34,096 nucleotides of DNA from Nitrospinota bacterium (GTDB taxonomy: Bacteria; Nitrospinota; Nitrospinia; JACRGO01), in NCBI GenBank assembly GCA_016212295.1, contig JACRGO010000174.1, positions 1-34,096 on the forward strand, read 5' to 3'. Positions 1 to 34,096 of this stretch are shown here, piece after piece; positions within the stretch are counted from its first letter, which is position 1, and every line of letters starts with the position of its first letter. A model generated the notes under the pieces. That model was not told where the DNA came from. It saw only the letters and a list, made by a program, of their open reading frames with translations, and searched no databases. A program made the position numbers and the translations under genes.

Positions 1-99
1 AATTTTACAGATTTTGAGCCTGACCTTGTTCGAGAAAAGTCCATTATTTCAAATACTTACAAAAAGAGAATACAAAATACAGGACTGCTATATGCCTAA
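1..99 (+). CDS. Partial ORF tail, possible transposase remnant
   Basis: The first frame is open from base 1 to a TAA at 97-99 and encodes 32 residues, ending KKRIQNTGLLYA, so it looks like the C-terminus of a gene that begins outside the window. A second short frame starts at the ATG at 92 and runs to a TAG at 134-136, encoding MPNQLNLFDNLTGQ. A 20-base segment of it (97-116) recurs inverted at 33961-33980, where the minus strand again encodes NQLNLFD. Two copies of one terminal coding motif suggest the tail of a repeated mobile-element gene, perhaps frameshifted near base 90. I cannot name the family; the transposase idea is an inference. Confidence 0.35.
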   Translation, partial: NFTDFEPDLVREKSIISNTYKKRIQNTGLLYA

Positions 100-332
100 C
101 CAATTGAATTTATTCGATAATTTAACCGGACAGTAGTGTGAAAAAATATCTTTTCTTTCCATAATGTTAATGAACTTTCAAGGCAGGGCTTTGCAAATTA
201 TAGGCAATGCCTTTAAAAATGTCAATTTATGGCAGTTAAAGGCGCATAATGGCGCATTGCAAATATAGCGGCACAAAGATTGCTGTAACTTAATTGTCCC
301 GATAAAATCGGGAAAAAGATTTCTCTCCTCCC

Positions 333-373
333 AAACCCCATCGGAAGTCCATACCCCGCTTCCGGTGGGGTTT
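333..373 (+). terminator. Rho-independent terminator-like hairpin
   Basis: A stem AAACCCCATCGGAAG pairs with CTTCCGGTGGGGTTT at 14 of 15 positions around a 10-11-base loop and is followed by a T-rich stretch (tttcctcatttt). It lies downstream of the plus-strand ORF tail at the window start and could end its transcript. The T-run is interrupted, so efficiency is uncertain. Confidence 0.5.
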
Positions 374-647
374 CCTCATTTTAGAGCGCCAGCAATAATT
401 TATTGCATATTCTTCTTCCGGCTACTGGATTCTGAACCTTTTTTGTCCGGCAAAATGGGGGTAAGCCAAAAAAAAATCCTTTTCCCGGTCCTAAACGCCA
501 TCCTTAATTTCGCCAAACGCCTTCTTTTTGCAATGTCTATTAATATAGACAGAGGTGTGTGATTTTTTTTACACTTTTGCAAAAAAGGCGGGGAAAGGCG
601 AAAGTTTTTCAAAACCGGGCCGATTGAATTGGAAGGATTTTAAAATG
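374..647. other. Gap without recognisable gene
   Basis: AT-rich sequence with several poly-A/poly-T runs. Short open frames exist on both strands but have no ribosome binding site or recognisable motif. I see no gene here; the minus-strand sequence next to 648 is only the 3' flank of the tRNA. Confidence 0.5.
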
Positions 648-734
648 TGGTGCCGGAGGGGAGAATCGAACTCCCACAGGGTTGCCCCTACTGGATTTTG
701 AGTCCAGCGCGTCTACCAGTTCCACCACTCCGGC
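648..734 (-). tRNA. tRNA-Leu(CAA)
   Basis: The minus strand folds into a class II tRNA. The acceptor arm GCCGGAG pairs with CTCCGGC, the D-arm region reads GTGGAACTGGTAGACGCGC, and the anticodon stem-loop is CTGGA-CTCAAAA-TCCAG, giving anticodon CAA (leucine, UUG codon). It has a long variable arm (TAGGGGCAACCCT), a T-arm with GTTCGATTC, and an encoded CCA end at 648-650. The long variable arm is as expected for leucine tRNAs. Confidence 0.96.
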
Positions 735-813
735 AAAAATTTTTTAGAAAATAATATTACAAGACTTCAATATTTTAAGCAAGCTCGAGGGGATTTAATC
801 CAGGAAATGCCAT

Positions 814-852
814 AAAAAAACGCGGCCTTTGATGCGCCGCGTTTCTCTTTTT
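814..852. terminator. Bidirectional rho-independent terminator
   Basis: A perfect stem AAACGCGGC/GCCGCGTTT with a 9-base loop is preceded by an A-run and followed by tttctcttttt, so it can work on both strands. On the minus strand the stem is followed by seven T residues, which fits termination of the deaminase transcript before the tRNA. Confidence 0.8.
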
Positions 853-915
853 AAATTCGCTTTTTCCGCACTAGTATGCGGAATTTCCGGACTTGCGTTT
901 CTTCCGGCTCAAGCC

Positions 916-948
916 TTACATAATTTTCCTGAGTTGGATAGGTGGCAT
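916..948 (-). other. Possible 10-codon ORF with Shine-Dalgarno
   Basis: On the minus strand GGGAGGACA directly precedes an ATG that opens a 10-codon frame (MPPIQLRKIM) ending at TAA. A frame shifted relative to this ATG stays open for about 31 codons, encoding an acidic then basic peptide (ENYVRLEPEETQ... RKKRI), and stops just before the terminator at 814-852. It has no start codon of its own. This may be a leader peptide, a small gene with a one-base error, or chance. The spacing of only three bases from the Shine-Dalgarno to the ATG is short. Confidence 0.2.
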
Positions 949-1015
949 TGTCCTCCCAAAAGTTATTTTCTATTATTAGTATAGTCCCATCGAAAAAAAT
1001 GTCAACTATTTTTTT

Positions 1016-1465
1016 TTACTCTTCACCGATGTCCTCGTTCCAGACCTTCGGGTTCGCGCGTATGTAATCCCCCAGCATCCGGATACACTCCTTGGAATTT
1101 AAATTGATTATTTCAACGCCGTTTTCCGCCAACCACTCCATCCCGCCGGAAAAATTGGCGGATTCACCAACTATAACCGTTCCAATTTTGAATTGGCGTA
1201 TAAGTCCGCTGCAATACCAGCAGGGGGCCAGGGTCGTGGCCAGTATTTTGTCCCTGTAGGTTTTCTGTCTCCCGGCCTTTCTAAAGGCGTCTACCTCCCC
1301 ATGCGCCGAGGGGTCTCCTTCCTGTACGCGCCTGTTATGGCCTCGTCCTATAATATTGCCTTCATAGTCGAATAAGACGGCGCCGATGGGAATTCCACCC
1401 TCGGAAAGCCCCAACCTTGCCTCTTCAATAGCCACCTTCAGCAAGGCCCCGTAATTAAAAACCAT
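1016..1465 (-). CDS. Cytosine/nucleoside deaminase, CDA superfamily
   Basis: A 149-residue cytoplasmic zinc hydrolase predicted to deaminate cytosine or a related base or nucleoside in pyrimidine salvage. The zinc site is complete: His55 and the proton-shuttling Glu57 in the HGEVDAF motif, then Cys82 and Cys85 in PCWYC. The resemblance to fungal cytosine deaminase (Fcy1) extends outside the catalytic core: an N-terminal EGGIPIGAVLF strand, RGHNRR, VVGESANF, and a C-terminus reading VWNEDIGEE that mirrors the DWFEDIGE end of the yeast enzyme. It is therefore more likely a free-base cytosine deaminase than TadA or CMP deaminase. An AAGGAGA Shine-Dalgarno precedes the ATG. It lies 29 bases downstream of the methyltransferase gene and may be co-transcribed. 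Substrate is inferred from similarity only. Confidence 0.88.
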   Translation of the reverse strand: MVFNYGALLKVAIEEARLGLSEGGIPIGAVLFDYEGNIIGRGHNRRVQEGDPSAHGEVDAFRKAGRQKTYRDKILATTLAPCWYCSGLIRQFKIGTVIVGESANFSGGMEWLAENGVEIINLNSKECIRMLGDYIRANPKVWNEDIGEE

Positions 1466-1494
1466 TGCAAGGAATCTCCTTCAAAAATTGAAAA

Positions 1495-2040
1495 TTAATA
1501 ATATTCATTCACTCTGTTTCCCTTGTTGAACCGATAGAAAAATATGGTCTTTTCATCGCTTACCTTGGTGGGTTCCAGGCGGCGTGGGCAAAAGCGGTAG
1601 CAAATTATTCTTGCCGTTGGCTTTAGCTGCCGTAAAATTTCCGGGAAGAGACGATCAAGGGCCTGGTGGCTCATATAGATAAATAGGATGTCAGCGTCCG
1701 CGTAATCGAAATCAAAAACACTCCGCCTGAGTATATCAACCTGCCCCTCAAGCCCCATGCGCCTGACCAAAAACCTGGATATCCATGCTTTCAAAGGGTC
1801 GATTTCAATTCCCACGCACCTTAAGCCGTACCTGCCCGCCGCCGTTACCAACACCCTGCCGTCCCCGCTTCCCAAGTCGTATAATATCTCCCCGGGTTTG
1901 GCCTCGCAAAGATCAAGGGAATATTGAATCGCGCTTGAAGGGGCCGGATGCCAGGGAGCGCCAAAAAATACCGGCATGTAAATGGTGAGGACCGCCAGCG
2001 CTATAAGACACAAAAAAATAGCGGGGAGGACCAATGACAT
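1495..2040 (-). CDS. Membrane-anchored SAM-dependent methyltransferase
   Basis: A class I methyltransferase of 181 residues. A single hydrophobic segment (residues 2-24) would anchor it in the inner membrane. It is followed by the SAM-binding motif LYDLGSGDGRVLVTAA (about 53-68), an acidic ribose-binding segment (GIEIDPLKA, 78-86) and an IFIYM-like post-motif. One TM helix before a DLGSGDGR motif recalls the FAM173/ATPSCKMT-like lysine methyltransferases, but bacterial members have no settled substrate. The ATG was chosen because it overlaps the stop of the upstream hybrid kinase (TGATG), which implies translational coupling, and because an upstream extension would be low-complexity basic residues. 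Being coupled to a signalling kinase is unusual and may point to methylation of a membrane protein. Confidence 0.75.
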   Translation of the reverse strand: MSLVLPAIFLCLIALAVLTIYMPVFFGAPWHPAPSSAIQYSLDLCEAKPGEILYDLGSGDGRVLVTAAGRYGLRCVGIEIDPLKAWISRFLVRRMGLEGQVDILRRSVFDFDYADADILFIYMSHQALDRLFPEILRQLKPTARIICYRFCPRRLEPTKVSDEKTIFFYRFNKGNRVNEYY

Positions 2041-4025
2041 CAAATGCGGCTTCCTTTTTCTTGCCCCAAGGCCCGCCGGATAGCTTCGCCGAGTTCCCTG
2101 GCAAGGAGGGGCTTCATGAGAAATTCCCGGATGCCGAGGGCCTTGGCCTTCTCCGGGGTGACGGCGTGGCTGAAGCCGGTGCAAAGTATGATGGGGATGT
2201 CCGGGCGGACTCCAAGGAGTTCCCTGGCCAAGGCGTCTCCAGCCATATTCGGCATGGTCTGGTCCGTGATTACCAGGTCAAAGTCAGCCGGGGCCGCGCG
2301 GAACGCCTCCAACGCCTCCAGGCTGCCTGCCTTCGCCGTTACCTTGTAACCAAGGCGCTCAAGCGTCCTTTGCCCCATTTCAACAAGCATCTCCTCGTCG
2401 TCCACGAACAGTATCCTTTCCGTGCCCCTGGGGATGGGACGTAGAAACGCCATTTCTTCCGCTTCTTTCTCAGTGGCCCTGGGAAGATAGACATGAAAAG
2501 AGGTCCCCCTTCCAGGTTCACTGTAAACCGAGACCGCGCCGCCGAGGTTTTTAACGATCCCATAAACCGCGGCCAATCCCAGGCCCGTTCCCTCGCCCCT
2601 TTTCTTCGTGGTGAAGAAGGGCTCGAATATCCGCTCCAGGATGGCCTTTTCCATTCCGTGTCCGGTGTCGCTGACGGTAAGCCTCAGGTATTCCCCTTCC
2701 CTAAGGCTCACATGGGAGCTTGCGAAATCCGGGTCCACCTCGAAGGGCTTAAGCTCGATCCCCAGCACTCCGCCTTTTTCCCTCATGGCGTAGGCCGCGT
2801 TCGTGCAAAGGTTCATCACCACCTGATGTATTTGGGTAGGGTCGGCCAGGGCGATATCCGACCTTAAATCAATATTTTCCCGTATTTCTATAGTGGAAGG
2901 TATGGAGGCCCGCAGGAGCTTGAGGGCCTCTTTCAGGATAAGATGAAACTGGACCGGCTTCAGTTCCTGCTCGCCCCCGCGGCTGAAGGCAAGGATCTGG
3001 GCAACCAGTTCCTTGGCCCGGCTCCCGGCCTTGAAAATCTGCTCCAGGTCGGCCATGACAGGGCTTCCCTCCGGCAGTTCCGACATGGCGATCTCCGAGT
3101 AGCCGATGATGCCGGTAAGGATATTATTGAAGTCGTGTGCAATGCCTCCGGCCAGGGTCCCTATGGCCTCCATCTTCTGCGCCTGCCGGAACTGCCTTTC
3201 CAGCATGACCTCATGGGTCACATCGCGTTTGACGCCGACATAGTTGACCACCGCTCCCCTGGAATCGAGAACAGGGGAAATGGTGGCGTCTTCCTCATAA
3301 AGAGTCCCGTCTTTTTTTTTGTTGATAAGACGCCCCTTCCATACCTCTCCATGCTTGAGGGTTTCCCACATCTCCCGGTAGAATTCCACGCCATGTTTTC
3401 CGCTCTTGAGTATATTGGGATTGCGCCCGACGGCCTCTTGCGCGGACCAGCCGGTGATCCGCTCAAAGGCGGGATTCACATACTGGATTTCACCCCCGGT
3501 ATCAGTGATGACAATGGCCTCAACAACCTGTTCCACTGCCCTGGCCAGCCGCGCCAGCTCCTCCTCGCTCTCATGGAGATTTTTTTCCATGGCGATCAGT
3601 TTTTCCCGGCTCGCCATCTGCTCCATCACCCGTTTCACCACCTTGGGCAAAAACTCCAGGAAATTGGAGTCCTTGACCACATAATCCAGGGCGCCAAGCT
3701 TCATCATCTCCACTGCCAGCATCTCGCTTCCAAACCCTGTCATTATGATAAAGGGGAGGCCGGGACGCCTTTCCGCCAGTATCTCGACGACCTGCGTCCC
3801 TGTCATATCAGCTAGCTGATAATCAAGGAGCAGCAGTTTGACCGGCTCATGAACGGCTAAAACCAGGGCCGCTGCCCCGGTCGCGGCCCCCTCGGTTTTA
3901 TAACCGGCCCTCTCCAGGATTCTGCGGAGCAGGAGCAAGGAGTCCTCGTCGTCTTCCACCACGAGGATCGTGGGAGGAACAGCAGGCCCGCTTTCCGGCT
4001 GCGTTATGTCTTTTTTATTATTCAT
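2040..4025 (-). CDS. Hybrid histidine kinase REC-PAS-HisKA-HATPase-REC
   Basis: A soluble hybrid sensor kinase of about 661 residues with no membrane segment. Domains in order: an N-terminal receiver (ILVVEDDEDS, phospho-acceptor Asp68 in LLLLDYQ, Lys118); a short coiled coil (about 132-160); a PAS/PAC domain (about 160-275, WSAQEAVGRNPNIL); a HisKA domain with His297 in GGIAHDFNN; an HATPase with MNLCTNAAYAM, DTGHGM and GTGLGLAAVYG; and a C-terminal receiver with Asp in VITDQTMP. The IAHDFNN box marks the NtrB-like hybrid class common in delta-proteobacteria. Two receivers suggest a phosphorelay or dual control. The start is uncertain: ATGs at 4031 and 4025 both follow repeat sequence without a clear Shine-Dalgarno, and an upstream extension would encode repeat DNA and overlap the toxin gene. 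No cognate output regulator is obvious. Confidence 0.85.
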   Translation of the reverse strand: MNNKKDITQPESGPAVPPTILVVEDDEDSLLLLRRILERAGYKTEGAATGAAALVLAVHEPVKLLLLDYQLADMTGTQVVEILAERRPGLPFIIMTGFGSEMLAVEMMKLGALDYVVKDSNFLEFLPKVVKRVMEQMASREKLIAMEKNLHESEEELARLARAVEQVVEAIVITDTGGEIQYVNPAFERITGWSAQEAVGRNPNILKSGKHGVEFYREMWETLKHGEVWKGRLINKKKDGTLYEEDATISPVLDSRGAVVNYVGVKRDVTHEVMLERQFRQAQKMEAIGTLAGGIAHDFNNILTGIIGYSEIAMSELPEGSPVMADLEQIFKAGSRAKELVAQILAFSRGGEQELKPVQFHLILKEALKLLRASIPSTIEIRENIDLRSDIALADPTQIHQVVMNLCTNAAYAMREKGGVLGIELKPFEVDPDFASSHVSLREGEYLRLTVSDTGHGMEKAILERIFEPFFTTKKRGEGTGLGLAAVYGIVKNLGGAVSVYSEPGRGTSFHVYLPRATEKEAEEMAFLRPIPRGTERILFVDDEEMLVEMGQRTLERLGYKVTAKAGSLEALEAFRAAPADFDLVITDQTMPNMAGDALARELLGVRPDIPIILCTGFSHAVTPEKAKALGIREFLMKPLLARELGEAIRRALGQEKGSRI

Positions 4026-4112
4026 TGTCATTTGGTCATTGGTCAATTGACGAGTGGCCTCTGTCCCCTGGTGATTTTCAATTGACAATTGTCGATTGAA
4101 AATTGTCAATGC
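4023..4112. repeat. Dispersed ATTGACAATTG/TCATTGGTC repeat
   Basis: Contains TCATTTGGTCATTGGTCAATTGACG and then CAATTGACAATTGTCGATTG AAAATTGTCAAT-like units. The second type recurs near 4808-4845 and 8127-8160. Here the repeat overlaps the 3' end of the toxin gene and forms the leader of the hybrid kinase gene. Confidence 0.7.
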
Positions 4113-4362
4113 CCACTCTTTTTTTCTTAGGAAGCCAGGAATTAACGTCAACGGAATAAACAAGCCGGTGTTGAATGTTAATCCTTCTTGAATAGAAGCC
4201 TTTTAAATTCCCTAAAAGTTTTTCGTATTTTGGAGGGGTTGTCAAAGGATTCTCTTTTAACAACCAAAGCAATTTTTCCGCTTGGCGCTTTAATCCAGCT
4301 TCCTTTAGCTTTTTAGCGTCTTTTACAGCTTGTCTGGAGAGAACCACAGACCAAGTCACCAC
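4078..4362 (-). CDS. YoeB/Txe-type mRNA interferase toxin, altered C-terminus
   Basis: A 94-residue RelE-superfamily toxin predicted to cleave ribosome-bound mRNA when freed from its antitoxin. It has the family core: an N-terminal WSVVLSRQAVKDAKKL helix, a PPKYEKLLGNLKGFYSRRINIQHRLVY segment with the equivalents of YoeB Glu46 and Arg65, and the HRLVYSV strand. YoeB proteins normally end with a strand and an R-M-W-x-H-Y-like tail holding the catalytic His83-Tyr84. Here the sequence after VDVNS runs through a lysine patch into GIDNFQSTIVN, which is encoded by dispersed repeat DNA. The catalytic tail is therefore missing, so the toxin is probably inactive or attenuated. It overlaps the antitoxin gene by 7 bases, as usual for such pairs. 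Confidence 0.8.
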   Translation of the reverse strand: MVTWSVVLSRQAVKDAKKLKEAGLKRQAEKLLWLLKENPLTTPPKYEKLLGNLKGFYSRRINIQHRLVYSVDVNSWLPKKKRVGIDNFQSTIVN

Positions 4363-4607
4363 TTTAACTCCTCTAGAAGAGTTCCTTTTTCCAATGGCTC
4401 CTTGGCCGCCTTATGTATGCTTTGAGGCATACCCGGCATTCGATTGATGTACAGGGTCTCTTCAATGGAATGCCAATCCTTCTCTCCAATCACCACAAAA
4501 TTTTCACCATTTCGTCTTTTAACCTTTAAAACCTCATGGTCAGCTATACAGCGATCAACTTCTGATTTAAGTTTTTTCCGGAACTCATTGGCGGTGGTTT
4601 CGTACAT
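4356..4607 (-). CDS. YefM/Phd-family antitoxin
   Basis: An 83-residue antitoxin that should bind its operator through an N-terminal Phd/YefM fold and mask the toxin through its flexible C-terminal half. Family features: TTANEFRKKLKSEVDRC helix, VKRRNGENFVVIGEKDWHSIEETLYI (the R-NGE-vVi--e--sleET signature), then a polar tail ending EELKW. Start chosen at the ATG with AGGAGA seven to eight bases upstream. The pair probably autoregulates from a promoter in the gap at 4608-4807. If the toxin is dead, this gene may persist as a free antitoxin or repressor. Confidence 0.87.
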   Translation of the reverse strand: MYETTANEFRKKLKSEVDRCIADHEVLKVKRRNGENFVVIGEKDWHSIEETLYINRMPGMPQSIHKAAKEPLEKGTLLEELKW

Positions 4608-4699
4608 GCTGAAATTCTCCTAAAAAAAATTTTTTCATTTTCATGGCACGGTACTGCTTTCCCGCACTAATGTCAATACAGAAATTTAAAGACTTTCTT

Positions 4700-4845
4700 C
4701 ATTCCAGTGACAAGTGGCGAGGGGCTTCCGCCCTCCGCCTTCTGTCCTCTGCCCTCTGCCCCCTGAACCCTGAACCCTGAACCCTGAACCCTGACAATTA
4801 ACAAGTTTCAATTGTCAATTGTCAATTGAAAATTGTCAATCGTAA
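4700..4845. repeat. CCCTGAA tandem heptamers plus ATTGTCAATTG units
   Basis: A CT-rich stretch (tctgtcctctgccctctgcc) leads into four perfect CCCTGAA units and a fifth ending in C (4761-4795), then CAATTGTCAATTGTCAATTG-type units. The CT-rich/CCCTGAACCCTGA combination recurs near 8091-8120 and inverted near 7676-7710. The 3' end overlaps the coding end of the response regulator. Confidence 0.75.
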
Positions 4846-5305
4846 ATCGTAAATGCTCAATCACTTCTCCCATTGACCCTGGGCACTTCGACCACTGAGA
4901 GAAACAGGCCAATTGCCGGATGGCATAGACGAACTTATCGTAATCCACTGGCTTGACCAGGTAGTTGCTGCATCCAAGTTTGTGGCAGTTTTCCACTTCC
5001 CTTGGGTCGTCAGTGGTGGTGATCATTATAACAGGCATCTTGCGGAGTTCCACGTCCTCCTTGACCTGCCGCAAGACCTCCACTCCATCGACCTTCGGCA
5101 TGCGGATGTCGAGCAGCAAAAGGTATGGAGAGTTCTGCTCACGGCGCTTTCCCTCGCCCCTCCGGAACAGGAAATCCAGGACCTGCTGCCCGTCCTCAAA
5201 ATGCAGGATAGGATTGGAAATACCCGAGCGCGCCAGGTTCTTTTGTATCAGGGCCGCATGGCCGGCGTCATCCTCCGCTATAACGATACGCACTTCCTTT
5301 ATCAT
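4808..5305 (-). CDS. Rcp1-like single-domain response regulator
   Basis: A receiver-only protein of 165 residues: acidic pair EDD (11-13), phospho-acceptor Asp66 in LLLLDIRMPK, Thr in MITTTDD and Lys118 in LVKPVDY. The insertion between beta strands 2 and 3 (FRRGEGKRREQNSP) is typical of the Rcp1 group, which receives phosphate from kinases with a phytochrome-type transmitter. There is no output domain, so it would act by protein contact or as a phosphate sink. The start has a strong GGGAGGAG seven bases upstream. The last residues (TIDNFQLTIDN) are encoded by dispersed repeat DNA, so the original stop was probably lost. The sensor kinase just upstream (135 bases, with a repeat in between) is the likely partner. 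Confidence 0.87.
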   Translation of the reverse strand: MIKEVRIVIAEDDAGHAALIQKNLARSGISNPILHFEDGQQVLDFLFRRGEGKRREQNSPYLLLLDIRMPKVDGVEVLRQVKEDVELRKMPVIMITTTDDPREVENCHKLGCSNYLVKPVDYDKFVYAIRQLACFSQWSKCPGSMGEVIEHLRFTIDNFQLTIDN

Positions 5306-5325
5306 GGTTTTTCTCCTCCCTAAAT

Positions 5326-5436
5326 AATTGGTCATTAGTCATTGGTCAATTGTCATTGGTCAATTTAGGGGCCTTCCTGCTACCAATGACCAATGACCAA
5401 TGACTATTGACCAATGACCAATGACTATTGACTATT
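5326..5436. repeat. Inverted TCATTGGTC repeat with core, copy 1
   Basis: Left arm of TTGGTCATTAGTCATTGGTCAA units, core around 5365-5383 (TTAGGGGCCTTCCTGCTA), right arm of CAATGACCAATGACTATTGACC units. It would form a long imperfect hairpin. The same architecture occurs at 7507-7577, 12760-12865 and 18787-18857. Confidence 0.8.
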
Positions 5437-5439
5437 TTT

Positions 5440-7461
5440 TCACTCCGGCAACGAGATATAAAATTTGCTTCCGGCCCCTTTCGCGGATTCCACCCATATC
5501 CTGCCCCCGTGGCTTTCAAGGACCTTCCGCACGATGGTGAGTCCAAGTCCTTCGCCCGGTGAATCGCCCGGATTCAGGCGGTGGAAGATCTCAAAAACCT
5601 TGGCCTGATGCTCCGGCGAGATGCCGATCCCGTTGTCCTCCACGCAATAGCGGACTTGCCCTTCCTCTTGTTTCCCGGAAACCCTGATCACGCCTTTCCT
5701 GCCCTTATCGAGGTATTTCAGGGCGTTATCCAGCAGATTGGAAAAAACCATGTTCAGTTGCATCTCGTCGCCCTTGCAGGGGGGCAATGCGTCCACGGTC
5801 AACGTGGTTCCGGATTCCTTGAGCCGGAACTCGAAATCCCCTGACGCCTTCGCCAGGAGTTTGTTCATGTCCAGTTCCTTGATGCCGAGGGCCTGGCGTC
5901 CCAGGCGGGAGAGGCGCAACAGCCCCATGAGCAGGGAGTCCATCTTGGAAACGCTGCGGAGGATAAATTGAAGGGCCTCAGGCATGTCCTCTTCCAGGAG
6001 AGGGGCGATCTCCTTTTTTATTTCAAGGGGGAAATCCTCCCTTTGAAGAATGGCATGCAGTTTTCTGTTCGCCGCCTCCAATTCCTTGCTGAATCCCTGG
6101 ACGTTCACCAGCGGGGATCGCAGGTCGTGGGAAACAACATACACTATATCCCCCAATTCCTTGTTCTTCGCGGTCAACTGTCTGTTCAAACCCTCCAACT
6201 CGCCTTGCCAGTCCTGGATTTTTTGAACCATGGAATTAAAGGAATCGGCCAGGAGGCCGACTTCACCGGATGTCCGGACGTCCGCCCTGGCCGTAAGGTC
6301 TCCGGCCTCCACCCTTTGGGCGGCGCGGCTCAATTCCATGATGGGGCGGGAGAGTCTGCCCGCTATGAGAAAGGTCAACCCCATTGCCAGGATCACCCCG
6401 GCCAGACCGATAACCGAGGAATGAAGGATGGTCCGGCGCATTTGGGCGAAGACCTCGGCCTGGTCTTGTTTTACCACCATTCCAATGGCCACATCCTGCG
6501 ACAAATGGATGTGTCTGTAGGCGGCCAGGACCGGCTCTCCCCTGTAATCCTTGTCTTCGATGATCCCTTCTTCCTCCCCTCTTGCGGCCTTGACAGCAGG
6601 TTGGGCCTTAATCTGATACTGCAGGGGTACGGCCATGGTCCCGCCGGGCAGGGGATGCTTGAGACGGGTGATGATTTTCGCGTCCTGGTCCACCAAAACC
6701 ACTTCTCCGGACCCGCCCAGCCCTTCTCCGGTGAAGAGTATGGGCCCAACTATATCGTTAATGTTTATATTGGCCGCCAAAATCCCCAGCGGGCCTTCGT
6801 CTTCCCCTTGCTTGAGGCCCGCCGCCGGTTGAATGGAACGATAGAGGTAAAGAAGGGTCTCTCCGGTCACGGGGTCCTTCCCGATATCCATTGCGGCGGA
6901 ATCCTTGGATTCCAGGGCCAGACGAAGAAGATCCGGCCTGTAAACCACCGTTCCCATGTCCTCTTGAAACGCTGAGGCTATGACTATCCCGGATTGGTGG
7001 TCAGCGACCTTTATTTTTTCATATATCCCGTAGGAATCCTTGATTATGGCCAGCTTTTCGGACAGTTTTCCGGACAGATACTGGAGGGTTTTTTCCTCCG
7101 CCTTTAAAAACTCCTCCGAGTGGACTCCGGCCGTTTTCTCCATGTCCATTGCCCGCCATTCCGCCAAGCCGGTCCTCAATATGCCGGAAAGGACCTTGCT
7201 GTCGCCGAGCCGTTCCTTGAGCCAGAGCTCCAGCCTCTCCTTTTTCAAGTCCGCGACCAGGCTGAGGTTTCTGAATACCTCGGCTTTCCGCTGATCGTAT
7301 TTTCCCTTTAATGGAGTGAAGGGGACCCCAAAAATCTCCACCAGCTCCATGCCGGCCAGGATTACGGAAAACAGCAGACCGAAGGACAGAATCATTCTCC
7401 ATCGGAGGCCGTGGAAAAATCCCTTGTACCGCAAATCTGCAACACTTTGTTTTTTTAGCAA
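5440..7461 (-). CDS. Membrane sensor histidine kinase with HAMP
   Basis: A 673-residue inner-membrane sensor kinase. TM1 (about 25-42) and TM2 (about 350-368) flank a periplasmic domain of about 300 residues that is dCache-like in size and layout (VLVDQDAKIITR, EPVLAAYRHI). Then come HAMP (369-422), a coiled coil, HisKA with His445 in VVSHDLRSPL, and HATPase with NLLDNALKY, DNGIGI and GEGLGLTIV. A kinase of this transmitter class usually partners an Rcp1-like receiver, which is the next gene. The start is TTG, weakly supported; an ATG at 7395 lies inside the likely TM1 leader. The ligand cannot be told from sequence. Confidence 0.86.
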   Translation of the reverse strand: MLKKQSVADLRYKGFFHGLRWRMILSFGLLFSVILAGMELVEIFGVPFTPLKGKYDQRKAEVFRNLSLVADLKKERLELWLKERLGDSKVLSGILRTGLAEWRAMDMEKTAGVHSEEFLKAEEKTLQYLSGKLSEKLAIIKDSYGIYEKIKVADHQSGIVIASAFQEDMGTVVYRPDLLRLALESKDSAAMDIGKDPVTGETLLYLYRSIQPAAGLKQGEDEGPLGILAANININDIVGPILFTGEGLGGSGEVVLVDQDAKIITRLKHPLPGGTMAVPLQYQIKAQPAVKAARGEEEGIIEDKDYRGEPVLAAYRHIHLSQDVAIGMVVKQDQAEVFAQMRRTILHSSVIGLAGVILAMGLTFLIAGRLSRPIMELSRAAQRVEAGDLTARADVRTSGEVGLLADSFNSMVQKIQDWQGELEGLNRQLTAKNKELGDIVYVVSHDLRSPLVNVQGFSKELEAANRKLHAILQREDFPLEIKKEIAPLLEEDMPEALQFILRSVSKMDSLLMGLLRLSRLGRQALGIKELDMNKLLAKASGDFEFRLKESGTTLTVDALPPCKGDEMQLNMVFSNLLDNALKYLDKGRKGVIRVSGKQEEGQVRYCVEDNGIGISPEHQAKVFEIFHRLNPGDSPGEGLGLTIVRKVLESHGGRIWVESAKGAGSKFYISLPE

Positions 7462-7506
7462 AGTTTTTCCCAGTTGAACTTATCGCCCTTCGGGCGGACT
7501 TTAAAG

Positions 7507-7577
7507 AGTCATTGGCCACTGTTCATTAGGGTGTCTTCCTGTTTATCAATGACAAATGACTATTGATCAATGGCTAT
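7507..7577. repeat. Inverted TCATTGGTC repeat with core, copy 2
   Basis: GTCATTGGCCACTGTTCATTA, core AGGGTGTCTTCCTGTTTAT (about 7527-7546), then CAATGACAAATGACTATTGATC. A shorter, more degenerate copy of the family, placed upstream of the sensor kinase gene. Confidence 0.7.
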
Positions 7578-7711
7578 CGCCTGATTGTCGCTAATATGCA
7601 ACTGTTTGATTTGTAAACGAAAAAAATGGAAATTCCTATACTATTTTATTGGCATCGGAGTGATAAAGAAAAGGGGGCAGGGATCAGGGGGCAGGGGACA
7701 AGTGACGAGTT

Positions 7712-8077
7712 AGAAGCTGTCTTAAAAAAATATTTATACAGAAGCGCGAATATGAGGCCTGAATAAGAAGCCCCTTAACACACCCCGGCCTTCGGCCACC
7801 CCTCTCAAGAGGGGAATTTTTTAAAATGAACTACCCCGCCGCAAGCGGCGGGGTAGTAACCCAAAGCTGCGCAATAAATTTTCAGCCGTCGCGGACATGA
7901 TTGCCGGCGGCTTGCCACGAGTCATAGTTCGTTAATCCAATAATCGCCTGTTGAAAAGGCGCCGCCATTCATAAATTCCCCTCTTGAGAGGGGTGGCCGA
8001 AGGCCGGGGTGTGTTAAGGATTTCTCCGGCTATTTGCAAGCAAGCCAAGCCTTAATGTTTTTTTCAAGGCAGCTTCT
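7712..8077. mobile_element. Nested inverted-repeat element, MITE-like
   Basis: An outer imperfect inverted repeat (AGAAGCTGTCTTAAAAAAATATT at 7712 against AGAAGCTGCCTTGAAAAAAACATT read back from 8077) encloses a perfect inner inverted repeat of about 47 bases (7773-7819 and 7973-8019; CCTTAACACACCCCGGCC... CAAGAGGGGAATTT). Inside is a perfect hairpin CTACCCCGCCGC-AA-GCGGCGGGGTAG at 7831-7856. There is no coding frame, so it would be a non-autonomous element or composite repeat. No clear target-site duplication was found. The CCGCCGCAAGCGGCGG hairpin recurs near 33861. Confidence 0.6.
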
Positions 8078-8084
8078 TACTTCT

Positions 8085-8160
8085 GCCATCCGTCCTCTGC
8101 CCCCTGAACCCTGACAACTGCACCCTGATGATTTTCAATTGACAATCGTCAATCGTCAAT
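8085..8160. repeat. CCCTGAA/ATTGACAATCG repeat
   Basis: CT-rich text and CCCCTGAACCCTGACAACTGCACCCTG, followed by TTTTCAATTGACAATCGTCAATCGTCAATTC. It is the same composite as 4700-4845 and abuts the stop codon of the chemoreceptor gene. Confidence 0.65.
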
Positions 8161-10191
8161 TCAAAAATCCTTGAAGTCCTGGTCGTCTCCCATTGGGATC
8201 ACGTCCTCTGGTTTCACCATCGTGCGTTTGGATGCCGGAATCGCGCGAGGTTTATTTTTTTGTCCGCCGCCTTGGTGGAGCATGCCATGGACGCGTTCCT
8301 TCACGCCGTGGTCTTCCGCGCCTTTCAGGCGAAAAGGCTCCCTGCCAGTGATTCTTTTCATTGGCCTGCCGCCGCCCCGGTCTTCCCTGGCCCCGACTAG
8401 ATTGACCAGGAGGTCCACCATCTCGTTCAACTCCACCGCCTGGGCGGAGAGTTCCTCGCTGGCCGAGGCCGACTCCTCGGCGCTTGCCGCGTTTGATTGG
8501 GTCACCTTGTCCATCTGGGCCACGGCTGTGTTGATCTGTTCAATGCCGTTTGCCTGCTCATCGCTGGCGGTGGAAACATCCGCCACCAACTGGGTCACGG
8601 TCTGAACGCCTTCTATGATCTGTTTGAGTATCCCGGCCACCTCAGTGGAAACCGATACCCCGTTATCAGCGTTTTTCTGGGAATCCTCTATAAGCTCAGA
8701 GGTGGTTTTGGCCGCTCCGGCGCTGCGCTGCGCCAGGTTCCTTACCTCTTCGGCAACCACGGCGAAGCCCTTGCCCGCTTCCCCTGCCCTTGCCGCTTCC
8801 ACTGCCGCGTTCAGGGCCAGGAGATTGGTCTGGAAGGCGATTTCATCAATGGTTTTAACTATCTTGGCTGTCTGGTCGGAAGAGGTCTTGATCTTGGATA
8901 TGGCGCCGGACATCCGCTCCATCGCCTCCCTGCTTCTTTCCACGGCCTCGCGGACCGTGCCCGCCTTGCGGTTGGCCTCCTTGGCGTTCTCAGCGTTCCT
9001 CTTGGTCATTGAGGTAAGCTCCTCAAGGGAAGACGAGGTCTCCTCCAGGGAAGAGGCCTGCTCGCTGGCGCCTTCCGCCATCTGCTGGCTGGACTGGGAC
9101 ACCTGGTTTGCGGCGGATGAGACCTGCTCCGAGCCGGAGGTCAATCCGTCAATGATTTTATTGACGGGCCTGGTGATCCCGATGGTGATGAAGAAGGCAA
9201 GGAGGCAGCCGATAATGACGGCGGTTATCAGGCCGATGATCATGGTGGTGGAGGCCAGGGAAAGGGACTCCACCGCTTCAGTGGCTATCTTCTTGGTTTG
9301 TTCTATGCCTGCGTCAGTCGTGTCCATGGCGATTTTTGACAAGGTTTCCGTGGCCATGCGGAGTTTTTCCGCTACCTCCTGCAATTTGCCCTGGTTTTCC
9401 AAAAGGGACTTCAGTGAATCGTTGTAGTCGTGTGCGGCCTTACGGATGTTCTCGATCTCGTCCAGGTTTTGCTTCTGGGTGGTGAGGGCCTTTGTCCGGT
9501 CGAGCGTTTCATCGATCTTATTGAAATTGGGAAGGGCGTCCATGATGAATTGCTTGTCGCGCCTTGCCGCGGCCTTGAAGTTGCCGATGCGGATTGCGTT
9601 GCCGTAGTCTATGACGTCATTGATCCATGTCACTTTATTGTGTCTTTGCAGGAGTTTTTCAGAGTCAGCCTTGGAACCAATTTCGTCTTCCATTGCCTTA
9701 TTCTGGTGTTCCAGGAAAGCATAAACGTTTTTATTAAAAGCCTCGGCCGCGGAATCAAGGGAGCGCCTGTTGCCGTCTATTTTATTTTCAATGGCCACTG
9801 TTTCTTCCACAAGGGCGTTGTACTCCTGGTAAGCCTTCTGGGCTTCCCCTATCTGGGCCTTGAGTTTGACAAGCGCAGGATACTTTTGGGAAAGGGCCTC
9901 GGCTTCATCCAAGTATTTCTTCGTGACTGTAAGTTTTTCCTTGGCCGCGGCAAGCTCCTTGTCGTCGCTGGTGAAAGTGAAGCCCCGCATTGCGTAAGCG
10001 GTTTCAAGGAAGTTTTTTTGCACTTCAGTGGCAAGATCCACCTCAGGCACGTACTCAAAAGCCAGCCTCTCGGACTGCCCTTCCACGCTCCCCATCTTCA
10101 AGATCGCCACGCTTCCCAGGGCAAGCATGATTGCTATCAACGCCCCAAAGCCCGATCCTATCTTAGTCCCCAGTTTCATGTCCTTGAACAT
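8161..10191 (-). CDS. Methyl-accepting chemotaxis protein
   Basis: A 676-residue chemoreceptor. TM1 (about 12-32) and TM2 (about 316-338) bracket an all-helical periplasmic domain of about 280 residues, long enough for a helical bimodular (HBM-type) sensor rather than a single four-helix bundle. A short HAMP start ([12 protein letters not shown]) leads into the signalling hairpin with [20 protein letters not shown] and [17 protein letters not shown] at the CheA/CheW-binding tip. Q/E-rich pairs on either side are potential methylation sites. The C-terminus is basic and low-complexity, ends [10 protein letters not shown], and is not a canonical NWETF-like tether. A strong AAGGAGGA precedes the ATG. 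No che or flagellar genes are in the window, so it is an orphan receptor here; its ligand is unknown. Confidence 0.93.
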
Positions 10192-10210
10192 ATTTTTATC
10201 CTCCTTTTTT

Positions 10211-10247
10211 TAGTCATTGGTCATTAGTCAATGGTCATTGGCCTTTT
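10211..10247. repeat. Partial TCATTGGTC repeat
   Basis: TTAGTCATTGGTCATTAGTCAATGGTCATTGGCC, one arm of the inverted-repeat family without its core or second arm, just upstream of the chemoreceptor Shine-Dalgarno. Confidence 0.6.
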
Positions 10248-10310
10248 GCCCTTAACCCTTCGCCTTTTACATTTTACCTTCGCACTATTCTACACTTTTT
10301 CCCTGTCCAT

Positions 10311-11213
10311 TTAAAACAAATAGGACAAGGCAAAGACGATTTGCGTTGTCATCATCATGAGATACATGTGTTTCCAGGAGATGTGGTTTTCAACGGCCGC
10401 CAGTTCTTCCGGCCTTCTGAGGATAAGCCAGCAAACATAGGCGCCCCAAAGGGAAAGGCTGAACCCAAAAATATTCAGCAGAAGCGCATTGCCGGTGAGA
10501 TACCCCATTTTAACACCAAGGGGCATCAGCAGGAATGGAAAAACGAAAAAGGGGGCGATGATCCAGGCGCTTTTGGCGACCCCATATTTAATGGGGAGGG
10601 TGATGCAGCCTTGGGCCGCGTCCCCTTTCATGTCGGAAAAGTCCTTGGTCGTGGCCGCGCCCAGGAGAAAGGACCCGAAGATCATCCCTATGTACCAGGG
10701 CTCGAAATTCATAACGGTCTTTACGCACGACCAGCCCGCGGCCTTCAGCAGGACCCCGCGGGGGATGGCTATTGTGAGGTTGGCGGCGATGCCCCACCGC
10801 TTGGTGCGGAAGGGGGGCGCGGAGTAGATATAGGTCATGAACGCCCCGATCAGGACAATGACAAAGCACTCCATGCCTATGGAATAGGCCAGGACCATGG
10901 TCAGGGCGTAAAAGAATAGTGAAACTCCCCATGCCTCCGGGATCGTCATCCTCCCTGCCGGGAGCTCGCGGTTCGGCTTGTTGATACGGTCGATTTCCAG
11001 ATCAAAGATCTGGTTGATCCCGTTGGAGGCGGCGTTGAGTGACGCGGCCAGCATTGCGCCAAGAAGAATATTGAGGACTATTCCCCAGGAGAACGCCTCC
11101 TTTGGATAAGCCCCAAAGGCCGTGATCCCGCCGGAGACCATTCCCAGGGCGGGCGGGAGTTGGGTGAAGGGGCGGGTGAAATCCCAGTACATTTTTATTT
11201 TTTTTAAAGACAT
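10311..11213 (-). CDS. UbiA-family prenyltransferase
   Basis: A polytopic membrane enzyme of 300 residues with about eight or nine TM helices. Both metal-diphosphate motifs are present: N67-x3-D71-x3-D75 in NQIFDLEIDRINKPNR, and D194-x3-D198 in KDFSDMKGD. It should move a polyprenyl group from its diphosphate to an acceptor. NxxxDxxxDRINKPNRELPAGR and the YSAPPFRTKRWG loop are shared with chlorophyll synthase, homogentisate prenyltransferase and archaeal-type lipid synthase branches, so the acceptor (quinone precursor, porphyrin, lipid) cannot be decided. No menaquinone or ubiquinone genes are nearby. The ATG at 11213 was preferred over a TTG seven codons upstream. It is separated from the upstream permease by about 300 bases of repeats. 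Confidence 0.86.
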   Translation of the reverse strand: MSLKKIKMYWDFTRPFTQLPPALGMVSGGITAFGAYPKEAFSWGIVLNILLGAMLAASLNAASNGINQIFDLEIDRINKPNRELPAGRMTIPEAWGVSLFFYALTMVLAYSIGMECFVIVLIGAFMTYIYSAPPFRTKRWGIAANLTIAIPRGVLLKAAGWSCVKTVMNFEPWYIGMIFGSFLLGAATTKDFSDMKGDAAQGCITLPIKYGVAKSAWIIAPFFVFPFLLMPLGVKMGYLTGNALLLNIFGFSLSLWGAYVCWLILRRPEELAAVENHISWKHMYLMMMTTQIVFALSYLF

Positions 11214-11514
11214 GGCTCTAACATGAAACTCCAAATCTCAATTGCCAAATAACAAATAAATCCCAATAACCAAAATTATAAAAGAATAAACAAGGAAGAG
11301 GTTCTTGCCATGGGTTTTTTAAAACTTCACCTAAACACTGGAGGCTGGAGCCTCCAGGCAACGCATTCCCAGGCTCTGCCTCACTGCCATTAAGTTAAGG
11401 AAATTTTCCGCTTTTGTCCCAGAGGGACATGTCTGGCAATGAAAATTTACTCCGTGAACGGCTACAAATTTTGTTTCCATTTGGTTGCGTCAAAGCCGCG
11501 CCACGACGCATGGC
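11214..11514. repeat. Intergenic repeat region, AAATAACAAAT and GGAGGCTGGAGCCTCC
   Basis: Holds CTCAATTGCCAAATAACAAATAAATCCCAATAACC-like sequence, a family also seen at 14763-14865 and 26578-26605. It also holds a palindrome GGAGGCTGGAGCCTCC near 11341 followed by AACGCATTCCCAGGCTCTGCC. No gene is seen. Confidence 0.55.
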
Positions 11515-12714
11515 TCATTCATATCTCAACGCGTCTATCGGGTTAAGCCTGGCCGCCTTTTGGGCCGGGAAGGCCCCGAAGAAAACGCCCACGGCCCCGG
11601 AAAAAGAGAAGGCCACTAAAATGGACCACAATGACACCTTCACAGGCACAACCGGGAAAAAGAACGGGATGGACACGGCTATTCCGGCCCCGGCTATTAT
11701 GCCGATCCCGCCCCCAAAGGCGCTGACTATGGTGGACTCCACCAGGAACTGTTTCAGGATGTCGCGGTTCTGGGCGCCGATGGCCTTCCTGATGCCGATC
11801 TCCCTTGTGCGCTCCTGCACTGAGACAAGCATGATATTCATGATACCTATTCCTCCAACCACCAGGGAAATCCCGGCGATGGCCCCTACCACGTAGGTGA
11901 GGACGGAAAGTATTGTGTTTAGGGTGGAGAGGAGGCTCGCCTGGGTGACCACTGAAAAGTCTTCCTTGTTGTCATGCCGTTTCTTGAGGAGGCGGATTAT
12001 TTCCTCCTTGGCGCTGTCAACCATTTCAGCGTTGACCGCCTCAGCCAGCATCTCCGTCATTTTGTCAGTGTCGAAGAGGTCCTGCGCTGTTTTAATCGGA
12101 ATGAATATCAAGTCGTCTATATCGAAGCCCAGGGAAAGTCCTTTTTTCTCCATGATCCCCACGACGCGGAATTTCATGCCGGAGAGCCATATCATCTTGC
12201 CCATCGGATTTTCATCGCCGAAAATTTCCTTTTTCACGGTCCGGCCTATGACCACGGACTTGCGGTGAAACTCCACGTCCTCCTCGGTTATGAAGGAGCC
12301 TATTTCCACGTGGAGATTCCGCACGTTCTCAAAGGAGCCGGTCACTCCCAGTACCAAGGCGTTCCGTGTCCGGTTCTGATGCTTGATTTTTCCAGTTCCC
12401 ACCAGGATCGGGGCCACGTCCTTTACGGTGAAGGCGTTTCTCTTCAAGAACATGGCGTCATCGTAGGTAAGCTTCCTTGTGGTGGCGCTTTGAGGCGGGG
12501 CGTGCCCCGTGGTTTCCGTCTTGCCGGGGGTTATGATCAAAAGGTTGGTCCCTATCCCCATCAACTGCTGTTGCACGTACATCTTGGTCCCTTCCCCCAG
12601 GGAGGTCAGGAGAATAACAGAGGCCACGCCTATGACCACTCCAAGCATGGTGAGGAAGGAGCGTATCTTGTTGGCCATGATGCTTTCGAGGGACATGAGG
12701 ACAATGTCGAGCAT
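11515..12714 (-). CDS. MacB/FtsX-type ABC transporter permease
   Basis: A 399-residue permease of the MacB/LolC superfamily: TM1 near residues 18-40 (IRSFLTMLGVVIGVASVILL), a periplasmic core domain of about 220 residues (GIGTNLLIITPG, VVIGRTVKKEIFG, VVGIMEKKG), then three C-terminal TM helices (about 275-385) with the RTREIGIRKAIGA coupling loop and an AARLNPIDALRYE end. This class acts by mechanotransmission, exporting lipoproteins, peptides or siderophores with an ATPase subunit and a periplasmic adaptor. Neither a nucleotide-binding protein nor a MacA-like adaptor is next to it in the window, so the permease is isolated; partners may be elsewhere. The ATG has only a weak ribosome binding site. 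Confidence 0.87.
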   Translation of the reverse strand: MLDIVLMSLESIMANKIRSFLTMLGVVIGVASVILLTSLGEGTKMYVQQQLMGIGTNLLIITPGKTETTGHAPPQSATTRKLTYDDAMFLKRNAFTVKDVAPILVGTGKIKHQNRTRNALVLGVTGSFENVRNLHVEIGSFITEEDVEFHRKSVVIGRTVKKEIFGDENPMGKMIWLSGMKFRVVGIMEKKGLSLGFDIDDLIFIPIKTAQDLFDTDKMTEMLAEAVNAEMVDSAKEEIIRLLKKRHDNKEDFSVVTQASLLSTLNTILSVLTYVVGAIAGISLVVGGIGIMNIMLVSVQERTREIGIRKAIGAQNRDILKQFLVESTIVSAFGGGIGIIAGAGIAVSIPFFFPVVPVKVSLWSILVAFSFSGAVGVFFGAFPAQKAARLNPIDALRYE

Positions 12715-12759
12715 AGCGGATTCACCACGGCCTGGGAGGATTTAACGCCCTTCGAGAAA

Positions 12760-12865
12760 AGTCATTGGTCAATAGTCATTGGTCATTGGTCAATAGTCAT
12801 TGGTCATTAGGGAGTCTTCCTGCTTACCAATGACTATTGACCAATGACCAATGACCAATGACTAT
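12760..12865. repeat. Inverted TCATTGGTC repeat with core, copy 3
   Basis: Left arm of (GTCATTGGTCAATA)n-type units, core TTAGGGAGTCTTCCTGCTTA (about 12807-12826), right arm of (CCAATGACTATTGACCAATGA)-type units. It is the longest and most regular copy, able to form a long hairpin. It sits between the diheme lipoprotein stop and the permease gene. Confidence 0.85.
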
Positions 12866-13344
12866 CATGGCCGCCACTTGATTGTTCCGGTGGGTGGGGC
12901 GTAACCGCTGAAGGAGGTCCCGCCTGGAACATGGCACCGGTTGCAACTCTTCCATTGCGGAAAGACGTGCAGGGTGGTGGAGGGCCGCACTACCCCGACC
13001 TCGCCCGCGTACATCATGAAGTTCCCGGAAATTCGGGCGGTGGTGTAAAAATTCCCCTTGCCGTCGGTTTTAGGAAGGGAATGTATCCTGTTGCCGGGAA
13101 TTTGCATCATGTTGATCTGGACCCCTTGGGCCCTGGACATGCCTTTGAAGTCGTTATAAACGCTGCCGGCCGCCCCGTACCCTTGATGGCAGCCTGACTG
13201 CATGCAATCAGGGTATCCGGCATGGATGTCGGAGAGGAACTGGTTGGAGGCCCCGCCTTTTTCGTTCGTGCAGGACGCGGCGAAAACTCCCGCGCACAGG
13301 AGAAGAAGTGAAAAGGCAAGAAGCCTGGCGGATTTTCGTTTCAT
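12865..13344 (-). CDS. Secreted diheme c-type cytochrome, likely lipoprotein
   Basis: A 159-residue exported protein. A basic start (MKRKSAR) and hydrophobic stretch lead to FAASC, a plausible lipobox with Cys25, although SPase I cleavage is possible. Two covalent heme sites are visible: C47-MQSG-C52-H53, an atypical CX4CH, and C134-NR-C137-H138, a standard CXXCH. The segment between (GKGNFYTTARISGNFMMYAG) resembles the start of a beta-sandwich. The start at 13344 is set by GAGG eight bases upstream; an ATG two codons earlier is too close. It follows the DUF3570 gene by 10 bases, so the pair is surely co-transcribed, placing a heme protein with the outer-membrane barrel. I cannot match it to a named cytochrome family. 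Confidence 0.8.
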   Translation of the reverse strand: MKRKSARLLAFSLLLLCAGVFAASCTNEKGGASNQFLSDIHAGYPDCMQSGCHQGYGAAGSVYNDFKGMSRAQGVQINMMQIPGNRIHSLPKTDGKGNFYTTARISGNFMMYAGEVGVVRPSTTLHVFPQWKSCNRCHVPGGTSFSGYAPPTGTIKWRP

Positions 13345-13354
13345 TTTCATGTCC

Positions 13355-14485
13355 TCAAAATTTAAACGTGAGCCCGGCCTGGTACAGGTTGTAATTGAAG
13401 CCGGTGTTCTGGTAATACCTGTCCCATACAAAATCCACTTCCGCGCCCTTGAATATATTTCCAGTGAAAATTTCATCGGCGAAGTCCGTTATGTCGTAAA
13501 TGAACTTCACGCCGAAGAGATTGGCCTGGATATTCTTCATCCGCCCGTCCCAGGTGGTGTATTGTTGTCCCGGCATGGGGCTGTCGTACCAGAAGAAGGC
13601 GGCCGACTGGTCATAATAGCGGTACCTCAGCCTGAGAATCAATTCATCCGAGAGGTACTGGTACAGCTTTACCCCCATGTCATGGGACCTGACGTCCCAA
13701 TCGTCGAAATAGTAGCGGTAAGTCAGGTGCACCGCCGAGCGGGTTGGCACGATGTATTGGTTTAGCCTGAAAATCGCGGCGTTGCGGCCCCTGTCGCGGG
13801 GATGGCGTTCCTCGGCGTACGTGCCGTCGGAGAGTCCCACCACGTTTTGAGAAGAGCCCATGTATCCCCGGACATCAAGGTAGTTATAGCCAACGGCGGC
13901 AATGGTCGTGCGGGAGAGTATCTGTGAAAAGGAGATAGTGTAGGAGTCGGTTTTTCTGTCTTGGGGAAAGCCTCGCGTGTCGCCCTTCTTGGTGGTGTCT
14001 ATGCTGTCGGAATTGTGGGCATAGACAAGATTAAGCGTGGTGTTTTTATTGAACATCTCCTGGGCCGCGGAGAGGTATCCGTACTTGGAATTATAATCGT
14101 TTTCCCCGCTGTAGCCGAACCCGAAGTCAAAGGTGGTGAGACGCTTGAAGAGATAGGAAAAGCCGAAATTCCCCTCGGTCCGCCTCTCCATTTCAGCGTT
14201 GGGGCTGGCGGTGGTGACCGCGTCTATCCTCCTGGACGCGGCGGAAATTGCGTCAAGGGAAGCCTTGACGTGGAGGGTCAGGTTGTCCGAGAGCCTTTTG
14301 GTTAGGAGCAGCGTGGGGGAGTGGACCGTTATACCGTCGGTGTTGTTGAAGTAGATGCTGCGGTTATCGGAATAGTAACTATATTTTATGGTGGCCTTGT
14401 CTTCCTCAACTGCCCATGTCTTAAGAATAGCAAGTGAAAGCAGGAAGAAGACGGCAAGGAAGAAAAAAAGTTTTTTTTTGGGCAT
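13355..14485 (-). CDS. DUF3570 outer-membrane beta-barrel protein
   Basis: A 376-residue precursor with a clear signal peptide (KKK, then FFFLAVFFLLSLAILKTWA). The mature part consists of alternating aromatic/polar strands (YKYSYY-like, FGFSYLFKRL, TYRYYFDDWD, LRLRYRYYDQSA) and ends LYQAGLTFKF, a terminal-Phe barrel signature. I recognise it as DUF3570, a family found beside DUF4266 lipoproteins. Function is unknown; a pore or scaffold in the outer membrane is likely. The start chosen is 2 bases after the DUF4266 stop, giving a normal signal peptide; a longer in-frame extension is arginine-rich and comes from the shadow of the DUF4266 gene. The next gene is the diheme lipoprotein. Confidence 0.82.
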   Translation of the reverse strand: MPKKKLFFFLAVFFLLSLAILKTWAVEEDKATIKYSYYSDNRSIYFNNTDGITVHSPTLLLTKRLSDNLTLHVKASLDAISAASRRIDAVTTASPNAEMERRTEGNFGFSYLFKRLTTFDFGFGYSGENDYNSKYGYLSAAQEMFNKNTTLNLVYAHNSDSIDTTKKGDTRGFPQDRKTDSYTISFSQILSRTTIAAVGYNYLDVRGYMGSSQNVVGLSDGTYAEERHPRDRGRNAAIFRLNQYIVPTRSAVHLTYRYYFDDWDVRSHDMGVKLYQYLSDELILRLRYRYYDQSAAFFWYDSPMPGQQYTTWDGRMKNIQANLFGVKFIYDITDFADEIFTGNIFKGAEVDFVWDRYYQNTGFNYNLYQAGLTFKF

Positions 14486-14487
14486 GT

Positions 14488-14721
14488 TCAATTGCATCCG
14501 CAGCCGCCGGCGGCGATGCCGTAACCCCCGACGCTTCCCTCGCGTCCGGCGAAGATATGTTGCTCCTCCATGAGTTCCACGCTGTCGCCATCGTCGAACT
14601 GCATGATCCTGTCCGCCAGGTATTCCCGCTGGAACGGGTCCACAACGGCGCAACCGGCAAGGAGGGCCAGGCACAAAATCGCGGCGCAGCCTGGCAGTAT
14701 TTTTTTCTTAAGGAATTCCAT
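14488..14721 (-). CDS. DUF4266 small lipoprotein, Cys-rich end
   Basis: A 77-residue exported lipoprotein. The signal peptide ends in LALLAGC, a textbook lipobox. The mature part reads DPFQREYLADRIMQF, then EQHIFAGREGSVGGYG and a C-terminal GGCGCN with two cysteines. The YLAD-rM-F and GG-G-GGGCGCN pattern is that of DUF4266. In other genomes this family is typically followed by DUF3570, as here, often with thioredoxin-like and ApbE-like genes nearby (from memory). The cysteine pair is a candidate for a redox or metal site. The start at 14721 has GGAG nine bases upstream; an ATG five codons earlier lacks one. It is tightly linked to the barrel gene. Confidence 0.82.
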   Translation of the reverse strand: MEFLKKKILPGCAAILCLALLAGCAVVDPFQREYLADRIMQFDDGDSVELMEEQHIFAGREGSVGGYGIAAGGCGCN

Positions 14722-14762
14722 GCGCTTAAACTCCATGGCGCGGTTTAACCGCGGCCAAAAGA

Positions 14763-14865
14763 AAAACAAAATCCCAAATGACAAATAGCAAATTACAAAT
14801 AAATTACAAATTACAATTCCTTATTGAGATTTATTTGTTATTTGACTATTGCGATTTTGAGCTTC
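14763..14865. repeat. AAATGACAAAT/ATTTGTTATTTG inverted repeat
   Basis: AATCCCAAATGACAAATAGCAAATTACAAAT is followed by ATTTATTTGTTATTTGACTATTGCGATTTTGAG, an imperfect inverted repeat. Related text occurs at 11232-11285 and 26578-26605. It separates the DUF4266 gene from the upstream cytochrome gene. Confidence 0.6.
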
Positions 14866-14918
14866 AAGGGAAAACATTATGCCATTTTCCCCAGTGGATT
14901 ATCAATGCCGGAATGCAA

Positions 14919-15974
14919 TCATTTGGACAACTGTATATCCAATGATGAGACGTTGCTCTGGTTCATCTGATAATCCTGGGTGTAGGCCTGGTATCCCTTT
15001 TTAGCGGCTTTTACCGTATAACTCCCCGCCTTCACCTTTTTAATGGTGAAGCTTCCTCGCGCATTGGTGTTGGCGCTGTACATTTTCCTTCCGCTCTGCC
15101 ATAGCTCCACGGTGGCCCTGGACACCACGGCCCCCGAAGTGGAGGTCTGGCCGGTGGAAAACTCCTGCGCGTTGTATTTGACTATCCAGTCGCTGATTTT
15201 TTGGAAGTCGGCCTGATTGTTAAGGTATGGCCACATGGTCCCTATTCCCAGGCTTTGGGTCAACTTTCTGATCATGAGGGACGTGTCGAGGCCCGGGGTG
15301 ACAAGGTTTGAAGCCGTGGCATAGGCGTAAGTGGTCAAGGGGGACACGGACCTGGCTCCTCCTGGTTTATGGCATACGTTGCACTTGGCCGAGAAAATTT
15401 TCTTGATGTCGTTTGTGTAGCTTATTTCAGTGGAGGTCCCGCCGGACGCGGCTTCCGTGACCGTGCCGGTGAGGGGGAGATCGTTCGTGCCAACGAAGAC
15501 CCTTCCCACCCTTCCCGTGATATGGCAGTTCACCGCGTTGCAACTGCCGTGCTGCGCCAGGGTAAGCATCTTTACTTCACGGCCCTGATAGGAAACGGAA
15601 ACGGTATAGGGATAGGTTATTGTCCCATATTTTGTCCGCTGGTAGATGTTGCCAATGCTGTCCGAGGCCAAAGTGATGGTTTTCTTGTTAGCATCAACAA
15701 TTTTTACCGTGGCCCCTGTTAATTTTGCCAAGCCGTCAGGGTCCATGTAAACCGTCCCTCCAACCGTAAACGGCTTCTCCCCGCCGGTTGAGGGATGGCA
15801 TCCGCTTGCCATGCAGTCCTGGCCCGCCTTGTGGGTAGAATCGTCTCCTCCTTCACCTCCGCCCCCATTTTCTCCATTTTCGCCGAAAGCAGTTTGAATT
15901 CCTACAGCCAGGAACGCCAGCAAGACCAAAAATGCAAGCGTCCCTTTAAATTTTCCTGATTTAGCGTTTTTCAT
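14919..15974 (-). CDS. Triheme cytochrome c with C-terminal Ig-like domain
   Basis: A 351-residue exported protein. Signal peptide about 1-31, then a Gly/Glu-rich linker. Heme sites: C54-MASG-C59-H60 (CX4CH), C145-NAVN-C150-H151 (CX4CH) and C198-NV-C201-H202 (CXXCH). The region after the first site (GGTVYMDPDG... VSVSYQGREVKML) looks like a beta-sandwich. The third heme opens a cytochrome-c-like module (YTNDIKKIFSAKCNVCH... MWPYLNNQADFQKISDWIV), similar to the modules in planctomycete-type cytochromes. The C-terminal 75 residues form a carboxypeptidase-regulatory-like domain (TNARGSFTIKKVKAGSYTVKA). AAGGAGG lies upstream of the ATG, 12 bases after tlpA. It is paralogous to the cytochrome at 18871-19872. 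Likely periplasmic or surface electron carrier. Confidence 0.83.
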   Translation of the reverse strand: MKNAKSGKFKGTLAFLVLLAFLAVGIQTAFGENGENGGGGEGGDDSTHKAGQDCMASGCHPSTGGEKPFTVGGTVYMDPDGLAKLTGATVKIVDANKKTITLASDSIGNIYQRTKYGTITYPYTVSVSYQGREVKMLTLAQHGSCNAVNCHITGRVGRVFVGTNDLPLTGTVTEAASGGTSTEISYTNDIKKIFSAKCNVCHKPGGARSVSPLTTYAYATASNLVTPGLDTSLMIRKLTQSLGIGTMWPYLNNQADFQKISDWIVKYNAQEFSTGQTSTSGAVVSRATVELWQSGRKMYSANTNARGSFTIKKVKAGSYTVKAAKKGYQAYTQDYQMNQSNVSSLDIQLSK

Positions 15975-15986
15975 GATGCGCCTCCT

Positions 15987-16502
15987 TTATTTTGCCAGGG
16001 CTTCTTCTATTTGTTTTGTGATCTCCGGGATATGCGACTCCTCAAAGCCGGTCCTGGGATCGTAGGCTATTTTGCCGTCCTTTCCGATTACTACGGAAGC
16101 CGGTATGCCGACCATTTCATATAGGTCCCTTACCTTTTTCTCAGGATCAAAGAGAACCGGGAATTCCGGCTCTTTCCCATCCATTTTCTTCTTGAAGAAT
16201 TTTTCTATGTTTTTCTTCTGGTCGTCCACGCTCACGGCCACCACCACGAAACCCTTGTCCTTATATTTGGCATAAGCATCCATCAGGAAAGGCATTTCCT
16301 TTGCGCAGGGAGGACACCACGAGGCCCATACGTCCAGAAAAATCACTTTCCCGGCAAAGGAACTCAATTCCACTGGATTTCCCTTCATGTCCTCCAATTT
16401 AAAGTTTGCGTAGTTGTCCCCCTTCCCAAGGGCAAGGGCGGACGTGGACAGGGAAAACAAAACCGCGAGAGAAAAAAAGCCTGCCGCTAATACTTTATTC
16501 AT
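15987..16502 (-). CDS. TlpA/ResA-like periplasmic thioredoxin
   Basis: A 171-residue thiol-disulfide oxidoreductase. N-terminal signal or anchor helix (residues 5-25), thioredoxin fold with C63-PP-C66 in WASWCPPC, and a cis-proline in VGIPAS. The longer insert between the fold's halves (DDQKKNIEKFFKKK) is typical of TlpA/ResA proteins. Such proteins reduce apocytochrome heme-site cysteines or copper-site proteins, using electrons from DsbD or CcdA. With dsbD upstream and a triheme cytochrome 12 bases downstream, its job is probably keeping cytochrome CXnCH thiols reduced, or serving the DUF4266 cysteines. GGAGGAA lies four bases before the ATG. Confidence 0.9.
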   Translation of the reverse strand: MNKVLAAGFFSLAVLFSLSTSALALGKGDNYANFKLEDMKGNPVELSSFAGKVIFLDVWASWCPPCAKEMPFLMDAYAKYKDKGFVVVAVSVDDQKKNIEKFFKKKMDGKEPEFPVLFDPEKKVRDLYEMVGIPASVVIGKDGKIAYDPRTGFEESHIPEITKQIEEALAK

Positions 16503-16559
16503 GAGATTCCTCCAAATTAAGGTTAAAGGCGAAAGGTAAAGGGTGAAAGGCTATCAAAA

Positions 16560-16735
16560 GATATTTCAGATTTCAGATTTTAGATTGGAAGAATATAAAA
16601 ACAAAATATCCTGTGCATCCTGTCTATCCCTGTTAAATTTTCTTTGGCAGGGATGGACAAGATAGGCAGGATAAAGATGAAAAGAAAAATCTACCACAAA
16701 TCTGAAATCTAAAATCGCAAATCTAAAATTAATTT
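16560..16735. repeat. Nested AGATTTCAGATTT and CCTGTCTATCCCTG inverted repeats
   Basis: Outer arms ATTTCAGATTTTAGATT and AATCTGAAATCTAAAATCGCAAATC enclose inner arms ATCCTGTGCATCCTGTCTATCCCTG and CAGGGATGGACAAGATAGGCAGGAT. The outer family recurs at 23405-23500. It lies between dsbD and tlpA. Confidence 0.75.
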
Positions 16736-16760
16736 CATCGGTTCTTATCGCCTGCCGTTT

Positions 16761-18743
16761 TTATTTCGCTGTTTCAATCATTTTCTTCATGGTATTCACA
16801 GCGTCGTACTGGGTCCCCTTCCAGAAAAATCCGCCATCAGGCCTCAGGATCACAAAAAAGGGAAGCCCGGTTTTAAGTTCGGCGTATTTGGGGTCTTCCT
16901 GGAATTTTTTAAATATTTCATCGGTATCGTAAATTTTCAATAGAACAGCCTTTTGCAATGCCTGATTCAATTCATCATTGCTCAAGGACAGCTTCTTGAA
17001 CGCTATGCAGTTGGCGCACCAGTCCGCGTAAAAATCAATGAATACCGGCTTCTTTTCCTTCATTGCCAGGGCCTTGGCCTTTTCCAGATCGCGCTGCCAG
17101 ACCAGATTCCCATGTTTTTCCGTCCCTTCCCCTTCTCCCGCGCCGGTGGTGGAAACTATCCGCGCCGACCCGTTAGGCTCAAGGAGAAGGCCGGACTGGC
17201 CTAATCCGTTAAAAAAGAAATGAAAGCCGAATATGAAAAGAATTACAGAGAACGCTTTTTTAAGTTTTTCGTTGGGGCCGCCTTTATCCACCCAGGGGGC
17301 CAGGAGTCCCATGTATATGGAGGCGAAAATCGATACGACCCCAAGCAAGACCCCGTAAGCCACCTCGGGCTTGACCCTGGCCACGCCCATTCCCTTCATG
17401 TAATAGGAGAAAGCGAAGTACAGGATGGCGAATCCAAGGATGTATTTCACGTATATCATCCAGGTCCCGGCCCTGGGCATTTTATTGCTGAATAGTCCCA
17501 CCAAAAGGAAAGGTATGCCTATGCCTATCCCGAAGCCTCCCATCAATAGGCCGCCTTTCCCGGCGATCAAGGATTTTTGAAGCGGAGAGATGACCTGTCC
17601 GGCCGCCACCAGTTCCGCGCTGAATTCCGCGATCCGGTTCGCCACCTGCAGGAGCAGGGCGAACACCACAGGCCCAACGCATGGGGAGACCACCAGGCCG
17701 GCCACCATTCCCATGAGGAAGGTGCCTGTGTATCCTGCCTTTGAGCTCACCGTGGAGTCTATTTTGGCGGTGAAATCCTGGCCGAGGGCGAAATCATAAA
17801 ACCCAAGCATGGAAAGGGCGAAGAGGGCGAAGAAAACCGCGAAAAGAAGGTTCACCGCCGCGCTCCGCATGATGGTGTTCAAGGCGCCGCCCGTCATGCC
17901 CGCCACGTATCCCATGACAATATAGGTGAGGATGATTCCCGTGAAATAAAGGAGTGAGTGCCTGACCCCCTCCTCCCTGGAACCGCCGCCTCTTTGAACG
18001 AGAATAGCGGAGGTTATTGGCAGCATTGGATAGACGCATGGAGTCGCGGCGGACAGCAGACCCGCGAGGACCATGAATAGAAAGGATATTATTATATTTC
18101 TGGAGTATTGCCTGTATTTCCCCAGGAGCCATCCGGTTGCGCCCTCTCCATCAGCTTCCTGGGCGGTTTCAACAGGGGCGCTGACTTGAGCGGATTTTTG
18201 GGTTGTCCCGGCTTTTACGGAGCCGCCCTCCTTTCCCCCAGCAAGGGAGACGGGCAGGGAAAGCGAGGCGGTTTGGGGGGGGAGGCATATATTGGTCACG
18301 TCGTTGCAAATTTGTGTCTGGACCAATATAGGGAAACTTTTGCTTTCAGCCGGGGCGCCGGACGCTTCAACGGAGAACTTATATTCGCCCTTGCCGCGGA
18401 GGACTGTTGCCTTTACCTTTTCCTCCCTTTCGCCTTCCGGGCTTTTTAATGTATTGACCTTATAGCCGCCTTTTTCCAACTCAGTGAAGTCGAATTCGAT
18501 TGGGAGAAAGAACCCTTCATCACCGCTGTCAATGTAGGCGTGATGATCATCCGGCACAACCAGCCGGACCGTGAAATCCGCCTTTGAGCCTGGCTCGACC
18601 TCGATTTTCGGCTCCAAAAGTTCTAATTGAACCTGAGGGGATGCTTTGGCGTGGCTCAGGATAGGATGGCGCGCCGCAACAAGAAAAAACAACAGGGAAA
18701 GCGCTGCCATGAAAACGGCCTTATTTTGCCGGTGGAAAATCAT
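16761..18743 (-). CDS. dsbD: Thiol:disulfide interchange protein DsbD
   Basis: A complete 660-residue three-module DsbD. The N-terminal periplasmic alpha domain holds C146 and C153 (ICNDVTNICLPP). The eight-TM beta domain has C236 in TPCVYPMLP and C355 in SPCVGPVV. The C-terminal gamma thioredoxin domain has C576 and C579 in YADWCANC. It carries electrons from cytosolic thioredoxin across the inner membrane to periplasmic thiol proteins such as the TlpA-like protein encoded next. The start was set at MIFHRQ (GGAG 12 bases upstream); an upstream ATG gives an N-terminus translated from repeat DNA. All six redox cysteines are present. Confidence 0.94.
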   Translation of the reverse strand: MIFHRQNKAVFMAALSLLFFLVAARHPILSHAKASPQVQLELLEPKIEVEPGSKADFTVRLVVPDDHHAYIDSGDEGFFLPIEFDFTELEKGGYKVNTLKSPEGEREEKVKATVLRGKGEYKFSVEASGAPAESKSFPILVQTQICNDVTNICLPPQTASLSLPVSLAGGKEGGSVKAGTTQKSAQVSAPVETAQEADGEGATGWLLGKYRQYSRNIIISFLFMVLAGLLSAATPCVYPMLPITSAILVQRGGGSREEGVRHSLLYFTGIILTYIVMGYVAGMTGGALNTIMRSAAVNLLFAVFFALFALSMLGFYDFALGQDFTAKIDSTVSSKAGYTGTFLMGMVAGLVVSPCVGPVVFALLLQVANRIAEFSAELVAAGQVISPLQKSLIAGKGGLLMGGFGIGIGIPFLLVGLFSNKMPRAGTWMIYVKYILGFAILYFAFSYYMKGMGVARVKPEVAYGVLLGVVSIFASIYMGLLAPWVDKGGPNEKLKKAFSVILFIFGFHFFFNGLGQSGLLLEPNGSARIVSTTGAGEGEGTEKHGNLVWQRDLEKAKALAMKEKKPVFIDFYADWCANCIAFKKLSLSNDELNQALQKAVLLKIYDTDEIFKKFQEDPKYAELKTGLPFFVILRPDGGFFWKGTQYDAVNTMKKMIETAK

Positions 18744-18786
18744 ATTTTCTTTTATCTCCAGGAAGGTGGTGGAATTTATAGCCTTT

Positions 18787-18857
18787 GCGAAGTCATTGGT
18801 CAATAGTCATTGATAAGCAGGAAGACACCTAGTGACCAATGACTAATGACTTCGCCA
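18787..18857. repeat. Inverted TCATTGGTC repeat with core, copy 4
   Basis: GCGAAGTCATTGGTCAATAG, core in opposite orientation (GATAAGCAGGAAGACACCTAG, 18812-18832), then ACCAATGACTAATGACTTCGC. The arm ends are complementary, so the whole unit folds as a hairpin. It lies between dsbD and the first triheme cytochrome. Confidence 0.8.
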
Positions 18858-18870
18858 GGCATTAATTTAA

Positions 18871-19872
18871 CTACCGCTTTTTTAAACTCAAATCCAATGT
18901 CGTGCGGTTATTTGGGTCCATCCTGAAGGTTTGTGTTGAAGTATCATAACCTTTTTTGGAAATAGCCACATTATAATCGCCGGCCTTTACTTTTTTCAGA
19001 ATAAAATTTCCATTTCTGTTGGTATAGCCTTGATACTTGACAATCCTCCCTTGTTTAAGCTTGACCTCCGCGTCAGGAACCGGTCCGCCTACATTGGAAG
19101 TGGAAAGTTCCAGGCAATTCTGATTTACAATCCAATCGCGAATGGTTTGCAACTGCTTCGCGTCGTTAAGATATGGCCACATGGTGCCTAATTGCGAACC
19201 TTTGTCAAGTTTCTGGATTAAAAGAGAATCGGCGCTTCCTGGAGTCAGCATGGCGGGGGCCGTCACATCCGCGTAACTGGCTAAAGGGGAGACGCTCCTT
19301 GCCCCATTGGATTTATGGCATATAACGCACTTTGTGTCAAATATCGGCTTTATGTCCTTATCATAACTTATTTCCCCGGTATCCACCCCTGCCTCCATCA
19401 CCGAACCAGTTAAGCTGTAATCCCTTGCTGGTATGAACACCTTCCCGGGTTTTCCCGCCGCCGGAATATGGCATCCATCATTGTTGCAGCCTCCATAAGC
19501 TGCCTTGGCATTCATGAATAATTCACGGCCCTGGTACGCCACGGAAACCTGTAAAGGCGGCGTCATATTTTCATAGAGCCGGAAATTCCCCACCCGGTTT
19601 GAATACAGAGACGCCTTTACTCCCATCGCGTCAGTGATCTTGATCAATGCCCCTTCCAACGGAATAGATACTCCTTTGTCCAGGTAGATGGTGCCTGCGA
19701 CTGAAAACTTGTTTCCATGGCAGCCCTTGCAATCCTGTCCGGCATTATGAAACTCATTGCCGCAACTTTCAGCAAAAACCTGTTGGGATGCAATTCCAAG
19801 GATCACGGCAAAAAACAGGAAAAGGGAAAAAACTTTATGCGGAAAAACGGGTTTGAATCTGTTCTTGTTCAT
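18871..19872 (-). CDS. Triheme cytochrome c with C-terminal Ig-like domain (paralogue)
   Basis: A 333-residue exported protein, same design as the one at 14919-15974. Signal peptide to about residue 35 (QQVFA), heme sites C48-KG-C51-H52, C129-NNDG-C134-H135 (CX4CH) and C182-VI-C185-H186, then a DWIV-ending cytochrome-like module (SYDKDIKPIF... MWPYLNDAKQLQTIRDWIV) and a carboxypeptidase-regulatory-like domain (TNRNGNFILKKVKAGDYNVAISKKGYD). The first site is CXXCH here but CX4CH in the paralogue. The ATG was chosen for GAGG six bases upstream. The duplication suggests two partners or two positions in one electron chain. The name of the family is not known to me. Confidence 0.83.
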   Translation of the reverse strand: MNKNRFKPVFPHKVFSLFLFFAVILGIASQQVFAESCGNEFHNAGQDCKGCHGNKFSVAGTIYLDKGVSIPLEGALIKITDAMGVKASLYSNRVGNFRLYENMTPPLQVSVAYQGRELFMNAKAAYGGCNNDGCHIPAAGKPGKVFIPARDYSLTGSVMEAGVDTGEISYDKDIKPIFDTKCVICHKSNGARSVSPLASYADVTAPAMLTPGSADSLLIQKLDKGSQLGTMWPYLNDAKQLQTIRDWIVNQNCLELSTSNVGGPVPDAEVKLKQGRIVKYQGYTNRNGNFILKKVKAGDYNVAISKKGYDTSTQTFRMDPNNRTTLDLSLKKR

Positions 19873-19931
19873 TTTAGACCTCAAAAATTTGTTTATTTTT
19901 GTGCAACGCCTTTTCCAGTTTAAATTAAAGA

Positions 19932-20027
19932 ATAGAACACGGATAACGCCGATGTAACGGATTTTCGCGGATAAAACTTCTTTTAATCCGTGATAATCAG
20001 CACAATCCGTGTCATCAGCGTTCTATT
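19932..20027. repeat. ACGCGGATNACACGG-type inverted repeat, copy 1
   Basis: ATAGAACACGGATAACGCCGATGTAACGG, then TAATCCGTGATAATCAGCACAATCCG and TCATCAGCGTTCTAT. The family recurs at 25110-25217. Its end overlaps the stop codon of the SUMF1-fold gene. Confidence 0.75.
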
Positions 20028-20958
20028 TAGACATGGCGCATCGGAATCCTATGTCGGATTTTCTGACGTCGGCTGGATCATTGCATCGATTTGAAACCCT
20101 TACCCTGAATTGGTCGTATTTCCAGGAGCCTCCGCGGGGCGTGAAGGAATCACTCGAGGTTGGAGGGACATGCCCCTTTTCGTTGTGGTTGGAGTACGAG
20201 GTTTCTGAGTATAGGTCCCCGGTCCACTCGAAGACGTTTCCCACCATGTCATACGCGCCGTAAGGGCTCTTCCCATTTTCAAAGCTTCCCACTGGGGCCG
20301 TGAATTTGTAGCCGTCGGCCGCGGAGTTCGCGGCTGGATTGTAATTGGCCCGGTAAACGCCCCCTTCGTCAGGGGCTTCATTTCCCCAGGAATACAGTCT
20401 CCCGTCCGAGGCCCCCCTTGCGGCCTTTTCCCATTCCGCTTCGGTGGGAAGCCTCTTGCCTTGGGAAGCGCAATAAGCCTCGGCTTCATATTTCGCCACC
20501 CCGACCACGGGGGTATTATCTTGATTTGAAAAACGGTCTTTTGAATATGCAAGGTCGGCCTTTCCCCAGAAAAGGGGACGGTCAATCTTATATTTTTCCT
20601 TCCATGCCCAGCCGTCCTTGGACCAGTATTCCTTCTTTTCATAGCCGCCGTTTTTCCTGAACTCCTGGAATTGGGCGTTGGTCACTTCATACTTATCGAT
20701 ATAAAAGGCGTCCAGATAGTGGGTATGCTGGGGCATTTCATCAGGTTCGCCCTCTCCCTCCTTGCTTCCCATGGTGAAGTTTCCCGCCGGAACGGTTACC
20801 ATTGCCTCCATGGCATTGCCTTTACTGGATTTTTTTGCCTTTCCTTTGTTTTGAGCGGCCTTTGCCGGTTTTTCCCCGGCATGGGCGAAATCATAACTAT
20901 TAAAGGAAAGGTAAAAGAGGGATAAAAATAAAAGGGATAAAAAGGCGTATTTTTTCAT
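20023..20958 (-). CDS. Secreted SUMF1/FGE-fold protein, non-catalytic
   Basis: A 311-residue exported protein of the formylglycine-generating-enzyme sulfatase-modifying fold. Signal peptide 1-27 (AHA cleavage), a Lys-rich linker, then the fold: VPAGNFTMGS, IDKYEVTNAQF, RLPTEAEWEKAARG, YSWGN, GAYDMVGNVFEWTGD, PRGGSW and GFRCA. In true FGE a pair of cysteines follows the RGGSW segment. Here that stretch reads KYDQFRVRVSNRCNDPAD and lacks the pair, so sulfatase activation is unlikely. Such domains also serve as ligand-binding or accessory modules. It heads the redox gene series, 150 bases ahead of the first cytochrome, with an intervening repeat. Its role is unknown. Confidence 0.86.
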   Translation of the reverse strand: MKKYAFLSLLFLSLFYLSFNSYDFAHAGEKPAKAAQNKGKAKKSSKGNAMEAMVTVPAGNFTMGSKEGEGEPDEMPQHTHYLDAFYIDKYEVTNAQFQEFRKNGGYEKKEYWSKDGWAWKEKYKIDRPLFWGKADLAYSKDRFSNQDNTPVVGVAKYEAEAYCASQGKRLPTEAEWEKAARGASDGRLYSWGNEAPDEGGVYRANYNPAANSAADGYKFTAPVGSFENGKSPYGAYDMVGNVFEWTGDLYSETSYSNHNEKGHVPPTSSDSFTPRGGSWKYDQFRVRVSNRCNDPADVRKSDIGFRCAMSK

Positions 20959-21349
20959 AAGAGTTTTTCCTTTCTAATAAGAATTAACCACAAAGACATA
21001 GCGCGCATGGCCGCAAGCAAAATAAATTTCGACGTATTCAAACGTTCGACAGTTGAAAAACTTGCGCGGAAAACGCAAATTTATGAACGTAATAAATAAA
21101 GATCACAAAAATTTTTATCTGATTTTTTTCTTTGTGTGCTTGGTGTCTTTGTGGTAAAAAATCTTCTTAAAAAATAAATAGTGTGGCTGTTCGCTTTAAT
21201 TATACAATAAACATACCAATTGATTTCAGTGAATGCTTTTTTCTTTTTCGCCTTGTTTTATATGGACCTTTTGAAATCTTTTCGTTGGACGAGAAATCAA
21301 AATCTGTCTTTTGGGAAAACAACCTGTCTATGCTTGGAGACATTCAAAC
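20959..21349. other. Intergenic region with ACCACAAAGAC repeat
   Basis: AT-rich. ACCACAAAGACATAG near 20989 and the complementary GGTGTCTTTGTGGT near 21144 form a loose inverted repeat. The rest has no coding frame with a ribosome binding site. This must hold the promoter of the SUMF1/cytochrome series and the 3' flank of the peptidase gene; I see no clear promoter. Confidence 0.5.
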
Positions 21350-22489
21350 TCATTTTATTTCCAGCCTCTTGTGAAACCGGGTCAGGTTTTCACAGCCATT
21401 TTTTTTCACGAGCACAACGTCCTCAAGCCGGATTCCTCCCATGCCCCGGTAATAAAGTCCAGGCTCCACTGTGACAATATTGCCGGACTTAAGGACGCAG
21501 GATCTTTCATTCACGCGCGGATACTCGTGCAAACCCAAGCCAAGCCCATGGCCGGCGCCGTGGATAAAACCCTCCTTGCCTCTTTTCCCCTCCTTTTTGG
21601 GAAATCCGTTCTTCTCGAAATGCCGGAGGACCGCCCCATGCACGACGCGCCCGTCCACTCCGTCCCGGATCATCCCAAAGGCCGTGTCCTGGGCCTCGGC
21701 TACAAGGCGGTATGCCTTCCTGGCCAGCTCGTCCGCCTTCCCTTTTACAACGGTGCGGGTGAAGTCGCCGAAATACCCGGTCTTGCAGGACCTTGGGAAA
21801 ATATCCACTATGATCGTCCGGCCGGCCATCAATGGACCGGACCCCTTGTTATGCGGATTTACCCCCTGGCCGCCGCACGCGACAATGGTGTGGCTTATGG
21901 CGCATCCAAGGGAGGTGGCGGTCATGTTGATTTCCACTTGCAGGTCCTCGGCCCTTAGGACCTTCCCATTATAATAAAGCTTCCGGTTATCTCCCACGGA
22001 GGAATCATGGAGGATTCTCAAGGCCGCGGCGAACCCCTTTTCCGCTACCCGGACCGATTTTCTCACGCATTCCACTTCCCAATCCGTTTTAACGGTCCGT
22101 TTTTCAAAAAAAGGCTCCTTTTTAAAATCCACCTTGAAAATTTTCCGCAGCTGGTCCGCGTATTGTATTGGAAAATCCTCTGGGACAAGGATGGATTTCA
22201 CGTTCTCTTTTTTCAGGAGCCATGCTACGGCCTCCGCTGAATCGCTGCCCCCGGCCTTGCTTTTCCTTTGTCCCCGCGCCTCGTCAAGGGTCTTGGACAG
22301 GGAATATACCTTGTCAACCCTGGCCTGCCCCAAGGCCCTTCCGTATTCCAGGTCGGACATAACCACAGCCGACCCTTTCGAGGTCCTGAAATAGATGAAG
22401 GGGTCCGGCACAAAAAAGCCGGCGGCGTAGAGCATGTTCGCGTCCTTTTCGCTGTCGGCGATTATCAATTCCGCGTTGGATTTATTCAT
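21350..22489 (-). CDS. M24 metallopeptidase, Xaa-Pro peptidase-like
   Basis: A 379-residue cytosolic pita-bread-fold enzyme. An N-terminal creatinase-like domain (about 1-135) precedes the catalytic domain. The dinuclear metal ligands can be traced: Asp in IIVDIFPR, Asp in GDFTRTV, His in HGAGHGLGLGLHEYP, Glu in VTVEPGLY and Glu in RLEDVV. It should remove N-terminal residues before proline or act on Xaa-Pro dipeptides. The spacing between the two metal-binding Asp residues is a little longer than in E. coli PepQ/PepP. The ATG at 22489 has no clear Shine-Dalgarno; a TTG ten codons upstream is the alternative. Confidence 0.88.
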   Translation of the reverse strand: MNKSNAELIIADSEKDANMLYAAGFFVPDPFIYFRTSKGSAVVMSDLEYGRALGQARVDKVYSLSKTLDEARGQRKSKAGGSDSAEAVAWLLKKENVKSILVPEDFPIQYADQLRKIFKVDFKKEPFFEKRTVKTDWEVECVRKSVRVAEKGFAAALRILHDSSVGDNRKLYYNGKVLRAEDLQVEINMTATSLGCAISHTIVACGGQGVNPHNKGSGPLMAGRTIIVDIFPRSCKTGYFGDFTRTVVKGKADELARKAYRLVAEAQDTAFGMIRDGVDGRVVHGAVLRHFEKNGFPKKEGKRGKEGFIHGAGHGLGLGLHEYPRVNERSCVLKSGNIVTVEPGLYYRGMGGIRLEDVVLVKKNGCENLTRFHKRLEIK

Positions 22490-22627
22490 AAAAGGAACCA
22501 GTCGCTGAGATTTTTGCAAAATGGTTACAAATTATATCAAAATAACGATGTGGTTTACGATAGCGTTCCTGGCGAAAAAAATTCCTATTGTTTTTCAGCG
22601 GGGAACAAAATAGAAAAAAGAAGTGGA

Positions 22628-22681
22628 TCACACAAAGGCACGAACTCTTTGAATTTTTATAATAATTCTTCGTGCCTTTGT
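22628..22681. repeat. CACAAAGGCACGAA hairpin
   Basis: CACACAAAGGCACGAA and its complement TTCGTGCCTTTGTG enclose an AT-rich loop. It lies in the divergent region between the M24 peptidase gene and the plus-strand gene at 22701. Confidence 0.7.
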
Positions 22682-22700
22682 GCCTTCGTGTGAGAATAAA

Positions 22701-23375
22701 ATGTCAAAGACCAAAAACTTTTTTCATTACCTGCGCGTCTCAATCCTTTTCGCGGTCCTGGCGGTAATCCTCCTTTCCGCGGCCGGGGGCTTTCTGGCCA
22801 AGCCCCAAAAACTGGAAGTGGACCACGGGGTAGTCATCGACGAAAACTCACTGGACCCCACGAAAATCGAGCCTGTGGAAGCCGGGGACCGGCTTACGCC
22901 CCTTATAACTTACACCCTTGACGCCTCTGACGTCGAGAAATGGACCTACTTCGATTTTTCAAGGGGAGGCGTCGTGGAAGACGCGGAAATGAACTCCCTG
23001 GACTGGGACTTGGCCTTCAGGAGGGCAAGGATATTGACCAATAGCGGCGCCAACAACAAGAGCGGCAAGGGGGGGGCAATGGCAATGGAATCAAAGGCCC
23101 TGGATAAAATCGCCCAGGTCCCGGAAAACAAAAATTTTGAAATAGATTACAGGCCGTACAACAAGGCCGAGAACGAAAATCCGGCCCTGGCAAAATGGTA
23201 TAATTATAATTACATCAACCACAGGCTGGATCCGAAACCGGAAGTGTATATCATAAAGACCGCTGATGGGAGGTTCGCGAAAATAAGGATACTGACTTAT
23301 TATTGCAGGGGCGAAAAGGCCGGATGCTATACTATCCAGTATGTGTACCAGGGCGGAAACTCCACCGGATTCTGA
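22701..23375 (+). CDS. HmuY-like protein, possible heme binder
   Basis: A 224-residue protein with an N-terminal hydrophobic helix (about 12-34) that may be an uncleaved anchor. The rest is extracytoplasmic, with the HmuY-family layout: WTYFDFSRGGVVEDAEMNSLDWDLAFRRARILTNSGANNKSGKGGAM, then YIIKTADGRFAKIRILTYYC and VYQG near the end. HmuY of Porphyromonas binds heme at the surface. The two His ligands of that protein are not evident here, so heme binding is only a possibility. With cytochrome genes 3 kb away a link to heme handling is tempting but unproven. The start is an ATG with weak GAG upstream; a GTG seven codons earlier is possible. Confidence 0.65.
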   Translation: MSKTKNFFHYLRVSILFAVLAVILLSAAGGFLAKPQKLEVDHGVVIDENSLDPTKIEPVEAGDRLTPLITYTLDASDVEKWTYFDFSRGGVVEDAEMNSLDWDLAFRRARILTNSGANNKSGKGGAMAMESKALDKIAQVPENKNFEIDYRPYNKAENENPALAKWYNYNYINHRLDPKPEVYIIKTADGRFAKIRILTYYCRGEKAGCYTIQYVYQGGNSTGF

Positions 23376-23404
23376 CCCAAATCATGGTAGTCTCTCGAAA
23401 AGCT

Positions 23405-23500
23405 ATCAAAGATATTTAAAATTTTAGATTGAAAAAATATAAAAAATCTGCCACAAATCTGAAATCTAAAATCGCAAATCTAAAATTAATTTCATCTATG
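23405..23500. repeat. AGATTTCAGATTT inverted repeat, copy 2
   Basis: ATATTTAAAATTTTAGATTG and AAATCTGAAATCTAAAATCGCAAATC match the outer arms at 16560-16735 and end in TAAAATTAATTTCATC as that copy does, without the CCTGTCTATC centre. It separates the HmuY-like and M50-like genes. Confidence 0.75.
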
Positions 23501-23513
23501 GCTTGATAAAAAT

Positions 23514-25085
23514 ATGCGCCACACCCCATCCTCCCTCCATTTTCCCTCGGTCACTTATTGGGACGCGATATTATTTTTCCTGGCGTGGTTCTATTTCCTT
23601 CTGTTTTTCTCCACCTTCCCACAGCTTGAAATCCGGCTCTCCTTTCTGATCAACTCCGTCATAGGCGTTATATTCTGGCACGAGTATTTTCATTTTGTGG
23701 CCGCCACGGCAATGTCTTTGCTCCTAGGGGCCGGTGAAAAAGACAGAAACCACGCCGCTTCCTTTAAGAAAGCTTCAGGAACATTTTCGTATGTCTTCCA
23801 AATTCTGGCGGTCCTCTACCTCTTCCTCTTTCCGTCAGGGCTGCTTCTCGGCTATCTGCCGCTTACCCTGGAATTTCACTGGACCTTTTTCCTCTCGCCC
23901 CCAGGGCTCATGTTCTGTGAATTCATGGCCGGCTCTTTCCTTGACATGGGGGGGAAAACCGCAAGAGAGGAAATCGGTATCCGTTTCATAAGCAGAATCC
24001 ACAGCCTGACCGTGAACGTGCCCATGAAGGTTTTTTTCAAGAAACGCTTGGTCAGGTCAATAATCACCGGCGCTGGTCCAGCCGGGAGCCTGTTCCTTGG
24101 CGCGTTTTGCCTGTTGAACCCCGGTGGCGCCCTGAACCATTTTTTCCAACCGGATATCAGTCCGCCGTCGTTTGCAACGGTGGCCTTCGCCTCGGCTTGC
24201 CTCCATCTTGTACTGGGCCTGAGCACTTTTATGCTTGGCCTGATTCCGCTTCGTGCCTTCCGCTTTCAGGACGGGGCGGCTGCTGTGGAAAAATGGAGGC
24301 GCAAAGAGGCGGCATTCGACGTCGGGAACGGGCCTGAGGAAATAATAAAGGCCGGAAAATTTATCCGAAAGATGCGGGCCCTGGAAGATTTTTTTGACAA
24401 ATTGGAACATTCAGAAGCGAATCCCGATAAGACCATAAAGAACATAATGGACGGCTTTGCGAAACTTAGAGAGGACGCTTCCCTCGATATTTACGATCCA
24501 CACGCAGAATTGAGGAAAGACCTGGAAAAAATCTTACAAAAAAATACAATCACCGTGAGAATAATCAAACGACTCTGCCGCCGTTTTGATAATATAGAGC
24601 GGGGCATGCGGACGGTCCATCCGAATCTCATGGCGCTGGTGCGTCCCCACCCCGACAATCCGTGGCGCAGGGAGATAGATTGGGAGGAATTGGAATGGTA
24701 CCCGGAGGAGGCGCGCGCCGTGTTGACGAGTCTGGAGCAGACCCTGGATTCCGGCGACAGGAAAAAAATCGAAGAAACCATCGCGGCAATCCCAGGCGTC
24801 ATGCGACTCGCGGTTTCAGAGGTCCCGCAGGACATTCTGTTCAAATCACTTAAGATACTGGAGGCAATCATGGCAAAGGGTCCTGGCGGCCCTGATACAA
24901 TGAAGGCGATCTTTAATTCATTTTATCTCGCCGCCGGCTACGCCGAGGAGTTGGAAGTTGACCAGCCACCGGTCCTTAAACGCGGCATAGCGGTCAAAAT
25001 CGGCTTGCTGAAGGAGGCCGGAGGGTTTACAGCGGAGAATTTTCCTGATTTGGGGGAAACCCTCAGGAAATGGGCCTTCCCTTGA
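23514..25085 (+). CDS. Divergent M50-like intramembrane metallopeptidase candidate
   Basis: A 523-residue polytopic membrane protein. TM helices fill about residues 16-260. Within them are H56-E-Y-F-H60, a match to the zinc motif HExxH near the end of a TM helix; a GAGPAGS turn (186-192) like the AGP element of site-2 proteases; and LGLIPLRAFRFQDG, with Asp253-Gly254 at the position of the (N)xxPxxxxDG third ligand. Together these fit the S2P (M50) layout, although overall similarity is low and the consensus Asn is replaced. The last 260 residues are a soluble, mostly helical domain of unknown type. The ATG lacks a clear Shine-Dalgarno. A repeat separates it from the HmuY-like gene. Substrate unknown; protease activity is an inference from motifs. 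Confidence 0.6.
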   Translation: MRHTPSSLHFPSVTYWDAILFFLAWFYFLLFFSTFPQLEIRLSFLINSVIGVIFWHEYFHFVAATAMSLLLGAGEKDRNHAASFKKASGTFSYVFQILAVLYLFLFPSGLLLGYLPLTLEFHWTFFLSPPGLMFCEFMAGSFLDMGGKTAREEIGIRFISRIHSLTVNVPMKVFFKKRLVRSIITGAGPAGSLFLGAFCLLNPGGALNHFFQPDISPPSFATVAFASACLHLVLGLSTFMLGLIPLRAFRFQDGAAAVEKWRRKEAAFDVGNGPEEIIKAGKFIRKMRALEDFFDKLEHSEANPDKTIKNIMDGFAKLREDASLDIYDPHAELRKDLEKILQKNTITVRIIKRLCRRFDNIERGMRTVHPNLMALVRPHPDNPWRREIDWEELEWYPEEARAVLTSLEQTLDSGDRKKIEETIAAIPGVMRLAVSEVPQDILFKSLKILEAIMAKGPGGPDTMKAIFNSFYLAAGYAEELEVDQPPVLKRGIAVKIGLLKEAGGFTAENFPDLGETLRKWAFP

Positions 25086-25109
25086 TTTCAGTGTGAAAAA
25101 AAATTTAAC

Positions 25110-25217
25110 AGGGAATGGAACGCGGATGACACGGATAAGACGGATTTGCGCGGATAAAAAATTGTTTTTTGAAAAATCCGTGCGGACCCGTCCCATCCGC
25201 GTAATCCGCGTTCTATA
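25110..25217. repeat. ACGCGGATNACACGG-type inverted repeat, copy 2
   Basis: GGAACGCGGATGACACGGATAAGACGG, then GAAAAATCCGTGCGGACC and CATCCGCGTAATCCGCGTTCTATA. It is a better-preserved relative of 19932-20027. It lies between the convergent M50-like and waaA genes. Confidence 0.8.
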
Positions 25218-25254
25218 TCTTTTCTAAAATTGTAAGAGACGAATTCTCAAATAT

Positions 25255-26556
25255 TCAGTGTAAGTATCTGGCGCGTCTGATTTCCAGGGCCACTGCCTCA
25301 GCGGCCTTTTTTGAGGCCCCTCTCCTGCCCTTCAAAAAAGACCCGGCCCTTTTCGCAAGTTCCTCTCTTTTATCATCGTCTTCCAGAACCTCTCTGAAAT
25401 GGCCGGCGAATTCAGCTTTATCCTTCAATTCCACCGACAGCCCTGCCTCTTTCAAGGCCGCCCTCGCCTCTTCATAATATTGCACATAAGGTCCGTGAAA
25501 GGGCGCCTTGCCGGCGGCCACCGGTTCCAGGAGGCTGTGTCCTCCACCTGGAGGAAAAATGCTTTTTCCCACGAAGATGGCGTCGCAAATAAAATAAACA
25601 GCGGCAAGCTCTCCTATGGTATCCAGTAAAATGACGTCCTCGCTTCCTCTGGCTTGCCGCTCCAGGGCGGACCTTTTTACGTAACTTTTCCCTTTCTCCC
25701 TCAGTATCTTCTCTATATGGGGGACGCGTTCGAGTCTCCTTGGGGCTATAATCAACAGCAGATTCTCGATTCCACGCCTCAACTCGTCAAAGACGTCCAG
25801 CATGAATTCCTCTTCCCCTTCATGGGTGTTTCCGGCCATTATGACCTTTTCCCCAGGGCCAATGGAAAACACCTTTTTATAAGTTTCCATTTCTGCCTGG
25901 CCAGCCATGCGAAGGGTGTCGTATTTTATGTCGCCAAGGGAAATTATTTTCCCCTCGTCAACGCCCAATTCCTTGAACCTGCCTGAAACCGCCGCGTCCC
26001 TGGCCATTACGAGATCAAACATGCTGAAAAGGGGGCGCGCGAAAAAACCAATGGACTTGTGATTCCTGAATGACTTTTCCGATATCCTGCCGTTCACAAG
26101 CACAGAGACCGCCCCGAACTTCTTCCCGCAATAAATAAGGTTCGGCCAGAACCCGGTTTCAATTATTAGAATGGCCGCGGGCCTGACCTTTTTCATAAGA
26201 CTGGAGATGGCCGGGTAAAAGTCAAATGGAGTGTAAAAGATTTCCAAGGCGTCTGGGAAAACCTTTTGCGCCCGGCGATACCCTGCCTCGGTTGTGACCG
26301 AGACCACGAAGGCGAATTCATCGATTAAATTTTTCAATTCCCTTATCACCGGCTCCGCGGTTGCTATTTCTCCAACAGACACAGCCTGTAGCCAGATTAT
26401 TTTTTTTCCAACGGCCTTTTCCCGGCTGATGGAGAAGAACCCGAAGTGCTGAAGCAAATTCCTTCTTTTCTTGCCGGACACAATGGAGGCCAATGGGAAC
26501 AAGACAAGGATTAAAGGGAATAAAAGGAACCAAAGAAGGTTGTAAAGGAATAGCAT
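25255..26556 (-). CDS. waaA: 3-deoxy-D-manno-octulosonic acid (Kdo) transferase
   Basis: Transfers Kdo from CMP-Kdo to lipid A precursor at the inner membrane, the step that starts the LPS inner core. The 433-residue protein has the N-terminal membrane-inserting helix (LYNLLWFLLFPLILVLF), the general base Glu63 in AVSVGEIATAEP, ETGFWPNLI in the N-terminal domain, the AGNTHEGEEEF loop after the linker, the GGHSLLEPVAAGKAPFHGPY motif binding the nucleotide sugar, and a C-terminal helical end. It fits a GT-B GT30 enzyme throughout. The start at MLFLYNL resembles other WaaA proteins; a 13-residue extension is possible. It proves a lipopolysaccharide outer membrane. It seems to be a single gene here. 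Confidence 0.94.
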   Translation of the reverse strand: MLFLYNLLWFLLFPLILVLFPLASIVSGKKRRNLLQHFGFFSISREKAVGKKIIWLQAVSVGEIATAEPVIRELKNLIDEFAFVVSVTTEAGYRRAQKVFPDALEIFYTPFDFYPAISSLMKKVRPAAILIIETGFWPNLIYCGKKFGAVSVLVNGRISEKSFRNHKSIGFFARPLFSMFDLVMARDAAVSGRFKELGVDEGKIISLGDIKYDTLRMAGQAEMETYKKVFSIGPGEKVIMAGNTHEGEEEFMLDVFDELRRGIENLLLIIAPRRLERVPHIEKILREKGKSYVKRSALERQARGSEDVILLDTIGELAAVYFICDAIFVGKSIFPPGGGHSLLEPVAAGKAPFHGPYVQYYEEARAALKEAGLSVELKDKAEFAGHFREVLEDDDKREELAKRAGSFLKGRRGASKKAAEAVALEIRRARYLH

Positions 26557-26650
26557 GGGGGAAGGGGATAGGGAGAATAAAATTCCAAATGGCAAATAAC
26601 AAATCCCAAAGAACTTAACGCCCTTAGTTAGTGTGGGCTATAAAGAATTG

Positions 26651-26730
26651 ACATCCCCCTAACCCCCTTTTTTCAGGGGGAATATCTCAAAAATTTCCCC
26701 CTGGCAATGGGGGATCAAAGGGGGGTGTTC
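26651..26730. repeat. ATCCCCCTAACCCCC inverted repeat
   Basis: ACATCCCCCTAACCCCCTTT and CAGGGGGAA oppose TTCCCCCTGGCAATGGGGG and AAAGGGGGGTGT. A half-copy (GTCCCCCTTTTCCAAGGGGGAA) is near 33918. No gene is seen from here to 26990; a TTGACA at 26934 has no convincing -10 partner. Confidence 0.7.
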
Positions 26731-26990
26731 TTCATGTATCTATTTGATTTTAAAAGATTAAACATGGAAATTCCTATGCTATAAAAGGCTAGCCAAAAAT
26801 ATTTGAAATTTTCAAAAAAGGCGCAATGTTTTTCACCTGCGGAGTTACTTTTCTTTTGATTGCGGCGAAGCCGCTCTATGAAAAGTTACTATAAACCTTA
26901 AGTAATGTCAAAATTAATCCCATTCACATTCACTTGACAGTTTACGGATTTTGCTATGCGATTTTAGCATAATTGATAGGAGTGTGGAAT

Positions 26991-27281
26991 ATGCCGGCAA
27001 CGATACCCGTGGATGTATACGAGGAATTTGAAAAAGGGCTTGGCAAGGATGAGCTGCTCGGCGCGATAAGAAAGGAATTTGTAACGAGGGAATTATTTGA
27101 GGAGAGAATGAACACCCTCAAGGTTGAGTTGGAAGGGAAGATCGAACATAGCAGGACAGAACTGGAAGGAAAAATTGATAAGCTGAATCAGAAGTTCAAC
27201 TTTATTATTATCCTGATGATCATAGCCCTTACCCTGATGAACCCCGTAATGGCTGAAGTGATAAAGGGGTTTTTGAAGTAG
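26991..27281 (+). CDS. Small coiled-coil protein with C-terminal TM helix
   Basis: A 96-residue tail-anchored protein: a short IPVDVYEEFEKGLGKDELLGAI segment, a charged coiled coil with repeated LEGKI-TELEGKIDKLNQKF units (about 40-70), and a C-terminal hydrophobic helix (FIIILMIIALTLMNPVMA). AGGAG lies eight bases before the ATG. It looks like the common small DUF1640-type proteins that are often near toxin-antitoxin or mobile genes, but I cannot assign a function. It is isolated between repeats. Confidence 0.75.
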   Translation: MPATIPVDVYEEFEKGLGKDELLGAIRKEFVTRELFEERMNTLKVELEGKIEHSRTELEGKIDKLNQKFNFIIILMIIALTLMNPVMAEVIKGFLK

Positions 27282-27717
27282 GGGCCAACCCATTTTTGAT
27301 TTAAGATTTTAGGCCCTTATAAATTCACATCGACACAAAATTGTCTATGTTTGGTAACATGCTGAAAACAAAAGAATTATCAATGCCTAAAAGCCTTAAT
27401 TTGGATATTGATTCATTTGGATTTTATTTGAAATTTGGATTTTGACATTTGAAATTTTTTGTATGCGTTGCCCCAAAGGGGCCACTTTTTCCGGGCGAAA
27501 TCCCGGAAAAAGCGTAGATACTTACATAGCCATTCTAAGAGATTATCTCTCAGAATTTCCCGCGGTTGACAGTTATCAGTTTCCAGTTGACAGGGGATCT
27601 GGTCATTTGAAATTAGCCATTGGCCATTGAGTAAAAGGCGAAGGGGCAAGGGGGGGAGAGACAGGGTTTAAAATCTGAAATCAAAAAGGAGAGACTGTTC
27701 AGACCAGCACATAAAAA
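27282..27717. other. Intergenic region, no recognisable gene
   Basis: Holds TTTGAAATTTGGATTTTGACATTTG-type text, GCCCCAAAGGGGC, a hairpin CTTTTTCCGGG-CGAAAT-CCCGGAAAAAG near 27485-27512, and a TCATTTGAAATTAGCCATTGGCC remnant. Open frames lack ribosome binding sites. Confidence 0.5.
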
Positions 27718-27819
27718 TTAATGAATTTTAGGTTTAAACCTCTTGTCTGTTTCAACCCAAATAATAATAAAAACAGAAAGAATAACCACTACCAAAAATG
27801 TAATGCCAAGATATGTCAT
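27718..27819 (-). CDS. Tiny single-TM membrane protein
   Basis: A 33-residue protein almost wholly hydrophobic (LGITFLVVVILSVFIIIWVE) with a short basic tail (DKRFKPKIH). A strong AAAGGAGA sits eight bases before the ATG, and the ATG overlaps the stop of the preceding small gene by four bases (ATGA), which shows it is translated and coupled. Function unknown. Confidence 0.7.
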   Translation of the reverse strand: MTYLGITFLVVVILSVFIIIWVETDKRFKPKIH

Positions 27820-28019
27820 GTTTCTATCTCCTTTCCATCTAAAATTATTGCCGCGATTAAAGGCAATATAGTTGCAAAAATACCCACAACTAAAACCCAT
27901 TCTTTTATCGCGGATGGATTCGTTACTTGGGCAATTATAAAAGCGGCAAAATCTATCTTAGCTATGTCATATAAAAATTTGGCAAAATTATCTTTTTGTT
28001 TGTTCGTCCTTATTACCAT
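27816..28019 (-). CDS. Small two-helix membrane protein
   Basis: A 67-residue protein: basic start (MVIRTNKQKDN), then FAKFLYDIAKIDFAAFIIAQV (amphipathic or TM) and WVLVVGIFATILPLIAAIILDG (TM). The KFLYDIAK pattern resembles small DUF6722-like proteins, from memory only. No clear Shine-Dalgarno precedes the ATG. It forms a two-gene unit with the 33-residue protein. Confidence 0.65.
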   Translation of the reverse strand: MVIRTNKQKDNFAKFLYDIAKIDFAAFIIAQVTNPSAIKEWVLVVGIFATILPLIAAIILDGKEIET

Positions 28020-28099
28020 AATTTAATTTACCACTTGCTTTTTTTTATGTCAAACGACCATCAATTAAAATCCATTTATAAGAATGAATGGTCAAAAAA

Positions 28100-28320
28100 A
28101 ATAAAATCCCAAATTCCGCTCGTTACAGATTTGCCCAGCAATTCTGAGCGAAGCGAAGAATCTCAAGCCTTTCGTGTTTCACCGGGAATTGCTGAGAGTT
28201 TCCGCTCGTCGCGGATTTGTAATCCGCGATGCGGCGCCTTCGGGATTTGAAATCCCCCTCCACGGATTACAAATCCGGGTGGAAGTTGCGCTACAGGTTG
28301 CAAACCTGTAGCGAGCGGCC
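28100..28320. repeat. Hairpin-rich repeat cluster
   Basis: A mosaic of short palindromes: CGGATTTGTAATCCGCG, GGGATTTGAAATCCCC, GGATTACAAATCC and GCTACAGGTTGCAAACCTGTAGC. They suggest nested insertion of short palindromic repeats. No gene is seen between 28020 and 28545. Confidence 0.7.
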
Positions 28321-28545
28321 CTATAAAAACAAAATATCCTGTACTGCCTTGCTAAATTTTCTTGGCGGGGATATGGAAGGCAATTGTCAATTTTTAATTG
28401 GAGCGGAACGCAGGCTTATAATCCCCGAAATCTAACCAAAAATATTTGAAATTATTTTTAGCCGCGAAGATACACAAAGAACCGCCAAGAAAAAACTTAG
28501 CGAAACTTAGCGGTCTTAGTGGCTATATTTTTTGTCCCGCGAAGG

Positions 28546-28586
28546 GCAAAAAAAAACGGCCTAGCCCTTTAGAGCTAGGCCGTTAG
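28546..28586 (-). terminator. Rho-independent terminator
   Basis: AACGGCCTAGC pairs perfectly with GCTAGGCCGTT; on the minus strand it is followed by nine T residues. It lies 18 bases beyond the stop of the FISUMP gene and terminates that transcript. Confidence 0.9.
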
Positions 28587-28603
28587 TCTAAATAGACAAA
28601 TGG

Positions 28604-29794
28604 TCAATCCTTGGCACAACGAACGCTGGACCCGAAGCTCATGGTACCGCTACTTCTGTACACGATGCCGTCGCCGTAGTACAGGTCACGGCGCCACGCG
28701 CCCGCTGAAGAGTATCCCGTAGCCGACCACAAGAAACCGTAGTAGCCCACGTTGCTGAACGTCCCGTTTCTGTGGCGGTAACCACCCGGAAGAGCTGTAA
28801 ATCCGCTGCTGTTGTCAGCTCCTGTATTTGGGCTAGCCCAATGAGTTGTTCCGGCTTCTTTCATCTTGCCGCCAGCCACGCTGCTGCCTCCAAGATAGTT
28901 TTCAAGCGTTGTCCATTCAGAATCGGTAGGCAAATGCCAGCCTGCAGGGCACAGGCCTCTGCTGTCAGTTGCCGCATGCCAGGTATATAAGCGGCCGTAA
29001 ATAGAGGCATTGCTTTCAGTTGCATTATACGCCCACTGGTACTTCGGCGAGGTCTCGGCTGAAATATCCGCTGTGGTAGTGGGAATGGCAGTGCCGTCGC
29101 GGTATTTAGTTACTTTAAGGTTCTCTTTCATCCATGTCTGCGCGCCTATGGTAACCGTATTGTAAACATTGCCGTCAATGTCGGTTACTGTAATATTACC
29201 AGTAGTCGTAGCAGAAATAGCATATGTTTCCGCCTTCACTGTCTCGGTGTTCCCATTCACGTCCACGCTGAAGTATTTCAAGATCGTGGTTGCGGAGATG
29301 GTTATTGGAGTTGCATAAACAGTTGAAAGAGTTGAGGGAGTTGAACCGTCCGTGGTGTAAAAGGTTTGGTAGCACCCGGAGCCGGAATCGGAACATGTTA
29401 GAGTGACCGATTGGGCAGAGGTGAAACTGCCGCCTGAGGGCGAGGCGGTGGTGGCCGGGGCCGTGGTATCGGAAGTAGTGGTTCCTCCAGTGTTGCCGCC
29501 GGACGTAGCCCCGCCTGACGTTCCACCGCCCGTTGAACCTCCGGTGGTTCCGCCCGTTGAACCTCCGCTGCTACTCCCGCCTGTGGAACCACCAGTCGTT
29601 CCGCCGCTTGTGGAACCGCCGGAACTGCCGCCACCGCCGGATGTGTCAACGCAGCCCGCGCTCGATTTGCACTTCATGTAAAGATTCATGTCAATAAACT
29701 CACCCTTATATTCCATCTTTTTCACATTATTTTGATACCCGGACTTTTTGGTGGTTATCGTGTATTTGCCGGATTTCATTCCTGAAAAAAACAA
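28604..29794 (-). CDS. C-terminal part of split surface protein, CHB_HEX-like and FISUMP
   Basis: Open from a TTG at 29794 for 396 residues. In order: the second half of a carboxypeptidase-regulatory-like domain (FSGMKSGKYTITTKKSGY, about 1-40), CKSSAGC, a Gly/Ser/Thr linker (about 52-108), a CHB_HEX_C-like domain (YTTDGSTPS... KYFSVDVNGN, 108-190) and a FISUMP domain (TVTIGAQTWMKENL, GLCPAGWHLPTDSEW, GGYRHRNGTF, SSVRCAKD, 197-396). Frame and domain structure show it is the continuation of the upstream piece at 29776-30111: DDGFYCF plus SGMKSGKY restores the DG-Y-F-GMK-GKY motif. The TTG is therefore not a natural start. Likely an outer-surface or secreted protein. Confidence 0.75.
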   Translation of the reverse strand: MFFSGMKSGKYTITTKKSGYQNNVKKMEYKGEFIDMNLYMKCKSSAGCVDTSGGGGSSGGSTSGGTTGGSTGGSSSGGSTGGTTGGSTGGGTSGGATSGGNTGGTTTSDTTAPATTASPSGGSFTSAQSVTLTCSDSGSGCYQTFYTTDGSTPSTLSTVYATPITISATTILKYFSVDVNGNTETVKAETYAISATTTGNITVTDIDGNVYNTVTIGAQTWMKENLKVTKYRDGTAIPTTTADISAETSPKYQWAYNATESNASIYGRLYTWHAATDSRGLCPAGWHLPTDSEWTTLENYLGGSSVAGGKMKEAGTTHWASPNTGADNSSGFTALPGGYRHRNGTFSNVGYYGFLWSATGYSSAGAWRRDLYYGDGIVYRSSGTMSFGSSVRCAKD

Positions 29795-30111
29795 TAAAAC
29801 CCGTCGTCTTCCGAATACTCGGTTAAAAGCTTTTGTCTTCCATTGCGCAGCCTCGCCTGCAGCTTGGCGTTAGCGACCTCGGTTTTTTCCTTATAGTCCA
29901 GAACAAACCCGGAAATGCCGCATTCATCAGCCGCAAGAGAGGCGGTTGACGGTTCCCGGTTCCCGGTTTCCAGTGGAGTTGAAAATTTAGCCCTATGGCG
30001 GCTTTTTTTGCCAGCCGCTTCCGACGAGCCAAGAAAGCAGGAGACGGCATACACAGCGCATATAGCGCAAATGAAAATAAACGCCTTTGTGAAGAATTTT
30101 TGCATAGACAT
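29776..30111 (-). CDS. N-terminal part of split surface protein
   Basis: 111 residues: signal sequence with Ala/Cys-rich core (KAFIFICAICAVYAVSC), a basic linker, then the first half of a carboxypeptidase-regulatory-like domain (CGISGFVLDYKEKTEVANAKLQ) that breaks at DDGFYCFFQE when a run of seven T residues shifts the frame. GAGGAGG lies seven bases before the ATG. It and the piece at 28604 were one gene; slippage at the homopolymer (adding one T or losing two) would join them. It may be phase-variable, decoded by slippage, or a sequencing or decay artefact. Confidence 0.75.
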   Translation of the reverse strand: MSMQKFFTKAFIFICAICAVYAVSCFLGSSEAAGKKSRHRAKFSTPLETGNREPSTASLAADECGISGFVLDYKEKTEVANAKLQARLRNGRQKLLTEYSEDDGFYCFFQE

Positions 30112-30203
30112 TATTGAGCCTCCTCTTTAAATTTTTAAATGCTTAAACATTTTTTTAGCTTCGCGATTTCCTTTGCGAACTTTGCGCCTTTGCGGTAAAA
30201 ATA

Positions 30204-30250
30204 AAAAAGCCCGTTTGACGCCTCATACCGGCTTTTCAAACGGGCTTTTG
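30204..30250. terminator. Bidirectional rho-independent terminator
   Basis: AAAAGCCCGTTTGA pairs with TCAAACGGGCTTTT around an 18-base loop, with an A-rich stretch before and T-rich after. It ends the methyltransferase transcript from the minus strand before the surface-protein gene. Confidence 0.8.
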
Positions 30251-30448
30251 AATTTAAAACAAAAGAATGAATCAGAAGAGAAGATAAGATACAGTTGGTT
30301 GGTTGCGCGAGCGAGCGAGGAAATAATCATGTCAAAGGAGTATGTAAGAAATAAAGGTCTTTGGATTTATAAAAAAATAAACTGGAGCGTCAATAATACG
30401 ATTTTCATTATTTGCTTGTCAAAAACTTTAGTAGTTCACTTTAGCCGC

Positions 30449-31420
30449 TCAGCCTTTTTGGGCCATGCAGAAGATAGTATCAAAAAATCCACGCGAGGCG
30501 AGGATGTCCTTGTATTCTCCATTTATCCGCCGCAGCCAAGGGTTCAGGCTGTTTACGAATTCAACGTTCCGTGGCGTTTTCTTGAAAGACGTGACTTGAT
30601 AGCCGCGTCCTGACTGCCTGGAAGCGCCCTTGACCGGGCTGTCGTTTTGAAGCCAGTTCAGGTGGTTGGCGAGGCCGTACTCGTTAAAAGAAGAAAATTG
30701 GAATTGTAAACCGCTATCGCCAAGCAGCCTGGACAGGCTATTCTGGGTAAAATATAGTTCGTGGTGCGGGACAAAATAGAGTTCCTGAAATTTTTTAAGG
30801 TCGAACGCCTGGACCAAGGCGTCGTCAAAACAGGGGACTTCAATGGCCAGCCGCCCCCCCGGTTTTAACAGCTTAATGGCTTCCACTAAAAAACTTCCAG
30901 GATCATAGAAGTGCTCAAGCACATGGAACATGCAGATGAGGTCAAATTCTTTCCCGCCGAAGTCTATTTCGTTCAGCGGTTTGTCGCGAACGTCAAGCTT
31001 GAGCCTTGTCCTGCAAAATGCGGCCAGTTCCTCGTCCAGTTCAACTCCTACGCACCTTTCCACATTAGGGGCCGCTATATACAGAAACCCGCCGGAGCCG
31101 CATCCGATCTCCAGGACTGAGGAGGCTTTGTCCAAACAGCCCTTAGCCTTTAGAAACCGCTCCCATTGAAGCTCATATTTTTCCTCAAAGGCCGCCTCCG
31201 GCGTGGCGCTTGAGGAATCGCCATACCTGTACGGCACGGTCTCTCTCATCTTGCCGTCGCGATAGTAATCAGCGCTGTCCCCGGGCTCAGGCCTTTCATG
31301 GACCTTATAAACCAGGCCGCACCCCTCGCAACGGACCCATAGGGCCCCCTCGCTTTCTTTTTTAAAGACAACGGGTCCTGGCGGATTATGGCAGATGGGG
31401 CAGGGCTTTGCTTGGCTCAT
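30449..31420 (-). CDS. Zinc-ribbon class I SAM methyltransferase
   Basis: A 323-residue cytoplasmic enzyme. Zinc ribbon C7-x2-C10 ... C31-x2-C34 (CPICHN and CEGCGLVY), then a Rossmann methyltransferase with VLEIGCGSGGFL (about 102-113), acidic GVELDEE, and MFHVLEHFYDP. It belongs to the Methyltransf_23-type proteins common in surface-polysaccharide and glycan loci. The acceptor is unknown. The C-terminal 100 residues are of unknown type. The ATG lacks a clear Shine-Dalgarno. Neighbours are separated by repeats, so no operon is evident. Confidence 0.85.
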   Translation of the reverse strand: MSQAKPCPICHNPPGPVVFKKESEGALWVRCEGCGLVYKVHERPEPGDSADYYRDGKMRETVPYRYGDSSSATPEAAFEEKYELQWERFLKAKGCLDKASSVLEIGCGSGGFLYIAAPNVERCVGVELDEELAAFCRTRLKLDVRDKPLNEIDFGGKEFDLICMFHVLEHFYDPGSFLVEAIKLLKPGGRLAIEVPCFDDALVQAFDLKKFQELYFVPHHELYFTQNSLSRLLGDSGLQFQFSSFNEYGLANHLNWLQNDSPVKGASRQSGRGYQVTSFKKTPRNVEFVNSLNPWLRRINGEYKDILASRGFFDTIFCMAQKG

Positions 31421-31455
31421 GGAGTGAGGGGCATATTCTTAAATTCAATAATTTA

Positions 31456-31567
31456 ACATCGAACACTGAACATCGAACATCGAAAAAGAAATAAAGGATT
31501 TAAAACGTAAAACAAATTTTTCTTATTTCGATGCTGGACGTTCGATGTTGGGCGTTCGATGTTCAGG
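31456..31567. repeat. CATCGAACATCGAA inverted repeat
   Basis: ACATCGAACACTGAACATCGAACATCG opposes CGATGCTGGACGTTCGATG and CGTTCGATGTTC around an AT-rich centre. It is the same arms-and-centre design as the TCATTGGTC family with other units. Confidence 0.75.
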
Positions 31568-31619
31568 TTTTTTTCTCTTCGCTCATATCAAAATTTATTT
31601 TGATTGCCGCCATGCCGCG

Positions 31620-32657
31620 CTATGAGAGTTTTGCCTTCTTCAGATTTTCGATAAAGGGAGAACGTATAACCCCTTTTTCAGTGATGATGGCGTGTATGAG
31701 GGCGTTGGGAGTCATGTCAAAGGCGGGGTGGGCGACCTCTATATCTTCCGGGGCAAATCGCTTGCCACCGATATGGGTCACTTCCTCCCGGCTCCTTTCC
31801 TCTATTGGGATTTGCTCGCCGCTTTCAAGGTTCAGATCAAGGGTGGAGATGGGGGCCGCGACGTAGAAGGGAATACCGTGCTCCTTCGCGAGAACAGCAA
31901 GGCTGTAAGTCCCGATCTTATTGGCCACGTCCCCGTTGGCGGCGATGCGGTCCGCGCCGACTATTATCAGGTCGATTTCCCTCTTTCGCATGAAATAACC
32001 CGCCATGTTGTCGGTGATCAATTTCACCGGGATGTTGTCTTCCTTCAATTCCCACGCGGTGAGTCTTGCGCCTTGAAGAAAAGGCCGGGTTTCGTTGGCG
32101 TACACGCGTATCTTTTTCCCGGCTTCAACCGCGGCCCGGATGACCCCCAATGCCGTGCCGTACCCGGCAGTGGCAAGGGCCCCGGCGTTGCAATGGGTCA
32201 TGACCGTTGCCCCGTCCCTTATGAGTTCCTGGCCATGCCTTCCCATGGTTTTATTGGTTTCAATGTCCTCCTGATAAATTCTATGGGCCTCTTCCTTGAG
32301 CCTTTCCTTTATTTTTTTCACGCTCCCGTTGGCGACGGATTCGCCGGTCCTTTTCATCCGTTCTATGGCCCAAAAAAGATTCACCGCCGTCGGGCGGGAA
32401 GAGGCCAGAATATCGCACTGCTTCTCCAATTCCTTGAAGAAAAACAATGGGTCCTCGGTATCAATGGCCTGGGCGGCAATGGAAACCCCCATTGCAGCGG
32501 CGACTCCTATGGCCGGTGCCCCGCGAACCACCATTTTCCTGATGGCCTCGGCGACTTCCGGGCCGGTTTTGCATTCAATGTAAATGGTCTCGCACGGGAG
32601 CCTGGTCTGGTCGATCATGCGGACTATGCCGTCGTTATACTCAATGGTTTTAAACAT
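31620..32657 (-). CDS. mtnA: S-methyl-5-thioribose-1-phosphate isomerase
   Basis: Isomerises methylthioribose-1-phosphate to methylthioribulose-1-phosphate in methionine salvage. The 345-residue protein has the eIF2B-like fold with catalytic Cys156 ([15 protein letters not shown]) and Asp236 ([19 protein letters not shown]), plus [11 protein letters not shown] near residue 46. These match Cys160 and Asp240 of the Bacillus enzyme. AGGAG is six bases before the ATG, and the gene starts 12 bases after the upstream cyclic-nucleotide-binding gene, so the two are probably one operon. No other methionine-salvage genes are in the window. Some mtnA products can act on related aldose-phosphate substrates. 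Confidence 0.95.
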
Positions 32658-32669
32658 TTTAAACTCCTG

Positions 32670-33659
32670 TCAGCGTCTGATATTGGCTTGCTCAAGCCGT
32701 CTGGAAAGAATTTGCGAGAATTTCTTGAAGAATTTCAGTTGCAGGGAAAGGCTGGCCTTTTCCAGGACCGAGGCGTCGACCCTGATTGTGCAGCAATCGT
32801 GGTCGGCGGTAACGTGGGCGGTGCGCGGAGAGCCGTCCAGGATGGACATCTCCCCAAAGGTGTCTCCCTTTTCCAATTTCTTCAGCAAGGCGCCGTCCTT
32901 CATCACATTGGCCGACCCCTTGATGATGATAAAAAAACTTCGGTCACGGTCGCCTTCGCTGACTATTTTCTGGTCGTCCGGGTGCTTGGTGAACACGTTC
33001 CTGAACGTCAGTATCTCCAATATTTCCGCTCTTGTCAGGTCCCTGAAAAAATCGCTGGCCTCCATGAGTTTGACCTTGGCGGAGTTTTCGCGGAAAATTC
33101 TCTCCTGCTCCTCCGGACTCAGGAGAGAGCCGGTTGCGGCTTGAGCCGGTTCTGGTTTTTTCGCGGTTGGAGCCGCCGGGGCGGCGGAGACCAGTTTTTC
33201 AAGGTCCTTTGTGGGGCCGGCCTGCAAAGTGGCGATTTCGTTGGCCCTGGTAAGCCTTTCCGCCAGGGCCATCGCGATCCTTCTCATTAATTTATACCGC
33301 AGGTCCTGGGTCCCCTGCTCATCAACGGCCTTCCCGTTGATTTCCAGCAACTGGGTCCCGTCCTCCCTTGCCTTGATCAAGGCGCTGCGCGGGCTCTCCG
33401 TGATATAGGAGACCTCCCCAAAGCATTCTCCAGGGGTCAAAACCGCGAGCAGGGTGTTGTGGACTATAACGTTAACGCTTCCATCGATGATAACGTAGTA
33501 AAGATAATACTCCTCATTATCGAAATCGTCCTGGCAGAGAATGTCCTCCCCGGTATTCAGGCTCTTGGCCTTGCAAAGAAGGAGTATTTCGTCCAGTTCG
33601 TCGTATGTGAATCCGCTGAAAAATTTATTGCCTGATATTTTTTTTTTATCGGCTTCCAT
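32670..33659 (-). CDS. Protein with two cyclic-nucleotide-binding domains
   Basis: A 329-residue soluble protein with two CRP-type cNMP-binding beta-rolls (about 10-125 and 200-315) joined by a Pro/Ala/Lys-rich linker (about 150-180). Phosphate-binding-cassette-like motifs are visible: PGECFGEVSYITESPRSA in the first and KGDTFGEMSILDGSPRTA in the second. There is no helix-turn-helix, so it is not a CRP transcription factor but a cNMP-responsive adaptor or regulator. It lies 12 bases upstream of mtnA and is probably co-transcribed. Ligand (cAMP or cGMP) and target are unknown. Confidence 0.86.
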   Translation of the reverse strand: MEADKKKISGNKFFSGFTYDELDEILLLCKAKSLNTGEDILCQDDFDNEEYYLYYVIIDGSVNVIVHNTLLAVLTPGECFGEVSYITESPRSALIKAREDGTQLLEINGKAVDEQGTQDLRYKLMRRIAMALAERLTRANEIATLQAGPTKDLEKLVSAAPAAPTAKKPEPAQAATGSLLSPEEQERIFRENSAKVKLMEASDFFRDLTRAEILEILTFRNVFTKHPDDQKIVSEGDRDRSFFIIIKGSANVMKDGALLKKLEKGDTFGEMSILDGSPRTAHVTADHDCCTIRVDASVLEKASLSLQLKFFKKFSQILSRRLEQANIRR

Positions 33660-33685
33660 GGACGAAAAAAGAGGGGGGAGAAATA

Positions 33686-33762
33686 TGGCGCCCCCGAGAG
33701 GATTCGAACCTCCGACCTATGGATTAGGAATCCATTGCTCTATCCTACTGAGCTACGGGAGC
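33686..33762 (-). tRNA. tRNA-Arg(CCT)
   Basis: On the minus strand, acceptor GCTCCCG pairs with CGGGGGC, D-arm GCTCAGTAGGATAGAGC, anticodon stem-loop ATGGA-TTCCTAA-TCCAT with anticodon CCT (arginine, AGG codon), T-arm GGAGGTTCGAATCCTC, and an encoded CCA at the 3' end (33686-33688). All arms pair well. Confidence 0.96.
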
Positions 33763-34096
33763 TGACAGGAAAAATGTTAGCACACAGGGTGAGGAAAAAT
33801 CAATCGGCCATGCCGCCATGCCAAAGCCCAGCCAAGGACAGCGATATACTGAAATAAATGATCCCCGCCGCAAGCGGCGGGATATTTGTTGAAGATTTTT
33901 TTATAACATCCCGCTCGGTCCCCCTTTTCCAAGGGGGAATCAGTAGTGGCCGGTGAAAAGTCGAATAAATTCAATTGGTTGCTGTCTGGGGCTGCAATAT
34001 TTCTGGTGACATCTGGCTGCAAGGCGCATGAAATCTCAGTTTTCTCAAAAACCGAGACTGACAAAATCTGTAGCAAAGTGTAGAGCGAGGCATTGA
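33763..34096. other. Terminal region with hairpin repeats, no gene
   Basis: Holds the hairpin ATCCCCGCCGCAAGCGGCGGGAT near 33861 (same core as 7831-7856), a half-copy of the CCCCCTTTTCCAAGGGGG repeat near 33918, and at 33961-33980 an inverted 20-base copy of 97-116. A 99-codon open frame on the minus strand is assembled from these repeats and is probably not a gene, though its NQLNLFD segment may be a mobile-element tail. Confidence 0.5.

Follow-up and report, generated by a model that had tools for sequence, protein, structure and literature searches.

An open reading frame check of the window (the whole stretch of 34,096 nucleotides analysed here) confirmed a run of eight genes for exported or membrane proteins, all on the minus strand at 12865-20958. 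From 5′ to 3′, they encode an exported SUMF1/FGE-fold protein of 311 aa (20023-20958; Pfam FGE-sulfatase 1.9e-64), a predicted exported triheme c-type cytochrome (triheme 1, upstream; 18871-19872), a full-length DsbD-type thiol-disulfide transmembrane reductase (16761-18743; DsbD_TM 8e-37, with a C-terminal Thioredoxin_7 domain carrying WCANC), a TlpA/ResA-like periplasmic thioredoxin with WCPPC (15987-16502; AhpC-TSA 5e-27), a second predicted exported triheme c-type cytochrome (triheme 2, downstream; 14919-15974), a DUF4266 lipoprotein (14488-14736; PF14086 6e-16), a DUF3570 protein (13355-14485; PF12094 8e-41) and a diheme lipoprotein (12865-13350).

The block is made of two tight groups, TlpA-triheme 2 and DUF4266-DUF3570-diheme, within this co-oriented run. 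With refined starts, 12 bp separate TlpA from triheme 2 and 2 bp separate DUF4266 from DUF3570, and the gap from DUF3570 to the diheme gene is 4 or 10 bp, according to which start codon is used, in line with the joints of 12, 2 and 10 bases reported before. Since the remaining gaps measure 127-258 bp, the run is not one proven operon: DUF4266 starts 182 bp past the triheme 2 gene, and the SUMF1/FGE gene lies about 150 bp from the next one. Every NCBIfam match of the SUMF1/FGE protein fell far under its cut-off, and we are unsure of its membership in the redox system. Promoter-like and terminator-like sites showed no excess over chance in a scan of the locus. Contamination or a foreign contig is unsupported, as the locus has 50% GC and a tetranucleotide correlation of 0.93-0.96 with stretches of its own genome, compared with 0.34-0.63 between the same own-genome stretches and loci of four other genomes.

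The three heme proteins are predicted to be exported c-type cytochromes from their conserved heme-attachment motifs. Triheme 1 carries CKGCH, CNNDGCH and CVICH, triheme 2 carries CMASGCH, CNAVNCH and CNVCH, and the diheme lipoprotein carries CMQSGCH and CNRCH, so that four of the eight motifs are CX4CH instead of CxxCH, a point unstated in the earlier note. Both trihemes have hydrophobic N-termini, and the CxxCH and CX4CH motifs are conserved across homologs. Triheme 1 consists of a diheme N-terminal domain, a class I-like heme domain and a CarboxypepD_reg domain, the last of these forming the C-terminal domain of both trihemes in Pfam. The two are paralogous, with 44-48% identity; together with Pfam and the heme motifs, this bears out the protein identities first proposed for the locus. 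The diheme lipoprotein has no Pfam match and a conserved Ser-Cys lipobox column, and is a stand-alone third copy of the triheme N-terminal domain (6.8e-28 against profile A1, in which the diheme protein is itself a row). In the shared domain, an invariant His precedes the first heme motif by six residues, a near-invariant Met precedes the second, and there is a GTVY...GNFY core. The structure model of a triheme was weak (pLDDT 68, pTM 0.35), and a sequence search of solved structures gave weak heme-domain matches only, to 4rlr (PccH-like cytochrome, 0.0011) and hydrazine synthase alpha (0.008).

The cytochromes are the unusual part of the locus, whereas the DsbD/TlpA/DUF4266/DUF3570 core is of an already known kind. 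Published DsbD clusters typically combine ApbE, DUF3570, a thioredoxin-like protein and DUF4266 (Meheust et al. 2021, PMC8238504); among 285 of them, DUF3570 was present in 227 and DUF4266 in 221 (PMC8238504). The DUF3570 of Chlorobium luteolum was flavinylated experimentally by its own ApbE at two [S/T]GA[S/T] motifs, and the CXC tail of DUF4266 may cycle redox (PMC8238504). The DUF4266/DUF3570 pair had been described in the earlier note as lacking a known function; instead, DUF3570 has been shown to be flavinylated at two sites by ApbE and belongs to a published DsbD/thioredoxin/DUF4266 cluster (PMC8238504).

By homology, the core of the window is a member of this DsbD-type DUF3570 flavinylation system, not a complete published cluster. 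The flavinylation clusters of the source paper are defined by ApbE (PMC8238504), which is absent from the window, so the claim of membership rests solely on the remaining components being homologous. Both DsbD and a thioredoxin-like protein are encoded, within 4.3 kb on one strand, and a DUF4266 gene directly upstream adjoins DUF3570. The DUF4266 protein ends in GGCGCN, with a Cys-Gly-Cys (CXC) motif at 14494-14502; this tail is the same as in the sampled homologs, and the motif is common to those of Bacteroidota. Two flavinylation-like motifs in DUF3570, both altered, may be a further likeness to the published clusters. The window differs from them in that ApbE lies outside the locus, other residues take the place of the motif glycines, three c-type cytochrome genes lie among the core genes, and an AhpC-TSA-type TlpA stands in for the common Thioredoxin_7 protein. 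In NCBIfam, DsbD scored 213 bits, below the cut-off of 330, and the best match of TlpA was ResA, with 118 bits and also under cut-off.

We sampled DUF4266 neighbourhoods from Bacteroidota, where the gene was found in 112 of the 396 genomes of the phylum and in 17 of the 149 genomes of one class. Two main layouts were seen: Thioredoxin_7-ApbE-DUF4266-DUF3570 and TlpA-DUF4266-DUF3570-ApbE-DsbD. Loci with the second order (L071-L077) are read as Chlorobia from motif type and gene order. They share with the window the TlpA type, the DUF4266-DUF3570 order, a DsbD and the DUF3570 branch, but their DsbD is downstream with ApbE, and none of those sampled encodes a cytochrome of the window's diheme family. 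In a tree of 49 DUF3570 sequences, that of the window falls in a branch of 12 rows with the TlpA-type, Chlorobia-read set and L078, L079, L086 and L087 (support 100/100), on a branch so long (2.12) that its exact place is unsure. The closest sampled DUF3570s have 26-27% identity to it, and a genome search found one DUF3570 in the whole genome.

The DUF3570 protein is predicted with confidence to be an outer-membrane-type beta-barrel, as had been proposed. The AlphaFold model, made with an alignment of 27 rows, has 16 strands, a mean pLDDT of 85.2 and a pTM of 0.80. Foldseek matched it to many outer-membrane porins and receptors (E 1e-9 to 1e-7, query TM 0.33-0.56), with no MtrB-type match among the 50 matches listed, and a sequence search of solved structures found no related one.

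Two putative flavinylation sites, DAISAAS (residues 78-84; 14234-14254) and DAVTTAS (residues 88-94; 14204-14224), occupy the flavinylation-motif columns of ApbE-linked DUF3570s in alignment A2, where Ala83 and Ser84 are near-invariant over 27 sequences. The motif Gly is replaced at both sites (SAAS, TTAS), and Asp, Ala and the acceptor Ser are retained. ApbE-linked DUF3570s commonly have Ser at the Gly position (SSAS, TSAS); three loci with a neighbouring ApbE also have the window's variants, SAAS in L078 and L079 and TTAS in L056. Another ApbE substrate kept about 50% flavinylation after a Gly-to-Ala change in its motif (PMC12052999). Because the same variants occur in ApbE clusters and such a change leaves flavinylation at that level, flavin attachment at the altered sites is plausible, not proven. 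In the model, both sites fall in a single loop between strands 3 and 4 (flavin loop residues 81-99; low confidence at 84-96). On the opposite side of the barrel, the turns have 2-4 residues, save one of 17. General barrel rules, with the N-terminus assumed to be periplasmic, would place the flavin loop on the long-loop side, which normally faces outward.

No ApbE gene was found in the window, and the earlier note had treated this as a distinguishing trait. However, the genome has two ApbE genes on other contigs, C30 and C138. The C138 protein has no hydrophobic N-terminus and groups with ApbEs of the Chlorobia-read DUF3570 loci (100/100); the C30 protein has a lipoprotein-like N-terminus and groups with those of L078, L079 and L088 (89/87). 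The tree held these two and DUF3570-linked ApbEs only, so the groupings speak of kinship in type and not of substrate. Another possible substrate of the two ApbEs is the FMN-bind subunit of an RNF cluster that the genome also encodes.

Co-occurrence of cytochromes with DUF3570/DUF4266 had been put forward as a check and was found to recur in other lineages, although the cytochrome family itself is mostly unlinked. The Bacteroidota locus L055 (genome G203) is one of the closest known systems, with a homologous diheme lipoprotein 9 bp before a complete Thioredoxin_7-ApbE-DUF4266-DUF3570 cluster; it differs in having a single diheme protein, an ApbE, a Thioredoxin_7 protein for TlpA and no DsbD in the fetched neighbourhood. 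Elsewhere, a diheme gene lies beside DUF4266 or TlpA (L078), a cytochrome with 12 heme motifs lies 15 bp before TlpA (L079), a diheme protein with an HZS_alpha domain is encoded 9 bp before DUF4266 (L086/L087), and a Haem_bd gene directly follows DUF3570 (L097). Unrelated cytochromes adjoin DUF4266 in loci of the DUF3570s closest to that of the window. Across 52 loci, heme proteins were encoded by 7 of 120 co-oriented genes up to three genes from DUF4266 and by 5 of 391 farther off (Fisher p = 0.009), an enrichment that is suggestive only: L086 and L087 are near-copies, L073 contributes a gene with one CxxCH at a distance of three genes, and the counting rule was fixed with the loci already known. 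In 45 of the 52 sampled clusters, there was no heme gene within three genes.

The diheme domain has seven copies in the genome, three of them in the window and one each at C233, C131, C138 and C33, with no DUF3570 near any of these last four. Strong matches to the domain occurred in six of the 396 Bacteroidota genomes, and none of the six has DUF4266. The closest outside triheme (53% identity) belongs to a MAG labelled Planctomycetota, in which no DUF3570 was found, and DUF4266 was found in none of 75 genomes of that MAG's class. Among the 77 genomes of the window's own phylum, no other one had DUF4266 or the diheme domain, and this includes the only further genome sampled from the genus. A plasmid search gave two distant Hymenobacter DUF3570s and no triheme copy. 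The earlier note had made its module depend on linkage of these genes in related genomes; since most members of the cytochrome family lie away from DUF3570, at the four other loci of this genome and in Bacteroidota, and the closest outside triheme sits in a genome where DUF3570 was not found, a fixed cytochrome-DUF3570 module is rejected. We read the cytochromes as a recurrent, optional add-on to the DUF3570 system.

Overall, the locus is probably a form of the published DsbD-type DUF3570 flavinylation system for electron transfer that is wired to cytochromes. Judging from its family, DsbD would take electrons from cytosolic thiols through the inner membrane and hand them to the TlpA-like thioredoxin, and TlpA, the CXC tail of DUF4266 or both would pass them to the DUF3570 barrel. 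One or both Ser motifs of the barrel may bear an FMN, put in place by an ApbE from another part of the genome. Gene order and recurrence suggest that the trihemes and the diheme lipoprotein would trade electrons with this thiol/flavin relay, either in the periplasm or at the outer membrane, and could link it to another acceptor or donor. A path from DsbD through TlpA to DUF4266 and flavinylated DUF3570, with the hemes as next carriers, is the most economical mechanism.

The main rival is cytochrome c maturation, with DsbD and TlpA as ResA/CcdA-like reductants for the adjacent apocytochromes and DUF4266-DUF3570 as an independent flavinylated neighbour. The best NCBIfam match of TlpA, to ResA, fits this reading, as does its spacing, tight against the triheme 2 gene with DUF4266 starting well beyond that gene, and most sampled DUF3570 clusters have a Thioredoxin_7 protein, not TlpA. 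Yet TlpA lies directly 5′ of DUF4266 in the Chlorobia-read set, with a 4 bp overlap, and L079 has the order 12-heme cytochrome-TlpA-DUF4266-DUF3570. Moreover, the nearest sampled relatives of the window's TlpA are the TlpA of L079 and others encoded beside DUF4266, and these are closer to it than two further TlpAs from the same genome as the window, on weak branch support. We consider the maturation reading unlikely, though not negligible.

MtrCAB-type porin-cytochrome conduits have a large 26-strand barrel that sheathes a multiheme cytochrome, with quinol input. A trans-outer-membrane flavo-heme conduit that is functionally similar, with FMNs in outward DUF3570 loops and the diheme protein and trihemes leading to an extracellular acceptor, seems doubtful, more so than maturation. 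The window also encodes a barrel together with exported cytochromes, among them a heme lipoprotein next to the barrel, and the flavin loop, after strand 3, is on the side that faces outward in standard barrels. But that side is assigned from general barrel rules, the structural matches are generic porins and receptors, and the window differs from MtrCAB in its predicted 16 strands with covalent-flavin motifs (vs. 26), its few hemes (3, 3 and 2) and its DsbD thiol input. It is equally doubtful that the thiols of DsbD, TlpA and DUF4266 reduce FMNs in an outward DUF3570 loop, with the small heme proteins carrying electrons onward; if true, electron export would draw on the thioredoxin pool of the cytosol and not on quinol. 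Electron export to the outer surface from this locus is possible and unproven.

The DUF3570/DUF4266 system is common, given the share of sampled Bacteroidota genomes with DUF4266 (112/396). Three exported heme proteins amid this known, little-studied redox gene set suggest that the system can be wired to cytochromes. Loci joined to cytochromes, in the window and separately in other lineages, suggest an electron partner that can be tested, and the barrel model, where a single loop on the side of the long loops holds both putative flavin sites, makes the surface location of covalent flavins a question that can be asked directly.

Intergenic gaps of the window carry heptamer-type repeats (ATTGGTC / CAATGAC, also TCAATTG) that form short inverted arrays at 4808-4862, 5327-5432, 10210-10239 and 12760-12862, and one of these arrays directly follows the diheme lipoprotein gene. 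Elsewhere in the window, two overlapping ORFs that are read in different frames, one for an exported N-terminal part (29776-30111) and a long one for the C-terminal part (28604-29794), look like a single protein. They are probably split by a frameshift, which would be either genuine or an assembly error.

A further paralog of the cytochrome family was found on contig C33 of the same genome, in a gene run (L022:253-7335) whose other products include a pair of TlpA-like proteins, one that resembles a porin and one that is Cys-rich and helix-bundle-like; this run is perhaps a metal-handling cluster.

At the DUF3570 loci of other genomes, several Bacteroidota clusters (L043, L045, L083, L084, L102, L108, and L109) present a small Rieske-type protein gene upstream, mostly immediately before the thioredoxin-like gene or ApbE, and its product is a possible additional electron partner for these clusters. 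At L079, the locus with a 12-heme cytochrome, an exported NusG_II-domain protein (8224-8880) is encoded between DUF3570 and ApbE.

ApbE is normally a lipoprotein that is exported. Among the ApbEs encoded beside DUF3570 (loci L042-L110), 27 of 46 lacked a strongly hydrophobic N-terminal segment, taking the longest ORF as the start and a hydrophobicity cut-off of 2.0, with one ApbE at 1.99. Many DUF3570-linked ApbEs therefore look cytosolic; flavinylation of DUF3570 might precede its export.
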